Of a stretch of DNA of 64,000 nt, positions 1 through 64,000 are shown piece by piece. The notes beneath the pieces were generated by a model. The model was not told the DNA's origin. It worked only from the letters and a program-made list of their open reading frames with translations, and did no database searches. This stretch comes from Rhizobium oryzihabitans (GTDB lineage Bacteria > Pseudomonadota > Alphaproteobacteria > Rhizobiales > Rhizobiaceae): positions 2,748,501 through 2,812,500 of the forward strand of contig NZ_CP048632.1 in assembly GCF_010669145.1 (NCBI RefSeq). The letters are read 5' to 3'. Made by a program: the position numbers and the translations under genes. The first letter of the stretch is position 1, and each line of letters starts with the position of its first letter.

Positions 1-331
1 CGAAGCTCGCGCCGCGCGTCAGAAGATCGATATCGACGCCGTGACGGATGGCGTAACGGCTGATCGGCAGGCCGACGGCGAGCATGGCGATGGCGGCAAC
101 GAGGATGGCGTAAAAGGCGTTGGTGGTGCCGTAGGAGAGCGTGATGGCGCCGCCGATGGCTTCCAGCGCCAGAAAGGAAATCGCGCCGATGGCGGTGTGG
201 GAAATGCGGTTGGAGGAAAATTGCCGGGCGCTCTTGGCGGTGAAGCGCAGCGCATAATCTTCCAGCGTCTGGTTGGCGACCCAGCGGTTATATTCGCGCC
301 TGACGGGGATGATGCGTTGCCGTGCGGCCAT
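1..331 (-). CDS. N-terminal part of a permease-like membrane protein, possibly a hybrid sensor kinase (runs off window)
   Basis: Only the first 110 codons are in the window. The protein starts MAARQRIIPVRREYNRWV and carries hydrophobic segments at about residues 46-66 and 71-92, then HGVDIDLLTRGASF, which resembles the first helices of NCS1 purine/cytosine permeases. In rhizobia this kind of N-terminus is often fused to a histidine kinase and receiver, where the transporter-like part acts as the membrane sensor; that fusion cannot be seen here and is inference from memory. The ATG at 331 follows an in-frame TAG two codons upstream, so the start is well fixed. It lies 31 bases after the stop of the SDR gene on the same strand and may be co-transcribed with it. 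Confidence 0.55.
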   Translation of the reverse strand, partial: MAARQRIIPVRREYNRWVANQTLEDYALRFTAKSARQFSSNRISHTAIGAISFLALEAIGGAITLSYGTTNAFYAILVAAIAMLAVGLPISRYAIRHGVDIDLLTRGASF

Positions 332-362
332 GCCTATCTAGCGCCTTTCCGCAACGGGCCTC

Positions 363-1133
363 TCACAGCCGCACCGACATGCCGCCATCCACCGTCAGCA
401 CATGGCCGTTGACGAAGGAGGCCGCGTCGCTCGCCAGAAACAGGGCAGCACCGGCGATCTCATCCGGCCGGCCCCAGCGCTCCAGCGGCACCCGCAGCTT
501 GGCGAAGGCCACCATCTCAGGATTTTCGGCAAGGGCGGCATTGGTTTCGGTGGCGAACATGCCGGGCGCGATGGCGTTGCTGGTGATGCCGCGCGCGCCA
601 TATTCCACGGCAATCGCCCGCATCAGCCCGGTCAGCCCCTGTTTGGCGACGGGATAAATCGCATCCCCCGGCCGGACGATGTGGCCGAGAATGGAGGTGA
701 TGGTGATGATGCGGCCGTAGCCATTGGCGTTCATGGCCTCCGCGGCATCCCGCGACAGCGAGACGGAGGAGGTAAGATCGGTGCGGATCAATTCCAGCAC
801 GTCCTCGTCGCTGAATTCGGCAAGCGGGCGGCGGTCGCGCGCGCCGACATTGTTGACGAGGATATCGAGGTGGCCGAACTCGTCCATCATACGGCGAACA
901 AGGGCGCTGCCGGCTGCCGTGTCGGCAATATCGAAGGCGGCGTAATCGGCCTTGCCGCCAGCCTTGCGCAGCACATCTGTCGCCTGTTCCAGCGTTTCGG
1001 CATTGCGGCCGGTCAGCCACACATGCGCGCCCGCTTCGGCAAAGGCGCTGGCAATTTCAAAACCGAGGCCGCGGCCGCTGCCGGTGATGATGGCCGTGCG
1101 GTTTTCGAGAGAGAATTTCTGGAGAATGCCCAT
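363..1133 (-). CDS. SDR-family NAD(P)-dependent oxidoreductase
   Basis: This 256-residue protein has the classical short-chain dehydrogenase layout. The cofactor-binding TGSGRGLG motif is at residues 17-24, NNVG at 94-97, and the catalytic Ser147, Tyr160 and Lys164 (YPVAK) are all present. Length and the C-terminal end VNGHVLTVDGG fit the FabG/gluconate 5-dehydrogenase-like subgroup that reduces or oxidises sugars and sugar acids in the cytoplasm. The substrate cannot be read from sequence. The ATG at 1133 has a good ribosome site (AAGGTGAG). It precedes the permease-like gene on the same strand, and a rhizobial AGAGCG-type repeat lies just upstream. Confidence 0.85.
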   Translation of the reverse strand: MGILQKFSLENRTAIITGSGRGLGFEIASAFAEAGAHVWLTGRNAETLEQATDVLRKAGGKADYAAFDIADTAAGSALVRRMMDEFGHLDILVNNVGARDRRPLAEFSDEDVLELIRTDLTSSVSLSRDAAEAMNANGYGRIITITSILGHIVRPGDAIYPVAKQGLTGLMRAIAVEYGARGITSNAIAPGMFATETNAALAENPEMVAFAKLRVPLERWGRPDEIAGAALFLASDAASFVNGHVLTVDGGMSVRL

Positions 1134-1148
1134 CGCTCACCTTCTTGC

Positions 1149-1200
1149 TTTAGAGCGTCGGACCGAAAACGACGGTGCGGTTTTCGGAAAATCCGAGGCT
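1149..1200. repeat. AGAGCG-type rhizobial intergenic repeat
   Basis: The stretch begins TTTAGAGCGTCGGACCG and contains the inverted arms CCGAAAAC (1163-1170) and GTTTTCGG (1180-1187). Elements beginning TTAGAGCG are scattered through rhizobial intergenic regions; identification is by memory of that family. A related hairpin lies at 44692-44730. Confidence 0.5.
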
Positions 1201-1305
1201 GTTGGTCAAAGCCACGCCGCTTGTTTGAGCTTGCGTATGGGAAGACTATGCCGTGTGCGGCGCTCGGCGAAAGGTCGCCTGACCGGCCCGGCCGTTCGGT
1301 GGACA

Positions 1306-1340
1306 GAAAAATGGCGTCGCCCGGTTGCGGGCGACGCCAT
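1306..1340 (-). terminator. Intrinsic terminator of glnII
   Basis: A perfect 13-base-pair stem (1311-1323 with 1328-1340) with a 4-base loop is followed, on the minus strand, by five T residues (1306-1310). It begins 11 bases after the glnII stop codon. Confidence 0.9.
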
Positions 1341-1351
1341 GTCTTAGCTTA

Positions 1352-2386
1352 TCAGGCAGCAGCCGACTTTGCGAGCGGCACTTCTGCAATCGTCTTCAGA
1401 ACGACGGAAGCGATCTGGTAAGGGCAGCCCTGCGAGTTCGGACGACGGTCTTCGAGGTAACCCTTGTAACCGTTGTTAACGAAGGAATGCGGAACGCGGA
1501 TCGAGGCGCCACGGTCGGCAACGCCGTAGGAGAACTTGTTCCACGGAGCGGTTTCGTGCTTGCCGGTCAGGCGCAGGTGGTTGTCCGGACCGTAAACGTC
1601 GATGTGCTCTTTCCAGTTCTTGGCGAAAGCGGCCATGAGGGCTTCGAAATATTCCTTGCCGCCAACTTCGCGCATGAACTTGGTGGAGAAGTTGCAGTGC
1701 ATGCCCGAACCGTTCCAGTCGGTATCGCCGAGCGGCTTGCAATGGAATTCGACGTCGATGCCGTACTGTTCGCAAAGACGCAGCAGCAGGTAACGGGCGA
1801 TCCAGATCTGGTCGGCGGCGCGCTTGGAGCCCTTGCCGAATACCTGGAATTCCCACTGGCCCTTGGCCACTTCGGCGTTGATGCCTTCGTGGTTGATGCC
1901 GGCTTCGAGGCAGAGGTCGAGGTGCTCTTCAACGATTTCGCGGGCAACCGAACCGACATTCTTGAAGCCGACGCCGGTGTAATAAGGACCCTGCGGAGCC
2001 GGGTAACCCTGTTCCGGGAAGCCGAGCGGGCGGCCGTCCTGGTAGAAGAAATACTCCTGTTCGAAGCCGAACCATGCGTCCTCGTCGTCGAGGATGGTTG
2101 CGCGGCTGTTCGAAGCATGCGGGGTGACGCCATCGGGCATCATGACTTCGCACATGACGAGTGCACCGTTGGAGCGGGCCGGGTCGGGATAGATCGCGAC
2201 GGGCTTCAGCACGCAATCCGACGAGTGGCCTTCGGCCTGCTGCGTGGACGAGCCATCAAAGCCCCAAAGCGGCAGCTGCTCGAGTGTGGGGAATTCGTCG
2301 AATTCCTTGATCTGGGTCTTGCCGCGCAGGTTGGGGACCGGCTTGTATCCGTCCAGCCAGATGTACTCGAGTTTGAACTTAGTCAT
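1352..2386 (-). CDS. glnII: Glutamine synthetase II (eukaryotic-type)
   Basis: This 344-residue enzyme condenses glutamate and ammonium to glutamine with ATP. It starts MTKFKLEYIWLDGY and contains LWGFDGSSTQQAEG, the GSII form of the beta-grasp signature, the ATP/metal region around WFGFEQEYFF, and NGSGMHCNFST. Its length matches GSII (about 330-350) and not GSI (about 470). The upstream in-frame extension to 2455 is rejected because the ATG at 2386 has a GAGAGG ribosome site. GSII is the second, nitrogen-starvation-induced isoenzyme of Rhizobiaceae. A sigma-54 promoter and a possible NtrC site lie upstream and an intrinsic terminator follows, so it is probably a single-gene transcript. Confidence 0.95.
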   Translation of the reverse strand: MTKFKLEYIWLDGYKPVPNLRGKTQIKEFDEFPTLEQLPLWGFDGSSTQQAEGHSSDCVLKPVAIYPDPARSNGALVMCEVMMPDGVTPHASNSRATILDDEDAWFGFEQEYFFYQDGRPLGFPEQGYPAPQGPYYTGVGFKNVGSVAREIVEEHLDLCLEAGINHEGINAEVAKGQWEFQVFGKGSKRAADQIWIARYLLLRLCEQYGIDVEFHCKPLGDTDWNGSGMHCNFSTKFMREVGGKEYFEALMAAFAKNWKEHIDVYGPDNHLRLTGKHETAPWNKFSYGVADRGASIRVPHSFVNNGYKGYLEDRRPNSQGCPYQIASVVLKTIAEVPLAKSAAA

Positions 2387-2481
2387 TACGAACCTCTCAT
2401 AGGTAACAATGCGAAGCCTTGAGGCCTCCCGTGGCTTTCGCCACCGAAAGCGCATTCGCGTTCAAGGGCTGCCCCCTTAGA

Positions 2482-2497
2482 TGCATGCCGCGTGCCA
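2482..2497 (-). promoter_or_regulatory. Sigma-54 (RpoN) promoter of glnII
   Basis: On the minus strand the sequence reads TGGCACGCGGCATGCA. The -24 GG and -12 GC are separated by exactly ten bases, and only one core base differs from the TGGCACG-N4-TTGC consensus. It lies about 96 bases before the glnII ATG. NtrC/sigma-54 control of glnII is established in Rhizobium and Bradyrhizobium. Confidence 0.8.
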
Positions 2498-2660
2498 GAT
2501 TGGCGATATCGGGCGATTTTTTCGAAAAATCTTTCAGGGGCCCTGTTGCGCAGGAGCCTGGATATCACGCGTGGCTGGTTCTGCTGCACTGCGGCAGACA
2601 AATTCACCGCTCATGTTTCATCATTGAATCCTGATAGATAGCCTGCGTCTCCCGGCGGAA

Positions 2661-2677
2661 TGCCCTGCTGCGGTGCA
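2661..2677 (-). promoter_or_regulatory. Possible NtrC-binding enhancer site
   Basis: On the minus strand the 17-mer TGCACCGCAGCAGGGCA matches the NtrC pattern TGCACC-N5-GGTGCA in ten of twelve fixed bases: one half-site is perfect and the other has 4 of 6. It lies about 165 bases upstream of the sigma-54 promoter, a usual enhancer distance. Confidence 0.45.
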
Positions 2678-2876
2678 ATGATTTCGGTTGCGCGCGAGGG
2701 ATTGGCATTTGCCCCAAAAACCGGCGCTTTCGGAATGGTTTTTCTTGTAGATGGGACGATTAGTGCCTATATTTTTCGCAAGGTGATTTTTTTTTAATCA
2801 AACGGAGCGAATCTGGCCTTTGCGGGTTAGCTCCAGACATAAAGTGCTTCGATGCAAACAAAGTGAGATGATCGAA

Positions 2877-3074
2877 ATGGCAACTGGCATTCATCGCGAG
2901 ACGGCAACGATCTATCAATTCCCGGTCGGCGGGCGCGCGGGTCTTTCCAAGTTCCGCAACAGCAGCCTGAACGACCTCGAGCGCCAGGCGCAGGAGCCGC
3001 ATATCGATTTCGGTTCGTGGTATCACGACGATGCGATCCGCGACGAAGAGCGGAACGACAAGCCGCATTCCTGA
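2877..3074 (+). CDS. Small conserved rhizobial protein (DUF2735-like)
   Basis: A protein of 65 residues beginning MATGIHRETATIYQFPVGG, with no signal peptide or membrane segment and a charged, polar C-terminus. It resembles the small DUF2735 proteins that sit divergent from glnII in Rhizobiales; the family name is from memory and its function is unknown. An alternative ATG nine bases upstream (2868) is possible, with a GTGAG just before it. The position, sharing the glnII regulatory region in the opposite direction, suggests a nitrogen-related role; this is inference. Confidence 0.65.
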   Translation: MATGIHRETATIYQFPVGGRAGLSKFRNSSLNDLERQAQEPHIDFGSWYHDDAIRDEERNDKPHS

Positions 3075-3093
3075 TGTGAGACCGTGCCGCGCA

Positions 3094-3216
3094 TTTCTTC
3101 TCCCCGGCGGGGAGAAGGTGGCCCGAAGGGTCGGATGAGGGGGCAACCCTCCGTATATCGCGGCGCTCGCCCCCTCATCCCGCTGCCGCGGACTTCTCCC
3201 CGGCGGGGAGAAGAAA
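3094..3216. repeat. RIME-like mosaic repeat, copy 1
   Basis: Two arms built on CTTCTCCCCGGCGGGGAGAAG, the first about 3096-3118 and the second 3193-3215, enclose a spacer containing GATGAGGGG and CCCCTCATC in inverted order. Copies occur at 19214-19338 and 21887-22010, both in the opposite orientation to this one. The form matches the Rhizobium-specific intergenic mosaic element. Confidence 0.8.
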
Positions 3217-3298
3217 CAAGCTGAGGCCTCCTGCTTCACAGACAAGCACCTTCAGGTTCAGCTTATTCCCTCCCCCCTGCATCTTTCGCCACCCCGCC

Positions 3299-3314
3299 TA
3301 CGTCAATTGACGTA
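3299..3314. promoter_or_regulatory. Perfect 16-bp palindrome upstream of urtA
   Basis: TACGTCAATTGACGTA is a perfect palindrome 99 bases before the urtA ATG, in the only non-repeat part of the upstream region. It is a candidate operator for a dimeric regulator of the urea transporter; the regulator is not identified. Confidence 0.5.
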
Positions 3315-3412
3315 TACGGTTTCGCTCTCACGAGATCGATAGTCCCTCCCAGCAGCGGCCGCAGATGCCGCTGAGCCTCCACGAGAGGCCAACAAGGAGA
3401 GGGGTTCTTCCG

Positions 3413-4702
3413 ATGATATTCCGCAAGACGCTTAGTGCCGCGCTGCTTGGCGCGATCCTGTCCACCACCGCCTTCCATGGCGCTTTTGCCGCGGACGACA
3501 CCATCAAGGTCGGCGTGCTGCATTCGCTGTCCGGCACCATGGCCATTTCAGAGACAACGCTGAAGGACGCCATGCTGATGCTCATCGACGAGCAGAACAA
3601 GAAGGGCGGCGTGCTTGGCAAGAAACTTGAAGCCGTGGTGGTCGATCCGGCTTCCGACTGGCCGCTCTTTGCCGAAAAGGCCCGCCAGCTGATTTCGCAG
3701 GACAAGGTCGCCGCCGTTTTCGGCTGCTGGACGTCTTCCTCCCGCAAATCCGTTCTGCCGGTCTTCGAGGAACTGAACTCGATCCTGTTCTATCCGGTTC
3801 AGTACGAGGGTGAAGAATCTTCGCGCAACATCTTCTACACGGGTGCCGCGCCAAACCAGCAGGCCATTCCGGCCGTCGATTATCTCGCCAGCACCGAAGG
3901 TGTGGAGCGCTGGGTTCTGGCCGGCACGGACTATGTCTATCCGCAGACCACCAACAAGATCCTGAAGGCCTACCTGATGTCGAAGGGCGTCAAGGAAGAG
4001 GACATCATGATCAACTACACGCCGTTCGGTCATTCCGACTGGCAGACGATCGTGTCCGACATCAAGAAATTCGGCTCGGCCGGCAAGAAGACCGCCGTGG
4101 TCTCCACCATCAATGGTGATGCCAACGTGCCTTTCTATAAGGAACTGGCGAACCAGGGCATCAAGGCCGAGGATATTCCGGTCGTCGCCTTCTCCGTCGG
4201 CGAAGAAGAACTTGCCGGTCTCGATACCGCACCGCTGGTCGGCCACCTTGCCGCCTGGAACTACTTCCAGTCCGTCGATGCGCCGGTCAATGCCGAATTC
4301 ATCAAGACCTGGCATGCCTTTACCAAGAACGACAAGCGCGTGACCAACGACCCGATGGAAGCCGCCTATATCGGCTTCAACGCCTGGGTAAAGGCCGTCG
4401 AATCCGCCGGCACGACGGATACGGACAAGGTTCTGGACTCGATCATCGGCGTTTCGGTGCCGAACCTTTCGGGCGGTTACTCCACCGTCATGCCGAACCA
4501 CCACATCACCAAGCCGGTGCTGATCGGCGAAATCCAGGCTGACGGCCAGTTCGAAATCGTGCAGCAGACGCCGCAGGTCGTGGGTGACGAGTGGTCGGAT
4601 TATCTGCCGGACTCGAAGGATCTGATCTCGGACTGGAGGAAGCCGATGTCTTGCGGCAACTTCAATGTGGCCAGCGGCAAGTGCGGCGGCAAGGGTAGCT
4701 GA
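3413..4702 (+). CDS. urtA: Urea ABC transporter, periplasmic substrate-binding protein
   Basis: This 429-residue protein has a Sec signal peptide (MIFRKTLSAALLGAIL, cleaved near AFA-ADD at about residue 26) followed by a type-I periplasmic binding fold beginning IKVGVLHSLSGTMAISE, as in urea and short-chain amide binding proteins. It captures urea in the periplasm for the UrtBC permease. The start at 3413 follows a strong AAGGAGAGGGG ribosome site; longer in-frame extension to 3365 is unlikely. It heads the urt cluster, separated from urtB by a repeat element. A Cys-Gly-rich end (NFNVASGKCGGKG) is typical of the family. Confidence 0.93.
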   Translation: MIFRKTLSAALLGAILSTTAFHGAFAADDTIKVGVLHSLSGTMAISETTLKDAMLMLIDEQNKKGGVLGKKLEAVVVDPASDWPLFAEKARQLISQDKVAAVFGCWTSSSRKSVLPVFEELNSILFYPVQYEGEESSRNIFYTGAAPNQQAIPAVDYLASTEGVERWVLAGTDYVYPQTTNKILKAYLMSKGVKEEDIMINYTPFGHSDWQTIVSDIKKFGSAGKKTAVVSTINGDANVPFYKELANQGIKAEDIPVVAFSVGEEELAGLDTAPLVGHLAAWNYFQSVDAPVNAEFIKTWHAFTKNDKRVTNDPMEAAYIGFNAWVKAVESAGTTDTDKVLDSIIGVSVPNLSGGYSTVMPNHHITKPVLIGEIQADGQFEIVQQTPQVVGDEWSDYLPDSKDLISDWRKPMSCGNFNVASGKCGGKGS

Positions 4703-4721
4703 TTAGCGGAGGTTCGGGGGG

Positions 4722-4739
4722 CCGCCCCTCTGGGGGCGG
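4722..4739 (+). terminator. GC-rich hairpin after urtA
   Basis: CCGCCCC (4722-4728) pairs with GGGGCGG (4733-4739) across a 4-base loop, 20 bases after the urtA stop. There is no T-run, so it may be an mRNA-stabilising stem that favours the binding-protein message rather than a true terminator. Confidence 0.4.
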
Positions 4740-4776
4740 TGGCTTGAACTTCTATCGTTCGAAACTGAACAAGCAT

Positions 4777-4932
4777 GCCCCCCTCTGCCCTGCCGGGCAT
4801 CTCCCCCACAGGTGGGGAGATCGACTCGCAGCAAGGCCCCGCCCTTTCTCATCTGTCGAGATAGAGCGACGTGAGTGCGTCTTGCCGATCTCCCTCCTTG
4901 TGGGGGAGATGCCCGGCAGGGCAGAGGGGGGT
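4777..4932. repeat. Inverted mosaic repeat (CTGCCGGGCATCTCCC family), copy 1
   Basis: The left arm starts CCCCCTCTGCCCTGCCGGGC near 4778 and the right arm ends in its near-exact reverse complement near 4932. Each arm holds its own short palindrome (ATCTCCCC...GGGGAGAT). The second copy is at 29784-29943. It lies between urtA and urtB. Confidence 0.8.
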
Positions 4933-4982
4933 GGCGGCACCCGCAGACGGCACTTCTACCGGAAACGCTCTAAGGAACCGAC

Positions 4983-6596
4983 ATGACGATCCGATCTTTT
5001 CTCGGAGCTGTTTTTTTCTTTCTCACCCTTGGGATCGCGGCCCAATCCATGGCGCAAAGCGACCCAAAGGCGCTGATCGATGCGCTCGGTACGGCGGATT
5101 TCAAGCAGGCCGAAACGTTGATCGGGCAGATTGCCGCCACCGGCGACGCACGGGTGGTGCCGGCGCTTGAGGCATTCGCATCGGGCGAGCTTTACGTCCG
5201 CAAGGCCGACAATCTGGTGTTCATGACGCGGGCCGCCGGGTCCAACTTCACGCTGATCGATCCGCTTTCAGGCGAAACCGTGGGCGAAGCGCCGAAGGCG
5301 GCCGTTTCGAAGATCAGGGTCAACAATAATCTTCGCCGCGTCATCCGCGCCGCGATGGGCGGGCTGACGCTGCTCAGCCCGGAAAAATCCGTGCGGCTTT
5401 CGGCAGCGGATGCCGTCTTGAAAGCGCCAAGCGCCGAAAATCTCGAATTGCTGGAAGCGGCCATCGCCAAGGAGGCCGATAATGAGGTGCGGACCCGGAT
5501 GGAGGAGGCGCGGGCTGTCTCGCTGCTCTCCTCCGACCGGTCGCTCGCTGAGAAGAAGGATGCGATCGCGACCATCAAGAAGCTGGGCGGGCGCGATGCC
5601 ATCGGCATTCTGATGGCGGCCTCATCGTCGGTGGATCAGAGCCTGAAACCGGATATCGACAGCGCCATATCGAGCATCGAAAGCTCCCTTGCCTTCTGGG
5701 ATTATGCGCAGAATGTCTGGTACGGCCTGTCGCTCGGTTCCGTGTTGCTGCTCGCCGCCATCGGCCTTGCCATCACCTTCGGCGTCATGGGCATCATCAA
5801 CATGGCGCATGGCGAGATGGTGATGATCGGCGCTTACTCCACCTTCATGGTGCAGGAGGTGATCCGTTCGAACTTCCCCGGCCTGTTCGACTGGTCGCTC
5901 GCCATCGCTCTGCCCGCCGCCTTTCTGGTGACGGCCTTCGTCGGCCTTGTCATGGAGCGCGGCGTCATTCGCTTTCTTTACGGGCGGCCGCTCGAAACGC
6001 TTCTAGCCACCTGGGGCATCTCGCTCATCCTGCAACAGGGCGTGCGCTCCATCTTCGGGCCGACCAACCGGGAAGTCGGCAGCCCCGGCTGGATGTCCGG
6101 CTCCTTCAGCGTCGGTTATCTCAATTTCACCTGGAACCGGGTGTGGATCGTCTGCTTCTCGCTTTCGGTGTTCTTCGCGCTGCTGGTTCTCCTGAAACGC
6201 TCCGCCTTCGGCCTGCAGATGCGCGCCGTGACGCAGAACCGCCGCATGGCCTCTTCCATGGGCATTCGCACCCCTTGGGTGGATGCCTTCACCTTCGCGC
6301 TCGGTTCGGGCGTTGCCGGTCTCGCCGGCGTAGCGCTGTCGCAGATCGACAATGTCTCGCCCAATCTCGGCCAGAGCTACATCATCGACAGTTTCATGGT
6401 GGTGGTGTTCGGCGGCGTCGGCAATCTCTGGGGAACGCTGGTTGGTGCCCTGTCTCTCGGCGTGCTCAACAAGTTCCTCGAGCCGACGGTCGGCGCCGTG
6501 CTCGGCAAGATCCTCGTGCTCGTTCTCATCATCCTGTTCATCCAGAAGCGGCCGCGCGGTCTCTTCGCACTCAAGGGAAGGGCGATCGAAGCATGA
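4983..6596 (+). CDS. urtB: Urea ABC transporter permease UrtB
   Basis: This 537-residue inner-membrane permease belongs to the LivH-like branched-chain/urea group. A signal-like hydrophobic N-terminus (residues 1-25) is followed by an extra soluble region to about residue 235 made of HEAT-like helices (for example DALGTADFKQAETLIGQIAA), which is characteristic of UrtB and absent from LivH. The membrane domain follows, with GVMGIINMAHGEMVMIGAY and a C-terminal VVVFGGVGNLWGTLVGA. The ATG at 4983 has an AAGGA ribosome site. It overlaps urtC by ATGA, so the two permease subunits are translationally coupled. Confidence 0.93.
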   Translation: MTIRSFLGAVFFFLTLGIAAQSMAQSDPKALIDALGTADFKQAETLIGQIAATGDARVVPALEAFASGELYVRKADNLVFMTRAAGSNFTLIDPLSGETVGEAPKAAVSKIRVNNNLRRVIRAAMGGLTLLSPEKSVRLSAADAVLKAPSAENLELLEAAIAKEADNEVRTRMEEARAVSLLSSDRSLAEKKDAIATIKKLGGRDAIGILMAASSSVDQSLKPDIDSAISSIESSLAFWDYAQNVWYGLSLGSVLLLAAIGLAITFGVMGIINMAHGEMVMIGAYSTFMVQEVIRSNFPGLFDWSLAIALPAAFLVTAFVGLVMERGVIRFLYGRPLETLLATWGISLILQQGVRSIFGPTNREVGSPGWMSGSFSVGYLNFTWNRVWIVCFSLSVFFALLVLLKRSAFGLQMRAVTQNRRMASSMGIRTPWVDAFTFALGSGVAGLAGVALSQIDNVSPNLGQSYIIDSFMVVVFGGVGNLWGTLVGALSLGVLNKFLEPTVGAVLGKILVLVLIILFIQKRPRGLFALKGRAIEA

Positions 6597-7765
6597 TTAC
6601 CGGCTTCCTCCTGCGCGCGCTCGACCGCCGCATCTCCATCGCCATCGGCATCATTCTGGCCATTGCCGTGCTGGTGCCGGCCTCCAACCTGCTTTTGCCG
6701 GCCGACAGCGCATTCCGCATCCCGACCTATATCATGTCGATGCTGGGCAAATATCTGGCCTATGCGCTTTTGGCGCTCGCGCTTGATCTGGTCTGGGGTT
6801 ATTGCGGCATTCTCTCGCTTGGCCATGCCGCCTTCTTCGCGCTCGGCGGTTATGCCATGGGCATGTATCTGATGCGTCAGATCGGCACGCGCGGGGTTTA
6901 TGGCCATCCGGTGCTGCCTGATTTCATGGTGTTCCTCAACTGGAAGGAACTGCCGTGGTTCTGGCAGGGCTTCGACATGTTCTGGTTTGCGGCGCTGATG
7001 GTGCTGGTGGTGCCGGGGCTGCTGGCCTTCGTGTTCGGCTGGTTCGCCTTCCGCTCGCGCGTCAACGGCGTTTATCTCTCCATCATCACCCAGGCCATGA
7101 CCTATGCGCTGCTGCTTGCCTTCTTCCGCAACGACATGGGTTTCGGCGGCAATAATGGCCTCACCGATTTCAAGGATATTCTCGGCTTCTCGGTGCAGTC
7201 GGATGGCACGCGCGCCGTGCTGTTTGCCATGACGGCGGTGATGCTGGCGCTCTCGCTGCTGATCGCATCGGGCATCGTCAATTCCAAATTCGGCAAGGTG
7301 CTGGTGGGCGTGCGCGATGCGGAAAGCCGGGTGCGTTTCCTCGGTTTCCGGGTGGAAAACATCAAGCTCTTCACCTTCGTCGTGTCGGCCATGATGGCGG
7401 GCATTGCCGGTGCGCTGTTCGTGCCGCAGGTGGGCATCATCAATCCCGGCGAATTCTCTCCCGCCAATTCCATCGAAGTGGTGGTGTGGACGGCGGTGGG
7501 CGGGCGCGGCACGCTGATCGGGCCGATCATCGGCGCTATTCTGGTCAATGGCGGCAAGAGCTATTTCACCGGCGCTTTCCCTGAATTCTGGCTGTTTGCG
7601 CTGGGGGGTCTCTTCATCGCGGTGACGCTGTTCTTCCCGAAGGGCATCGTCGGCACCGTGCAGCATTATCTTGCCGGGCGTCGCGAAAAGCGGGGCGCGC
7701 GGGCGGCAGGCGCTGCCCAGCAACCCGGCAACGACAGCGCGGTTGCGCAACAGGCGGCGGAGTAA
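6593..7765 (+). CDS. urtC: Urea ABC transporter permease UrtC
   Basis: This 390-residue LivM-like permease is the partner of UrtB. It has about ten hydrophobic segments and the family motif GHAAFFALGGYAMGMYL near residue 80, plus VVVWTAVGGRGTLIGPIIGA near 300. The start ATG overlaps the urtB stop as ATGA, which fixes it. The last ~30 residues are a polar Ala/Gln-rich tail (ARAAGAAQQPGNDSAVAQQAAE), longer than usual and probably disordered. The urtD ATG follows four bases after the stop. Confidence 0.93.
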   Translation: MITGFLLRALDRRISIAIGIILAIAVLVPASNLLLPADSAFRIPTYIMSMLGKYLAYALLALALDLVWGYCGILSLGHAAFFALGGYAMGMYLMRQIGTRGVYGHPVLPDFMVFLNWKELPWFWQGFDMFWFAALMVLVVPGLLAFVFGWFAFRSRVNGVYLSIITQAMTYALLLAFFRNDMGFGGNNGLTDFKDILGFSVQSDGTRAVLFAMTAVMLALSLLIASGIVNSKFGKVLVGVRDAESRVRFLGFRVENIKLFTFVVSAMMAGIAGALFVPQVGIINPGEFSPANSIEVVVWTAVGGRGTLIGPIIGAILVNGGKSYFTGAFPEFWLFALGGLFIAVTLFFPKGIVGTVQHYLAGRREKRGARAAGAAQQPGNDSAVAQQAAE

Positions 7766-7769
7766 GCCC

Positions 7770-8531
7770 ATGAATACGGTTTCCGAAAACAGAACCAAGA
7801 GCCTGCTTTATCTGGATGGTGTCTCCGTTTCCTTCGACGGATTCAAGGCGCTCAATTCGCTCTCCTTCGTGGTGGAGCCGGGCGAGCTTCGCGCCATCAT
7901 CGGCCCGAATGGCGCCGGCAAGACGACGATGATGGATATCATCACCGGCAAGACGCGGCCGGATACGGGCACGGTATTGTTCGAAGACAGCATCGATCTC
8001 ACGAAAAAGGACGAGGCGGATATTGCCCAGCTCGGCATCGGGCGGAAATTCCAGAAGCCGACCGTGTTTGAAAGCCATACGGTCTGGGACAATCTGGAAC
8101 TGGCGCTGAACCGCAAACGCGGCGTCTTCGCCACGCTGTTCTATCGGCTGACGGATGAGGACAAGGCCCGCATCGAGGAAATCCTCGCGACCGTGCGCCT
8201 CGGCCACCGCCGCGGCGATCTCGCCGCCAACCTCTCGCACGGCCAGAAACAGTGGCTGGAAATCGGCATGCTCTTGGCGCAGGAGCCGAAGCTGCTGTTG
8301 GTGGACGAGCCGGTGGCCGGCATGACGGATGCGGAAACCGCCGAAACCGCCGTGCTTTTGAAGGAAATCGCCAAGACCCGGTCGGTGGTGGTGGTGGAGC
8401 ACGACATGGGCTTCATCCGCGAGCTGGGCGTGAAGGTGACGTGTCTTGCCGAGGGCTCGGTGCTCGCCGAAGGCTCGATCGATTTTGTGTCCAGCGATCC
8501 GAAGGTGATCGAGAATTATCTGGGGCGATGA
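7770..8531 (+). CDS. urtD: Urea ABC transporter ATP-binding protein UrtD
   Basis: This 253-residue ATPase is one of two that power UrtBC. It has Walker A GPNGAGKTT at about residues 46-54, signature LSHGQKQWLEIGM near 153, Walker B LLLVDEPVAGM near 172, and the switch His in VVVVEHDMGF near 210. LivG-like length and the EAD...QLGIGRKFQKPTVF region agree with UrtD. It begins four bases after the urtC stop. The operon is then broken by a reversed GIY-YIG gene and palindromic repeats before urtE, which is unusual for this otherwise contiguous pair of ATPases. Confidence 0.93.
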   Translation: MNTVSENRTKSLLYLDGVSVSFDGFKALNSLSFVVEPGELRAIIGPNGAGKTTMMDIITGKTRPDTGTVLFEDSIDLTKKDEADIAQLGIGRKFQKPTVFESHTVWDNLELALNRKRGVFATLFYRLTDEDKARIEEILATVRLGHRRGDLAANLSHGQKQWLEIGMLLAQEPKLLLVDEPVAGMTDAETAETAVLLKEIAKTRSVVVVEHDMGFIRELGVKVTCLAEGSVLAEGSIDFVSSDPKVIENYLGR

Positions 8532-8571
8532 TGGGGCGGCTCATTGTTTCGGTTATTTGGCGCTTGCCGCT

Positions 8572-8601
8572 ATGGATCCTCGGGTCAAGCCCGAAGATGA
8601 C
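8572..8601 (+). repeat. 30-bp REP-like palindrome, copy F1
   Basis: Starts ATGGATCCTCGGGTCAAGCC and ends GAAGATGAC. It is an imperfect palindrome in itself (ATCCTCGGG...CCCGAAGAT). It forms an inverted pair with the copy at 8641-8670. Confidence 0.85.
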
Positions 8602-8640
8602 GGCGGAGAGTGTGGCACTGGTATCGACAAAACCACTGAC

Positions 8641-8670
8641 GTCATCCTCGGGCTTGACCCGAGGATCCAC
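8641..8670 (-). repeat. 30-bp REP-like palindrome, copy R1 (left boundary of the GIY-YIG module)
   Basis: Plus strand starts GTCATCCTCGGGCTTGACCC and ends GAGGATCCAC. It matches the reverse complement of 8981-9010 in 29 of 30 bases, so the two copies form an inverted repeat that tightly encloses the GIY-YIG gene. It ends 10 bases before that gene's stop. Confidence 0.9.
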
Positions 8671-8680
8671 CCCCAAGCCC

Positions 8681-8965
8681 TCATCCAAATTCCCCATAAA
8701 GATCGCGCCACTCCGGATTAAAATCCTCGATCAGCTTGATCTTCCAGTCGCGATACCAGCGCTTCAGCGATTTTTCCCGCTGGATGGCGGTGCCAATGCT
8801 CATATGCTCCTCGTACCAGACGAGCCGTGTACAGCCGTAGATGCTCGTGAAACCTTTCGTCAGTCCTTCGCGATGTTCGTAAATTCGTTGCTCGAGGTTC
8901 GACGTCACCCCGATATAGAGCGTTCCGTGCCTGCCGCTCGCAACAATGTAGACGAAGCCGGTCAA
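8681..8965 (-). CDS. GIY-YIG nuclease family protein
   Basis: This 94-residue protein is a stand-alone GIY-YIG domain. The name-giving motif appears as VYIVAS (residues 5-10) and LYIGVTS (16-22), followed by the conserved Arg in LEQRIYEHREG, the WYEEH segment and the Glu/Lys-rich IQREKSLKRW helix. Such small proteins are presumed metal-dependent DNA endonucleases (YhbQ/UPF0213-like), but activity is rarely shown. It lies in reverse orientation between urtD and urtE, and a 30-bp inverted repeat begins 10 bases after its stop and 15 bases before its ATG. That arrangement suggests an inserted repeat-nuclease module rather than a member of the urea operon. Confidence 0.9.
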   Translation of the reverse strand: MTGFVYIVASGRHGTLYIGVTSNLEQRIYEHREGLTKGFTSIYGCTRLVWYEEHMSIGTAIQREKSLKRWYRDWKIKLIEDFNPEWRDLYGEFG

Positions 8966-8980
8966 GGTGGTCTCTCGGGG

Positions 8981-9010
8981 GTGGATCCTCGGGTCAGGCC
9001 CGAGGATGAC
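8981..9010 (+). repeat. 30-bp REP-like palindrome, copy F2 (right boundary of the GIY-YIG module)
   Basis: Starts GTGGATCCTCGGGTCAGGCC and ends CGAGGATGAC. It is the inverted partner of 8641-8670 (29/30 identical) and also pairs with the copy at 9150-9179. Confidence 0.9.
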
Positions 9011-9149
9011 GGGTGGGTGGGGTTACGTCCAGAGATTATTCCGGGAATGTTGCGAGAAAATTTTCGCTGCCTGGCTTTCCGCCGGCAGGGCGAAACAGCA
9101 AGTCGGAACTCATATCTGGCAAGGTCGCGCTGCGTCCAGCTCACTCCAC

Positions 9150-9179
9150 GTCATCCTCGGGCTTAACCCGAGGACCCAC
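9150..9179 (-). repeat. 30-bp REP-like palindrome, copy R2
   Basis: Plus strand starts GTCATCCTCGGGCTTAACCC and ends GAGGACCCAC, with two differences from R1. With F2 it makes a second inverted pair, spacer 139 bases, just before urtE. Confidence 0.85.
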
Positions 9180-9212
9180 ACCGCAATCTCCCCTGCAATC
9201 ACAGGTAGCGCC

Positions 9213-9908
9213 ATGCTGAACGTCGAAAACATCAACCTCCATTATGGCGCAGCACAGGCCCTGCGCGGCGTGTCTCTGAAAGCGGAGATGGGCAAGATCA
9301 CCTGTGTCCTCGGCCGCAACGGGGTGGGCAAAAGCTCGCTGCTGCGCGCGGTCACCGGCCAGCACGCCATCAGTGCCGGGACGATCAGTTTTGAAGGGGC
9401 GGCGCTGGATGGGCTGGCGCCTTACCACCGGGCCAAGCGCGGTGTCGGCTATGTGCCGCAGGGGCGGGAAATCTTTCCGCTGCTCAGCGTGCAGGAGAAC
9501 CTTGAAAGCGGTTATGCGCCGCTCGCCCGCAGGGAGCGTTTCATTCCGGATGATATTTTCAGCCTGTTTCCGGTGCTGCAAACCATGCTGGGACGGCGTG
9601 GCGGCGATCTTTCCGGCGGACAGCAGCAGCAGCTCGCAATCGGCCGGGCGCTTGTGACGCGGCCGAAAATCCTGGTCCTTGATGAGCCGACCGAGGGCAT
9701 CCAGCCGTCGATCATCAAGGATATCGGCCGGGCGATCAAATATCTGCGCGATTCCACCGGCATGGCGATCCTGCTGGTGGAGCAATATCTGGATTTCTGC
9801 CGCGAGCTTGCCGACCATGTCTACATCATGGACCGGGGCGAGATCGTGCATGAAGGGCTTGCCGAAACGCTGGATACGCCGGAAGCGCGGCGTCATCTGA
9901 CAGTATAG
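9213..9908 (+). CDS. urtE: Urea ABC transporter ATP-binding protein UrtE
   Basis: This 231-residue LivF-like ATPase is the second nucleotide-binding subunit of the urea transporter. It has Walker A GRNGVGKSS near residue 35, the Q-loop region GYVPQGREIFPLLSVQENL, signature LSGGQQQQLAIGRAL near 135 and Walker B ILVLDEPTEGIQPS near 155. The ATG at 9213 has only a weak ribosome site (AGGT), and the open frame extends upstream through repeat sequence that is clearly not coding. Because 681 bases separate it from urtD, it may rely on read-through or its own promoter. A hairpin follows at 9967-9995. Confidence 0.93.
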   Translation: MLNVENINLHYGAAQALRGVSLKAEMGKITCVLGRNGVGKSSLLRAVTGQHAISAGTISFEGAALDGLAPYHRAKRGVGYVPQGREIFPLLSVQENLESGYAPLARRERFIPDDIFSLFPVLQTMLGRRGGDLSGGQQQQLAIGRALVTRPKILVLDEPTEGIQPSIIKDIGRAIKYLRDSTGMAILLVEQYLDFCRELADHVYIMDRGEIVHEGLAETLDTPEARRHLTV

Positions 9909-9966
9909 ATCGAGACTAAAAACGCCGCGCGCCGATCACGGCGTGCAAACGGCCGATTAATATTTT

Positions 9967-9995
9967 GAAAGCCTATGCGCCTGTGCATGGCTTTC
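9967..9995 (+). terminator. Hairpin downstream of urtE
   Basis: GAAAGCC (9967-9973) pairs with GGCTTTC (9989-9995), with an inner ATGC/GCAT pairing, and a TTTT follows at about 10003. It is a probable terminator of the urt cluster. Confidence 0.5.
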
Positions 9996-10163
9996 ATGCG
10001 CAATTTTAGCATTTCATTGAATAAAAGCCTGTGATATTGGCAGCGCAAATGCTGCATGCGAGACACAGATATAGTCTATTCGCACGCCGCGACAGTTGAT
10101 CCCTTACATTCCACGCGCGTCCGACGTATCGTCGGGGAAACCGTGCCCAATAAAGGCGTGTCA

Positions 10164-11417
10164 ATGCATCTAGACTTTGCCCCTGGCCGGGCTGCCCGGC
10201 TGTTCCGCTCCGCCCGCACCCTTTTCCTGGGTCTTGCGATGTGCGCGAGCGCCGGTGTCGCAGCGTCGGCATCGACCTGCGGTCAGTTTCAGGGCACCGG
10301 CATGGAGCCGGGCCGGCATGATTTTTCCATTCTCTCCAGTGGTGAGAAACGCGACGGCGTCTATTTTGTTCCATCAGCCTATGACGGAAAAAAGCCGCTG
10401 CCGGTGGTGTTCGATTTCCATGGCTCCAACAGCAATCCGCATGGCCAGCTGAACCGCAGCGGCTGGGACAAGCTTGCCGAGCGCGACGGCCTGATAGTTG
10501 TGGCGCTGGCGGGCAGCCTCAATGGCGAAATGCCGGGCACCCATGCCTGGAATGTTCCGGGTGTTACCACACGTCCCGGCGGGCTGGATGAGGTGAGCTT
10601 CATTCGCGATGCGATTGCCATGGTGAAGGGCAAGTTCTGCGTCGATGAAGAGCGTTTTTACGGTTCCGGTTATTCCGGCGGCGGGCGCATGCTGTCACAA
10701 TTCATCTGCAACGGCAGCGCGGATTTTACCGCTGCCGGCTTCGTCGCATCGCTGCGTGCCGGTTATCCGCTGGAGACCGAAGGCAAATGGGGGCCGGATG
10801 CGGCAAGCTGCAAGCCGGCGCGGCCGATGTCGATCATCGCCTTTGCAGGTCTGAAGGATCCCGCCAACCCCTATCAGGGCGGCGGCAAGTCCTACTGGCA
10901 ATATGGCGGCGAAACGGCGCTGAAGCGCTGGGCCGAGATGGACGGCTGCAAGGGCGGCGCGAAAACCAAGCCGGGCGAGAGCTTCACCGTCAATTCATAC
11001 GACGTCTGCAAGGGCGGCGCACGTATCCAGTCCTATGTCATCGACAATTGGGACCATGCCTGGCCGCGCGCCACCATGAAGGCCGAAGTGCTGGCAGCGG
11101 CCGCGGTCGTCACCCGCAAGCCGGGCGGCGAGCAGACGCCGAAGGCGGAACCCGCCGTGGAGCGCAAGATGCCCACAGGCGAAGTGACGCGCACGGTTGA
11201 TGCGGCGGAAAGAATGTGGGATTTCTTCCGCAACACGGAAGGACAGATGGTCGTTGACGCCGTCGTCAAAAAGGATTGCGGCGCCAAGGCCGGGTCCGCT
11301 TCCGCAACAGCTTCGGAGACCGCGTGCAGCCAGAACAGCAAGTCATCCGCCCTTCCGGTTGCGAAGACGGTCAACCTGCCCGGCAGCAGCGCGCCCGTGG
11401 CAGAGGACGCATTGTAA
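10164..11417 (+). CDS. Secreted PHB-depolymerase/LpqC-like esterase
   Basis: This 417-residue protein has an N-terminal signal peptide (hydrophobic [17 protein letters not shown] at about residues 20-36) and an alpha/beta-hydrolase domain beginning [13 protein letters not shown]. The nucleophile Ser171 lies in GSGYSGGG, and a candidate catalytic His occurs in IDNWDHAWP. The family hydrolyses short ester polymers or feruloyl esters outside the cytoplasm; the substrate is unknown. The last ~90 residues are a low-complexity Ala/Ser/Lys tail. Its 3' end overlaps the start of ureD by 94 bases, suggesting co-transcription with urease. The ATG at 10164 is chosen because it directly precedes the signal peptide. 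Confidence 0.75.
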
Positions 11418-12175
11418 CCAAGGCAGTTGAAGGGCGCAGCCGGCTGGAGCAACTGTTTCAGGAAGGCTGCGCCAAGATCCGCCTGCCGGATACTTTTTCC
11501 AATGAGATCGAGGCCATTCTCATCAATTCCTCCGGCGGTTTGACCGGCGGAGACGAGATGGAATGGCAGGCGGTTGCGGCTGCCGGCACCTCGCTGGTGG
11601 TGACGACGCAGGCCTGCGAAAAGGTCTACAAGGCGTCGTCCGGAACTGCCACTGTGACCGCCCGCGTTTCCGCCGGGCCGGGTGCGCGGCTGCACTGGCT
11701 GCCACAGGAAACCATTCTTTTCGACCGGGCGTCGCTGACCCGCAGGCTGGAAGCCGATCTCGACGCAACCTCGGAATTCATCGCCGTTGAGGCCGTGCTG
11801 CTCGGGCGTCAGGCCATGGGCGAGGCGATGGTGCAGGGCCTGTTCCGGGATCGCTGGCGCATTCGCCATGGCGGCAAGCTGGTGCATGCCGAAGAGCTGT
11901 TGCTTGCGGGCGAAGTGGCTGAACTGACCGCCAAACCGGCGGTGCTTGCCGGCCAGGTAGCCTTCGCCACCCTTCTTTACATAGGGCCTCTGGCCGAGGC
12001 GCTTTTGCCTAAAATCCGGGCTATTGCCGGAGAAAACGGCGGCGCCAGTGAATGGCAGGGCAAGCTGGTCGTGCGCGTTTCCGCAGCCGACGGTTTCTCC
12101 TTGAGAAAAATACTTTTTCCGGTGATTTCGCTCTTGCGAAATGGTGCATCAGTGCCGAAAGTCTGGAATCTGTAA
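11324..12175 (+). CDS. ureD: Urease accessory protein UreD
   Basis: UreD (283 residues) is the scaffold on which apo-urease, UreF and UreG assemble for nickel insertion. Family features seen are [31 protein letters not shown], the conserved [11 protein letters not shown] and [12 protein letters not shown], and the C-terminal [14 protein letters not shown] chose the GTG at 11324 ([10 protein letters not shown]) because a GGAG ribosome site precedes it; this start lies 94 bases inside the esterase gene. A shorter start within the family core is also possible. It begins the urease cluster. Confidence 0.9.
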
Positions 12176-12287
12176 ATCTCCGGATCGCCCGCGACAGGCG
12201 ACCTTCCGGGGTCTGTCAAACAAGTCGGATCTGGCCCCGTAAACGCTTTGATTTGCGGGGCTAAGGTGCGAAAGCTGCGGGACGACG

Positions 12288-12590
12288 ATGAACCTTAGCC
12301 CAAGAGAAAAAGACAAGCTCCTGATTTCCATGGCCGCCATGGTGGCGCGCCGCCGGCTGGAACGCGGCGTGAAGCTGAATTACCCGGAAGCGATTGCGCT
12401 GATTACCGATTTCGTGGTCGAGGGTGCGCGCGATGGCCGCGCCGTGGCCGACCTGATGGAAGCGGGAGCGCATGTCATTTCCCGCGATCAGGTGATGGAA
12501 GGCATCGCCGAAATGATCCATGATGTGCAAGTGGAAGCGACGTTTCCTGACGGCACCAAGCTGGTGACCGTTCACGAACCGATACGGTGA
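12288..12590 (+). CDS. ureA: Urease gamma subunit
   Basis: UreA, 100 residues, matches the canonical gamma-subunit length and sequence: [41 protein letters not shown], and the end [13 protein letters not shown]. It is one of three structural subunits of urease, which hydrolyses urea to ammonia and carbamate in the cytoplasm. It lies 112 bases after ureD and 10 bases before a small cysteine-rich gene that separates it from ureB. Confidence 0.96.
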
Positions 12591-12600
12591 GGGAGCCAAC

Positions 12601-12858
12601 ATGGCGCTGGAACTTCGGCCCAATTGCGAATGCTGCGACCGCGATCTTGCCCCCGACAGCCGGGATGCGATGATCTGCTCGTTCGAATGCACCTTCTGCG
12701 TCGATTGCGTGACGGATGTGCTTCACGGCGCCTGCCCGAATTGCGGCGGCGAGCTGGTTCGCAGGCCCATCCGCCCGGCGGCCAAACTCGTCAACAACCC
12801 GGCATCAACGGCGCGGGTGCTGAAGGCCGAAGGCTGCGCGACAGTGACGGCCGCTTGA
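12601..12858 (+). CDS. Small cysteine-rich DUF1272-type protein
   Basis: An 85-residue protein starting [20 protein letters not shown]. It has eight cysteines arranged as CECC, C...C..C and CPNC, which looks like a pair of metal-binding knuckles, probably zinc. This is the DUF1272 pattern; function unknown. It is sandwiched between ureA and ureB with short gaps (10 and 20 bases), so it is co-expressed with urease. Whether it has any role in metal handling during urease maturation is speculation. Confidence 0.8.
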
Positions 12859-12878
12859 GAGAGATAAAGGGGAGCACC

Positions 12879-13184
12879 ATGAAACCAGGCGAAATCATTG
12901 CCGCTGAGGGCACCATCGAACTCAATGCCGGCCAACCGACCGTGACGATCGAGGTGGCCAATACCGGCGACCGGCCGGTGCAGGTGGGCAGCCATTACCA
13001 TTTCTTCGAGACCAATGCGGGTCTCGTTTTCGACCGCGACAAGGTGCGCGGCATGCGTCTCGACATTCCGGCCGGAACAGCGGTTCGTTTCGAACCGGGC
13101 CAGAAGCGGGAGGTGACGCTCGTGCCGCTTTCCGGCAAACGCGAGGTTTACGGTTTTCGTCAACAGATCATGGGGAGGTTGTGA
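12879..13184 (+). CDS. ureB: Urease beta subunit
   Basis: UreB, 101 residues, matches the beta-subunit family from [18 protein letters not shown] through [13 protein letters not shown] to [14 protein letters not shown]. The ATG at 12879 follows AAAGGGGAG, a strong ribosome site; the longer upstream frame overlaps the cysteine-rich gene and is not used. It is followed almost directly (1 base) by the GFA-type gene. Confidence 0.96.
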
Positions 13185-13185
13185 A

Positions 13186-13542
13186 ATGACGACGGAACAT
13201 TATCACGGAAGTTGCCAGTGCGGCGATGTCAGCTTCGAGGTCGATGCCGATCTCGACCACACCGTCATCTGCAATTGTTCGCGCTGCAAGCGCCTCGGCT
13301 CGACCCTTGCCTTTGCGCCGCGAGACAAGTTCACGCTGCTTTCCGGCGAGGACAAGCTGACGGAATATCTGTTCAACAAGCACCACATTCATCATCTTTT
13401 CTGCTCCACCTGCGGCATTGAAAGTTTTGCCTATGCCGACGGACCGGACGGGACGCCGATGGTGGCGGTGAATGCCAATTGTCTGGATGGTGTCGATCCA
13501 CGCGCGCTGAAGTCGCAGGCTTTCGATGGCGCGGCGGCCTGA
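13186..13542 (+). CDS. GFA / CENP-V-domain zinc protein
   Basis: This 118-residue protein belongs to the glutathione-dependent formaldehyde-activating enzyme-like (GFA/CENP-V) family. Zinc ligands appear as SCQCGD near residue 9, CNCSRCKRLG near 30 and FCSTCGIESF near 75. Family members bind zinc and some add glutathione to formaldehyde, but most are uncharacterised. It starts 1 base after ureB and is followed directly by the LprI-like gene, so it belongs to the urease transcript. No direct link to urea metabolism is known to me. Confidence 0.85.
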   Translation: MTTEHYHGSCQCGDVSFEVDADLDHTVICNCSRCKRLGSTLAFAPRDKFTLLSGEDKLTEYLFNKHHIHHLFCSTCGIESFAYADGPDGTPMVAVNANCLDGVDPRALKSQAFDGAAA

Positions 13543-13962
13543 ATGATGGCGGTGACCCTGCAAAAACTCCGCTTCGCGGCGGCTGCACTGCTGTCTCTTA
13601 CAGCTTTTCCCGCGCTGGCCCAGGACACGCCCGACTGCAAGGAACCGCAGACGCAGGCGGATATGACGATCTGTGCCGGACAGGATTATGAGAAGGCCGA
13701 CAAGCAGCTGAACGCCGAGTATCAGAAGGTTCGCAAGCAGCTTGCGGAACGCGACAAGACGGCGGATGAGAGCGGCAAGGGCGCCTCCGAGGCACTGATT
13801 GCCGCCCAGCGCGCCTGGGTGGCGTTTCGCGATGCCAATTGCGATGCCTTCGGTTTTCAGGCACGCGGCGGCACGATGGAGCCGATGCTGGTTTCCTCCT
13901 GCCTTGCCGATATGAGCCGCAAGCGCGCCGACGAATTGCGCGAACTTTCCGAAGGCTTCTGA
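13543..13962 (+). CDS. Secreted LprI-like (DUF1311) protein
   Basis: A 139-residue protein with a clear signal peptide (LRFAAAALLSLTAFPALAQ, cleaved near ALA-QD) and a mature part rich in the DUF1311/LprI pattern: TQADMTICAGQDYEKADKQL, AQRAWVAFRDANCD and SCLADMSRKRADEL. Four conserved cysteines could form two disulfides. LprI of mycobacteria inhibits lysozyme; the role here is unknown. The start is the ATG directly abutting the GFA stop codon (an ATGATG pair). Membership of the urease cluster is unexplained. Confidence 0.82.
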   Translation: MMAVTLQKLRFAAAALLSLTAFPALAQDTPDCKEPQTQADMTICAGQDYEKADKQLNAEYQKVRKQLAERDKTADESGKGASEALIAAQRAWVAFRDANCDAFGFQARGGTMEPMLVSSCLADMSRKRADELRELSEGF

Positions 13963-13967
13963 ACGGC

Positions 13968-14612
13968 ATGGGGCGGCGGATCATGATTGTCGGAAATGGG
14001 GAAATGCCGCAGGGCGTGGCTGATCTCATCGACCTTTCCGACATCGTCATCCGCTTCAACGATTGCCGCTCGCTGGGCGCGGGCGGCAGCCGCACGGATG
14101 TGATTGCCGTCTGCAATACCGGGCGACCCGGCCGCGAGATGAGCGAAGGGGCCGAATGGCGCGACAATGACGGGGTGCAGCGGGCTTCCGCCATCTGGTC
14201 GGTTCGTGATCCCGTGAAATTTGTCGAAATGGAGCCGGATATCCGCGCGCGCTGGCCGGAACTCACCGATTTCTGTACCGATTACACCGCCGGTTTCGCT
14301 GAGATCGCCGAAGCAACCGGCAAGAGCCACATTGTCATTCCACGCGGCGTGCATGAGCGCCTGGATTCTGCCCTGCAGGCCTATTTGCCTGCGCCCTATG
14401 TGTGCCCGAGTACCGGTCTCTTCGCCATCGCCCATGTTCTCGAAAGCTTAAGCGGCGATGATGACGAGGTGGCGATTACCGGTTTCGGCCATCAAGGCTG
14501 GAACGGGCATCCTTTTGCCGCCGAAAAACAACTGGTCGAAGCCCTGACACATCAGGGCCGACTGACACGAATTTCTCCCACATCGATTTTCTCCGCGTCC
14601 GAAGGAGCCTGA
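13968..14612 (+). CDS. Urease-operon accessory protein, GT29-like fold
   Basis: A 214-residue protein starting [16 protein letters not shown] and continuing [17 protein letters not shown], which strongly resembles the nucleotide-sugar binding start of GT29 (sialyltransferase-like) proteins. Later motifs [12 protein letters not shown] and [14 protein letters not shown] also fit that fold. Databases name rhizobial relatives urease operon accessory protein, but no reaction is known. It starts 5 bases after the LprI-like gene and ends 4 bases before ureC, so it is tightly embedded. A glycosyltransferase activity is inference from the motif. Confidence 0.75.
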
Positions 14613-14616
14613 ACCC

Positions 14617-16326
14617 ATGCCTTACAAGATTTCCCGCGCCGCCTATGCCGGCATGTTCGGCCCGACCGTGGGCGACAAGGTTCGTCTGGCCGATACCGAA
14701 CTCTTCATCGAGATCGAGAAGGACTACACGACCTATGGCGAGGAAGTGAAATTCGGCGGTGGCAAGGTCATTCGCGACGGCATGGGCCAGAGCCAGGCGA
14801 CGCGGGCCGAGGGCGCTGTCGATACCGTCATTACCAATGTGGTGATCGTTGACCATAGCGGTATCTACAAGGCGGATGTGGGCCTGAAGAACGGGCGCAT
14901 CCACGCCATCGGCAAGGCGGGCAATCCCGATACACAGCCCGGCGTGACGATCATCGTCGGCCCTTCGACGGAGGCAATTGCCGGCGAGGGCAGGATACTG
15001 ACAGCCGGCGGCATGGATGCGCATATTCACTTCATCTGCCCGCAGCAGATCGAGGAAGCGCTGATGAGCGGCGTCACCTGCATGCTGGGCGGCGGCTCCG
15101 GCCCCGCGCACGGCACGCTCGCCACCACCTGCACCGGCGCATGGCACATCGAACGCATGATCGAGAGTTTCGACGCCTTCCCGATGAATCTGGCGCTGGC
15201 CGGCAAGGGCAACGCCTCGCTGCCGGCACCTCTGGAAGAGATGATCCTTGCCGGCGCATCCTCGCTGAAATTGCATGAGGACTGGGGTACGACACCGGCC
15301 GCCATCGACAATTGCCTGACGGTGGCCGATGAATATGACGTGCAGGTGATGATCCACACCGATACGCTGAACGAAAGCGGTTTTGTGGAAGACACGGTTG
15401 CCGCCATCAAGGGCCGCACCATCCATGCCTTCCACACCGAAGGGGCGGGCGGCGGGCACGCGCCTGACATCATCAAGGTCTGCGGCAATCCCAACGTCAT
15501 TCCGTCTTCCACCAACCCGACGCGGCCCTATACCGTCAATACGCTTGCCGAACATCTGGATATGCTGATGGTGTGCCACCACCTGTCGCCGTCCATTCCG
15601 GAAGATATCGCCTTTGCCGAAAGCCGTATCCGCAAGGAAACCATTGCGGCGGAGGATATTCTCCACGATATCGGCGCGTTTTCGATCATTTCCTCCGACA
15701 GCCAGGCCATGGGCCGTGTCGGCGAGGTGGCGATCCGCACTTGGCAGACGGCCGACAAGATGAAGCGCCAGCGCGGCCGTCTGAAGGAAGAGGTGGGCGA
15801 GAACGACAATTTCCGCGTCCGCCGTTACATCGCCAAATATACCATCAACCCGGCCATCGCCCAGGGTGTCAGCCACGAGATCGGCTCCATCGAAGTCGGC
15901 AAGCGCGCCGATCTGGTGTTGTGGAACCCGGCCTTTTTCGGTGTGAAGCCCGAAATGGTGCTGCTCGGCGGCTCGATTGCCGCAGCGCCGATGGGCGATC
16001 CGAACGCCTCCATTCCCACGCCGCAGCCGATGCATTATCGGCCGATGTTCGCCGCCTATGGCAAGCTGCGTACCAATTCCTCGGTGACCTTCGTGTCTCA
16101 GGCGTCGCTCGATGCCGGCCTTGCTGGGCGTCTCGGCGTTGCCAAGAAGCTGATGGCGGTAAAGAACGTACGCGGCGGTATTTCCAAGGCCTCGATGATC
16201 CACAATTCGCTGACCCCGCATATCGAGGTCGATCCCGAAACCTACGAAGTGCGCGCCGATGGCGAGCTTCTGACTTGCGAACCGGCGACGGTGCTGCCGA
16301 TGGCGCAGCGCTATTTCCTGTTTTAA
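14617..16326 (+). CDS. ureC: Urease alpha (catalytic) subunit
   Basis: UreC, 569 residues, the nickel-containing catalytic subunit. The active-site residues are all present: HIH of [12 protein letters not shown], the carbamylated Lys218 in [10 protein letters not shown], the flap Cys320 and catalytic His321 in MVCHHLSP, and the [13 protein letters not shown] region. Length and sequence are typical of bacterial alpha subunits. It begins 4 bases after the GT29-like gene. Separation of ureB from ureC by three unrelated genes is the oddest feature of the cluster. Confidence 0.98.
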
Positions 16327-16335
16327 CGGCGTTTC

Positions 16336-17004
16336 GTGTTGAGATTTATCACAAGGTCGATCGGCGGTGGCCTGCTGCTGATCATCCTGCTTCTTGTGCT
16401 CGGTACCGTCGTGCCGCGCCCGTTTTTCGCTGACGATACGGGTGGCGTGAAGGATCGCGAAATTCTGCTGCTGTCCAATCCGATCCACACCGATATCGCC
16501 CTGCCGGTCGATGAGGATCTGCGGCGGGTCTTTTCCGAGTTGCAGGAGGACGGTATTGCGGTCAATCATCCGGCCGCTGTCTATCTAGTATTCGGCTGGG
16601 GCGGCCGGTCGTTTTATACCCAGACGCCCACCTGGGCGGATCTCAAACCCATGCCGGTCCTGCGCTCGCTGACGCTGGATCACTCGGTGATGCATGTGGA
16701 TGTGACGGGGGACTTTCCCGCCGATCTCTCCGGGTTGAAACGACTTCGCATTTCCGAAGCGGGGTATCAGCGTCTTCTCGCCGGTATCGGGGCAAGTTTT
16801 GTCCGGAAAGACGGCAAGGTTCAGCTTGTCCCCGGTGTCGCCTATGGTCTCAACGACGCGTTCTTCGAGGCGAATGGCTGGTTCAATGCGTTGGCCGGCT
16901 GCAACACATGGTCTGCCGCGATGTTGCGTGAGGCCGGAATTCGCACAGGCTGGTGGACACCGTTGCCGCCACTGCTGCGCTGGTCGGTGGCGCTGCACAA
17001 TTGA
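16336..17004 (+). CDS. Urease-region conserved membrane-anchored protein (TIGR02117-like)
   Basis: A 222-residue protein with one N-terminal transmembrane segment (ITRSIGGGLLLIILLLVLGTVV, about residues 5-26) and a periplasmic-facing domain containing NPIHTDIALP, VFGWGGRSFYT and a conserved NTWSAAMLREAGI near the C-terminus. These features fit the TIGR02117/DUF2459 family, named for its presence beside urease genes; function unknown. It starts 9 bases after ureC. A Cys-containing AGCNTWS motif might be catalytic, but I have no evidence for this. Confidence 0.75.
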   Translation: MLRFITRSIGGGLLLIILLLVLGTVVPRPFFADDTGGVKDREILLLSNPIHTDIALPVDEDLRRVFSELQEDGIAVNHPAAVYLVFGWGGRSFYTQTPTWADLKPMPVLRSLTLDHSVMHVDVTGDFPADLSGLKRLRISEAGYQRLLAGIGASFVRKDGKVQLVPGVAYGLNDAFFEANGWFNALAGCNTWSAAMLREAGIRTGWWTPLPPLLRWSVALHN

Positions 17005-17172
17005 TCTTCGGCCGGTGCGACGTTTCGTTCATTTGACGTCTGGTAATCCGATTTTTATGCTGCACCGCAATGCATCTTGCGCTATGGAACCCGCAAAAGA
17101 ATTCCGCGCGGGGCGATCCCAGGCGATCCGCGCAAAACGCCAGAAAATTGAAGACAGATCAGGAGAAAAGAC

Positions 17173-17709
17173 ATGCTCGGCAAAAAAGTGCCCGCCGTAA
17201 CCTTCCGCACGCGCGTTCGCGACGAGGCCGTTGGCGGCCCGAACCCTTTCCGTTGGCAGGACATGACCTCCGACGATTATTTTGGGGGCAGACGAGTCGT
17301 TCTCTTCTCGCTGCCCGGCGCCTTCACGCCGACATGCTCGACCTATCAGCTTCCCGATTTCGAAAAGCTGGCTGGCGAATTCCGCGCGCTCGGCGTCGAT
17401 GAAATCTATTGCCTGTCGGTCAATGACGCCTTCGTCATGAATGCCTGGGCAAAGGGCCAGAACCTCGAAAACGTCAAGGTTATTCCGGATGGTTCGGGCG
17501 AGTTCACCCGCAAGATGGGCATGCTGGTCGCCAAGGACAATCTCGGCTTCGGCATGCGCTCCTGGCGTTACGCCGCCGTCATCAACGACGGTCTGGTGGA
17601 GCAGTGGTTCGAGGAAGAGGGTTATTCGGACAATTGCGATACCGACCCTTACGGCGTTTCCTCGCCGCAGAACATTCTGGAAAACCTGAAGGCGCGCGCT
17701 GCGGCCTGA
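17173..17709 (+). CDS. Peroxiredoxin (Prx5 type)
   Basis: A 178-residue redoxin-family thiol peroxidase. The peroxidatic cysteine is Cys55 in PGAFTPTCS, and the Prx5/PMP20-type segments FEKLAGEFRALGVDEIYCLSVND and WAKGQNLENVKVIPDGSGEFTRKMG follow. A second cysteine near the end (DNCDTDPYG) may form the resolving disulfide. It reduces hydrogen peroxide and organic peroxides in the cytoplasm. It lies between the TIGR02117-like gene and ureE, 168 bases after the former, with its own ribosome site (AGGAGAAAAG), and is followed by a palindromic repeat pair. Confidence 0.9.
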   Translation: MLGKKVPAVTFRTRVRDEAVGGPNPFRWQDMTSDDYFGGRRVVLFSLPGAFTPTCSTYQLPDFEKLAGEFRALGVDEIYCLSVNDAFVMNAWAKGQNLENVKVIPDGSGEFTRKMGMLVAKDNLGFGMRSWRYAAVINDGLVEQWFEEEGYSDNCDTDPYGVSSPQNILENLKARAAA

Positions 17710-17781
17710 TTGCGGGTTTGCGCAGGCCCGGCAGCGATGTCGTGTCTTCGGGGTATGACAGGAGGCGAAAACCTCTCCTCC

Positions 17782-17811
17782 GTCATCCTCGCCCTTGAGG
17801 CGAGGATCCAT
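17782..17811 (-). repeat. 30-bp REP-like palindrome, divergent copy R3
   Basis: Plus strand reads GTCATCCTCGCCCTTGAGGC and ends GAGGATCCAT. The loop differs from other copies, but compensating changes keep the palindrome CCTCGCC...GGCGAGG. It pairs with 17825-17854. Confidence 0.8.
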
Positions 17812-17824
17812 AGGCGTCTGACGG

Positions 17825-17854
17825 GTGGATCCTCGGGTCAAGCCCGAGGATGAC
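17825..17854 (+). repeat. 30-bp REP-like palindrome, copy F3
   Basis: Starts GTGGATCCTCGGGTCAAGCC and ends CGAGGATGAC. With R3 it forms an inverted pair between the peroxiredoxin gene and ureE, the only gap of this size within that part of the cluster. Confidence 0.85.
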
Positions 17855-18006
17855 CTCGAAAGTGGAGAAAGGTTTGCACCTGGCCCGGCTTTGATGCCGG
17901 GCTTTGTCATTCTTGTGGCCATGTGCCCTGAAATCGCGCCTTGAAATCACCCCGCCTATCCGGCAAAAATCAGGCCCCCAAGACAGTTTCTGAAACGGAT
18001 CATTCC

Positions 18007-18495
18007 ATGCTGCGCGTCACCTCCTATCATCCGGCCGGAACCCCAGCCGACGAAGCCTCCGGTTATGTCACCCTGGCGCATGACCAGCGGCATCTGCGGC
18101 GCAAGCTGCTGCATCTGCAAAATGACGAGATGGTGATGCTGGACCTGAAGGAAGCCGTGCTGTTTGCCCATGGCGATCTTCTGGTGGTGGAGAACGGCGA
18201 TCTCGTAGAGGTTCGCGCAGCGGCTGAAAAACTGTTCGAAATCAAGGCGAAGGACTGCCTTCACCTGATCGAGCTTGCCTGGCATCTGGGCAACCGCCAC
18301 CTTTCGGCGCAGATCGAGGAAGAGCGCATTCTCATCCTTCGCGACCACGTCATCCGCGCCATGCTGGAAGGTCTCGGCGCCACCGTGCGCGATGTGGAAG
18401 AGCCTTTCCAGCCGGCGCGCGGCGCCTATCACGCCCATGGCGGCCACTCCCACGGAGATGATCATGGCCATGGCCACCATCACGATCACGGTTGA
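18007..18495 (+). CDS. ureE: Urease accessory protein UreE (nickel metallochaperone)
   Basis: UreE, 162 residues, delivers nickel to the urease assembly complex. It shows the N-terminal peptide-binding domain and the metal-binding domain with the conserved [13 protein letters not shown] and [16 protein letters not shown]. The last 21 residues hold ten histidines, giving extra nickel-storage capacity. The ATG at 18007 ([11 protein letters not shown]) is chosen over an in-frame TTG upstream at 17941 on family similarity. It ends three bases before the ureF GTG. Confidence 0.94.
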
Positions 18496-18498
18496 GCC

Positions 18499-19170
18499 GT
18501 GAGCGAAGATCGCGGCGTTGCCGCGCTGCTGCGGCTCATGGCCTGGCTGTCGCCGGCCTTTCCCGTCGGCGGTTTTTCCTATTCCGGCGGGCTTGAAAAG
18601 GCGGTGGAAGACGGGCGCGTTCGCGGTGCCGCCGGTCTTCTCGGCTGGGTGGAGGTGCTTCTGTGCCACGGCAGTCTCTGGAACGACGCGATATTTCTGG
18701 CGGAAGCCTGGCGCAACGGTGAGGACGCCGCTGTCTTAAACGAAACGGCCGATCTGGCGCGGGCGCTGGCCGGTTCGGCGGAGCGCCATCGCGAGACGGT
18801 GCTTCTTGGTGATGCCTTCGTTGCCGCCGCCGGGGCCTGGCCGCATGCGGTTCTCGAGTTGTTGCCGAAGGATGTTCCCTATGCCGTCGCCGTCGGCGCG
18901 GTGGCTGCCGGCCATGCGGTGCCGCTCAGGGAAACGATTGCCGCCTTTTTGCATGCCGGGGTTTCGCAACTCGTCTCGGCGGGCATCCGCCTCGGGGTTG
19001 CGGGACAGAAGGATGGCGTCGCCATTCTGGCCGCAAGCGAGGCGGTGATTGCGGAGGTAGCGGCGCGGGCAGCGCGATCCACGCTCGACGATCTCGGCAG
19101 CGCGACGATCATCGCCGACACGGCAGCCATGCGCCACGAAACGCAGGGCACGCGGCTTTTCCGCTCCTGA
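18499..19170 (+). CDS. ureF: Urease accessory protein UreF
   Basis: UreF, 223 residues, all alpha-helical, part of the UreDFG activation complex where it gates the GTPase UreG. Family motifs are [21 protein letters not shown] near the start, [14 protein letters not shown] and the end [13 protein letters not shown]. The start is a GTG three bases after the ureE stop, within its reach for translational coupling. A RIME-like repeat separates it from ureG. Confidence 0.94.
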
Positions 19171-19213
19171 TCGCGCTGCATGACGATCGTATTGAACGAG
19201 CGTATGCCGCTTG

Positions 19214-19338
19214 TTTCTTCTCCCCGCCGGGGAGAAGGTCGCGGCAGCGGGATGAGAGGGCAAGGGTAGCAGTACTCGGAGAGGGTGCCCCCTCATCCGA
19301 CCCTTCGGGCCACCTTCTCCCCGGCGAGGAGAAGAAAC
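19214..19338. repeat. RIME-like mosaic repeat, copy 2 (between ureF and ureG)
   Basis: Arms at about 19216-19238 and 19313-19336 are the CTTCTCCCC...GGGGAGAAG type; the spacer has GATGAGAGGG and CCCCTCATCC. It is inverted relative to copy 1 at 3094-3216. It lies inside the urease gene cluster and could fold into a long stem in the mRNA. Confidence 0.8.
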
Positions 19339-19425
19339 GCGCGGCACGATCCTTGCATATCTTGAAGCGTCCCGCTGAGGGACTATGGTGAAACAAGACC
19401 GAAGCATATCGAAGGGAACAGCGTG

Positions 19426-20037
19426 ATGAAATCGGGTAATGGGCCGCTGCGCGTCGGCATTGGCGGGCCGGTCGGTTCTGGCAAGACGGCGTTGACGGAA
19501 AAGCTCTGCAAGGCGATGAGCGCCGATTATTCGGTCGCGGTCGTCACCAATGATATCTACACCAAGGAAGATGCCGAGGCGCTGGTGCGCATGCAGGCGC
19601 TGCCGTCCGACCGTATCGTCGGGGTCGAGACGGGCGGATGTCCACATACGGCCATTCGTGAGGATGCGACGATCAATCTGCAGGCGATTGCCGGGCTCAA
19701 TGCGCGGTTTCCCGATCTCGATGTGGTCTTCATCGAATCGGGCGGCGACAATCTCGCCGCGACCTTTTCGCCCGATCTGGCCGATATCACCATCTATGTC
19801 ATTTCCGTCTGCCAGGGCGAGGAAATTCCCCGCAAGGGCGGGCCGGGCATCACCCGCTCCGATCTGCTGGTCATCAACAAGAAGGATCTGGCTCCTTATG
19901 TCGGCGCTGATCTGACGGTGATGGACAGTGATGCGACCCGCATGCGCAACGCCATGCCCTTCGTCTTCACCGACATGAAACGCGGCGACGGTGTCGATCG
20001 CATCGTCGGTTTCCTGAAAGAGCAGGGCGGTCTCTGA
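19426..20037 (+). CDS. ureG: Urease accessory GTPase UreG
   Basis: UreG, 203 residues, a SIMIBI GTPase that powers nickel insertion into urease. P-loop GGPVGSGKT is at residues 13-21; the nickel-binding Cys-Pro-His appears in [15 protein letters not shown], and [15 protein letters not shown] is the base-recognition NKKD motif. The ATG at 19426 is preceded by GAAGGGA; a GTG three bases earlier is an alternative. It ends three bases before the metallo-beta-lactamase-fold gene. Confidence 0.96.
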
Positions 20038-20040
20038 GAC

Positions 20041-20865
20041 ATGGCGACATCTCTCCGTTTCGGTCCGTATGAGGTTTCCCGCTTCGTCGACGGTATCTAC
20101 AAGGCGCCGGTTGGCCATCTCATCCACCGGCAGGGCGAGGCCGCCCTGGCAGCGGCTCTTGCGCGGCACGAGGGTGAAACGGTGGACATGGACGTCAACT
20201 GTTTTGCGCTCTCCGGACCTGACGGGATGACGCTGATCGATGCCGGCTGCGGCACGGCCTGGGGCGCTGCCTATGGCCATGCCCGCGCCGCGATGATTGC
20301 TGCCGGAATTCAGCCGGCGGCCGTCAGCCGCGTCATCCTCACCCATATTCACGGCGACCATGCGCTTGGCCTCATCGATGGCGACCGGCCTTATTTTCCC
20401 AATGCGGAGATATGGGTTCCCGAGGCCGATCTCGGCTTCTTCACCAGCGAGGCGGCGCGAAAGACCCTGCCGCCCGCCCGGCAGGGCGGTTTCGATCTTG
20501 CCGCGCGGCTGCTCGACATTTGCGGCGCCATGCTGCGGCCGATCCCGACGGGAAAGATAGCGGATGATGTGGAGGCCATCGCCATGCCGGGCCATACGCC
20601 GGGCCATACCGGCTATCTCATCGGCCATGGCGATCACCGGCTGTTATTGTGGGGCGATGCGCTGCATGTGAGTGCGTTGCAGGCCGACGATCCGGGCATT
20701 GGTTTCGTCTATGATATCGATCCCGAAACTGCCTATTCGACACGTTTGAAAGCGCTGGCCGAGGTTGCCGATCACGGCTGGCTGGTTTCAGGCGGTCATC
20801 TCGGCGGGTTTTTCCGTGTCGAGCGGGAGGGCGATAGCTTCCGCTTCGTGCCGCAGCCGGTCTAA
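20041..20865 (+). CDS. Metallo-beta-lactamase-fold hydrolase
   Basis: A 274-residue MBL-fold protein. The zinc motif is THIHGDHALGL (HxHxDH), with further ligands in MPGHTPGHTGYLI, WGDALHV and VSGGHLGGF. The arrangement resembles the lactonase/N-acyl homoserine lactonase-like subgroup, but substrate cannot be assigned. It starts three bases after ureG and so is probably its last co-transcribed partner. It converges on the sinR-like gene, with a shared hairpin terminator between. Confidence 0.85.
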   Translation: MATSLRFGPYEVSRFVDGIYKAPVGHLIHRQGEAALAAALARHEGETVDMDVNCFALSGPDGMTLIDAGCGTAWGAAYGHARAAMIAAGIQPAAVSRVILTHIHGDHALGLIDGDRPYFPNAEIWVPEADLGFFTSEAARKTLPPARQGGFDLAARLLDICGAMLRPIPTGKIADDVEAIAMPGHTPGHTGYLIGHGDHRLLLWGDALHVSALQADDPGIGFVYDIDPETAYSTRLKALAEVADHGWLVSGGHLGGFFRVEREGDSFRFVPQPV

Positions 20866-20876
20866 TATCCGGGTGT

Positions 20877-20920
20877 ACAAAAATTCGAGGACGGAATACC
20901 CGCAGGTGTCCCGTCCTCTT
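20877..20920. terminator. Bidirectional terminator between convergent genes
   Basis: GAGGACGG (20887-20894) pairs with CCGTCCTC (20911-20918), extended by ACC/GGT inside. On the minus strand the stem is followed by a five-T run, so it most likely ends the sinR-like transcript. Confidence 0.75.
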
Positions 20921-20938
20921 CCTCTCCCCGGTAATGTT

Positions 20939-21721
20939 TCAGATCTGCTTCAGTGCGGCGACATCATTGACCTGCACGATGCGTCCGCGCACGGTGACGC
21001 CTGCCTTTTTCAGCGCCGAGAAAGCGCGCGACAGGGCTTCCGGCGCAAGGCCTAGCTTGCCGGCAAGCAGGCTTTTCTGGAATGGCAAGCGAAGTGAAAA
21101 GGATGTCGCGTCGCGCGGGCCCTGATTGATAAGGTAATGGGCGACGCGCTGCGGCGCGGTCTGCAGCCGGTCGTTGGCGATGCAATCCATGGTGCCGAGG
21201 AGGCTGTTGGAAAGGCAGCGCATCACGGCCTTGGCGATTGCCGGTTCCTGATCGATCAGGCTTCGGATTCTTGTGAGTTCGAAACGCGCCACGGTGCAGT
21301 TTTCCGCCGCCTGCGCGCTGTAGCGATAGCTGTCGCTGCCGAAGATCAGGCATTCGTTGAAGGTTTCGCCCGGGCCGCTGACGCGCACATCCGCCTCGCG
21401 CCCGTGCCGGTCCAGCCTGTAGAGCCTGACATAACCCGACAGAACGCAGTAGAAATATTGCGCCGTCTCGCCTTCCTTGAAGAGTACGTGGCGGGCGTTC
21501 ACATTGATGACGCTGGCCGCCTCCATCAGCTTCAATGCAGCCGCGTCATCCGCTATCCCGATCAGGGGTGCGCGCAGCAGAATGTTCCTGTCCCTGTTGC
21601 TCAGCTTCACGGTCTTGTTCACGTCCATCCGGCTCCCGCTCAAACCTTTTGCCGGGTTTTCCGAAGCGATACGAAACCGGGGATGTTCCTTTTCCCTCAC
21701 GCTTATCTGAAAAGAGCTCAT
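20939..21721 (-). CDS. sinR: Crp/FNR-family regulator, SinR-like
   Basis: A 260-residue Crp/FNR protein with a cyclic-nucleotide-binding-type beta-roll (HVLFKEGETAQYFYCVLSGYVRLY) and a C-terminal winged helix-turn-helix (KSLLAGKLGLAPEALSRAFSALKKAG). It lacks the N-terminal cysteine cluster that holds the iron-sulfur centre of oxygen-sensing FNR proteins. A perfect FNR box lies 65 bases upstream. A. tumefaciens SinR, an FNR-type biofilm regulator itself controlled by FnrN, has exactly these properties, so I give that name; a different Crp/FNR paralogue remains possible. The start at 21721 has a GAAGGA ribosome site. Confidence 0.8.
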   Translation of the reverse strand: MSSFQISVREKEHPRFRIASENPAKGLSGSRMDVNKTVKLSNRDRNILLRAPLIGIADDAAALKLMEAASVINVNARHVLFKEGETAQYFYCVLSGYVRLYRLDRHGREADVRVSGPGETFNECLIFGSDSYRYSAQAAENCTVARFELTRIRSLIDQEPAIAKAVMRCLSNSLLGTMDCIANDRLQTAPQRVAHYLINQGPRDATSFSLRLPFQKSLLAGKLGLAPEALSRAFSALKKAGVTVRGRIVQVNDVAALKQI

Positions 21722-21785
21722 CGCATTATCCTTCGACCGGCAATTCCCGATACGAGGGAGATTAGCAGCTGGGCCGAAAAGGGAA

Positions 21786-21799
21786 TTGATTTCGATCAA
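21786..21799 (-). promoter_or_regulatory. FNR/FixK box (anaerobox)
   Basis: TTGATTTCGATCAA is a perfect match to TTGAT-N4-ATCAA, centred about 71 bases upstream of the sinR-like ATG, where it could activate from roughly -40. Confidence 0.9.
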
Positions 21800-21886
21800 A
21801 CGGGTGTTGGTGTTGTTGGGTCGGGGGTGCGGCTGGGAATCTGTGCTTCAGGTCAGGGGGAATGCGGAGCGAGCGGGTGCGGCAAC

Positions 21887-22010
21887 TTTCTTCTCCCCGA
21901 GGGGGAGAAGGTCGCGGCAGCGGGATGAGGGGCAACGCCGGTGGGATGCGGAGAGGGTGCCCCCTCATCTGACCCTTCGGGCCATCTTCTCCCCGGCGGG
22001 GAGAAGAAAC
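21887..22010. repeat. RIME-like mosaic repeat, copy 3
   Basis: Same orientation as copy 2, with arms near 21888-21910 and 21986-22008. It lies between the sinR promoter and the end of the RND gene. Confidence 0.8.
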
Positions 22011-22084
22011 CAGCGGCGACGCCCTGCGATAAGCAAACTCACCATAAAAAGAAACGCCGGGCACTAGGCCCGGCGCTTTAACTT

Positions 22085-25000
22085 TCACTCCGCAGCGAGC
22101 GGCGGCAGCCGCAATATATTGCTGCCCTTGTCGCCGGATTTTTCGCCGGTGCCCTTTTCCATGCCGGCGACCCGTGCCTCCAGCGAGGAGAGCGCCAGGC
22201 TGTTTTCGCGGGCGATCTCCGACAGTTTCTCGTTGGAGAGAGCCTCTTCCTCCTCTTCCTTCTTGCCGACGAAGCGGCCGAAGAGGTGGGCGAGCAGGCG
22301 CGACACGTCGTCCATGATGAGGAAGAAGGCCGGAACCACGATCAGCGACAATACCGTCGAGACGATGATGCCGCCGATCACCGCGATTGCCATCGGCGCG
22401 CGGAAGGAGCCGCCTTCGCCGACGCCGAGTGCGGAGGGCAGCATGCCCGCCGACATGGCGATGGAGGTCATGATGATCGGGCGGGCGCGCTTGCGGCCGG
22501 CCTCGACCATGGCATGGACCCGTTCCATGCCATGACGGCGCATTTCGATGGCGAAGTCCACCAGCAGGATGGCGTTTTTCGTCACGATACCCATCAGCAT
22601 CAGGATGCCGATGAGAACGGGCATGGACAGCGCGTTCTGCGTGATGATGAGCGCGACCGCCACGCCGCCAATGGCAAGAGGCAGTGAGAACAGGATGGTG
22701 AAGGGCTGGATGACATCCTTGAACAGGAGGATGAGCACCACCAGCACCAGCATCAGGCCGAGCAGCATGGCGTTGACGAAGCCCTGCTGCATTTCGCCCT
22801 GCACCTTGGCATCGCCGCTTTCGGCAAGGCGAACGCTTGCCGGCAGCTCGGTTTCCGCCACGATCCGCTTGAACTCGGCCGTCGAGGTGTCGAGCGCCGT
22901 GCCGAAGGGAACGTCGGAGCCGATGGAGACGACGCGGTTGCGGTCGTTGCGCTTGATCGAGCTTGGACCTTCCGAATAGTCGATATCGGCAACGCTATAG
23001 AGCGGCACCAGCGACCCGGAAGCGGTCTTGATCTTCAGCGCGCGGATGGTGGCGAGGTCGCGGCGGGTATCGAGCGATGCCTGCACGCGGATCGGGATCT
23101 GCCGGTCATCCAGCGAAATCTTCGTCAGCTGCGCGTCGATATCGCCGATGGTCGCGACACGCACCGTCTGCGAAATCTGCTGCGGGGTGATACCGAGGCG
23201 GGCGATTTCGTCCTTGCGCGGGCGGATCTGCAGTTCCGGTCGGGGCAGGGCGCCTTCCGAGCTGACATTGGCGAGGATGGGCGAAGCGCGCAGGCGGCTT
23301 TCAAGAACACCGACGGCGTCGTTCAGATCCTTTTCGTTTGACGAGAGGAAGTTGAAGCTCAGTTCGCGTTCCGCACGGTCGTTCAGCTTGATGATGCGCA
23401 CATCCGGGATGGTGCGAACCTTGGCGAAAATATCCCGCTCCACATCCCATTGCGGACGGAGGCGGCCCTTTTCCTCCACCTTCGGCAGATACTCGCCGAT
23501 AAGCGGGAGGGAGCCGAGACCCTTGTTGACCAGGGTTTTCAGCAGCGAGTGATCAATATGCTCGAGGATGACATTGACCGTGGCGCGGCGAAGCTCCAGA
23601 TCGCCCTTGGGCGAAGCGCCGCCGAGGATGAAGACACTTTCCACACCGTCGATATCGCGGATGGCGTGGTTGATCGCGGTCGTTGTCCGGTCGGTTTCGT
23701 CCAGCGTCGCATTAGGCGGCAGTTCCACCGAAAGCGTCACGCGCGAGGCGTCATCCGGCGGCAGGAAGCTGCCCGGCACCTGGCTCAGAAGATAGACGGA
23801 TGCGACCAGAAAGCCGATGGCGCCGAGCAGCGTCAGGTAACGCGCCCACCACTTGCGGGTGGTGGCGGAAACCATGCGCGTATAGGATTTCATCAGCCAG
23901 CCGTCATTGTCGGCATGGTCGTCCATCGCATCTTCGGCGCGCATCAGATAGGCGGCCATCAGCGGCGTGATGAGGCGAGCCACCGCCAGCGAGAAGAACA
24001 CCGAGAAGGCGACCGTCAGGCCGAACTGGATGAAGTACTGGCCGGGAATGCCGGGCATGAACGACACCGGCACGAAGACGGCGATGATGGTGAAGCTGGT
24101 GGCGATGACGGCGAGGCCGATTTCGTCCGCCGCTTCCAGTGCCGCACGATAGGGCGTCTTGCCCATCTTGATGTGGCGGGCAATGTTCTCGATTTCCACG
24201 ATGGCGTCGTCCACGAGGATACCCGTGGCGAGCGTCAGCGCCAGGAAGCTGACGAGATTGAGCGAGAAGCCCATCAGGTCCATGATCCAGAAGGTCGGGA
24301 TCGCGGAAAGGGGCAGGGCGACGGCGGCAATCAGGGTTGCGCGCCAGTTCCTGAGGAAGAGCAGAACCACGATGACGGCGAGGATTGCGCCTTCGATCAG
24401 CGTATCGAGCGCGGCCTTGTAGTTGCCATAGGTAAAATAGACGGCGTCATCGACCATCTGGATCGAGACGTCGGGATGATCCTTGCGGACCTGGTCGAGG
24501 CTTTCCGCCACGGTTTCGGCAACCGAAACCTCGCTGGCGCCCTTGGAGCGGAACACCGCGAAGGTGACGGCGGGGTTGCCATTGAACCGCGAGAAGGACT
24601 TCTGCTCCTCATAGGTGTCACTGACCGTGCCGAGTTCGGAAAGCTTCACGAAGCGGCCATTGGAGAGCGCGATGGTGGTATTGGCGAGCTGGGTGACGTC
24701 GCGTGTATCGCCGAGCGTGCGGATCGTCTGTTCGTTGCCGCCCACCTGGCCGCGGCCGGAGCCGAGATCGATGTTGGTGCCGCGCAGCTGGCTGTTCACC
24801 TCGGTGGCGGTGATACCGTAGGCGTCGAGCTTTTCGGGGCTGAGCGAAACGCGCACCTCGCGGTCCGCACCGCCGTAACGGTCGACCTTGCCGATGCCGG
24901 ATTTGCCCTGCAGCGCGCGCTTGATGGTGTCATCCACGAACCAGGAGAGCTCTTCCAGCGTCATGTTCGGCGAAGAGACGGCGAAGGTCTGGATCGCCTG

Positions 25001-25405
25001 GCCTTCGACGTCGATCTTGCTGACAACAGGCACTTCGATATCGGCCGGCAGATCGCTGCGGATCTTGTCGATGGCGTCCTTGGTGTCCTGAACCGCCTCT
25101 TCCGTCGGCTTTTCGATGCGGAAGACGACCGTTGTCGTCGACTGGCCGTCAACGACGGTAGACTGGATTTCGTCGACGCCGCTGATGGCGGCGACGGCGT
25201 CTTCGATTTCCTTCGTCACCTGCATTTCGAGTTCAGAGGGCGAAGCGCCGCTCTGGGTCACGGTGACGGCGACGACGGGAACGTCGATATTCGGAAAACG
25301 GGTGATCGGCAGCGCATAAAACGCCTGCATGCCGAGGAACATCAAAAGCGCGAAGCCGAGCAGCGGCGCAATCGGGTTACGGATTGACCATGCGGAGAAG
25401 TTCAT
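22085..25405 (-). CDS. RND efflux transporter (HAE1/AcrB family)
   Basis: An 1106-residue inner-membrane proton/drug antiporter. Features seen are the N-terminal SIRNPIAPLLGFALLMFLGM, porter-domain segments, the proton-relay Asp pair in ATGILVDDAIVEIEN, the partner Lys in LMLMGIVTKNAILLVDF, and twelve predicted membrane helices around two large periplasmic loops. The C-terminal ~55 residues beyond helix 12 are charged and coiled-coil-like (EEEEEALSNEKLSEIARENS), longer than AcrB. It starts 13 bases after its membrane-fusion partner. No outer-membrane channel gene is beside it, so it must use one encoded elsewhere. Confidence 0.93.
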   Translation of the reverse strand: MNFSAWSIRNPIAPLLGFALLMFLGMQAFYALPITRFPNIDVPVVAVTVTQSGASPSELEMQVTKEIEDAVAAISGVDEIQSTVVDGQSTTTVVFRIEKPTEEAVQDTKDAIDKIRSDLPADIEVPVVSKIDVEGQAIQTFAVSSPNMTLEELSWFVDDTIKRALQGKSGIGKVDRYGGADREVRVSLSPEKLDAYGITATEVNSQLRGTNIDLGSGRGQVGGNEQTIRTLGDTRDVTQLANTTIALSNGRFVKLSELGTVSDTYEEQKSFSRFNGNPAVTFAVFRSKGASEVSVAETVAESLDQVRKDHPDVSIQMVDDAVYFTYGNYKAALDTLIEGAILAVIVVLLFLRNWRATLIAAVALPLSAIPTFWIMDLMGFSLNLVSFLALTLATGILVDDAIVEIENIARHIKMGKTPYRAALEAADEIGLAVIATSFTIIAVFVPVSFMPGIPGQYFIQFGLTVAFSVFFSLAVARLITPLMAAYLMRAEDAMDDHADNDGWLMKSYTRMVSATTRKWWARYLTLLGAIGFLVASVYLLSQVPGSFLPPDDASRVTLSVELPPNATLDETDRTTTAINHAIRDIDGVESVFILGGASPKGDLELRRATVNVILEHIDHSLLKTLVNKGLGSLPLIGEYLPKVEEKGRLRPQWDVERDIFAKVRTIPDVRIIKLNDRAERELSFNFLSSNEKDLNDAVGVLESRLRASPILANVSSEGALPRPELQIRPRKDEIARLGITPQQISQTVRVATIGDIDAQLTKISLDDRQIPIRVQASLDTRRDLATIRALKIKTASGSLVPLYSVADIDYSEGPSSIKRNDRNRVVSIGSDVPFGTALDTSTAEFKRIVAETELPASVRLAESGDAKVQGEMQQGFVNAMLLGLMLVLVVLILLFKDVIQPFTILFSLPLAIGGVAVALIITQNALSMPVLIGILMLMGIVTKNAILLVDFAIEMRRHGMERVHAMVEAGRKRARPIIMTSIAMSAGMLPSALGVGEGGSFRAPMAIAVIGGIIVSTVLSLIVVPAFFLIMDDVSRLLAHLFGRFVGKKEEEEEALSNEKLSEIARENSLALSSLEARVAGMEKGTGEKSGDKGSNILRLPPLAAE

Positions 25406-25418
25406 TTCATTCCCTCAG

Positions 25419-26612
25419 TCAGTTGGACACAGCCGCAGGGGCTTCCACCGGTCTTATCCGGTCACCATCACGCACGAATGCTCCAGCTTTCTCGACAACC
25501 TTGTCTCCAGCGGCAAGACCGCTGACAATCTCGATGAAACCGCTGTCTTCTATGCCGGTCTCGATCTTCACCTGCTTGACGACGTCGTCTTCCACCTTGC
25601 GGGTGGTCGAGCCTTCACGCCCGGAGGTGACGGCCGAAAGCGGCAGGGCAAGCGCGTTCGTTTCTTCAACGATGATCTCGGCGCTGGCATACATGCCGGA
25701 CCGTGCCGGGCTGCCGACAGGCAGCACCACATGCACGGAACCGAGGCGCGTCGCCGGATCGACGGTGGGCGAAACGAGGCGCACCTTGCCCTCTATCTTC
25801 TTGGCTCCGCCGGCGACCGTCAAATAGGCTTTCTGGCCGACCTTGACCTTCAATATGTCGGTTTCCGAGAGATCGGCGACAAGTTCGATCGCGCCGTCCT
25901 TGATGACGGTGAAAAGCGGGTTGCCGGTGCCGCTGGCAATGGCCCCGACCTTGGCATTCTTGGCCGATACGATGCCGGCGACAGGGGTTTTCACACCTGT
26001 GCGCGTCAGCTTCAGATTGACATCGTCTATCTGCGCGTCGACGACCTTGCTGTCAGCCTCTCCGGCGGAAACGGCCTGTTTGGCCGCGTCGAGACGGGCC
26101 TGCGCAACCTGGGCGGCGGCCTCCGTCTTTTCCGTTTCGGAAACCGAGCCCGAGCCGCTCTGGCCGAGCTTTGCGGCGCGGTCGCGCTGGCGAAGGGCGT
26201 CGGCCAGATTGGCCTGGGCTTCCAGCACCTGCGCCTTCGACTGGGTGACAGAGGCCTCGGCCTTGGCCTTGTTGGCTTCTAGCTGGCTCTTTTGCAGAAG
26301 AAGACTGTCGGAAGACAGCACGGCGAGAACCGCATTGGCCTCGACCCTGTCACCAATATCGACGTTCAGTTCGTCGATCGACAGCCCATCGACCAGCGGC
26401 TGGACGTATATTTCGTCCACGGGGCGGATGGTGCCCGTGGCGATGATACGGTCGACGAGATCGCGTGTCTTGGCATGTGCGACGATGATGGAGGGGAGGT
26501 TCTGCTGTTTGACCGGTGCCTGTGCTTCGCCTTCGGCGGCTGCCGAAAGGGGCAGGGCCGTTGCGGAAAGAAGAAGGAAAACAAAGCGGTTAAACGTAAA
26601 TCTATGCTGCAT
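25419..26612 (-). CDS. RND efflux membrane-fusion (periplasmic adaptor) protein
   Basis: A 397-residue adaptor with a signal peptide (FVFLLLSATALPLSAAAEG), a lipoyl-like half (IRPVDEIYVQPLVDGLSIDELNV), a helical hairpin of Ala/Gln-rich coiled coil (KSQLEANKAKAEASVTQSKAQV), a second lipoyl half (TRTGVKTPVAGIVSAKNAKVG) and beta-barrel/membrane-proximal domains. It links the RND pump to an outer-membrane channel. The ATG at 26612 is chosen because it leads straight into the signal peptide. It is the first gene of the pump operon; a palindrome that could be its operator lies at 26867-26882. Confidence 0.92.
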   Translation of the reverse strand: MQHRFTFNRFVFLLLSATALPLSAAAEGEAQAPVKQQNLPSIIVAHAKTRDLVDRIIATGTIRPVDEIYVQPLVDGLSIDELNVDIGDRVEANAVLAVLSSDSLLLQKSQLEANKAKAEASVTQSKAQVLEAQANLADALRQRDRAAKLGQSGSGSVSETEKTEAAAQVAQARLDAAKQAVSAGEADSKVVDAQIDDVNLKLTRTGVKTPVAGIVSAKNAKVGAIASGTGNPLFTVIKDGAIELVADLSETDILKVKVGQKAYLTVAGGAKKIEGKVRLVSPTVDPATRLGSVHVVLPVGSPARSGMYASAEIIVEETNALALPLSAVTSGREGSTTRKVEDDVVKQVKIETGIEDSGFIEIVSGLAAGDKVVEKAGAFVRDGDRIRPVEAPAAVSN

Positions 26613-26918
26613 GTGTCTTGGCTCGCGCAATATTCGATCGCATGTCCTGCAGCCTTGCGGCGTATATTAGAAGGTCATGCTGAAACGAATGTGAAACAAG
26701 GGATCACAATACTTCCTTTTCGATCCTCCCGATTCGAACGCCCCTCAACGCGAATCTTCAGCACTTTGCCCTGTGCTTTTCTTACAAGATCAAATCTGGC
26801 AGTCTTGTGGGCGGGACTCTAATTGTTGTTGTCGTACAAATCAATCCGCATAGCTGCGATGCTTGATATACATTTTTGTATAGGTCGGGATATTGTAATT
26901 CGTCAAATACGTCACCAG
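26613..26918. other. Intergenic region upstream of the RND operon
   Basis: This stretch holds no convincing gene. It is AT-rich toward the right and contains one perfect inverted repeat, TATACA-TTTT-TGTATA (26867-26882), a candidate operator for a TetR/AcrR-type repressor. No such regulator gene is adjacent. Confidence 0.4.
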
Positions 26919-26953
26919 CAAAAAAAGAAACGCGCGGACGGTGCCGCGCGTTC
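26919..26953 (-). terminator. Intrinsic terminator of the pyrimidine-catabolic operon
   Basis: AACGCGCGG (26929-26937) pairs with CCGCGCGTT (26944-26952), and on the minus strand the stem is followed by TTTC and a seven-T run. It lies just after the stop of the substrate-binding protein gene. Confidence 0.9.
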
Positions 26954-26975
26954 CATGCGTTCGGGTTCGATTTTA

Positions 26976-27968
26976 CTATTTCAGCGCCGCATCGGTGATT
27001 TCGGTGGTGAAAGCGCCGGAGGGTTCCTTGGTGATGACCGGATCGGAACCGCCGCCCAGCAGGGTTTTCACCGTCCGTTCGTAGTCCGCCTTGTCGAGTG
27101 CGCCCTTCGAGCCGGCCGTCAGTTTTGCCACTTCGCCCATCATGCGCTTCTGGTGCTTTTCGGTCTGTGCGCCGGAGGCGTCGTTTTCCAGCACGATGTC
27201 GGCCGCATCGTCAGGGTTTTCTTCCGCCCATTTCCAGCCCTTCATGGAAGCGCGGACGAATTTGACCATGTCTTCCTTGAACTTGGCGTCCTTCAGCTTG
27301 TCTTCCAGAACGTAGAGACCGTCTTCCAGCGTCGCCACGCCTTCCGCCTCATATTTGAAGGTGACGAGTTCCTCCGGCTTGATGCCGGCATCAATGACCT
27401 GCCAATATTCATTATAGGTCATGGTGGAAATGCAGGCGGCCTGCTTTTGCAGCAGCGGATCGACGTTGAAGCCCTGTTTGAGGACGGTGACGCCATCCGC
27501 GCCGCCGGTGGTCGGGATTTTCAGATGCGCCATCCACGAGAGGAACGGATACTCATTGCCGAAGAACCAGACGCCGAGTGTCTTGCCCTTAAAGTCATCG
27601 GGCTTGGTGACGCCGGTTTCCTTGAGGCAGGTCAGCATCATGCCAGAGGTCTTGAAAGGCTGGGCGATGTTGACGAGCGGAACACCCTTTTCCCGGGTGG
27701 CGAGTGCCGAGGGCATCCAGTCGACGATGACATCCGCGCCGCCGCCGGCCAGAACCTGTGCAGGCGCGATATCCGGGCCGCCGGGCTTGATGTCGACGTC
27801 GAGGCCTTCCGCCTCGTAGAAGCCTTTATCCTTGGCGACGTAATAACCGGCGAACTGCGCCTGCGTCACCCATTTCAGCTGCAGGGTGATCTTGTCGGCG
27901 GCCTCGGCGCTCACCGCCGTCAGGATTGACGCGCCGGCAAGAAGCATGGATGCAAGTTTCATTTTCAT
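26976..27968 (-). CDS. ABC transporter substrate-binding protein (NMT1/THI5-like)
   Basis: A 330-residue periplasmic protein with signal peptide (LASMLLAGASILTAVSAEA) and the NMT1/THI5-type start ITLQLKWVTQAQFAGYYVAKDKGFY. This fold binds pyrimidine-like ligands such as thiamin precursors. Two permeases and an ATPase precede it in the operon, together with dihydropyrimidinase, so the ligand is probably a pyrimidine, hydantoin or ureido compound; this is inference from context. It is the last gene of the operon and is followed by a strong terminator. Confidence 0.88.
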   Translation of the reverse strand: MKMKLASMLLAGASILTAVSAEAADKITLQLKWVTQAQFAGYYVAKDKGFYEAEGLDVDIKPGGPDIAPAQVLAGGGADVIVDWMPSALATREKGVPLVNIAQPFKTSGMMLTCLKETGVTKPDDFKGKTLGVWFFGNEYPFLSWMAHLKIPTTGGADGVTVLKQGFNVDPLLQKQAACISTMTYNEYWQVIDAGIKPEELVTFKYEAEGVATLEDGLYVLEDKLKDAKFKEDMVKFVRASMKGWKWAEENPDDAADIVLENDASGAQTEKHQKRMMGEVAKLTAGSKGALDKADYERTVKTLLGGGSDPVITKEPSGAFTTEITDAALK

Positions 27969-27989
27969 CGCTGTTCCCTTTTTCGTTAT

Positions 27990-28862
27990 TTACGTTCGTC
28001 CCCCACGGACGGACGGATGCCAGAAGGTGACGGCCCGCTCTGCGAGCGCCACCAGACCGTAAAAGCCTGAGCCCGCGAGCGCGGCGACCGCGATTTCGGC
28101 CCAGACCATATCGACATTGCTGCGGCCCATTTCCGCCGAGATGCGGAAACCCATGCCGACGATGGGCGTGCCGAAGAATTCGGCGACGATGGCGCCGATC
28201 AGCGCGAGCGTTGAGTTGATCTTCAGTGCGTTGAAGATGAAGGGCCAGGCGGCGGGCAGGCGCAGTTTCACCAATGTCTGCCACCAGCCGGCGGCATAGG
28301 TGCGCATCAGGTCGCGCTCCATGTGGCTGGAAGCGGCAAGCCCCTGAACCGTGTTCACCAGCATCGGGAAAAAGGTCATGATGACGACGACGGCCACTTT
28401 TGACTGCCAGTCGAAGCCGAACCACATGACCATGATGGGCGCGATGCCGACGACAGGCAGAGCGGAGACGAAATTGCCGATGGGCAGCAGTCCGCGCTGC
28501 AGGAAGGGCGAACGGTCGATGAGGATGGCGACGATAAAGCCAAGACCGCAGCCGAGCACATAACCCGTCAGCACCGATTTGAGGAAGGTCTGGCGGAAAT
28601 CCGCCCAGAGGATCGGCAGGGACGTGAGAAGGCGTGTAAGGATGGCGCTCGGTGCCGGCAGCAGGATGGGCGGCACGGAAAAACCGCGCACCACGCCTTC
28701 CCAGAGCGCGAGAATGGCCAGCCCGAAGAGGAGCGGCACGGCCATGCGGCTGATGCGCTTTATCGCTGGCGAGAAGAATTTGCGACGTACCAGCCATTCG
28801 TTGAAGGCCCAGGCGGCAAGCCAGAACAGGATCGCGCCGAAAAACCAGCCGGGATGGGTCAT
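27990..28862 (-). CDS. ABC transporter permease (SsuC/TauC type)
   Basis: A 290-residue permease with about six membrane helices and the EAA-type cytoplasmic loop (DLMRTYAAGWWQTLVKLRLPAAWPFIFNALKI). It is one of two permeases for the pyrimidine-linked ABC transporter. The ATG at 28862 overlaps the stop of the preceding permease as ATGA; a longer upstream frame to 28961 is rejected for that reason. It extends to 21 bases before the substrate-binding gene. Confidence 0.9.
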   Translation of the reverse strand: MTHPGWFFGAILFWLAAWAFNEWLVRRKFFSPAIKRISRMAVPLLFGLAILALWEGVVRGFSVPPILLPAPSAILTRLLTSLPILWADFRQTFLKSVLTGYVLGCGLGFIVAILIDRSPFLQRGLLPIGNFVSALPVVGIAPIMVMWFGFDWQSKVAVVVIMTFFPMLVNTVQGLAASSHMERDLMRTYAAGWWQTLVKLRLPAAWPFIFNALKINSTLALIGAIVAEFFGTPIVGMGFRISAEMGRSNVDMVWAEIAVAALAGSGFYGLVALAERAVTFWHPSVRGGRT

Positions 28863-29734
28863 GGCCGGGCTCCCATTCTCTTGAGGACGGCCGCGTGAGC
28901 AATGCCGATGATCGACACCAGAATGGCGGCGACTCCGGCGGCCATGAACAGCGCCGCCCATATCTGCACCGTCTGGCCGTAATAGGAACCGGAGAGCAGG
29001 CGCGCGCCGAGACCGGCGACGGCGCCTGTCGGCAATTCGCCGACGATGGCGCCGACCAGTGCGATGGCGATGGCGATCTTCAGCGAGGTGAAGAGATAGG
29101 GCAGGGCCGAGGGCCAGCGCAGCTTCCAGAAGATCTGGCTAGGTGAGGCATTATAGGTGTGCATCAGGTCCAGCTGGATGGTTTCCGGGCTTCTGAGACC
29201 CTTCACCATGCCGACGACGATGGGGAAGAAGGAGAGATAGGTGGAGATCAGCGCCTTCGGCAACAGCCCGGAGATGCCGATGGAGTTCAGCACAACGATG
29301 ATCATCGGCGCGACGGCAAGGATCGGGATCGTCTGGCTGGCGATGATCCACGGCATGACCGAGCGGTCCATGGCGCGGTTGTGGATGATGGCGACGGCCA
29401 AGAGGATGCCGAGCACCGCGCCGATGGCGAAACCAAGCAGCGTGGCCGAGAGCGTGACGCCGGCGTGATAGATGAGGCTGCGCTTGGAAGTGATCGCCTT
29501 GTTGGCGGTGGTGTCCCACAGTTCCGCGACGATCTGGTGCGGGGCGGGGAGAACCGGGCGTTCCTGGGCGAAGGTTTGCGGCAGGAGTTCGAAGAAGCCC
29601 GGCGTTTGACCGGCGCGGGTGGCCTGGTCGCGGGCGAATTGCATGTTGAGGTAGACGACCGCGAGGTGCCAGAGGATGAGGATGGCGAGGAGGACGGTGA
29701 GGATGGGGAGGATGCGGTGGCGGAGGAGGGTCAT
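28859..29734 (-). CDS. ABC transporter permease (SsuC/TauC type)
   Basis: A 291-residue permease with an N-terminal helix (ILPILTVLLAILILWHLAVVYL), a periplasmic insert (PQTFAQERPVLPAPHQIVAEL), and the EAA loop LDLMHTYNASPSQIFWKLRWPSALPYLFTSLKIA. It pairs with the next permease to form the membrane channel. It overlaps the ATPase stop and the next permease start, each by ATGA, so translation of all three is coupled. Confidence 0.9.
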   Translation of the reverse strand: MTLLRHRILPILTVLLAILILWHLAVVYLNMQFARDQATRAGQTPGFFELLPQTFAQERPVLPAPHQIVAELWDTTANKAITSKRSLIYHAGVTLSATLLGFAIGAVLGILLAVAIIHNRAMDRSVMPWIIASQTIPILAVAPMIIVVLNSIGISGLLPKALISTYLSFFPIVVGMVKGLRSPETIQLDLMHTYNASPSQIFWKLRWPSALPYLFTSLKIAIAIALVGAIVGELPTGAVAGLGARLLSGSYYGQTVQIWAALFMAAGVAAILVSIIGIAHAAVLKRMGARP

Positions 29735-30750
29735 TGTGGCGCCCTCGGTGGGTGGGGCGTACGCTTACTCCGAGGGTGAGGTTTACCCCCCTCTGTCCTG
29801 CCGGGCATCTCCCCCTCAAGGGGGGAGATCGACTCGTGGTTGGGTTTCGCCCATCTCAACGTTTGCGAATGGAGCGGTGGTAGGGCTTCCTGCCGATCTC
29901 CCCCCTTGAGGGGGAGATGCCCGGCAGGGCAGAGGGGGGTAAAGCTTGCGATGACCTCACCCCTCATAGCTATGCCCGCTTTCAGCCCCTCACGTACCCG
30001 ATGCGCAATCGCCAGAAATTCCGGCGTCTCGCGAATCTCAAGCGGCCTTTCCCGTGGCAGCGTGGACGTGATCACATCCGTCACCCGGCCGGGGCGCGGC
30101 GACATGACGACGATCTTGGTCGAGAGATAGACCGCTTCGGGAATGGAATGGGTGACGAAGCAGATGGTCTTGCCGGTCGTATCCCAGAGTTTCAGCAGCT
30201 GTTCGTTGAGGTGATCGCGGACGATCTCGTCCAGCGCGCCGAAGGGCTCGTCCATCAGTAACAGATCGGCATCGAAGGCGAGTGCGCGGGCGATGGAGGC
30301 GCGCTGCTGCATGCCGCCGGAAAGCTGCCACGGGTATTTCTTGCTGAAACCGCTGAGATTGACGAGGTCGAGCGTGCGGTCGATGCGCTCCTTCTGTTCG
30401 GCCTTTGTATAGCCCATGATTTCGAGCGGCAGCGCGATGTTCTTTTCGATGCTGCGCCAGGGATAAAGGGCTGCGGCCTGAAAGACATAACCGTAGGAGC
30501 GATCCCGGCGGGCGTTTTCCGGCGTGGTGCCGTTGACGGTGATGTCGCCTGACGTGTGTTTTTCAAGATCGGCGATGACCCGAAGGAACGTCGTCTTGCC
30601 GCAGCCGGAAGGGCCGATGAAGGAGACGAAATCGCCCTTGCCGACTTCGAGATCGACATTGGAGAGTGCGTGCACCGGGCCATCGCCCGTTTCGAAGGTG
30701 AGGCCGAGATTTCTGGCGGAAACGACGGAATAGGACGAGGCCTGGTTCAT
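29731..30750 (-). CDS. ABC transporter ATP-binding protein with a repeat-derived C-terminal tail
   Basis: A 339-residue SsuB/TauB-type ATPase. Walker A GPSGCGKTTF is near residue 45, signature LSGGMQQRASIARAL near 143, Walker B LLLMDEPFGALD near 163, and the switch His in CFVTHSIPEAV. Members of this family normally end near residue 260-270. Here the last 70 residues are encoded by a complete inverted mosaic repeat (29784-29943) and short flanking sequence, giving a Pro/Gly/Arg-rich tail such as LCPAGHLPLKGG and its counterpart ISPLEGEMPGRTEGG. The stop still overlaps the permease start as ATGA. It energises the presumed pyrimidine importer. Confidence 0.9.
   Translation of the reverse strand: MNQASSYSVVSARNLGLTFETGDGPVHALSNVDLEVGKGDFVSFIGPSGCGKTTFLRVIADLEKHTSGDITVNGTTPENARRDRSYGYVFQAAALYPWRSIEKNIALPLEIMGYTKAEQKERIDRTLDLVNLSGFSKKYPWQLSGGMQQRASIARALAFDADLLLMDEPFGALDEIVRDHLNEQLLKLWDTTGKTICFVTHSIPEAVYLSTKIVVMSPRPGRVTDVITSTLPRERPLEIRETPEFLAIAHRVREGLKAGIAMRGEVIASFTPLCPAGHLPLKGGDRQEALPPLHSQTLRWAKPNHESISPLEGEMPGRTEGGKPHPRSKRTPHPPRAPQ
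29784..29943. repeat. Inverted mosaic repeat (CTGCCGGGCATCTCCC family), copy 2, inside a coding frame
   Basis: Same family as 4777-4932: CCCCCCTCTGTCCTGCCGGG on the left and GCCCGGCAGGGCAGAGGGGG on the right, each arm with its own ATCTCCCC/GGGGAGAT palindrome. It lies in frame at the 3' end of the ATPase gene. Confidence 0.85.
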
Positions 30751-31190
30751 CTTGGCTTGTTTCCACTTTCCGTCAGGGCCGCGCGCGCCAGCGGCAGCAT
30801 TTGGGTTTCCGTAAGCCTTGCGATCGTTACGCCGGGGTGGCGGTCGAGATCGAGCCAGCGCACTTCCTCTATTTCCGCCTGCGGGGCGACCTCTGTCTGA
30901 AGTCTAGCGATGAATGTATGGGCGACGACGTCGGCCCCCGTCTCATTGGCGGCCTCCTCGCGAAAAACGCCTTCATAACGGGCGGCATTTTCGGGCAGCG
31001 TCAGGCCGATTTCCTCGGCAAGTTCGCGGTGAAGCGCCTGTTCCGGCGTTTCGCCCGGATCGATCTTGCCGCCCGGCTGCATGAACTGCGTGGTGCCGCG
31101 CTTGCGCACGACCAGCATCTGCCGCCGCTCATTGAGGAGAATGGCTGCGGCGATGACGATTTCGCGTTTCGGCCCGGCGCTCACGGTCAT
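30747..31190 (-). CDS. Nudix hydrolase
   Basis: A 147-residue Nudix protein. The Nudix box is intact: it starts at GKIDPGETPEQALHRELAEE and continues IGL, fitting GX5EX7REUXEEXGU. Such enzymes cleave nucleoside diphosphate-linked compounds in a Mg-dependent manner; here the partner genes suggest clean-up of a nucleotide or pyrimidine derivative. It overlaps the ATPase start and the dihydropyrimidinase stop, each by four bases, so it is an integral operon member and not a passing gene. Confidence 0.9.
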   Translation of the reverse strand: MTVSAGPKREIVIAAAILLNERRQMLVVRKRGTTQFMQPGGKIDPGETPEQALHRELAEEIGLTLPENAARYEGVFREEAANETGADVVAHTFIARLQTEVAPQAEIEEVRWLDLDRHPGVTIARLTETQMLPLARAALTESGNKPR

Positions 31191-32641
31191 ACACCCGATG
31201 CCGGGATGCCGCTGCGCTCCACCCTGCGCGGCGCGACGAGTTCCTTCCAGGTGGAAAGCGCCCGGCTGACCGCGGGGTTGGGTGCGCGGGCGACGAACCG
31301 GCCGTGGCCTTCCTGTGTTTCGACGGTGGCCTCCTCGATGCTGACGAGACCGCGCGACAGGGTGAAGCGCGGCAGTCCCTTGACCTTTTGCCCTTCGAAC
31401 ACGTTGTAATCGATGGCCGATTGCTGGCTCGTTGCGCTGATTTTCTTCGTCAGTTGCGGGTCCCAGACGACGATATCGGCATCGCTGCCAACGAGGATCG
31501 CGCCCTTCTTGGGATAGATGTTCAGGATCTTCGCAATATTGGTGGAGGTCACGGCGACGAATTCGTTCATCGTCAGTCGGCCGGTCGCCACGCCATGGGT
31601 CCAGAGCAGTGGCATGCGATCTTCCAGCCCGCCGGTGCCGTTCGGAATCTTTCGGAAATCACCGAGGCCGAAGCGTTTCTGTTCGGTGGTGAAGGCGCAA
31701 TGGTCGGTCGCCACGCATTGCAGCGAGCCGGAGGCGAGACCTGCCCAGAGGCTGTCCTGATGCTGCCGGTTGCGGAAGGGCGGCGACATGACCCGACGGG
31801 CAGCATGATCCCAGTCGGCATTGGCATATTCGCCCTCGTCTAGGATCAGGTGCTGGATCAGCGGCTCGCCGTAAACGCGCATGCCGTTCTGACGCGCGCG
31901 GCGGATCGCTTCATGCGCCTGTTCACACGACGTATGGACGACATAAAGCGGCGCCCCCGCCATATCGGCGATGATGATGGCGCGGTTGGTGGCCTCGCCT
32001 TCGACGGAGGGGGGCCGGGAATAGGCATGCGCCTCGGGGCCGACATTGCCTTCCGCCATCAGCTTTTCCTGCATCTGCGCGACGATATCGCCGTTTTCCG
32101 CATGCACGAAGGGAATGGCGCCAAGTTCGGCGCAGCGCGAGAAGGAGGCGAACATCTCGTCGTCATTCACCATCAGCGCGCCCTTATAGGCCATGAAGTG
32201 CTTGAACGAGTTGATGCCCTTTTCCTGAACGACCGTCTTCATCTCGTTGAAGACCTGCTCACCCCACCAGGTAACGGCCATATGGAAGGAATAATCGCAA
32301 TTGGCGCGCGTCGCCTTGTTGTCCCATCTTTGCAGGGCATCGAGCAGTGACTGGCCGGGCTCGGGCAGGCAGAAATCCACCACCATGGTCGTGCCGCCAG
32401 CAAGGGCCGCCCGCGTGCCGCTTTCGAAATCATCGGCGGAATAGGTGCCCATGAAGGGCATTTCCAGATGCACATGCGGATCGATGCCGCCGGGCATGAC
32501 GTAACATCCCGTCGCATCGAGCACGGTGCCGCCGGTCAGGTCGGGTCCGATCTCGGTGATCCTGCCGCCTTCGATCTTTACGTCGGCCTTGTAGGTGAGG
32601 TCAGCGGTGACGATGGTGCCGTTCTTGATGATGGTGGTCAT
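31187..32641 (-). CDS. hydA: Dihydropyrimidinase (hydantoinase)
   Basis: A 484-residue amidohydrolase that opens the ring of dihydrouracil, dihydrothymine or hydantoins, the second step of reductive pyrimidine breakdown. Metal ligands are visible in GGIDPHVHLEMPF near residue 55, the carbamylated Lys in NSFKHFMAYKGA near 150, later His in YVVHTSCEQAHEA, and the Asp in CVATDHCAF. Length fits the family. It is followed by Nudix and transporter genes and preceded, 20 bases away, by a small unknown gene. Products would pass to the amidohydrolase encoded upstream in the operon. Confidence 0.94.
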   Translation of the reverse strand: MTTIIKNGTIVTADLTYKADVKIEGGRITEIGPDLTGGTVLDATGCYVMPGGIDPHVHLEMPFMGTYSADDFESGTRAALAGGTTMVVDFCLPEPGQSLLDALQRWDNKATRANCDYSFHMAVTWWGEQVFNEMKTVVQEKGINSFKHFMAYKGALMVNDDEMFASFSRCAELGAIPFVHAENGDIVAQMQEKLMAEGNVGPEAHAYSRPPSVEGEATNRAIIIADMAGAPLYVVHTSCEQAHEAIRRARQNGMRVYGEPLIQHLILDEGEYANADWDHAARRVMSPPFRNRQHQDSLWAGLASGSLQCVATDHCAFTTEQKRFGLGDFRKIPNGTGGLEDRMPLLWTHGVATGRLTMNEFVAVTSTNIAKILNIYPKKGAILVGSDADIVVWDPQLTKKISATSQQSAIDYNVFEGQKVKGLPRFTLSRGLVSIEEATVETQEGHGRFVARAPNPAVSRALSTWKELVAPRRVERSGIPASGV

Positions 32642-32661
32642 AATTGACGTTCCATTTAGAG

Positions 32662-33000
32662 TTAAACCTTTGAACGACGCATCTTCACTGCGTATTGGTT
32701 GGCCTGTAGGCGGTCACGAGCTTTGTTAATTTCTTCGGGTAAAAACAGATCCAGCCATCTGACGTCCTCGACCACCAACGCCTCGACGGTCAAATCAAGA
32801 CGCTTCGCGAGCATCAACGCGGTGTATCCTTGCGATTGCTGCTCAGCGTTGATGAGTGTTTTGGCTGTCGCTACGCCTCCACGATTGAGGAGCATGTTGT
32901 AGAAGATCGTCGCGTTATATTTTGCTTCAGATTTTGCGCGATGATAAATCTCAAACATCGCCATCTCGAATTTCTGCTCCAAGGGCGAGATTTTTTTCAT
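32662..33000 (-). CDS. Small conserved protein of unknown function in the pyrimidine operon
   Basis: A 112-residue, mostly helical protein starting MKKISPLEQKFEMAMFEIYH, with RAKSEAKYNATIFYNMLLNR and LDLTVEALVVEDVRWLDLFLPEEINKARDRL. It resembles a widely scattered family of stand-alone hypothetical proteins (ATRFLQM...LTVEALVL pattern from memory) with no known function. Its ATG overlaps the stop of the amidohydrolase gene as ATGA. The coding stretch is clearly less GC-rich than its neighbours, which suggests it was inserted into an existing operon. Confidence 0.8.
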   Translation of the reverse strand: MKKISPLEQKFEMAMFEIYHRAKSEAKYNATIFYNMLLNRGGVATAKTLINAEQQSQGYTALMLAKRLDLTVEALVVEDVRWLDLFLPEEINKARDRLQANQYAVKMRRSKV

Positions 33001-34244
33001 TCCACGATCTCCGCAGTCTCAAGCACCGCATGCAGCAGCACGTCGCAGCCCGCGGCGGCCCATTCCGGCGAAATTTCCTCCGCTTCGTTGTGGGAAAGCC
33101 CGTCCACGCAGGGGCAGAAGATCATGGTGGAGGGGGCGACCCTTGCGGTCCAGCAGGCATCATGGCCGGCGCCGGAGATGATGTCCATGTGGCTGTAGCC
33201 GAGTTTTTCCGCGGCAGAGCGCACGCGGCCGACAAGCACCGGATCGAAGGTGACGGGATCGAAATGGCCGATGGCCTCGATCGTGCAGCCGACGCCGAGT
33301 TCTTCGGCGATAACAGGCACTTCGTGTTCGAAGATGGCGCGCATGCTGTCGAGTTTCGCCTGTGAGGGAGTTCTGAGGTCGATGGTGAAGACCACCTTGC
33401 CGGGCAGCACGTTGCGGGAATTGGGCGTGAAGATCATCTGGCCGACGCCGGCGACCGCGCCCGGTTGGTGGGCCATCGCCACTTCCTGCACCTTTTCGAG
33501 GATGCGGGCAGCAGCCAAGCCGGCATTGACGCGCATCGCCATCGGCGTTGAGCCGGTATGCGCTTCCTTGCCGGTCAGCGTCACCTCCAGCCACCACAGG
33601 CCCTGGCAATGGGTGACGACGCCAATCTGTTTGCCTTCTGCCTCGAGGATCGGCCCCTGTTCGATGTGATATTCGAAATAGGCGTGCATTTTGCGCGCGC
33701 CCACCTCTTCCTCGCCCAGCCAGCCAATGCGCTTCAGCTCCTCGCCATAGGTCTTGCCGTCCGTATCGGTACGGCCATAGGCGTAATCGAGATCGTGAAC
33801 GCCGGCGAAGACGCCGGAGGCCAGCATGGCAGGGGCAAAGCGTGCGCCTTCCTCGTTCGCCCAATTGGTGACGACGATCGGGTGTTTCGTCTTTATGTTC
33901 AGGTCGTTCAAGCTGCGCACCACTTCCAGCCCGGCCAGCACGCCGAGCACGCCGTCGAACTTGCCGCCGGTTGGCTGGGTGTCGAGGTGGCTGCCGATAT
34001 AAACGGGAAGCGCGTCCGGATCCTCGCCGGGGCGGGTGGCGAACATGGTGCCCATGCGGTCGACGCCAAGCGTCAGGCCTGCCGCTTCACACCAGCGCTG
34101 AAAGAGACTGCGGCCCTGCGCGTCCTCATCCGTCAGGGTGCGGCGATTATTGCCGCCGGCGATGCCGGGGCCGATTTTCGCCATGTCCATCAGACTGTCC
34201 CACAGACGGTCGCCATTGACCGTCAAGTTCTTACCCGCCGCCAT
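32997..34244 (-). CDS. hyuC: N-carbamoyl-amino-acid / beta-ureidopropionate amidohydrolase
   Basis: A 415-residue zinc-dependent M20-like hydrolase. Metal-binding signatures are YIGSHLDTQPTGGKFDGVLG, the Glu pair in WANEEGARFAP, and GAGHDACW near the end; the dimerisation domain contains HTGSTPMAMRVNAG. It hydrolyses N-carbamoyl-beta-alanine (or allantoate-like ureido acids) to the amino acid, CO2 and ammonia, the third step after dihydropyrimidinase. It is the first gene of the operon, and a RutR-type operator lies in its promoter region. Confidence 0.9.
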   Translation of the reverse strand: MAAGKNLTVNGDRLWDSLMDMAKIGPGIAGGNNRRTLTDEDAQGRSLFQRWCEAAGLTLGVDRMGTMFATRPGEDPDALPVYIGSHLDTQPTGGKFDGVLGVLAGLEVVRSLNDLNIKTKHPIVVTNWANEEGARFAPAMLASGVFAGVHDLDYAYGRTDTDGKTYGEELKRIGWLGEEEVGARKMHAYFEYHIEQGPILEAEGKQIGVVTHCQGLWWLEVTLTGKEAHTGSTPMAMRVNAGLAAARILEKVQEVAMAHQPGAVAGVGQMIFTPNSRNVLPGKVVFTIDLRTPSQAKLDSMRAIFEHEVPVIAEELGVGCTIEAIGHFDPVTFDPVLVGRVRSAAEKLGYSHMDIISGAGHDACWTARVAPSTMIFCPCVDGLSHNEAEEISPEWAAAGCDVLLHAVLETAEIVE

Positions 34245-34353
34245 GAAGTGTCGTCCTCACCTGTTTTGTTTTTATCGAAGCAAAGCTTGTGCCGTTCCCG
34301 TTTTTGCCGGTTAAGATAACAGCCATTGCCTTGTGATGGCGATGGGGGATAAA

Positions 34354-34369
34354 TTGACCGGCTGGTAAA
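34354..34369. promoter_or_regulatory. RutR-type operator
   Basis: TTGACCGGCTGGTAAA matches TTGACCA-NN-TGGTCAA in twelve of fourteen fixed bases. It lies 110 bases from the hyuC start and 136 bases from the divergent tetR-family start. Confidence 0.7.
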
Positions 34370-34504
34370 CATTGCAAATTCGCCATGATGTCAGCAAGGG
34401 ATTTTCGTGACGAATCGCACTAATTTTGCCTAAACTGTACGCGGCGATTATTTTTTAAGCATACTGTAACGGCAATTGCATCGAAAAGAAACAGAGAGCT
34501 GAGA

Positions 34505-35146
34505 ATGGCCATACCGCGAGCAGCGAAAACACAGAAGCGGACGCGTATTCAGGAAGAAAAGCAGGAAGCTATCCTCGAGGCGGCGCTCAGTGTGTTCTCC
34601 ACCAACGGCTTTCGCGGTTCCACCATCGACCAGATTGCCGAGGCGGCCGGCATGTCGAAACCGAACGTGCTTTATTATTTCCGCACCAAGGAGGCGATGC
34701 ATCGCGCGCTGATCGAGCGGGTGCTGGACACATGGCTTGATCCGCTCAGGGCTTTCGATGCTGAGGGTAACCCCGAAAGCGAAATCCGCTCCTATATTCG
34801 CCGCAAGCTGGAGATGTCGCGGGACTTTCCGCGTGAGAGCCGCCTGTTCGCCAATGAAATCCTGCAGGGCGCGCCGCATATCGAGGACGAGCTGAAGGGG
34901 CCGCTGAAGCAACTGGTGGATGAAAAAGCCGAGGTGATCCGCGCCTGGGTGAAGGCCGGGCGGATGGCCAAATGTGATCCCTACCACCTGATTTTCTCGA
35001 TCTGGTCGACCACCCAGCACTATGCGGATTTCGACGTTCAGGTGCGTGCGGTGCTGGGCGACAAGAACGGTGGCGAGGGGCGTTTTGAGGATGCGGCCCG
35101 GCATCTGGAGCAGCTTTTCATGGGCGGATTGCGGATTAGCGGCTGA
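34505..35146 (+). CDS. rutR: TetR-family regulator, RutR-like
   Basis: A 213-residue TetR protein. The helix-turn-helix is TIDQIAEAAGMSKPNVLYYF at about residues 41-60, and the C-terminal part (RRKLEMSRDFPRESRLFANEILQGAP, DPYHLIFSIWSTTQHYADF) is of the RutR/YcdC ligand-binding type. E. coli RutR binds uracil and thymine and releases DNA when they are present. Divergence from hyuC with a RutR-type box between them supports the assignment. The name is given by similarity and context only. Confidence 0.8.
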   Translation: MAIPRAAKTQKRTRIQEEKQEAILEAALSVFSTNGFRGSTIDQIAEAAGMSKPNVLYYFRTKEAMHRALIERVLDTWLDPLRAFDAEGNPESEIRSYIRRKLEMSRDFPRESRLFANEILQGAPHIEDELKGPLKQLVDEKAEVIRAWVKAGRMAKCDPYHLIFSIWSTTQHYADFDVQVRAVLGDKNGGEGRFEDAARHLEQLFMGGLRISG

Positions 35147-35298
35147 GCCGTGGGGTTCTCGCGATGATGTGATCGGTTCTTTGTGTCAAAACATGAGGAA
35201 AATTATCACCTTTATACTTTACTCCAAAACTCATCTTTATTATGGTGCCGACATCCCGAACGTCCGGGGCATTGAAAAATCAACCGGCAGGTGAGGGA

Positions 35299-35724
35299 AT
35301 GGCACGCAAGGAAAAGAAGAAGGCGGGACGCGGCGAAAAGCAGGGCAAGGGCGCGCAACAGACCGAAAGGGATGTGGCCGAACAGCAGCTTTCCGGCCCG
35401 AAGAGCTTTCTTTATGTCGGCGGCCGTGACTGTCAGGTTGCGCATCTTCGCCAGATTGCCAGCAATTTCGGTGCCGAACTCATCCATCACGATGGCGGGT
35501 TGCGTGAGGCGGTCTCGCGCATCGATACCGTTCTTCCCTCCGTCGACTGCGTTTTCTGCCCGATCGACTGTATCAGCCACGATGCGTGTCTGCGGGTGAA
35601 GTCCGGTTGCAAGAAATTCGGCAAGACGTTCATTCCGCTGCGCAATGGCAGCAAATCCAGTCTGGAGCGGGCGCTGCAGACGATGAATGAACGGACCTCC
35701 AACGATGAGCGACGAGCACAATAA
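35299..35724 (+). CDS. DUF2325-type small protein
   Basis: A 141-residue protein. A very basic, probably disordered N-terminus (MARKEKKKAGRGEKQGKGAQ) leads into a DUF2325 domain: FLYVGGRDCQVAHLRQIASNF, then IHHDGG, and a Cys-containing CVFCPIDCISHDACLRVKSGCKKFG. Six cysteines in this part suggest metal or redox chemistry. The start at 35299 has a GAGGGA ribosome site; a longer frame to 35242 is rejected. It overlaps the next small gene by 20 bases. Function unknown. Confidence 0.78.
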   Translation: MARKEKKKAGRGEKQGKGAQQTERDVAEQQLSGPKSFLYVGGRDCQVAHLRQIASNFGAELIHHDGGLREAVSRIDTVLPSVDCVFCPIDCISHDACLRVKSGCKKFGKTFIPLRNGSKSSLERALQTMNERTSNDERRAQ

Positions 35725-35992
35725 TTTTAAGGATGCAGAGCCCGCGGCGGCTGAAGCCTGCCGCGTGGAACTGCACAAGATCGCCGAACAGGCTGCCGAT
35801 CCGGCCCTGACGGACATATATGAAATCCTTGGCGAACGCGAGCGGCGCAACCGCGCCGCGGCCGGTGGCGGCAATGTGGTGAACTTTCCCCATCTGCGCA
35901 CCCGCCAGCCCGGAGAAACGCCGTCCTTCGATATCGGGGAGGCGGCTGAGAAGGGCCGCAACATCCTGTCGTTTCGCTGGACGCGGGGTTAG
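35705..35992 (+). CDS. Hypothetical small protein following the DUF2325 gene
   Basis: A 95-residue, acidic to neutral protein starting MSDEHNNFKDAEPAAAEACR. It has a predicted helical centre (LHKIAEQAADPALTDIYEILGERERRNR) and a VVNFPHL segment, with no membrane region. It overlaps the DUF2325 gene by 20 bases in another frame, which points to co-expression. I do not recognise the family. Confidence 0.6.
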   Translation: MSDEHNNFKDAEPAAAEACRVELHKIAEQAADPALTDIYEILGERERRNRAAAGGGNVVNFPHLRTRQPGETPSFDIGEAAEKGRNILSFRWTRG

Positions 35993-36068
35993 GGTTGAAG
36001 CCTCTCGCCGAGTGTGAGGGAAGCTCCGCGCGCAATATGCGTCACGACGCAGATGCTCTAAAACACGA

Positions 36069-36434
36069 TCAGCCCTTCGGCTTTAAAAACGCGCCGGCGC
36101 AGAGCACCAGCCATCCGGCAATCATGCCGAGGCCACCGAGAGGCGCTGCGTAGGGAAACAGGCTGTGGCCGGAAAAATGCCGCGTGACGAGGTCGCCTAC
36201 GAAGACCGCCGTGCCGAGGCCGAGGATCAGTCCAGCCGGAATGGCGGTTCTGATGCGATCCGCGCCGATATGCAGCGCCACCAGCACCGGCGCATGCGCG
36301 AGCGCCATCGCGGAGGCATTGCCCAGCATATAGGTTTCGCCGGTATGGGTGGCGGCGGCGGCCAGCATGACGCCGGCAGCACCCATAAGGCCGCCCAGCA
36401 ACAGAATGAAAGCGCGCAGTCTTTCGTGGGTCAT
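36069..36434 (-). CDS. DUF423 membrane protein
   Basis: A 121-residue inner-membrane protein with four hydrophobic segments, beginning near LLGGLMGAAGVMLAAAATH and ending PLGGLGMIAGWLVLCAGAF. This is the DUF423 (YgdD-like) pattern; function unknown. It overlaps the stop of the truncated hemoglobin gene as ATGA and is probably co-translated with it. Confidence 0.85.
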   Translation of the reverse strand: MTHERLRAFILLLGGLMGAAGVMLAAAATHTGETYMLGNASAMALAHAPVLVALHIGADRIRTAIPAGLILGLGTAVFVGDLVTRHFSGHSLFPYAAPLGGLGMIAGWLVLCAGAFLKPKG

Positions 36435-36832
36435 GATTTATCCGCTTCCTGATTCTGCATGTGAAAGGCCAGTCGCTCCACCGGTGCCCAGATGATGTCC
36501 CGGAGCTTCGGGTTTTCGATGGTCTCTTCCATCGCGCGGCGGAAGCAGAGCAGCCACTCATCCCGTTCGGCGGGCCCGATGGGCGCCACGAAATGACGCC
36601 GGCGCAGCATCGGGTGGCCGTGTTTTTCGACATAGACCGGCGGTCCGCCAAGATATCCGGTCAGATAATCGTAGAACTTGCTTTCGCTGCCGGAGAGATC
36701 GGCGGGATGGATGGCGCGGCAATGCGCCGCCTCGGGCAAAGTGTCCATCAATTCATAGAAGCGCCGCGTCAAGGCTTTGACCGTCGCATCGCCGCCGATC
36801 GCTTCATAAAGGGTAATGGTCTCGCCGCTCAC
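36431..36832 (-). CDS. Group II truncated hemoglobin
   Basis: A 133-residue heme protein of the TrHbO type. Features are LYEAIGG at the start, RFYELMDTLPEAAHCRAIHP, YLTGYLGGPPVYVEKHGHPMLRRRHF with the proximal His, and the G8 Trp in RDEWLLCFRRAME. Group II proteins bind oxygen and nitric oxide and are linked to redox and nitrosative stress. It begins 102 bases from the HepT gene end and is coupled to the DUF423 gene. Confidence 0.88.
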   Translation of the reverse strand: MSGETITLYEAIGGDATVKALTRRFYELMDTLPEAAHCRAIHPADLSGSESKFYDYLTGYLGGPPVYVEKHGHPMLRRRHFVAPIGPAERDEWLLCFRRAMEETIENPKLRDIIWAPVERLAFHMQNQEADKS

Positions 36833-36933
36833 ATCCCGCCTCCTTGAACCCTGCGGCCCTTATCGCTTTCCGGGGCGGGAAGAGCAACAGGTAAAGGCGG
36901 GATGCGACATTTGCGACAGTACGGTGGCAAATT

Positions 36934-37287
36934 TCACCTTTCGGATTCGATAGACCGTTGAATAGTCTGAACAGCGATTTTGAGCGGAGCTACATGCTCG
37001 GTTACGACCGCCCAAACCACATCGTCGGCGATCTTATGATATTCATGACGAAGAATATTTCCGATACCGCGAATCTGCTTCCACGGTACATCTGGTGCGA
37101 GGTTTAGCAATTCTTCCGGTATATGGCGGGATGCCTCCGAAACGATTTCCAATGCGCGCTGCACAGCAAGCTTCAGCAGCCAATTTTGCTGGAAATCAGC
37201 AAGTGATAGACCTGCGGTGTGGGTCTCTATGCCGTCTATGGCTTCCAGAATTTCTGTGAGAACGGGCCTGACTTTGCGCCGGATCAT
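36934..37287 (-). CDS. HepT-like ribonuclease toxin (DUF86)
   Basis: A 117-residue helical protein of the HepT/DUF86 family. The active-site pattern RX4-6HXY is seen in IRGIGNILRHEYHKI near residue 82. It resembles HepT toxins that act as RNases in type VII-like toxin-antitoxin pairs. Its ATG overlaps the stop of the nucleotidyltransferase gene (TGATG), the usual order for MntA-HepT modules. The coding region is somewhat AT-richer than its neighbours, in keeping with acquisition. Confidence 0.85.
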   Translation of the reverse strand: MIRRKVRPVLTEILEAIDGIETHTAGLSLADFQQNWLLKLAVQRALEIVSEASRHIPEELLNLAPDVPWKQIRGIGNILRHEYHKIADDVVWAVVTEHVAPLKIAVQTIQRSIESER

Positions 37288-37583
37288 CAGAATATCCGCA
37301 CTGCAGATTGCTCGATGTCAGTTCGAAGCATCGGGTGAAGACTGTTGCGTGTCGTCACGTCCACTTCCACTTCCAGTTCTTCTTCCAGAAACTGCTTGAT
37401 ACCGACGAGATCAATCAAGGAGAAACGGCGACCCGGATCATAGTCGATGAAGATGTCCAAGTCGCTTGAGGCCATGGCTTCATTGCGGGCGGTCGATCCA
37501 AAGAGATACAGCGAAGTCGCGCCCATGCTTTTCACTGCTTGGGCGTGCTGTTTGAGCTTTCTGATCGCGTCCGTTCTCTTCAT
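37287..37583 (-). CDS. MntA-like minimal nucleotidyltransferase antitoxin
   Basis: A 98-residue minimal nucleotidyltransferase. The signature GSTARNEAMASSDLDIFIDY (GSX10DXD) near residue 29 is intact, so it should be catalytically able. MntA proteins AMPylate HepT to neutralise it. It overlaps the HepT start and lies 36 bases beyond the phosphomannomutase 3' end, between unrelated housekeeping-type genes. Confidence 0.85.
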   Translation of the reverse strand: MKRTDAIRKLKQHAQAVKSMGATSLYLFGSTARNEAMASSDLDIFIDYDPGRRFSLIDLVGIKQFLEEELEVEVDVTTRNSLHPMLRTDIEQSAVRIF

Positions 37584-37619
37584 GCGTTCAACTTACATCA
37601 TCCCGCATGCGCCATCCAC

Positions 37620-39035
37620 TCATCCGAAATTGCGGATGAGATCGAGCCCCTTGTTGAGAAGCATTTCGGCTTCATCCTGATTGGCGGCCTCGACATAGCA
37701 GCGCATTTCCGGAGCGTTGCCGGAAGGGCGGAAATGGATGGTGCTGCCGTCGGTGAGTGACACGCGCAGGCCGTCAATGTCGCTCAGCGCCTTGACCTTG
37801 CCGACCGGCGCAAGGAAGGTTTCGAGATTATCCTTCGAGGCGCGCAGATGTGCCATGAGCGCGGCGCTCTTTTCCTGCGCGAAGTTCTCCAGACGGTCGG
37901 CGGCGGCAACCGGCAGCCTGTAGGCGGCTGCGATTTGCGACAAAGGTTTTTTCTGTTCGGCGGACAGAAGCAACACGGCAAGGACAGGCAGGAAGCTGTC
38001 GCGCGTCGGCAGCGGCGAAAGCGGCCTGCCGTTGAGGGTGAATGCAGAGGCGGTCAACAGGCCGCCATTGGCCTCGAAGCCCATGACGCCGTTCTTTCCC
38101 TCGGCAAGCGCTTCACCCATGCCGGCGATCACGAAAGGTGAGCCGACCCTGGTGCGGACGACCTCGAACGAACCGCTCGCTTCAATGCCGGAATTGGAGG
38201 TGACGGGGGTGACGACCACGCCGGCGTCGAGAAAATTGGCGGTAATAAGCCCGATCAGGTCGCCGCGCAGCGGCACGCCGTTTTCATCGGCGAGCAGGGG
38301 ACGGTCGCCGTCGCCATCGGCGGAAACGATGGCGTCCAGACCGTGTTGCGGCGCCCACTCCTTAAGAAGTTCCAGCGTTTCCGGCGAAACTGCCTCGGTA
38401 TCGACCGGAATGAACGTCTCTGAACGGCCGAGCGGCACGACCTCTGCGCCATAATGGGCGAGAACGTCGACGAAGAGATCGCGCGCCACCGTGCTGTGCT
38501 GGTAGACGCCGATCTTCAGGCCCGACAGCGCCTTTTCCGGCAGCAGCGCGATATTGCGCTCGTAGAAAAGTTCGGCTGCGATTGCGGAATGATCCTCTGC
38601 CGTTGCGGCCTCGTCGCTGATGCCTTCAGCCTCGACCTCGGCTGCGATTGCGGCAATCGCCGTTTCGTCCTGCTTGTCGATTTCGCCGTCGGGACGATAG
38701 AACTTGATGCCGTTGCGGTCGGCTGGAATATGCGAGCCGGTGATCATCAGCGCTCCGGCCTTCAGGGAAAGTCCGTAAAGTGCCAGTGCCGGCGTCGGTA
38801 CCGTGCCGCAATCAAGTGGTGTCAGGCCGGCCTTTTTCAGCGCGGCGATGCAGGTTGCGGAAACATCCGGGCTCGAATCGCGAAAATCGCGGGCCACGAG
38901 AATGGGGTCTCCCGCCTTTGCCTGGCCCGATGCGAGAAGGTGCCTTGCAAATGCCGTGGCGTAGACGGCGGAGGCTTTTCCTTTCAGATCGACAGAGAGG
39001 CCGCGAAGGCCGCTCGTTCCAAATTTCAGGCTCAT
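37620..39035 (-). CDS. Phosphomannomutase / phosphohexomutase
   Basis: A 471-residue alpha-D-phosphohexomutase. The substrate-serine loop is ALMITGSHIPADRNGIKFY, where the phosphorylated Ser is in GSHIP; the metal loop is SADGDGDRPLLADE, the sugar loop GFEANGGLL and the phosphate loop FRPSGNAPEMR. GSHIP rather than the usual ASHNP marks the NoeK/phosphomannomutase type. It makes mannose-1-phosphate for sugar nucleotides. The ATG at 39035 (MSLKFGTSGLRG) has a GGAG site; upstream extension is rejected. It diverges from the polysaccharide cluster to the right and probably supplies it. Confidence 0.92.
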   Translation of the reverse strand: MSLKFGTSGLRGLSVDLKGKASAVYATAFARHLLASGQAKAGDPILVARDFRDSSPDVSATCIAALKKAGLTPLDCGTVPTPALALYGLSLKAGALMITGSHIPADRNGIKFYRPDGEIDKQDETAIAAIAAEVEAEGISDEAATAEDHSAIAAELFYERNIALLPEKALSGLKIGVYQHSTVARDLFVDVLAHYGAEVVPLGRSETFIPVDTEAVSPETLELLKEWAPQHGLDAIVSADGDGDRPLLADENGVPLRGDLIGLITANFLDAGVVVTPVTSNSGIEASGSFEVVRTRVGSPFVIAGMGEALAEGKNGVMGFEANGGLLTASAFTLNGRPLSPLPTRDSFLPVLAVLLLSAEQKKPLSQIAAAYRLPVAAADRLENFAQEKSAALMAHLRASKDNLETFLAPVGKVKALSDIDGLRVSLTDGSTIHFRPSGNAPEMRCYVEAANQDEAEMLLNKGLDLIRNFG

Positions 39036-39292
39036 GCCAAACTCCGTTTCGATAAAATCTTTGAGGTTCAAATGGATAATACAAAAATATAACGCCTGAA
39101 AGAACCGTATCGATCCATCCAAGTCAATCGTCTCTTTCATGGCGGCCGGGAATAGGCAATGATGGCGGGAATGACGCAGGTAACCTAAAATTCACCCGTC
39201 ATATTTAAACTTGCCCGCTAATGGCGGCCTTGGCGACGGTGAAAACCATCTGTTGCCGGCCTTTTTGTGGTTCGTTCGAGTTGGATTGGCTG

Positions 39293-40915
39293 ATGTACAG
39301 GCTTCAAAAGGCGGGACATAAGCAGGCACGTCCGCTGGATGAAAAAGCGGCGCCCGCCGCCAGACCCCACGGTTCCCTGCTGGACGATCTGGTGGATGAG
39401 GACGAGGTTTTTGAGCGCACGGTGCTGAAGGAGCATCTTGAGCCGAAGCCGGCGGCCGCCGTTGCCGAGCCAGCCCCGACTGATAAACCCGTCAGGGCGG
39501 CATCGCCGACCGGGAGCCTCGCGAATGCGCTGCCAGGCCTGAAATATATCGACAGGATCGGCCTGGATGATGTGCTCACCTGGCTGCGCAACGGCATTGT
39601 CTGGATCGTGCTTGCGATCATTCTCTGCATCGCCGCCGCACTCTCCTATGCCTATGTGACACCGCCGCGTTACACCGCCTATACGGATATCGTCGTCAAC
39701 CCCTCCAACCTCAACGTTGTCAGTGACGGGGTGTTTTCGCCGAACCAGCAGCGTGACACCCAGATTCTCGAGGTGGAGAGCAAGCTGCGCACCATCACGT
39801 CGCGCAATGTGCTGGCGCGGGTGGTGGACGAGCTGAAGCTCGATCAGGACCAGGAATTCATAACGCCGCCGCCGCTTGCGCGGCTGAAGGCGATTTTTTC
39901 ATCGAAGCCGGAAGATGGCGATAACAAGGTCGGGGCGCTTCGTTCGCTTGGAGACCGGGTGGCCGCCGAGCGCGATCCGCGTTCCTTCGTGGTGACGCTT
40001 TCTGTCTGGACCAATGACGCCGAAAAATCCGTGCTGGTCTCCAAGGCCATCGTCAAGGCTTTCGAAAGCGAGCTGTTTCAGACGACCTCCGACAGCAGCC
40101 AGCGCATCGTCGACGATTTGAGGACGCGGCTTGAGGAAATGCGCGAGAACGTGACGGAGGCCGAAAAGCGCGTTGCGGATTTTCGCCGTGAAAACGGCCT
40201 GCAGGAGAATAACGGCCAGCTGGTCAGCAATCTTGCGTCCGGCGAGCTGAATGCGCAGGTTCTTGCGGCGCAGCAGCGGGTCATTCAGGAGGAATCGCGC
40301 CTCAAGCAGATGGAGGCGGCGATCGCCCAGAACCGCACGCAGAGCGACGCCATCTTCGACAGCCAGACCATGAACACCATCCGCGCGCAATACAGCACCC
40401 TGCAGCAGCAGATCGGTGCGATGACGCTGACCTATGGCGCGCGCCATCCGCGCCTCGCAACGGCGGGGGCGGAACGCGCCATGCTGGAACGCGGCATCGC
40501 GGATGAGGCGCAGCGCATTCTGCAGGCCGCCAAGACGAATGTCGCGGAGGCCCGCTCCTCGCTCGATGCCCTGAGGCTGAAGGCCGTGGCGGAACGCGCC
40601 AACGTCTTCACCGATAACGAGTCGCAGGTGCGCCTGCGCGATCTGGAGCGTGACGCCAACTCGGCCGCGGCGATCTACGAGACCTATCTCAACCGTTCGC
40701 GCCAGATCGCCGAGCAGCAGACAATCGATGCCACCAATGTGCGGGTGATTTCGCAGCCGGTGGCGCCCAATTCCAGGAGCTGGCCGCCGGGCAAGCTGAT
40801 CTTCCTGATCGCCGGCGGCGCGGGCGGACTGTTCCTTGGCCTTGGCATCGCCATAGCGCTTGGGCTTCTGTCTTATCTGCGCCGCAACGATCACGAGGAA
40901 ATCGCGGCGCGCTAG
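39293..40915 (+). CDS. Exopolysaccharide chain-length / export protein (Wzz-GumC type)
   Basis: A 540-residue polysaccharide co-polymerase. It has two membrane segments, about residues 100-120 (GIVWIVLAIILCIAAALSYA) and 500-525 (LIFLIAGGAGGLFLGLGIAI), flanking a long periplasmic coiled-coil domain (DLRTRLEEMRENVTEAEKRVADF). The motif RSWPPGK before the second helix is the usual PCP signature. There is no C-terminal tyrosine-kinase ATPase, so it is the PCP2-type without kinase. The start is uncertain: ATGs at 39221 and 39293 both lack strong ribosome sites. It begins the exopolysaccharide cluster. Confidence 0.88.
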   Translation: MYRLQKAGHKQARPLDEKAAPAARPHGSLLDDLVDEDEVFERTVLKEHLEPKPAAAVAEPAPTDKPVRAASPTGSLANALPGLKYIDRIGLDDVLTWLRNGIVWIVLAIILCIAAALSYAYVTPPRYTAYTDIVVNPSNLNVVSDGVFSPNQQRDTQILEVESKLRTITSRNVLARVVDELKLDQDQEFITPPPLARLKAIFSSKPEDGDNKVGALRSLGDRVAAERDPRSFVVTLSVWTNDAEKSVLVSKAIVKAFESELFQTTSDSSQRIVDDLRTRLEEMRENVTEAEKRVADFRRENGLQENNGQLVSNLASGELNAQVLAAQQRVIQEESRLKQMEAAIAQNRTQSDAIFDSQTMNTIRAQYSTLQQQIGAMTLTYGARHPRLATAGAERAMLERGIADEAQRILQAAKTNVAEARSSLDALRLKAVAERANVFTDNESQVRLRDLERDANSAAAIYETYLNRSRQIAEQQTIDATNVRVISQPVAPNSRSWPPGKLIFLIAGGAGGLFLGLGIAIALGLLSYLRRNDHEEIAAR

Positions 40916-40940
40916 CCCAAGGACGATGGCCGGGGTCCGC

Positions 40941-41150
40941 TTATTCCTCGGAAATCAGGCCGTCATAAACCTCAAGCAGGGCGGCGGCGATGGCGGCACC
41001 CAGCGCATTGCCCGCGTCGCGAATACCGGCCTCGTCGCCGTCGCGGACGGAGACGGCAAGATCGGACGCTTCGTTTGCGACGATTTCCTTCGCCCGCTCT
41101 ATCGCCCAAAGGCCGAAGTCGCCGCGGTTGTCGATCGATATGGTTTCCAT
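40941..41150 (-). CDS. Small hypothetical protein
   Basis: A 69-residue acidic helical protein starting METISIDNRGDFGLWAIERA, with no signal or membrane segment. A GAAGG ribosome site lies eight bases before the ATG, and codon use matches its neighbours. It lies convergent to the chain-length gene. Family not recognised. Confidence 0.55.
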   Translation of the reverse strand: METISIDNRGDFGLWAIERAKEIVANEASDLAVSVRDGDEAGIRDAGNALGAAIAAALLEVYDGLISEE

Positions 41151-41233
41151 GGTCGGGACCTTCTGCGTGGTTTGGTTTCGCCGTCCCTTAACCCATCGGT
41201 AGCAAAACCGGAATAGGACGGAGAGGGCATGTG

Positions 41234-41247
41234 TGAGTGCGCACTCA
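41234..41247. promoter_or_regulatory. Perfect 14-bp palindrome
   Basis: TGAGTGCGCACTCA lies between the divergent small gene (start 41150) and the WecB-type glycosyltransferase (start 41367). It is a candidate operator; no regulator is known. Confidence 0.4.
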
Positions 41248-41366
41248 ACCTTCAGGCGTATAAATTGCTTGCCTCAAGCTACGGATTTATAAAAATATTA
41301 ATGATAGTTCTTCGTAGTGTTTGAAGCCTTATGGCCTAGCATCTGCGTGAATATAACAATGAAACG

Positions 41367-42209
41367 ATGCCTATCTTGGACACCGGACAGAATATGACAG
41401 GGAGAGACATCCCGGATTTGGAAGGACCTGGCGCAGTCTGGCCGGTTATTCCGCTTGCGGCTTTACCCATCACTGACGCGACGATCGACGAGACGGCACA
41501 GGATTTCATTCTGCGCGCGGAAGGCGAGCGCGTGGCCGGCACGAGGCCGTTTTATTCGACATCGGCGAATGGCCAGGTCATCGCTCTCTGCCATCAGGAC
41601 AAGGAATTCGACGCCATGCTGCGGCAGGCGGACCAGATTCACGCCGACGGCATGTCGCTGGTGATCTTTTCCCGCAAGTTCTGCAGCAAGGCGCTCAGGG
41701 AACGCGTCGCGACCACGGATCTCGTTCATGCGGTGGCCCGCAGGGCCGAAGAGACGGGTGCGCGTTTTTATTTCCTCGGCGGCTCCGAAGAGGTGAACCG
41801 CGCTGCGGTTGAGGAAATGCAGAGGCTCTATCCGCGCCTGATCTTCTCGGGCAGGCGCAACGGCTATTTCAAACGGGATGAAGAGGAGGCGATTCTTTCC
41901 GATATCGTCGCCTCACAGACCGATATTCTCTGGGTCGGCTTTGGCATACCGCTGGAGCAACGGTTCGTTTCGCGCAATCTCGACAGGCTTTCCGGCATTG
42001 CGGTCATTAAGACGTGCGGCGGGCTGTTCGATTTTCTTGCCGGCAAGAACAGCAGAGCGCCGCAATGGATGCAGGATATGGGGCTCGAATGGCTCTACAG
42101 GGCCATGCTTGAACCGAAACGTCTCGGCAAGCGCTATCTGCTGACCAATCCGATCGCCATCTATTCGCTGCTGAAACATCGCTATACGGCTTCCGGTCAG
42201 AACCGGTAA
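41367..42209 (+). CDS. WecB/TagA/CpsF-family glycosyltransferase
   Basis: A 280-residue GT26-family enzyme. Motifs are TSANGQVIALCHQDKEFDAML, IHADGMSLVIFSR, RFYFLGGSEEVNRAAVEEM and ILWVGFGIPLEQRF, then a C-terminal QWMQDMGLEWLYRAMLEPKRLGKRYLLTNP. Such enzymes add N-acetylmannosaminuronic acid, glucuronic acid or similar sugars onto lipid-linked intermediates at the inner face of the membrane. The exact sugar is unknown. It lies in the exopolysaccharide cluster, 452 bases after the chain-length gene. Confidence 0.9.
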   Translation: MPILDTGQNMTGRDIPDLEGPGAVWPVIPLAALPITDATIDETAQDFILRAEGERVAGTRPFYSTSANGQVIALCHQDKEFDAMLRQADQIHADGMSLVIFSRKFCSKALRERVATTDLVHAVARRAEETGARFYFLGGSEEVNRAAVEEMQRLYPRLIFSGRRNGYFKRDEEEAILSDIVASQTDILWVGFGIPLEQRFVSRNLDRLSGIAVIKTCGGLFDFLAGKNSRAPQWMQDMGLEWLYRAMLEPKRLGKRYLLTNPIAIYSLLKHRYTASGQNR

Positions 42210-42385
42210 GTCTTGCCACGGCAAGGTCCGGTATCCGCAGCCCGCTCCCCGCACCCTACATAAGGCCATTCTAACGTATTGGATGAATGCGTCCTCGTGC
42301 CGAAATTCGTTGCAACTGCGCGCAACGGCGCTACATTAGGCGGATATTAGAAATTTATTCGAATCAGAGATATTTGAGGACAGCG

Positions 42386-42634
42386 ATGGTTATTACGTCC
42401 GTTTCTCTTTTCATATATGGAATTGGTACCGTTACCTCTCTTGCCATGACCTATATCGAAGGTGCCCGCCGCGACAGGGATTGGGACCTTTATCGGGTGA
42501 CAGGTATCATCCTTTGCTTTTTCTGGCCGGTTCTGGTGCCGCTTCTCATTCTCGCGGCTGTGTTTTCGTCATTCGGTTTCCAGAAACGACGCATGAGCCC
42601 GTATTCTCTGCGCAGGGAAAAAAGCCTGAGCTGA
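42386..42634 (+). CDS. Small membrane protein in the polysaccharide cluster
   Basis: An 82-residue protein starting MVITSVSLFIYGIGTVTSLA with two membrane helices (about residues 3-20 and 38-60) and a short basic tail. The ATG at 42386 has a GAGG ribosome site; a longer frame from 42287 is less likely. Family not recognised. It follows the WecB-type gene by 176 bases and converges with the next glycosyltransferase. Confidence 0.6.
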   Translation: MVITSVSLFIYGIGTVTSLAMTYIEGARRDRDWDLYRVTGIILCFFWPVLVPLLILAAVFSSFGFQKRRMSPYSLRREKSLS

Positions 42635-42668
42635 GAAGCCGGGACCTGCGGCTGGAACGGCTCTTTGT

Positions 42669-43613
42669 TCAGGCCTTTTTCGCCGGCGCCTTGTAAGGTG
42701 TGAGGGTGATGCCGAGGCTTGCCATGACGCGGCCGATGGACATCAGCGGCGGATGGGTGGCGGGCAGCAGCGATCCAGTTTTAAAGAATGCGGAGACGGC
42801 GCGGACCAGCGACAGGCAGAGGCTGACGGCGTTTTTGGCGGCAAGCGTGAGCCCGCCCGTCAGGCCGGGGCGACGGGCGCGGTCGATGCTGTAATTGATG
42901 ATGCCGGTTCTGAGCGAGCGCTCCATGATCCAGCGCGGCGCCATGCGGTTTTCCGGCACATATTCGATGATGAGGGCTTGAGCGTTCCAGGCGAATTTGA
43001 AACCGGCCTTGCGGCAGCGGGTGAAGAAATCCATGTCGCCGCCGCCGAGGAAATTGAACTGCACGTCGAATTCCGGTTTTGCCAGCGTTTCGAAAACACG
43101 CCTTGAGATCAGGCAGTTACCCGATCCGTGAATTTGATCGACCGGGCCGGTCGGCGCCTCGATGGAGCCGAACAGCGGATGCGACAGCACCGCCTTCGAT
43201 GCGGGCGCGTCGAATTCGCGGTTGACCGGACCGCCGACGATATCGGCGCCGAAGGACCGTGCAGCCGAGACCATCTCGGCAAGCCAGACGGGGGAGGCCG
43301 CCTCGTCGTCATCGATCATCAGGAACCACTCAGCGGAAGGGTAGCTCTGCCGCGCTGTGCGAAACGCCGTGTTGATGGCGTAACAATTGCCCTGCGTCGG
43401 CTCCACAAGCGCCTGGCCTGTCACTTCATTTTCGGCAAAGAAGGAGCGCGCAACGGCAAGGCCTGCCTGACCTGCGCCATCATTATCGACCACGACGATG
43501 GCGAAGGGAAAATCGACCTTCTGGGCCAAGAGCGATGCCAATGTCTTGCGCAGGCCTTCCGGCCTGCGAAAACTTGGAATGCACACCACCGCTTCCGGCA
43601 TGATCTCGGACAT
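42669..43613 (-). CDS. Glycosyltransferase family 2
   Basis: A 314-residue GT-A glycosyltransferase. The nucleotide-sugar fold starts VVCIPSFRRPEGLRKTLASL, with metal-binding DDDE in WFLMIDDDEAASP near residue 98 and a conserved GGGDMDFFTRCRKAGFKF. The C-terminal part has a hydrophobic stretch that could touch the membrane. It begins eight bases after the stop of a second GT2 gene, so both are one operon. Its sugar and acceptor are unknown. Confidence 0.9.
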   Translation of the reverse strand: MSEIMPEAVVCIPSFRRPEGLRKTLASLLAQKVDFPFAIVVVDNDGAGQAGLAVARSFFAENEVTGQALVEPTQGNCYAINTAFRTARQSYPSAEWFLMIDDDEAASPVWLAEMVSAARSFGADIVGGPVNREFDAPASKAVLSHPLFGSIEAPTGPVDQIHGSGNCLISRRVFETLAKPEFDVQFNFLGGGDMDFFTRCRKAGFKFAWNAQALIIEYVPENRMAPRWIMERSLRTGIINYSIDRARRPGLTGGLTLAAKNAVSLCLSLVRAVSAFFKTGSLLPATHPPLMSIGRVMASLGITLTPYKAPAKKA

Positions 43614-43621
43614 GGAAACTC

Positions 43622-44548
43622 CTAAATACCGGCAAGCGCTGCGGCAGAAAAAACGACGGCGCGCAGGCTTTGGCGCGGGCGGTTGAGGAAAGTATCGGCA
43701 AGTGCCGAAACGGCCTCGCGATAGCGGCGGGCGCGAAAGGCCTGCGCCACCGTATAGGCGTTCATGTGATTTTCGGACCTGTGACGGAGCCGCCTCAGCT
43801 CCTGCGGTGCAATGGCGGCGACGATGGCGGGGTCCGAAAACACCGCCTCGATCGCCGGTTCACAATCCCGGAACGTCAAAAGCCGGTTCATCATCACGCT
43901 TGTCCTGTGCACCCGGTAATCCAGAATATGCTGGCCCGGCAGATAGACGAAGCGGCCGGCGGCGGCCAGTCTGCACCAGCCGTACCAGTCTTCCGCATAA
44001 CGCAATGTTTCGTCAAAACCGCCGAAATCCTGAAAGATGCGGGTGCGGACCAGCATGATGCCGCCATTGACGATGAAGTTCCCACCCAGAAGCGGCTGCA
44101 GAATGAAACCACCGGGCTTTTCCCGCCGGCGGATGAGATTGCGCCGGCCAATCTTGGCGCCGTTCTCGTCAATGCGTTCGTAGTCGCCGTAGACGGCAAC
44201 GACATCCGGCGCGGAGGCGCCGGCGCAAAGGGCCGCGATCGCGCCCGGTTTCAGGCGGTCGTCCGCATCGAGAAACATTGTCCATTCGCCGCGCGCCTGC
44301 GAAAGGCCGAAATTGCGCACGGCGGAAACGCCCTGCCGGCCCTGCGGCCGCGCAAGCAGTTTCACGCGTGGATCGGCAAAACTTTGCACCTTCTGCGCCG
44401 TGGCGTCGGTGGAGCCGTCATCGACGACCAGCACTTCGCAGACGGTTTCGCCCTGAAACAACACGCTTTCGATCGCTTCCACGATGTAACGCTCACCGTT
44501 GCGAACGGGAATGACAATCGAGACGGAAACCAAGACTTTAAACTCCAT
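43622..44548 (-). CDS. Glycosyltransferase family 2
   Basis: A 308-residue GT2 enzyme starting MEFKVLVSVSIVIPVRNGER. The GT-A features are VLVVDDGSTDATAQKVQSF and the DXD MFLDADDRLKPGA near residue 90, followed by MLVRTRIFQDFGGFDETLRYAEDWYGWCRLA. The ATG at 44548 is preferred; a GTG at 44572 would add eight residues. It is the first gene of a two-gene glycosyltransferase operon, divergent from the GH10 gene. Confidence 0.9.
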   Translation of the reverse strand: MEFKVLVSVSIVIPVRNGERYIVEAIESVLFQGETVCEVLVVDDGSTDATAQKVQSFADPRVKLLARPQGRQGVSAVRNFGLSQARGEWTMFLDADDRLKPGAIAALCAGASAPDVVAVYGDYERIDENGAKIGRRNLIRRREKPGGFILQPLLGGNFIVNGGIMLVRTRIFQDFGGFDETLRYAEDWYGWCRLAAAGRFVYLPGQHILDYRVHRTSVMMNRLLTFRDCEPAIEAVFSDPAIVAAIAPQELRRLRHRSENHMNAYTVAQAFRARRYREAVSALADTFLNRPRQSLRAVVFSAAALAGI

Positions 44549-44691
44549 AAGGCGTGGGCCAAGAATTCGCACAGTGAAGTTACTACCCGATTAAGCGGGC
44601 TTGCGCCAATTGTGACGTGGTATAGCGTCAGTTAACCTTGCAAATCTTTAATATCCTTTTGGCATGATTGAGATGTTATGTTTTGAGAATT

Positions 44692-44730
44692 AGAGCGCCC
44701 TTCGTCCTTTCGGATGTATCAGGACGCTCT
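44692..44730. repeat. AGAGCG-type hairpin repeat upstream of the GH10 gene
   Basis: AGAGCGCCCT (44692-44701) and AGGACGCTCT (44721-44730) pair in nine of ten positions. It is related to the rhizobial AGAGCG repeat at 1149-1200 and lies 83 bases before the glycanase ATG. Confidence 0.5.
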
Positions 44731-44812
44731 GAAACTTTTGATCTGCGTATCGTTCCTGTCGAGAATCCATCGCGATTTTCGACCGATGCGCCGGAGTTGC
44801 GGAGGCGGGTAA

Positions 44813-45880
44813 ATGCGGATCGGGCGACGGAATTTTCTCGGTGGTGCGGCATGTGCCGGCCTGTTGCATGGCATGGTCGGCCAGGGATTTGCCGCGCAGA
44901 AGAAAGCGCCGGTGAAGGTGGCTCCCTATGGCGCGGCCGTTTATCTGCCGGATATGACCGCCGACAGCCGCCTTGGTGAGGCGGTCGTCAAATATTGCTC
45001 GCGCATCACGCCCGTGACCGAAATGAAATGGGAGGTCATGCGGCCTTCCGAAGATGTTTTCGATTTTGCCGCTGCCGATGCGCTCGCCAACTTTGCGCGC
45101 CAGCACAATCTCTCCATGCACGGCCATCCGCTCATCTGGTACGCCTCCAATGCGCCCTGGCTGTCCGGTATCCGTGGCGCGAAGGTCGAGAAGCTGATGG
45201 AAACCCACATCGTCAAGGTGATGGAGCGTTACAAGGATGTGGTCCATAGCTGGGATGTGGTCAATGAACCGATCCCCGACGTGCCCGGCAATGTCCGTTC
45301 GCGGCGCGATGCGTGGTATTACGGCGCGGGCCCGGACGCGATCAAAAAGGCATTCGAGATCGCGCATTCCGTCGATCCCAAGGCGCAGCTGGTTCTCAAC
45401 GAATATGACGTGGAGTTTTCGGTCGAAAAATCGCCGGCCAAGCGCGCGGCCTTCCGCAACCTCATTCTCGAACTGCTCGAAAAGGGCGCGCCGATCAATG
45501 CCGTCGGCCTGCAGGGGCATCTGCGCGGCGGCTGGCCCATCGCCAAGGACGAGCTTGCCGCCTTCACAAAGGAAATGCGCAGCTACGGTCTTGCCGTTCT
45601 GGTGACGGAAATGGATGTGATGGACCAGATGCTGCCCGCGCCGGAAGCCGAACGTGACATGCTGATAAACCGACAGGTCCGCGATTTTCTCGAAGCGGCC
45701 TGCGAAGGCGGGCCGCTTTCCTCCATCACTACATGGGGGATTTCAGACCAATATACCTGGATCCGCTGGGCCTATCCGCGCAGGGACGGCACCGTGAACC
45801 GGCCGCTGCCGCTGGACTGGAGCTTCAACGAAAAACCGATGATGGCGATCATCAACGAATTCCGGAACCGTGGTGCGTGA
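44813..45880 (+). CDS. GH10 endo-glycanase (xylanase-like), Tat-exported
   Basis: A 355-residue glycoside hydrolase family 10 protein. It begins with a Tat-type signal (MRIGRRNFLGGAACAGLLHG), the acid/base Glu152 is in SWDVVNEP, the nucleophile Glu266 in VLVTEMDV, and NEYDVE and TTWGISDQYTW are also family hallmarks. GH10 enzymes cleave beta-1,4-xylan, but its position between glycosyltransferase genes suggests it trims or cleaves the cell's own exopolysaccharide or a related plant polymer; this is inference. The stop is two bases before the next glycosyltransferase ATG. Confidence 0.92.
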   Translation: MRIGRRNFLGGAACAGLLHGMVGQGFAAQKKAPVKVAPYGAAVYLPDMTADSRLGEAVVKYCSRITPVTEMKWEVMRPSEDVFDFAAADALANFARQHNLSMHGHPLIWYASNAPWLSGIRGAKVEKLMETHIVKVMERYKDVVHSWDVVNEPIPDVPGNVRSRRDAWYYGAGPDAIKKAFEIAHSVDPKAQLVLNEYDVEFSVEKSPAKRAAFRNLILELLEKGAPINAVGLQGHLRGGWPIAKDELAAFTKEMRSYGLAVLVTEMDVMDQMLPAPEAERDMLINRQVRDFLEAACEGGPLSSITTWGISDQYTWIRWAYPRRDGTVNRPLPLDWSFNEKPMMAIINEFRNRGA

Positions 45881-45882
45881 CT

Positions 45883-46962
45883 ATGAGTGCTGAAATGCCG
45901 CTTCCTCCCGTACAAAAGGCGCTGCAAATCAATCTGCATCCTTTTGATGCGCCCCACGCGGCCCTTACGCTTCCGCATCAGCTGCGGGTCTGGGGCGGGC
46001 AGGTGGACCGCATTCTCCTGACAGTGGATACCGGGCAGGTCGGGGCAGGCCGCTACAAGGGCAACGGTTTTGAGGCGGCAAGCAAACGTCTTTTCGACAT
46101 GCTGGAGGAAATGCAGGCCAACTATCCGCATCTCTATGTGGATGTGGTCGACTATAGCGATGCGGCGCGGCGCGCCGTGACGGAGACGTTCTTTTCGCGC
46201 TCACCGATCCCCTATCCCGCCAAAGCCTTCGATGGCGGGCCCTTCCATGTCTATTTTCACGGGCTGAAACGCGCCAATGCCCGTTATGTGATGCATATGG
46301 ACAGCGATATGATGTTCGGCGGCGGCAGCCAGAGCTGGTTCGGCGAAGCCATCGCGCTGCAGAAGGCCAACCCGGACGCGCTCTGCATCACACCCTTTTC
46401 CGGGCCGCCGACCGTGCGCGGCGATCTCGATGTTTCCCGCCATGTCGGCATGCCGGGAGTGCGGAACATCCCCGAGCCGCGCAAGCTGCCGTCGCGCATT
46501 CCCACATGGCGCTTCGCCACCGTTTCCACGCGCCTTTTCATGATCGACATGGATCGTTTCGCGAAACGTATCGGCTCGCTCGAATTGCTGAGGCCGGATG
46601 TCAAACGGCGCATCCGCTCCTATGCCTATAACCAGCAGCCGGTCTCGATGCCCGCCGAGGAAGTTCTGAGCAACAACATGATGCGGATCGGCGTTCACCG
46701 GCTGGATTTTCTCGGCACGGGCAAGGGCATGTATTCGCTGCACCCGCCCTATCGCTCGCCTGAATTTTACGCCGCGCTCGGCTCCATCGTCGAGCGTATC
46801 GAAAAGGGCGATATTCCCGAAGGCCAGCTTGGTGATTTCGACATCAACGGATCGATGGTGGATTGGACGAGCGCGCTTGCCGCCAAGACACGCTCAAAAC
46901 GTTATGCGAAGGCGCTTCGCCACCTGTTCTCGGTGAATGTGCAGCGCTTTACCAAGGCTTAG
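45883..46962 (+). CDS. Putative glycosyltransferase of the exopolysaccharide cluster
   Basis: A 359-residue protein starting MSAEMPLPPVQKALQINLHP. It has a GT-A-like core with IDRILLTVDTG-type strand VDRILLTVDTGQ, and a DXD in YVMHMDSDMMFGGG near residue 140; RLFMIDMDRF follows. I do not recognise a numbered family. The ATG at 45883 lies two bases after the GH10 stop, so the two are coupled. A role in adding a sugar to the polysaccharide is likely. Confidence 0.7.
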   Translation: MSAEMPLPPVQKALQINLHPFDAPHAALTLPHQLRVWGGQVDRILLTVDTGQVGAGRYKGNGFEAASKRLFDMLEEMQANYPHLYVDVVDYSDAARRAVTETFFSRSPIPYPAKAFDGGPFHVYFHGLKRANARYVMHMDSDMMFGGGSQSWFGEAIALQKANPDALCITPFSGPPTVRGDLDVSRHVGMPGVRNIPEPRKLPSRIPTWRFATVSTRLFMIDMDRFAKRIGSLELLRPDVKRRIRSYAYNQQPVSMPAEEVLSNNMMRIGVHRLDFLGTGKGMYSLHPPYRSPEFYAALGSIVERIEKGDIPEGQLGDFDINGSMVDWTSALAAKTRSKRYAKALRHLFSVNVQRFTKA

Positions 46963-47047
46963 AGGGGCTTGGCTTCCATTTTGAGCGTAACGCGATCTTT
47001 CAGCTTAACGGTACGCTAGACAAATTTTCCAGGTGTCAGCGGGCCGC

Positions 47048-47169
47048 CCCCTCATTCCTGTGCTTGTCACAGGAATCCAGCCGACGCGCGTCTGCGCGGC
47101 GAAAACGAGTCTTTTAAGCCCAAGGACTTGGGCTGGCAGGATCCCTGTGACAAGCACAGGGATGAGGGG
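47048..47169. repeat. Inverted mosaic repeat (CCTGTGCTTGTCACAGG family)
   Basis: Left arm 47048-47077 and right arm 47139-47169 are inverted copies, each with the inner palindrome CCTGTG...CACAGG. Between them AGCCCAAG-GA-CTTGGGCT forms another hairpin (47117-47134). It fills the gap between two convergent genes. Confidence 0.8.
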
Positions 47170-47233
47170 AGAACGGCCAAAACCGGGGCCATTTTGAGGA
47201 GACATTCTTCAGCGCCGACGCGCCGATGCGGCA

Positions 47234-48373
47234 TCAATAGTCGGTGATGAGCTTGCTCCAGCTCTCCGAGCTCAGCCCGCCAATATAGATATCGCCGGCA
47301 AGCGCCCGGTCCCTTAGAGCTTCATCCCGGGTGGCCATGCAGAAATAACCGCGATGACGGAAGGTCATGTGGTTCTGGCGGTAAAGCGCGTTCATGAGAA
47401 AGGGCTGCGACATGCCCGTGACATGGGCATAGTTTTGATCATCGAAATGGCGGAACAGGGCGTTGAGCGCATCGTTTTCGCGACCGGCGTCACAGACGAG
47501 ATTCAGCACATAGGCAGTTCGTCCCGCCTGGCCAAAAAACAGGGCGGCGCCGATCACCCTGCCGTCGTCATTTTCAATCGCGACGCTGCTCAATTCGCCG
47601 AGAGTGTCATTGGTTTTGCTCATTTCGATCAGCCAGTGGAATTCCTCGTGGGACCATTCCGGCCGAATGGAAAAGCGCTCGATCATCGCAAGCGCCGTGC
47701 AGCGGAATGTCTCGAAATCCACCGGTCTCACCTTGGTGCCGGCGACCTCGTGCGGCCTTATGCCTTTTTTCCAGGAGCGCAGGATACGGTCCGCAAAACC
47801 GAGCACCATGAGGGCTGGCGTGGATTTGGCCAGCTGTGAACGGCGCGGCATGCCCAGGGCAATCGCGCAGAAGGGCTTGAGCGCCTTGTGCCATTGCAGG
47901 CTCTCCATCGGCAGCATGTTGCCGCCGATCGCAATCCAATGATCGGCGCTGACAGGGGAGGCCGTGTCCGAAAACAGCATATCGTGTTTCGTTGCGCGCA
48001 TGCCGCGGGACAGGCGGGCTGCTCCAAGAGCGCCGAGTTTGCCTTTCGATGCGAAAGCGCACAGCAACCTTGCGGTTATGGTTTTCCCATTCGCGACAAA
48101 TCGCATGGGCACGGCCAGAATAACGCTGGTGACCCCGTTCTCGCCGGCGTCGTAGACGACGCTGCCGTGATCGGGATGGAAAACGGGGCTGCCGAAAAAC
48201 AATGTCTCGATGTAGGAGCGGAAGTTGAAGCTTCCCTCGCGACCGGTCTTCCTGAACGCGCTATCGAGCACAATCTCGACAGCCGGGACGTCCTCCCGGA
48301 GCATGGGGCGAACGCCCGTTGCACCCGGTTGAACCGGGCGTTGTGTTGACTGATCGTTATTGCTATCGTCCAT
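47234..48373 (-). CDS. GNAT-like acyltransferase in the polysaccharide cluster
   Basis: A 379-residue protein with GNAT-like features: VRPMLREDVPAVEIVLDSAF near the start, a central VILAVPMRFVANGKTITARL, and a second weaker half (GRVIGAALFFGQAGRTAYVLNLVCDAG). Such proteins in polysaccharide loci add acetyl or other acyl groups to sugars. The start is uncertain; ATG 48373 is used, and GTG 48397 would add eight residues. It is divergent from the polymerase gene across an AT-rich gap. Confidence 0.55.
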   Translation of the reverse strand: MDDSNNDQSTQRPVQPGATGVRPMLREDVPAVEIVLDSAFRKTGREGSFNFRSYIETLFFGSPVFHPDHGSVVYDAGENGVTSVILAVPMRFVANGKTITARLLCAFASKGKLGALGAARLSRGMRATKHDMLFSDTASPVSADHWIAIGGNMLPMESLQWHKALKPFCAIALGMPRRSQLAKSTPALMVLGFADRILRSWKKGIRPHEVAGTKVRPVDFETFRCTALAMIERFSIRPEWSHEEFHWLIEMSKTNDTLGELSSVAIENDDGRVIGAALFFGQAGRTAYVLNLVCDAGRENDALNALFRHFDDQNYAHVTGMSQPFLMNALYRQNHMTFRHRGYFCMATRDEALRDRALAGDIYIGGLSSESWSKLITDY

Positions 48374-48792
48374 ATTGGTGTGTATCGGAACGTCCACCTT
48401 AGGTTTCCAGCCTTTTTGCGTTTATGAGATCAACAAGCCAAAGATATATCCTGAGTTGTTAATATACGTTAAACAGAGTTTCGGATTATTACTTTAGTAT
48501 ATTCGCAATACATTGAAGTGCCGCTGCGTGTAAGCAGATGCAGGCGACCCTTTATATAGGCGCATTATTACCAAATAATAGAGAAATCAGCAACTTAAAT
48601 TTGGAAAAAGAAGATCGGCCGCTTCGGAAATTCTATGTATTTCCATGCGTTGACCTTGAAGTATTTTCTTCGGCTTTTTTCCTTCATGATCGATACGGAT
48701 TGCGGAAATACTATTCTTCCGTGTATTATGCATAACTAAAAAATAGGGATTTCGCGGGATATTCACATTATCGAAATGACGCATCGGAGACG
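48374..48792. other. AT-rich intergenic region of the exopolysaccharide cluster
   Basis: Clearly AT-richer than the neighbouring genes, with no convincing coding frame and many short A/T tracts such as TTAATATACGTTAAAC. It separates the divergent GNAT-like and polymerase genes and must hold their promoters. No clear operator palindrome was found. Confidence 0.5.
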
Positions 48793-50202
48793 ATGCGGAC
48801 GGGCATGGAAAAAGGAAGAGAAAAACCCCTTATGGATGCAGCGCACGAACAGCAGGGGCGTGGCTACTGGCGGGACGTCCTGTTTTATGTGACGTTCCTT
48901 TATTTCACGGTCGGTTTTTTGCCCTATGTCTCGCTCTCGTCGACCTATATGGGGTCCGCAATGGCGGCCGGATCCAACCTGCTCAACCAGCTTACTGCGA
49001 TCATTCTGCTGTTCAGCTTTGCGGCGTTCATGGCGAAGGAACGTTCGTTCTCCATCATCTTCACGCCGCGTCTGCTGATGGCGGCAATTTTCGGCTGGTA
49101 TGTCTTTACCTCGCTGGTGGGCGAAGCGCCGATGTTTTCGCTGCGGCGGCTTTTCATGTGCGCCATCATCTGCGTGCTTGCCGGCTGTTTTCTGCAATTG
49201 CCGCGCACGGAACGGCATTTCACCACGCTGCTTGCCGTCTGCACGATGATCATCCTGTTCCTGTGTTATTTCGGCGTCATCGTCCTGCCGTCCCGATCCA
49301 TTCATCAGGCGAGCGATGCGCTGGAGCCGCTTCTGGCGGGCGACTGGCGCGGGGTCTTCCGCCACAAGAACGAGGCCGCCTCGGTCATGACGGTGTTGAT
49401 CATCGTCGCGATTTATCTTTGCAAGCGCTGGTCCTTTGTCGGCGGTCTGGCAATGCTGCTGCTGTCGCTGGTCTTCCTGGTCAAGTCAGGCGGGAAAACG
49501 GCGCTCGGCCTGCTGCCGATCATTATCGCGACGGGATGGTTCATCCTGCGCTGGCCCCGATGGCGTTACGTGGTTGTGACCTCGCTTCTCGCCGTCTTCG
49601 CCGTGGTGACTGTCGGCACCACCGTCGATCCGGTTTTTTCGCAGATGCTGACCAAAATGAAGATCGATGCAACCTTCACCGGCAGAACCGATATCTGGAC
49701 CGTGGCCATCGATTATATCCGGCAAAGCCCGTTGGTCGGTTACGGCTATCAGGCCTTCTGGCGAAGTGACGCCCTGATGACGAGCTTCACCGAGAACAAT
49801 ACCTGGGCGACGACGGCGCCGGATTCGCACAATGGGTATTTCGACCTTCTGCTTGCGGGCGGTGTGCCGGGTCTGGTGCTGGTGCTGCTGTGGCTTTATC
49901 TGCTGCCACTTGTCTATCTCGGCAAAATGGATGACGCCACGCGCAACAGCCCGTTGACGAGGCTTTATGTCAGCGTCTGGCTTTATGTGCTGCTCTTCGG
50001 CTTCCTTGAAACGATTTTCTTTCTCAGTACCGGCTTCGTCTGGTTTTTCCTTGCCGTTGCGGTGATGGGGCTACGTTTGCAGGCCAATGCAAGCCTTGTC
50101 GAGGATGAGGCGGAGCTTCAGCCCGCCCAAACTGACGGACATACGGATATGTTGCCGAAACATATTCAGCGACAGCCCTCCGAGATCATCCAACCCAGAT
50201 GA
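48793..50202 (+). CDS. O-antigen ligase / Wzy-like polysaccharide polymerase
   Basis: A 469-residue inner-membrane protein with about ten to twelve hydrophobic helices and a large periplasmic loop. The Wzy/WaaL signature is present as GDWRGVFRHKNEAASVMTVLII and TFTGRTDIWTVAIDYIRQSPLVGYGYQAFW, followed by DSHNGYFDLLLAGGVPGLVL. It polymerises lipid-linked repeat units, or ligates a chain, at the periplasmic face. The ATG at 48793 has GGAG close upstream; 48805 and 48832 are alternatives. It ends the exopolysaccharide cluster. Confidence 0.9.
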   Translation: MRTGMEKGREKPLMDAAHEQQGRGYWRDVLFYVTFLYFTVGFLPYVSLSSTYMGSAMAAGSNLLNQLTAIILLFSFAAFMAKERSFSIIFTPRLLMAAIFGWYVFTSLVGEAPMFSLRRLFMCAIICVLAGCFLQLPRTERHFTTLLAVCTMIILFLCYFGVIVLPSRSIHQASDALEPLLAGDWRGVFRHKNEAASVMTVLIIVAIYLCKRWSFVGGLAMLLLSLVFLVKSGGKTALGLLPIIIATGWFILRWPRWRYVVVTSLLAVFAVVTVGTTVDPVFSQMLTKMKIDATFTGRTDIWTVAIDYIRQSPLVGYGYQAFWRSDALMTSFTENNTWATTAPDSHNGYFDLLLAGGVPGLVLVLLWLYLLPLVYLGKMDDATRNSPLTRLYVSVWLYVLLFGFLETIFFLSTGFVWFFLAVAVMGLRLQANASLVEDEAELQPAQTDGHTDMLPKHIQRQPSEIIQPR

Positions 50203-50762
50203 TATTCTGACGGGCGTGGATGTATCCAAGCCACCGGCTCTCATTTTCTATAGGGGTATCTGGGCGGCCTGCGCACCCGGGGCAGCTTCGCCCGGCCTTT
50301 GCGCAACTCCATGCCGCAGAGATCCGCTATGCCCTCGGCTATGTCCGTCTCCCATGAAGGCAAGGTGCATGGGGCAGCAGCTCCGCTTTTCACTTTGCCG
50401 GATCATATTTTTTCAGCTCGCCCGGACATGAAGGAATTATAAAGTTTTTAATCATAATGATTTTGCAGAGAAATGAATTGAAGACATGAATGACGATTCA
50501 TTGCAGCACTCTTTCTCTCACAAAACTCGGCTCGGCGTTTCCGCTTGCTGGCGGTGCCGCCGCACTGATGGGGAACTGTGACCCGCCATTATTTGAAGGG
50601 TGGGGGATGTTGTCTTCGGCGCATGTTTGATGCCGCCGCGACCAAGCCGATGAGCGGCTCACCGAAGCCTTGATGATCGAGGTGTTCCGACGTGCAATGT
50701 CAGTTTCGCCGAACACCTCCGGCACGGGGAAGGAGCGGTTTTTCATTGACGTGAGGTTTTCC
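50203..50762. other. Intergenic region upstream of the chemoreceptor gene
   Basis: No supported gene. It is mixed in composition and has an AT-rich patch near 50430-50510 with the short inverted repeat ATGAAT-GACG-ATTCAT (50486-50501), which may mark the promoter of the chemoreceptor. Confidence 0.4.
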
Positions 50763-52712
50763 GTGTCTTTTCTTCAAAACGCCAGCATCCGCACCAAAAT
50801 CCTGTCGCTCATTCTGCCGCTTTGCATTGTCGGTCTGGGCGCTACCGCATTCATGTCCAGCCGTTTCAAGGAAGCGGACACGGCCTATTCGTTCTTCATC
50901 GCCAATGACAACGCCGCTCTGGTGGAACTTTCGCGCGCAAACCGAAACCTTGCAGCGGTGGGGTATGGCGCCTATCAGGTCGCGGCCTATGATGCGAACG
51001 GGTCGGATATCAAAACCGCCCGCGAATTTTACACCGAGAGCAAGAGGCTGCTGGTGATGCGCCTCAACAATGTAAAGGCGGCGTTTCCGGAGGAAGCGCA
51101 GACCATTGATGGTTTCCTGGCGAAATCCCAGGAGATCGTCGCAATCACCGACAAGGCTGTTGAATTCGGCCTTGCCGATCGCAACGCGGAAGCGGCAGCG
51201 GAGATGCTGAAGGCCGACGCCTCCATTCGCCCGACAGCCAATGACATGGCGGCCTTTCTGGACAAGCTGACCAAGGGTGTCGTCAAGGGAAGTGACGATC
51301 TGACGGACAAGACCAATTCGACGATCCTGACATCGCTGGCGATAATCGGTGTTGTCTTCTCAATCGGCATCATCCTTGCGCTGTTCGTCGCATCCCGCGG
51401 CATCACGACGCCGATCGCCCGCCTGCGTGCGCGCATGGTGTCGCTCGCCAGTGGCGAGACGTCAGCGGAAATCGACGGCACCAGCCGCAAGGACGAGGTT
51501 GGCCAGATGGCAAATGCGGTTCAGGTGTTCCGCGAAAGCGCCATCGAGCGCATTCGTCTTGAACAGGAAACTGAAGCCAATCGCAGCCTGTCCGAGAAAG
51601 AGCGCATCGAGCGCGAGCAGCAGAAGGCAAGGGAATCGGCCGACGTCAAATTCGCCGTCGACAATCTGGCCGCCGGTCTCTCGAAGCTTTCGGAAGGCGA
51701 TGTTTCCTATCGTATCGGCCAGCCGTTCACGGCGACACTCGATGCCGTTCGCAACGACTTCAACATGTCCGCTGAAAAGCTGCAGGCCGCATTGACGAAG
51801 GTTGCACAGAATGCCGGTGGCATTGGTGCCGGCGCAAATGAGATCAAGTCGGCCGCCGACGATCTTGCCAAGCGCACGGAACAGCAGGCCGCGGCCGTTG
51901 AGGAAACCGCTGCCGCTCTGGAGGAAATCACCACGACGGTCAGGGATTCCACCAAGCGCGCGCAGGAGGCCGGCCAGATCGTGAGCCGCGCCAAGGCCGG
52001 CGCCGAACAATCCGGCGAGGTGGTGCGCCGCGCCGTGGTGGCCATGGAACAGATATCCAAATCCGCCAACGAAATCAGCAACATCATCGGTGTGATCGAC
52101 GAGATCGCCTTCCAGACCAACCTTCTCGCCTTGAATGCGGGTGTTGAAGCCGCCCGTGCCGGTGAGGCCGGCAAGGGTTTTGCCGTTGTCGCACAGGAAG
52201 TGCGCGAGCTTGCCCAGCGCTCCGCCAGTGCGGCGAAGGAAATCAAGGCGCTGATCAACACCTCGAACGACCAGGTGCAGCAGGGCGTCCAGCTGGTGGG
52301 CGACACCGGCAAGGCGCTGGCTACGATCGTGCTCGAAGTGCAGGAAATCAACCGCCACGTCGTCTCGATCGTGGAATCCGCACAGGAGCAATCCTCCGGC
52401 CTCCAGCAGATCAATACCGCCGTCAACCAGATGGATCAGGACACGCAGAAAAATGCGGCCATGGTGGAAGAAACCAATGCTGCAAGCCACAACCTTGCCA
52501 AGGAGGTTGCCTCGCTCAACCAGCTGCTCTCGCAGTTCAGGCTTGCCGACACCGCCTATCAGCAGAGGAGCCAGCCGGCCCCCGTTCGCAATGCCGGAAG
52601 CAACGACAAATATGTGGCATCGCCTGTGCGCGCACTCGGCCGCAAGATCGCCTCGGCATTCTCGGGCAATGCCGCGGTCGATACCTCAAAGGACGACTGG
52701 CAGGAATTCTAA
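50763..52712 (+). CDS. Methyl-accepting chemotaxis protein with a CheR/CheB-type tail
   Basis: A 649-residue chemoreceptor. Two membrane helices (about residues 13-30 and 185-208) flank a periplasmic helical sensor; a HAMP domain follows ([20 protein letters not shown]). The cytoplasmic hairpin has the signalling tip [20 protein letters not shown] and methylation helices. The protein ends DDWQEF, matching the xWxxF pentapeptide by which receptors tether CheR and CheB. The GTG at 50763 (preceded by TGAGG) is preferred over in-frame ATGs upstream, since it leads directly into [13 protein letters not shown] strong hairpin follows. Confidence 0.93.
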
Positions 52713-52769
52713 GTCCGCCTGCCAGGGCCATGGGACCCCGGCGGGCCTGATATCCGGCCGATAACCGAT

Positions 52770-52808
52770 AACATGCCGCGCAAGACCTGATTTCTTGCGC
52801 GGCATGTT
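52770..52808 (+). terminator. Strong hairpin terminator after the chemoreceptor gene
   Basis: AACATGCCGCGCAAG (52770-52784) is perfectly complementary to 52794-52808 across a 9-base loop. It lacks a T-run, but its 15-bp perfect stem at the gene's end fits transcript termination. Confidence 0.7.
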
Positions 52809-52918
52809 GGCTTATTCAGGCCTTCCGGCTGAAGGATGAGGGTCGCTTACCTTGAAACACGGATATTGGCGGCCTATCGCTGCATGCAATTGCCTGTCGG
52901 CATGGCAGTCTTCTCAGG

Positions 52919-53206
52919 TCACCTCTTACCCTCCCGCAGCCTTCGCATCACTTCGAGGTTGTTGAGTGAGGTCTCCGACGTGGCGCGCATGGTTTCAACG
53001 GCGAGCAACTGTTCCTGGTCCCGGCGCTGCTGCTGCTGGAGCATGCATTGGGTATAAGACTGCGAACCATAATGCGAACCGAAATTGGCGCATGTGTTTC
53101 CATCCTGGTACAGATTTGCCCGGCGCTGCTCTTCAGGCGACATGCATCCGGTGAGCGTGAGGGTGAGGGCGAGCAGGCCGAGTGCCGTCCGGGAGAGCGT
53201 CTTCAT
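52919..53206 (-). CDS. Small predicted lipoprotein
   Basis: A 95-residue protein starting MKTLSRTALGLLALTLTLTG and continuing CMSPEEQ; LTGC is a good lipobox with the lipid on Cys21. The mature part is Gln/Arg-rich and helical (CMLQQQQRRDQEQLLAVETM). Start uncertain between 53206 and an ATG 15 bases earlier. The C-x-x-F..C pattern may form a disulfide. Family not recognised. Confidence 0.65.
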   Translation of the reverse strand: MKTLSRTALGLLALTLTLTGCMSPEEQRRANLYQDGNTCANFGSHYGSQSYTQCMLQQQQRRDQEQLLAVETMRATSETSLNNLEVMRRLREGKR

Positions 53207-53377
53207 TTCAAGATTGGCCATTTGGGTTTTGATCCTTGGTTGTGATTGTTGCTGAGGCCCCGCCACAGGTCGACGGCGGTGCGGAAGGCGCAGGTGATCG
53301 GCAGCGCACTGCGTGTGCGACTTCATTTTTCACCGGGTGGGACGGATGTGGATGTTGTGGCTGCGACGGCCGCCCGC

Positions 53378-54013
53378 TCAGATGATGCGGGGAATGATGT
53401 ATATTGCTTCCAGGACCTCGTAGATCGCAGCTACGGCGAGGGCGAAGATGACAAGGCAATATATATTGGCGAGGGGCACAAGCCCGGCTTTCCAGGCCTC
53501 CCAGCGGGTACTTACCCGATATTCGCTTATCCGCAGAAATGTGCGTCCATGCACATAGGCGCCGAATGCGGCCAGCACGTAGGCTTGCCCCTCGATCAGG
53601 AGAGTTATGGAATGCGGTATGAGCATCGCTTTGTGAGCCCCGAGGGGTGCGAACATGATGCCCCACAGGATTCCCCGATGGAGTGTCGCCAGTATGCCGA
53701 TGAAGGGAATGATCAGTGACGGCAAAGTCGTCATGACAAAGGCAACCAGCAAGTTGATGATGAAGGTCATGCCCATCGCCTTGGGAAGGTTCTGGGAGCC
53801 ATAGGCATCGGCGACCGTCTTCAAGACCCCTGGCCGCAGGTAAGCCTCATCAATGCCGGTTTTTAAATAGGCCTGTATCTCGGGCAGCAGCATCGTGATC
53901 GCCATCGAGACGGCGAACAGGCCGTAAAAAGCCACGTTGAGAGTGAGAAAAGCTTTCCTGTGCTTTCGGATTACGGCGAAGGGGCCATGTAAGACGTCCA
54001 TTGGAGGTTCCAT
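53378..54013 (-). CDS. SpoIIM-like (stage II sporulation protein M type) membrane protein
   Basis: A 211-residue inner-membrane protein with about five hydrophobic segments. The central motif TLPSLIIPFIGILATLHRGILWGIMFAP is typical of the SpoIIM/DUF95-type family, which in non-sporulating bacteria has no defined role. The start at 54013 (MEPPMDVLHG) is chosen because upstream of it lies a clear set of operator-like repeats. A TetR-family gene lies 334 bases upstream on the same strand and is the likely regulator. Confidence 0.7.
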   Translation of the reverse strand: MEPPMDVLHGPFAVIRKHRKAFLTLNVAFYGLFAVSMAITMLLPEIQAYLKTGIDEAYLRPGVLKTVADAYGSQNLPKAMGMTFIINLLVAFVMTTLPSLIIPFIGILATLHRGILWGIMFAPLGAHKAMLIPHSITLLIEGQAYVLAAFGAYVHGRTFLRISEYRVSTRWEAWKAGLVPLANIYCLVIFALAVAAIYEVLEAIYIIPRII

Positions 54014-54054
54014 TGACTTTCGAGCGAGAGACCGGATGGCCATTAGGCCGTATG

Positions 54055-54102
54055 ATATGGTCCATTGCAGACCGTATTGATCGGTAATGGACCATATTGG
54101 TC
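54055..54102. promoter_or_regulatory. TetR-type operator cluster upstream of the SpoIIM-like gene
   Basis: Two 13-base direct repeats, GACCGTATTGATC (54070-54082) and GACCATATTGGTC (54090-54102), match in 11 of 13 positions and are 20 bases apart. A perfect 12-bp inverted repeat also frames the region (ATATGGTCCATT at 54055-54066 with 54086-54097). Confidence 0.65.
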
Positions 54103-54346
54103 TAACGTGGTTTTTTAAAACCGTCAAGCATGACGCGCGAACGCTTTTTCGCAGGATGGAAGTCGCAAATTTTCAATTACGTAGATATTTGTGGGAGGTC
54201 TTTTCCGCTGAGGAGCAGCGCCATTTCCTCCGCATAGGCGGTGTTGAACAGGCGCATGAGGCCGGCCGTGCAGGGCAGGGCTGCGCGGTTACGGGAGCGG
54301 GCAATATTACCGCAAAATCAGTTTTGTCAGGGGGGTACGCTTGGGC

Positions 54347-54904
54347 TTATGTGGCGCTGTGGCCCAATGCATCCATTGCCGCGGTGACGATCAGCCCGCG
54401 CCATTCTTGTGTCAGCTTTGTCCGGGTCGCCAAGCCGGCGCAGACGCCCAGGCCGGAAAACGCGCTGGTCACCCGGATCAACCGTTCCATATCGAGGTTG
54501 CCCATGTCGATGCCCAGCGCTTCGTACATCATGAAGCCGATTTCGTTCATCTCCGCATCTTCCGGGTTGGGATCCAGCGCTATGCGGTTGGAAAGTGCAG
54601 AGACTCCCGGTTGGCGAAAGGAAAAATCGACAGCCTCTTCCACGACGGCGAGGTCACGTGCCCGGCCGACCGGTAGAGATTTGACGTTGTCGCGAACTTC
54701 CCGGACGTGTTCCCTGAGCGCTTTGACGACAGCGTCATATATCGCCTGTTTGCTTGGAAAATGATGCAACAGCCCGGTTTTCGAATAACCGACCGTATCC
54801 GCGATTTGTTGAACCGAGGTATGCGAAAAACCGTGCTTCGCAAACAGTCCGGCGGCACAGTCGATGATCTCGGCTTCAATCTGGGATTTTGTCGGTCGGA
54901 GCAT
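54347..54904 (-). CDS. TetR-family regulator
   Basis: A 185-residue TetR protein. The DNA-binding helix-turn-helix is TSVQQIADTVGYSKTGLLHHF at about residues 28-48; the C-terminal ligand domain is not similar to a named family. It starts at the ATG at 54904. It precedes the SpoIIM-like gene on the same strand, and the intervening region carries direct-repeat operator candidates, so this regulator probably controls that gene. No matching motif was seen at its own promoter. Confidence 0.85.
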   Translation of the reverse strand: MLRPTKSQIEAEIIDCAAGLFAKHGFSHTSVQQIADTVGYSKTGLLHHFPSKQAIYDAVVKALREHVREVRDNVKSLPVGRARDLAVVEEAVDFSFRQPGVSALSNRIALDPNPEDAEMNEIGFMMYEALGIDMGNLDMERLIRVTSAFSGLGVCAGLATRTKLTQEWRGLIVTAAMDALGHSAT

Positions 54905-55591
54905 GTCTTGAACGTTTTATTCGATGATTGAGTATGTGACGGATATACCTGTCCACAGGCCACCATACGAGAGAGGGCGGTGTTTGTCTTTCGATTATTC
55001 ATCGACGGCAAACGACTGACCGCGCCACGGTACGTTTATCTGATGAGTGATGGTTGGCTCATGTGGTGAAGAGCTGAAGTGGCGCACCGCGCCGGGTGAT
55101 GATGAGAACTACGTCTACGCTATAGCCCTCCTTTAGGCCAGCTTGCATCACCTGCGACCCGCAAAGTCAGCCGCCTACCCTGAGGGCACAAGGAGATCCG
55201 GAAAGATATTACTTCTGAACGATTGCGCCACGACCAATGTCTGAAATTGGGCCGGTTGCAGACCGTCCGGTCTTGGTAGCGTGGTGACAAGCTGCTATAG
55301 AGCCGGGCGACCTCTATGACTGCTTCCGACCCCATTGCGGCCGTTCGATGATATGAGACGAAGACAGCTAAAGCGGACCGTATAAGTCCCTGTCATATTG
55401 CTGCAGGTTTCAGGATTTTTGCGACAAATTACGGACAGCCTTACAGCTTGGCTGGCTGATAGCCGAAACCACCAATCTCAGCCGTCACGTTTTGTTAAGT
55501 ACGAATCCATTCGATAAAATCTTAGTCTTAATGCCGCGCGTGTACGCCATTAGTGGTCGACACCATAGTAATCCAAGCGGGGAGACTTCAC
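54905..55591. other. Atypical intergenic stretch
   Basis: No convincing gene over nearly 690 bases. Short open frames lack ribosome sites and known motifs. Composition is less GC-rich than the surrounding genes, and the stretch looks like decayed DNA. The esterase promoter must lie near its right end. Confidence 0.4.
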
Positions 55592-56518
55592 ATGCGACGA
55601 TGTTTTCTGAATACCTTACTGATAGCTGTCATCGCCGGCTTCAGCGTCCCGAGTGGTCCGACGCACACGTACGCTCAGTCGACTCCAAAAGCCCAGTTGG
55701 GAGAGGGGCGCGCATACGAGGTGATCGATAGCGAAGTCTGGGATGTGCCCGATCCGGTTTCCGGTCGCACTTACCAAGTCTTCGTCGCCTTACCACCGTC
55801 CTATGCGAAGGAACCTCAGCGGCGTTACCCCGTGCTTTACGTCACCGATGCTGATTACGCTTTCCCGATCATCCGGCAGATTGGCCGCCGTCTGAACGTC
55901 GAAGGGCCCCGGATCGAGGAGTTCATTCTTGTCGGTTTGTCTTATGGAAAGGGTGAGGATGGCAAGGTCAGCCGTCAGCGCGACTACACCCCCACGTCGA
56001 ACGGTCCAAGGAGCGCACCTGCTGGTGCGATCCATGGGCAGGGACGGGCCTATCAGCGATATTTGGGTGATCAGGTGAAACCATCTATCGCCGCCCGCTA
56101 TCGTACCGATCCCGCCAGATCGCTCTTCCTTGGCCACTCCTACGGTGCTTTGCTTGGCGCACAGATCCTGTTCACCGAACCTGGCTTGTTTAGCGGCTAT
56201 ATCCTCGGGAGCCCCTCTCTCTGGTACGACAAGCGCCACACCTTGAAGCTCGAAACGGATTACGCCACGCGGAACAAGGACCTGCCGGCGAAGGTCTATC
56301 TTTATGTCGGCGCCTTTGAGGCGCAGCGCAAAGGCGACCGGCGCTACAACCAGACGGTGGATATGGTCGCCGACAACCGGGCTTTAGAGGTAGCGTTGCA
56401 GAGCCGAAAGTATCCGAGCCTGCAATTGAAGTCGGCGGTCTTGGACGACGAGGATCACCTCACCGTCGCGCCGCGTGGCTTCACGCGGGGCTTAGAGTAC
56501 CTTCTGGGTGTGCGCTGA
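55592..56518 (+). CDS. Secreted alpha/beta hydrolase (esterase, IroE/Fes-like)
   Basis: A 308-residue protein with a signal peptide (CFLNTLLIAVIAGFSVPSGP) and an alpha/beta-hydrolase domain of the esterase D/enterobactin-esterase type. The nucleophile is in FLGHSYGALLGAQIL, with catalytic His likely in LDDEDHLTVAPRG. It has a good ribosome site (GGGGAGA) before the ATG at 55592. Such proteins hydrolyse siderophores or other esters; the substrate is unknown. It is isolated in an atypical stretch beside a tRNA gene, with codon use less GC-rich than usual, suggesting acquisition. Confidence 0.82.
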   Translation: MRRCFLNTLLIAVIAGFSVPSGPTHTYAQSTPKAQLGEGRAYEVIDSEVWDVPDPVSGRTYQVFVALPPSYAKEPQRRYPVLYVTDADYAFPIIRQIGRRLNVEGPRIEEFILVGLSYGKGEDGKVSRQRDYTPTSNGPRSAPAGAIHGQGRAYQRYLGDQVKPSIAARYRTDPARSLFLGHSYGALLGAQILFTEPGLFSGYILGSPSLWYDKRHTLKLETDYATRNKDLPAKVYLYVGAFEAQRKGDRRYNQTVDMVADNRALEVALQSRKYPSLQLKSAVLDDEDHLTVAPRGFTRGLEYLLGVR

Positions 56519-56943
56519 CAAATCGCATCGAAAACTGGAACGAAGCTGTCGCACGATTCCCACGTTTTGCGAGCATACCAGCCGCGCTGAATTTTCAGTG
56601 GAATATCCGTCACAAAGGTCAGGTGCAAAAGTCGGTCCTACGCGACCGACCTTTGCGATGCCGAATGGCCGCTTCATCCTCCCCAACTGGGCCATTCAGC
56701 CCAAACAGGCCGAGCGGTTGCTTTGGAGAAATTTGCGGCCCGCGTGAAGGCCGGAGTGGAGGCGCATAGCTGCCATTCCAAGCCACATAGGCGACATTTC
56801 CGTAGAGCAATCAATCGACCGCAAACGATTCGAACTTTTCCACCGCCGCTTCTAGGCTTTTTCTGCGTACCGGGCGCATTTACCAGATGCGAAAGCGTAT
56901 GTTCGGCGGCTATAGCGTACTGTGGACGGCAATCGGCGGTATT
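56519..56943. other. Atypical non-coding stretch between the esterase and tRNA-Arg
   Basis: No supported gene. Contains an inverted motif GGTCGGTCC...GCGACCGACC near 56634-56655 and short frames without ribosome sites. It lies directly at the 3' end of the tRNA gene, where integrative elements insert. Confidence 0.4.
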
Positions 56944-57020
56944 TGGCGCACCCGACAGGATTCGAACCTGTGACCTTTGGAATCGGAATCCAACACTCTA
57001 TCCAGCTGAGCTACGGGTGC
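56944..57020 (-). tRNA. tRNA-Arg (CCG)
   Basis: The 77-base gene, CCA included, folds fully: the acceptor stem GCACCCG pairs with CGGGTGC and is followed by GCCA; the D-loop is AGCTCAGCTGGATAGAGT; the anticodon stem TTGGA/TCCAA carries the loop TTCCGAT, whose central bases give anticodon CCG reading CGG; and the T-loop reads GGTTCGAATCC. The CCA end is encoded. Confidence 0.95.
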
Positions 57021-57542
57021 AGCGGTCACGCTTGAATCGCGTGCAGCGGTTGGTTCATACCCCAGCTTTCTTTCCGCATCAATGTCTAAAAATCAAAGAT
57101 TTGCGAAACCTTGCCGGTTTTCCTGTCGTGGCAATGGCGGGGCTTGTTGCGGGGTGGTGGCATCCGCTGTCGGGCAAAAAGGGGCGGTGCGTCGTTTGAC
57201 GTATTGTGTTTTTTGTGGAAAACGGTTTTCCCTTTTAAGTAGTATATTATTGCCCGATCAGGCGGCGATTTCGCCGCTACCGTACGCAGGTGGCCGGATT
57301 GGCGCAACGCCTTTGAAACAAGGAGCGGAAAGGGGATCGGGCCCCTCAAAATCGGCGGGTAATTAGTCGTACTTTTCTTGTCGCCAAGATGTTGATCTGG
57401 CTGTAAAGTTCGGCTATTCGGTTATTAACTGTCAAATTATTATACAATATTAGTATCATCTACATTTATTTGGGATACAGTTTCGGAACGTTGTCGGTTA
57501 TGATTTCGGCAGGGTAAGGGAACGAATCAGGCGGGGGATCGG
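57021..57542. other. Intergenic region between tRNA-Arg and marR
   Basis: No gene recognised. The left part is GC-rich, the right part AT-rich (57400-57480). It holds a perfect GCGGCGA-TT-TCGCCGC inverted repeat (57262-57277) and the AT-rich promoter region of the MarR gene. Confidence 0.4.
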
Positions 57543-58049
57543 ATGGCTTTGCGATTGGCACATAGCAACGGGCCGCGGGCGGAAAAAGCCGAAAGCGGCA
57601 GCATGGAGACGGCGCATCCTGCGACAATCGACTATGGGTTGCTGACGACGGCAATCGGTTATCATTTGCGGCACTCTCAACTTGCCGTGGCAAACGGGTT
57701 CTCCGATGTGCTGGCGGAACTGGGATTGCGGCCGGCCGATTTTTCCGTTCTCGTGATCGTCGGTGGCAATCCGGGCCTCAAGCAGAGCGATGTCGCCGAA
57801 GCGCTTGGCATTCAGCGCGCCAATTTCGTTGCGATCGTCGACAGCATGGAAGACAAGGGATTGCTTGTCCGCCGCAGATCGGAAGAGGACAGGCGCGTTC
57901 ATTTTCTCGATATGACCGATGAAGGCAGCAGCCTTCTCGACCGTCTATCCGATGCATGGCGGGACCGTGAGGAAAAGCTGATCGACAGGATCGGCGGCAA
58001 AAAGGCCCGCGACCAGTTGCTGGCCCTGCTTGGACGTTTGCGGGACTGA
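57543..58049 (+). CDS. MarR-family transcriptional regulator
   Basis: A 168-residue winged-helix regulator. The DNA-binding core is LKQSDVAEALGIQRANFVAIVDSMEDKGLLVRRRSEEDRRVHFLDMTDEG, with the beta-wing RRSEEDRRVHF typical of MarR. The first ~25 residues are an extra polar extension. The ATG at 57543 has a GGGGG site just upstream. No target gene is obvious; these proteins usually respond to phenolics or oxidants and often control a neighbour. Confidence 0.88.
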   Translation: MALRLAHSNGPRAEKAESGSMETAHPATIDYGLLTTAIGYHLRHSQLAVANGFSDVLAELGLRPADFSVLVIVGGNPGLKQSDVAEALGIQRANFVAIVDSMEDKGLLVRRRSEEDRRVHFLDMTDEGSSLLDRLSDAWRDREEKLIDRIGGKKARDQLLALLGRLRD

Positions 58050-58280
58050 AACATCGACAAGGCAGACGGGCGTGCGGCGCTGCGGGTTGTCCTTGCATGG
58101 TGCCGCCCTCAGTCCATTGAGGGCATGGCGACATTAAACCTTTCACGACAGCCTGATCGGCCGCGGATCGATTTGCATTGCAATTTTCCTGTGAAACGGC
58201 CAAGACGCGTCAGCGTGGTTGCGCCTTGGCGCGCCCGCGATCGCAATCTGATGTAGTGGAAAGGCCCGAACGGGGACGCC

Positions 58281-58556
58281 ATGCTGAATATCGATACGAG
58301 CCATCCGCTTTATCGCCCGCTATGGGTCAGATTGCTTATCGTCGGTTTTTGCGCCGCATGGGCCGTTATCGAATTCGTCAATCGCGAGTTTTTCTGGGGA
58401 ACCATCGTCGGTGGCATCGCGGCTTATGCGGCTTATGAGTTGCTGGTGAAGTTCAAACCTGCGAATAGCAGCGGCGTCAGCACAAATGATGCAGGCAAGG
58501 CCGCATCGAATGATGCTGCCGAAAGCGCGCCGGCCGACAAGAACGACGCCGGCTGA
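58281..58556 (+). CDS. Small membrane protein (DUF3329-like)
   Basis: A 91-residue protein starting MLNIDTSHPLYRPLWVRLLI. Two close membrane helices (about residues 14-32 and 37-55) are followed by an Ala/Asp/Asn-rich polar tail (ASNDAAESAPADKNDAG). The HPLYRPLWVR opening fits the DUF3329 pattern from memory; function unknown. It lies 231 bases after marR on the same strand. Confidence 0.65.
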   Translation: MLNIDTSHPLYRPLWVRLLIVGFCAAWAVIEFVNREFFWGTIVGGIAAYAAYELLVKFKPANSSGVSTNDAGKAASNDAAESAPADKNDAG

Positions 58557-58607
58557 GACGCTCCTATCTCTGTTTTGCGCATTTTCAGAGTATAAGACGC
58601 GGCATTT

Positions 58608-59085
58608 TTACCGGAAGTGCGCGCGGGTTCGCTGCATCCGGATCGCCTGGTCGATCAGGAGATTTGCTGCCGTCATGCGCAGTGTCGCATTGTGCCGGAA
58701 TTCCGGCTTAACCCCATCGGGGTGATTGAGCCGGGCGAAGGCGCGGCGTTTCTCCGCCAATGTTGTAGCCGTGTCGGTTTCATCGATTGCCAGTTCCGCC
58801 GAAACATCGGCGAGCGAGGTTTTTTCGAGATATGCCGGCATCGGCTCGGGCTGGGGGGCGGCTCGGGCTCGGGGGAGGAGCGGGATCCGGCAGAAAAGCG
58901 AGATAGGCGTCGAGGTGGCCGTTTGCCGGTGGCGGCGCTTCAGGATGTGTGCCAACGACGAAACCCGAACTGAAACCGGCGATGCGGTGACCGGCGGGCG
59001 GCGGCTGTTCTTCCGCGCTTTCCTCTTCTTTTTCCTGTTTCAGTCTTTCGACCACCGACTGGAAGACGGATTGTCCGAAGAGCAT
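58608..59085 (-). pseudogene. J-domain-like protein with a frameshift
   Basis: Two overlapping minus-strand frames together make one protein. The 5' frame (from 59085) starts MLFGQSVFQSVVERLKQEKE and runs through a Pro-rich linker LPDPAPPPSPS; the 3' frame (to 58608) continues PEPMPAYLEKTSLADVSAEL and then a J-domain-like segment with the HPD-type motif in RAFARLNHPDGVKPEF. The frames are offset by one base, and a run of six G (58853-58858) or five G (58871-58875) lies at the switch point. It may be a real inactivating indel, a sequencing error, or slippage. J-domain proteins stimulate Hsp70; this one is a small non-canonical form. Confidence 0.65.
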
Positions 59086-59157
59086 GCGGCTTTTCCCTGC
59101 ATCAGCCTGAATAGATCCGGCCTTATATAGAATGAAGGTGGCGTCTGGCTTGCCGCG

Positions 59158-60162
59158 TCAGATGCCGGCGAGCTTGCGGCTTTCATCCAGAACCAGGTCG
59201 TAAAGCAGGCGGGCGCTGGGCGGCAAAACGCGGCCTTTGGTGGTGATGATGCTGTAGGGCTTCACCACGAGCTCGAAATCCGTCGGCAGGATGCGCGTGC
59301 GGCCGATGTCGGCCTCCTGACCCGTCACGAACTCGGCCATGTCCTGGGCGATCGGCGCAATCGCATCGGTGTTGCAGATCAGGGCGAGCGTCAGGAGCAT
59401 GGAGGGTGTGTTGATGATGTTGCGCGGCATGGCGACGCCATGGGTGAGGAACACATCTTCCATCGTTCTGCGCAAAAGCGCGCCGGGCGGCTGGAACACC
59501 CAGTCATAGGCGGAAAGGTCATCAAGGGTCACGGGCTCGCCGCCCAGCAGTGGATGGCCTTCGCGCACCACAAGACAGGCACGCTCGATGCCGATTTCAT
59601 GGATGGAGAAGAGGCCTGGATCAAAATCATCCGGGATGCGGCCGATGATGAAGTCATGCCGCGCGGCCAGCAGTTCGCGGGCCAGCACGTTGCTGCTTTC
59701 CACCTGCACGTTGATTTCGATGCCGGGATAGGTGTCCATCGCCCGTTTTATGGCGGGAACGACGAGGCTGACGGCAGGCGCAGTGACGGCGCCGATATAG
59801 ACCGATCCGCCGCTGCCGGATTTCATCTGGTTCAGTTCGCGGCTTGCCTCGCGCAGTTCCAGCAATATGGTGCGGGCCCGGCGGGCCAGCGCCTCGCCGA
59901 ATTTCGTCAGCACCACGCCGCGCGAGGCCCTTTGACAGAGGGGGCTTTTGACGATTGCTTCCATTTCCGAGAGCATGCGCGAGGCCGCCGGCTGCGTCAT
60001 GTTCATCGTGGCGGCCGCAGCGCTGACCTGTCCGTGCTCCTCGATCATGACCAGCATGCGCAGATGGCTCATCTTCAGTCCGGCGCGCAGAAGCGGGTTG
60101 TCCTCAAAGACGAAAAGCGCATCTGTTGTTTGCGTCTGCTCATACACTTTCTGGTTGCTCAT
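59158..60162 (-). CDS. gbpR: LysR-family regulator of chvE
   Basis: A 334-residue LysR-type regulator. The helix-turn-helix is VSAAAATMNMTQPAASRMLSEME at about residues 45-67 and the substrate domain follows (VYIGAVTAPAVSLVVPAIKRAM). Its divergent position next to chvE matches the galactose-binding-protein regulator GbpR of A. tumefaciens, which activates chvE in response to sugars such as arabinose, galactose and fucose. The ATG at 60162 is chosen; another ATG lies at 60174. The intergenic region has a perfect inverted repeat likely to be its binding site. Confidence 0.9.
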   Translation of the reverse strand: MSNQKVYEQTQTTDALFVFEDNPLLRAGLKMSHLRMLVMIEEHGQVSAAAATMNMTQPAASRMLSEMEAIVKSPLCQRASRGVVLTKFGEALARRARTILLELREASRELNQMKSGSGGSVYIGAVTAPAVSLVVPAIKRAMDTYPGIEINVQVESSNVLARELLAARHDFIIGRIPDDFDPGLFSIHEIGIERACLVVREGHPLLGGEPVTLDDLSAYDWVFQPPGALLRRTMEDVFLTHGVAMPRNIINTPSMLLTLALICNTDAIAPIAQDMAEFVTGQEADIGRTRILPTDFELVVKPYSIITTKGRVLPPSARLLYDLVLDESRKLAGI

Positions 60163-60202
60163 GCGCCGCCCCATACCCCTCAATGGTTATTGTATCGATT
60201 TA

Positions 60203-60222
60203 ATATATCATAATTGATATAT
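60203..60222. promoter_or_regulatory. GbpR-type LysR operator
   Basis: ATATATCATAATTGATATAT has perfect 8-base arms around TAAT and fits the LysR T-N11-A pattern. It lies 41 bases upstream of the gbpR ATG and 195 bases before chvE. Confidence 0.7.
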
Positions 60223-60416
60223 GTTGGGCGACATATTCTATTTGACAGTTATATGGATTCAGAACAGTTTGCGGAATGCCGGGGAGGAGCGGCATCTGTT
60301 TCATTTCGCACCTGCGAGATCGAAACGGGCTAAATGCGGCTTCTTCCTCTGACGGCATGAATTTCATGGTGCGCCGCAGCAAGCGGCACCAGAGAAGGGT
60401 TCAAGGGAGAGAGTTA

Positions 60417-61481
60417 ATGAAGTCCATTATTTCGCTGATGGCGGCTTGTGCCATCGGTGCTGCTTCCTTCGCAGCGCCGGCTTTCGCGCAGGACAAGGGT
60501 TCCGTTGGCATTGCCATGCCGACAAAATCTTCCGCGCGCTGGATCGATGACGGCAACAACATCGTCAAGCAGCTCGAGGAAGCCGGTTACAAGACCGACC
60601 TGCAATATGCCGATGACGATATTCCGAACCAGCTTTCCCAGATCGAAAACATGGTCACCAAGGGCGTCAAGGTCCTCGTGATCGCATCGATCGACGGCAC
60701 GACGCTGTCGGACGTTCTGAAGCAGGCCGGCGAGCAGGGCATCAAGGTCATCGCTTATGACCGTCTTATCCGCAACAGCGGCGATGTCAGCTACTACGCA
60801 ACCTTCGACAACTTCCAGGTTGGCGTTCTGCAGGCGACTTCGATCACCGACAAGCTTGGCCTGAAGGACGGCAAGGGTCCGTTCAACATCGAGCTGTTCG
60901 GCGGTTCTCCTGATGATAACAACGCCTTCTTCTTCTATGACGGCGCTATGTCTGTTCTCCAGCCTTACATCGACAGCGGCAAGCTGGTCGTAAAGTCCGG
61001 CCAGACCGGCATGGACAAGGTCGGTACGCTGCGCTGGGATCCGGCAACGGCCCAGGCTCGTATGGATAACCTGCTGTCGGCCTACTACACCGACGCCAAG
61101 GTTGACGCCGTTCTGTCGCCTTACGACGGTCTGTCCATCGGCATCATCTCCTCGCTGAAGGGCGTCGGTTACGGCTCGAAGGACCAGCCGCTGCCGGTCG
61201 TTTCGGGTCAGGATGCCGAAGTTCCCTCTGTCAAGTCGATCATTGCCGGCGAACAGTACTCCACCATCTTCAAGGACACTCGCGAACTTGCGAAGGTTAC
61301 CGTCAACATGGTGAACGCCGTTCTGCAGGGCAAGGAGCCTGAGGTAAACGACACCAAGACCTATGAAAATGGCGTCAAGGTCGTTCCGTCCTACCTCCTG
61401 AAGCCGGTTGCCGTGACCAAGGAGAACTACAAGCAGGTTCTCGTTGACGGCGGTTATTACAAAGAAGACCAGCTGAAATAA
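60417..61481 (+). CDS. chvE: Sugar-binding periplasmic protein ChvE
   Basis: ChvE, 354 residues with signal peptide ([19 protein letters not shown], cleaved near AFA-QD), binds monosaccharides and sugar acids. It signals to the VirA kinase to raise vir induction, steers chemotaxis, and feeds the GguAB transporter. The sequence follows the galactose/xylose-binding fold, with [18 protein letters not shown] at the start and a conserved [21 protein letters not shown] segment ([20 protein letters not shown]). The ATG at 60417 has AAGGGAGAGAG upstream. Codon choice is highly biased, as expected for an abundant protein. Confidence 0.97.
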
Positions 61482-61496
61482 GCTTCACGACACATG

Positions 61497-61526
61497 CGGG
61501 GATGACTTGGCGTCATCCCCGTTTTT
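61497..61526 (+). terminator. Intrinsic terminator/attenuator between chvE and gguA
   Basis: CGGGGATGAC (61497-61506) pairs perfectly with GTCATCCCCG (61512-61521) and is followed by five T. It would let chvE be made in excess of the transporter genes. Confidence 0.9.
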
Positions 61527-61572
61527 CCATAAAAATAAAAACGCCGAAATTAATCGGGCGCTGGATTGCGAT

Positions 61573-63111
61573 ATGGCCAATACCATTCTCGAAATGCGGA
61601 ACATCACCAAGACGTTTCCGGGCGTGAAAGCGCTTGAGAACGTCAACCTCAAGGTTAAAGAGGGTGAGATCCACGCACTCGTCGGTGAGAACGGCGCGGG
61701 GAAGTCGACCTTGATGAAGGTCCTTTCCGGTGTTTATCCCGCCGGCACCTATGAGGGCGAAATCCATTATGAAGGCGCAGTGCGGAATTTTCGCGCCATC
61801 AACGACAGTGAAGATATTGGTATCATCATCATTCACCAGGAGCTTGCGCTTGTGCCGCTCCTGTCGATTGCGGAAAACATCTTCCTTGGCAACGAGGTCG
61901 CCTCGAACGGCGTCATCAGCTGGCAGCAGACCTTCAACCGCACCCGCGAACTTTTAAAGAAGGTGGGCCTGAAGGAATCGCCGGAGACGCTGATCACCGA
62001 TATCGGCGTTGGCAAGCAGCAGCTGGTCGAAATCGCCAAGGCGCTGTCGAAAAGCGTGAAGCTGCTCATTCTCGATGAGCCGACCGCCTCGCTCAACGAA
62101 AGCGATTCCGAGGCGCTGCTCAACCTGTTGATGGAATTCCGCAAGCAGGGCATGACGTCGATCATCATCACCCACAAGCTCAACGAAGTGCGCAAGGTGG
62201 CCGACCAGATCACCGTGCTGCGCGACGGCATGACGGTGAAGACGCTCGACTGTCATCAGGAAGAAATCAGCGAGGATGTCATCATCCGCAACATGGTGGG
62301 ACGCGATCTGGAAGATCGTTATCCGCCGCGCGATGTGCCGATCGGCGAGACCATTCTCGAAGTGAAAAACTGGAACGCCTATCACCAGCAGCACCGCGAC
62401 AGGCAGGTCCTGCACGACATCAATGTCACGGTGCGCAAGGGCGAAGTCGTCGGCATTGCCGGGCTGATGGGAGCAGGGCGCACCGAATTCGCGATGAGCG
62501 TCTTCGGCAAGTCCTATGGCCACAAGATCAGCGGTGAAGTGCGGATCCATGGCAAGCCGGTGGATGTCAGCACCGTGCGCAAGGCGATCGACGCCGGTCT
62601 TGCCTATGTGACCGAGGACCGCAAGCATCTCGGTCTCGTGCTCAACGACAACATTCTGCACAACACCACGCTTGCCAATCTGGCCGGCGTGTCGAAGGCC
62701 AGCGTCATCGACGACATCAAGGAAATGAAGGTGGCGAGCGATTTCCGCACACGCCTTCGCATCCGCTCTTCCGGCATCTTTCAGGAAACGGTCAATCTTT
62801 CGGGTGGCAACCAGCAGAAGGTTGTGCTCTCCAAGTGGCTGTTCTCAGATCCCGACGTGCTGATCCTCGACGAGCCGACACGCGGTATCGACGTCGGCGC
62901 GAAATATGAAATCTACACCATCATCAACCAGCTCGCTGCCGACGGCAAAGGCGTTCTGATGATATCATCGGAAATGCCCGAACTGCTCGGCAATTGCGAC
63001 CGCATCTACGTCATGAACGAAGGCCGCATCGTCGCTGAACTGCCGAAGGGAGAGGCGAGCCAGGAAAGCATCATGCGCGCTATCATGCGCTCAGGGGAGA
63101 AGAACTCATGA
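61573..63111 (+). CDS. gguA: Sugar ABC transporter ATP-binding protein GguA
   Basis: GguA, 512 residues, a fused twin-domain sugar ABC ATPase. The first half has Walker [12 protein letters not shown] near residue 38 and Walker [12 protein letters not shown]; the second half has the degenerate P-loop [10 protein letters not shown] near 300, signature [15 protein letters not shown] and Walker [15 protein letters not shown]. The ATG at 61573 ([15 protein letters not shown]) is used; upstream in-frame codons overlap the terminator. It overlaps the permease start by ATGA. It imports sugars bound by ChvE. Confidence 0.95.
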
Positions 63112-64000
63112 GTTCGGCAAACACAACAAGCGAAGAAAGTAACGTCATCTCGGTCACCTCCTATATTCGCTCCAACATTCGCGAATATGGCATGCTGATC
63201 GCGCTCGTCGCCATCATGGTTTTCTTCCAGTTCTACACCGGCGGCATCCTGTTCCGTCCGGTCAACCTGACCAACCTCATCCTGCAGAACTCGTTCATCG
63301 TCATCATGGCGCTTGGCATGCTGCTCGTGATCGTTGCCGGGTATATCGACCTTTCGGTCGGCTCCATCGTCGCTTTCGTGGGCGCGATCGCGGCCATCCT
63401 GACCGTGCAATGGGGCATGAACCCGTTTCTGGCGGCACTGATTTGTCTCGTCATCGGCGGCATCATCGGTGCGGCCCAGGGTTACTGGATCGCTTACCAC
63501 CGCATCCCGTCCTTCATCGTGACGCTGGCGGGCATGCTGGTGTTCCGCGGGCTCACCCTCTTCGTGCTCGGCGGCAAGAACATCGGCCCGTTCCCGACCG
63601 ATTTCCAGATCATCAGCACCGGCTTCCTGCCTGACATCGGTGGTATCGAAGGTCTGAACACCACGTCGATGATCCTGACGCTGCTGATTACGGTCGTGCT
63701 GTTCTATCTGGCATGGCGCCGCCGCGTGGTGAACGTGAAGCACGGCATCGATGTCGAGCCGTTCGGTTTCTTCATCGTGCAGAATCTGCTGATCTCTGGT
63801 GCTATCCTCTTCCTGGGTTACCAGCTGTCCACCTATCGCGGTCTGCCGAACGTGCTGATCGTGATGCTGGTTCTGATTGCGCTCTACAGCTTCGTGACGC
63901 GCCGCACGACCATCGGCCGCCGCGTTTACGCCATGGGTGGCAATGAGAAGGCGACCAAGCTTTCCGGTATCAACACCGAACGCCTGAGCTTCCTCACCTT
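63108..64000 (+). CDS. gguB: Sugar ABC transporter permease GguB (runs off window)
   Basis: The first 297 codons are present. It starts [20 protein letters not shown] and has at least seven hydrophobic segments, with the permease hallmarks [41 protein letters not shown] and [16 protein letters not shown] of the RbsC/XylH type. The ATG overlaps the gguA stop as ATGA, so the two are coupled. It should end about 100 codons beyond the window and forms the channel for ChvE-bound sugars. Confidence 0.95.

Follow-up and report, generated by a model that had tools for sequence, protein, structure and literature searches.

What is a small nuclease gene doing between urtD and urtE in Rhizobium oryzihabitans, flanked by two oppositely oriented copies of a palindrome that is scattered over the whole genome, and do the enzyme and the palindrome belong together? 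The window, which is the whole 64,000-nt stretch of DNA analysed here, contains the gene, the palindromes around it and a further pair of the same palindrome.

Nuclease gene and repeats in the window

An earlier note on this DNA had described a 94-residue GIY-YIG reading frame that is bounded by 30-bp repeats and splits urtD from urtE. The frame is present (Pfam GIY-YIG, E 4.3e-17) and lies between urtD (TIGR03411, 386 bits) and urtE (TIGR03410, 337 bits), both matched above the model cut-off. The two copies, as first delimited at 8641-8670 and 8981-9010, are indeed inverted and identical at 29 of 30 positions, with the single difference in the loop, and longer inverted arms around the gene (8640-8677 and 8974-9011) are 95% complementary. 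The spacing of 10 nt after the stop and 15 nt before the start was also correctly given, while the start codon is TTG and not ATG as had been stated. The two outer copies and the second inverted pair are real as well (Table 1). The module, i.e., the gene with its enclosing repeats, also occupies this site in records that carry the names Rhizobium rhizogenes and Agrobacterium larrymoorei. Elsewhere in the window, Rfam gave a 5_ureB_sRNA match at 14769-15058 on the minus strand (96 bits).

Table 1. Positions of the nuclease gene and the REP copies in the window.
Feature	Position	Strand	Remarks
Outer REP copy	8573..8602	-	Tag towards module
CGTC-REP, 3' side of GIY-YIG gene	8640..8669	+	Tag outward; loop CTTGA, tail CCA
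GIY-YIG nuclease gene	8681..8965	-	94 aa, TTG start
CGTC-REP, 5' side of GIY-YIG gene	8982..9011	-	Tag outward; loop CCTGA
Outer REP copy	9149..9178	+	Two mismatches; found by repeat search, missed by strict hairpin detector
Gene-less REP dimer, left half	17781..17810	+	8 kb from module
Gene-less REP dimer, right half	17826..17855	-	Tag outward, here GGTC

Nuclease protein

The GIY-YIG domain fills residues 3-76 of the 94-residue protein, which is matched in Pfam by the GIY-YIG and T5orf172 models only, and by no NCBIfam model. The conserved Tyr, Arg, Glu and Asn of GIY-YIG nucleases are present, and Y6, Y17, G19, R27, H31, E64 and N83, which we take to be the catalytic residues, are intact in the window protein and kept in 162-165 of the 165 family members. 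The AlphaFold model shows a confident GIY-YIG fold (pLDDT 94), whose closest solved structures are the UPF0213 proteins 1zg2 and 1ywl, followed weakly by Slx1 branched-DNA nucleases. In the plasmid records examined, the gene is labelled GIY-YIG nuclease, hypothetical protein or "excinuclease ABC subunit C", or is left unannotated.

Sequence and structure of the repeat

The repeat consists of a CGTC tag, a stem arm ATCCTCGGG, a CTTGA loop, the other stem arm CCCGAGGAT and a CCA tail, and the source genome holds 128 copies at no more than three mismatches, compared with none of the backwards-read pattern used as a control. Degenerate copies, for instance the one at 9149-9178, escape the strict hairpin detector. 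Among the first 100 copies listed, 66 are in close pairs, and 32 of these 33 pairs have their CGTC tags outward and lie 13-29 nt apart; the single close pair of opposite orientation belongs to the nuclease locus. The pair that encloses the gene is likewise tag-outward, with its repeats 312 nt apart. Each of the gene-enclosing repeats forms its own hairpin when folded as DNA (z -4.5 and -3.9), and a whole REP dimer, the one that was folded, forms a single long hairpin. Among 25 distinct copies from the genus, eight cells have compensatory changes in the two stem arms and none has a two-sided change that does not pair (shuffled control: mean 0.8, maximum 4), and three of the six cells with a one-sided change still pair as G-T. 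At gathering thresholds, Rfam has no family over the repeat.

The internal spacers of 20 REP dimers from the source genome have no obvious common sequence by eye. As a side observation, the dimers (L257-L276) share about 12 nt outside the CGTC tag, in two motif types, and one of each type is present in 14 of the 20 (P 0.014, for motifs that were picked post hoc).

Enclosure of family genes in other bacteria

The family alignment was searched against 289 genomes of the class (93 with a match), 398 of the phylum (112) and 39 of the genus (21). Of the first nine relatives, all from named genomes, seven carry a strong inverted repeat that surrounds the gene; Roseibium (L009) gave weak repeat matches only, and the Nafulsella sequence (L012) stops at the gene. 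The enclosure test used 140 family genes with at least 300 bp on each side, after seven of 147 without such flanks, and also 11 matches below 90 bits, had been dropped; these loci are mostly best-scoring matches rather than random draws, and the control consists of 1053 mutually overlapping shifted windows from the same loci. Homologs bear such palindromes far beyond chance, in the comparison that the earlier note had proposed: a de novo inverted repeat with a score of at least 18 surrounds 84 of 140 family genes compared with 0 of 1053 controls, and UvrC genes of the source organism's family, which share the domain, are enclosed in none of 19 cases (UvrC is missing in one of the 20 control loci). 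At least one side of the gene has a structural REP in 103/140 cases (controls 67/1053), and both sides have one in 61/140 (controls 6/1053). A strong inverted repeat or a nearby REP is present at 126 of the 140 genes, and 14 have neither. Where the nearest REPs are within 150 bp on both sides, both tags point outward in 47 of 72 genes. When each genome outside the source genus is represented by a single gene, the inverted repeat is present at 58 of 103, and either this repeat or a REP at 92 (0 among 29 control windows), and an earlier subset of class and phylum gave 29/58 enclosed compared with 0/866. The link between the nuclease and REPs is not chance.

As for taxonomic breadth, the Neisseria gonorrhoeae homolog is flanked by dRS3-type repeats, and homologs with CGTC repeats are found in Azospirillum, Sphingobium, S. 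meliloti and Aeromonas. In Novosphingobium, the strong inverted repeat starts with CGTC and was not called as a REP, and the Photobacterium homolog has one REP only, about 170 nt off. In a Gastranaerophilales genome, a strong GTCAC-tagged inverted repeat was seen at a gene that the later profile search did not find. GTCAT palindromes are visible by eye near the gene in Planktothrix (Cyanobacteriota) and Spirosoma (Bacteroidota), where they were not called by the detector and the inverted repeats score only 11-12.

Matching of nuclease clades and repeats

The genus has four nuclease clades, each with its own palindrome, A to D. Palindrome A has the CTTGA loop and the CCA tail, B a CTTGT loop and a CTG or CTA tail, C a GCCGGA stem, and D a CCTC tag and a CCTGTG stem. 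The source genome has clades A, C and D, together with 128, 59 and 138 copies of their respective REPs. Over 116 genes from 95 genomes, the identity of the proteins is correlated with the similarity of their REPs (Mantel rho 0.30, reached in 0 of 2000 permutations). Likewise, when the REP of a gene is compared with those of its best cross-genome homolog and of a same-genome paralog, it is nearer to the former in 14 comparisons and to the latter in five, with one tie. Different versions of the nuclease thus tend, as judged from sequence comparison, to pair with a hairpin version particular to each across many bacteria. Within the genus, the number of REP-A copies tracks the clade-A gene (median 104 vs. 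41, P 0.003), and the number of REP-B copies is not tied to the clade-B gene (median 25 vs. 18, P 0.23).

The median dN/dS of the clades is 0.03-0.07, that of clades C and D coming from only three usable pairs, and mean dS exceeds 1 in three clades; the clade-A nuclease is at a single locus across seven genomes. The gene is under strong purifying selection and mostly sessile.

Palindrome D has a further associate. At least five REP-D pairs, among the 100 of 138 copies listed, have starts exactly 1197 nt apart (G000:C4:1670400-1671625 and four other places), and one of them adjoins the clade-D GIY-YIG gene. Both of the pairs that were opened (L300 and L301, Pfam being checked for L300) contain an IS110-family transposase reading frame, and IS110 seems to target REP-D dimers.

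Co-occurrence across genomes

A generic REP pattern was counted in the 289 class genomes, with a backwards control of 0-2 per genome and strand. At least ten REPs are present in 44 of the 82 genomes where the family match is strong (E at or below 1e-20), compared with 15 of the 207 others, which include 11 weak matches (Fisher 4.7e-17, a P value that is only a guide because the genomes are related). The trend is present in every third of genome size. Seen from the other side, 44 of the 59 REP-rich genomes have the nuclease gene, and the 15 exceptions include incomplete assemblies (e.g., G139, at 81%, and G330, at 64%). Fewer than three REPs of the pattern used were counted in 17 of the 82 gene-bearing genomes. 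The nuclease itself is patchy (93/289 class and 21/39 genus genomes), and REP-A copies persist in 16 of the 18 genomes of the genus that lack a family gene. The nuclease and the REPs are physically linked and covary, and gene-bearing genomes are richer in REPs.

Junctions and possible movement of the module

The urtD-urtE junction was compared in 30 of the 39 genus genomes, the end of urtD being set by a fuzzy motif. The module is present in six and two REPs without the gene in one, and junctions without the module, which the earlier note had suggested looking for in relatives, do exist, e.g., as a gap of 1-2 nt in five genomes. Two more have gaps of 34 or 87 nt, of which the 87-nt gap is a shortened form of a different long palindrome, and three hold an unrelated reading frame. 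That different long palindrome (CCCTCTGCCCTGCCGGGCATCTCC...) was observed at the junction in the other 13 genomes (L044-L046, L048-L051, L054, L055 and L063-L066) and presumably resembles the Rhizobium element RIME1. Around the REP dimers of the urt region in 20 other genus genomes, intergenic DNA is too diverged for exact junctions.

Other conserved gene pairs tell of the same presence and absence. In Azospirillum lipoferum, a module with a different nuclease and REP lies between sufB and sufC, and four relatives are without it, and a clade-B gene with REP-B occupies sufB-sufC in seven genus genomes (L163-L167, L171 and L172) and in Shinella sp. PSBB067 (L296). Since this junction holds both the clade-B pair and the Azospirillum pair, it received two different nuclease-REP pairs. 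At the fnrL junction of Sphingobium plasmids, four have the module, two have one tagged palindrome and two have neither. The gene-bearing unit is thus present in some relatives and absent from others at urtD-urtE, sufB-sufC and the Sphingobium fnrL junction. In Sphingobium L289 and L290, a single palindrome with CGTC at both ends stands where relatives have the module, and it could be either an excision footprint or a pre-insertion target.

Copies of the module within one genome of another genus (G469) lie at different sites and are 75-88% alike. On the left, homology begins within about 5 nt of the tag in five of six comparisons, the sixth extending leftward by some 75 nt more, across another repeat; on the right, it stops within about 5 nt of the tag in the three comparisons with both ends whole, and the boundaries read CTT|CGTC ... 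GACG|AAG. Hence, in this genome, the module is found at unrelated sites with homology that ends at or a few nucleotides from the tags in most comparisons. Three copies in G574, of the same genus, share about 20-50 nt past the tags, and one pair shares about 150 nt. At the five modules inspected over both outer flanks, no target-site duplication was seen by eye. Module-free sites are too diverged for exact ends.

Proposed mechanism and alternatives

According to these results, the best reading is that the nuclease probably acts on its cognate REP and sustains the spread of REPs, in the way that is presumed for RAYT and GTAG-REPs but by means of an enzyme unrelated to RAYT. The suggestion of the earlier note, a RAYT-REPIN-like system with a GIY-YIG enzyme, gains support from enclosure, covariation, co-occurrence and module-free sites alike, and nuclease-driven spread would be the most likely mechanism. 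The nuclease may recognize the tag, stem and loop of its cognate hairpin, either single-stranded or extruded, and cut beside the tag, after which host repair or replication would place a copy of the hairpin unit elsewhere; gene-less dimers would then be non-autonomous relatives of the module. GIY-YIG chemistry is hydrolytic and proceeds without strand transfer, so integration would need help from the host. Because the gene mostly stays put and is under strong purifying selection, the pair is more like RAYT and REPINs than like an active insertion sequence. If the nuclease alone propagates the CGTC-REPs, with enzyme and hairpin diversifying together and gene-less dimers multiplying in trans, this would be a second, independently evolved REP system in alpha-, beta- and gammaproteobacteria, and perhaps in Cyanobacteriota and Bacteroidota.

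An unlikely alternative is that REPs spread otherwise and the nuclease is a homing parasite, which cuts gene-less dimers and has its gene copied in by repair. The gene does often take the spacer position of a dimer, as its tag-outward enclosure in 47 of 72 cases indicates, yet the clade-A gene is at one of dozens of REP-A sites and the clades generally at one or a few loci. Such a parasite would also account for the G469 copies being homologous essentially up to the REP ends, and REPs do seat another element, the IS110-type transposase inside REP-D pairs; however, it allows many REP-rich genomes that are free of the gene, and 44 of the 59 have it.

Less probable still is a domesticated enzyme that trims or resolves REP hairpins, e.g., in replication or gene regulation, without driving their spread. 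The patchy presence of the gene in class and genus, as well as module copies at unrelated sites, indicates that it is selfish at least at times, although strong purifying selection, sessile loci and the nearest structures, UPF0213 and weakly the Slx1 branched-DNA nucleases, would suit such a role. Finally, that small mobile genes and REPs only share tolerant intergenic sites, as the different palindrome (13/30) and the unrelated reading frame (3/30) at urtD-urtE might suggest, is very improbable given the empty controls (0/1053 shifted windows, 0/19 UvrC) and the cognate covariation of nuclease and REP.

Relation to known systems

Palindrome A occurs in high copy number, mostly as opposed dimers. 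Of the palindromes of the genus, A, B and C are tagged CGTC, B with its CTG or CTA tail, and D is tagged CCTC; all four share the layout of the CGTC-REP superfamily, where TGTC or CCTC can stand in place of CGTC. According to the parts of Di Nocera et al. 2013 (PMC3733652) used here, CGTC-tagged REPs "apparently lack a dedicated transposase", their superfamily includes Neisseria dRS3 and Rickettsia RPE-4 and RPE-6, and CCTC was noted as a variant tag. The repeats described here share with that account, as far as those parts go, the tag, a stem of 8-9 bp starting with AT, a loop of 4-5 nt, the CCA tail and the opposed dimers, and differ from it in having a GIY-YIG partner and in the use of CCTC by clade D. 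The chances seem to us about even that the CGTC-REP superfamily is propagated by the GIY-YIG nuclease alone, without the help of a transposase or reverse transcriptase.

RAYT is an HUH tyrosine transposase acting on GTAG-REPs, as the portions of PMC3733652 and PMC8266576 drawn upon describe it. Similar to RAYTs with their REPINs, the nuclease genes are usually few per genome, sessile, and flanked by and matched to many dispersed palindromes; unlike them, the enzyme is a GIY-YIG nuclease on CGTC-REPs. The protein is not itself a RAYT, as only GIY-YIG and T5orf172 models match it and GIY-YIG folds are nearest, with no HUH motif and catalytic Tyr of IS200/IS605 transposases, and its genus has REPs tagged CGTC or CCTC instead of GTAG. 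With an insertion sequence and its MITEs, the system has in common that gene-bearing and gene-less copies share REP ends in the same orientation.

The GIY-YIG domain occurs in selfish DNA, including homing endonucleases and Penelope elements (PMC1564403, in the section consulted), from which the present nuclease differs in being a bare core of 94 aa without a NUMOD or reverse-transcriptase domain. A GIY-YIG homing endonuclease was also considered for it and rejected, because there is no separate Pfam domain and its seat is intergenic, in no known intron or intein. Small stand-alone GIY-YIG proteins of the UPF0213 type (PDB 1zg2, 1ywl) are alike in size and fold and give the best match in both sequence and structure, but the records examined attach no repeat partner or function to them.

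No report of a link between this nuclease and CGTC-REPs was found among the matches listed in open-licence PMC full text, a scope outside which bioRxiv and most subscription papers fall. RayT and GIY-YIG genes appear as separate rows of one table in the part of PMC9465073 seen in that search. The nuclease is a candidate for the missing enzyme of CGTC-REPs, and could be a REP partner of a new chemical class. With a matched nuclease partner, the enzyme question posed in 2013 for CGTC-REPs, including dRS3 and some Rickettsia palindromes, becomes testable. The pairing points to at least two separate acquisitions of a propagating enzyme by bacterial palindromes, from unrelated folds, and, if true, it would assign a role to a small gene that is widespread and now variously annotated.

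In addition, we observed a second small GIY-YIG subfamily (MEVTVYIVRC...), five of whose eight loci (L033, L038, L039, L168 and L174-L177, with 400 bp taken on each side of the gene) are inside inverted repeats of a different type with a score of at least 18, which suggests further nuclease-repeat pairs.
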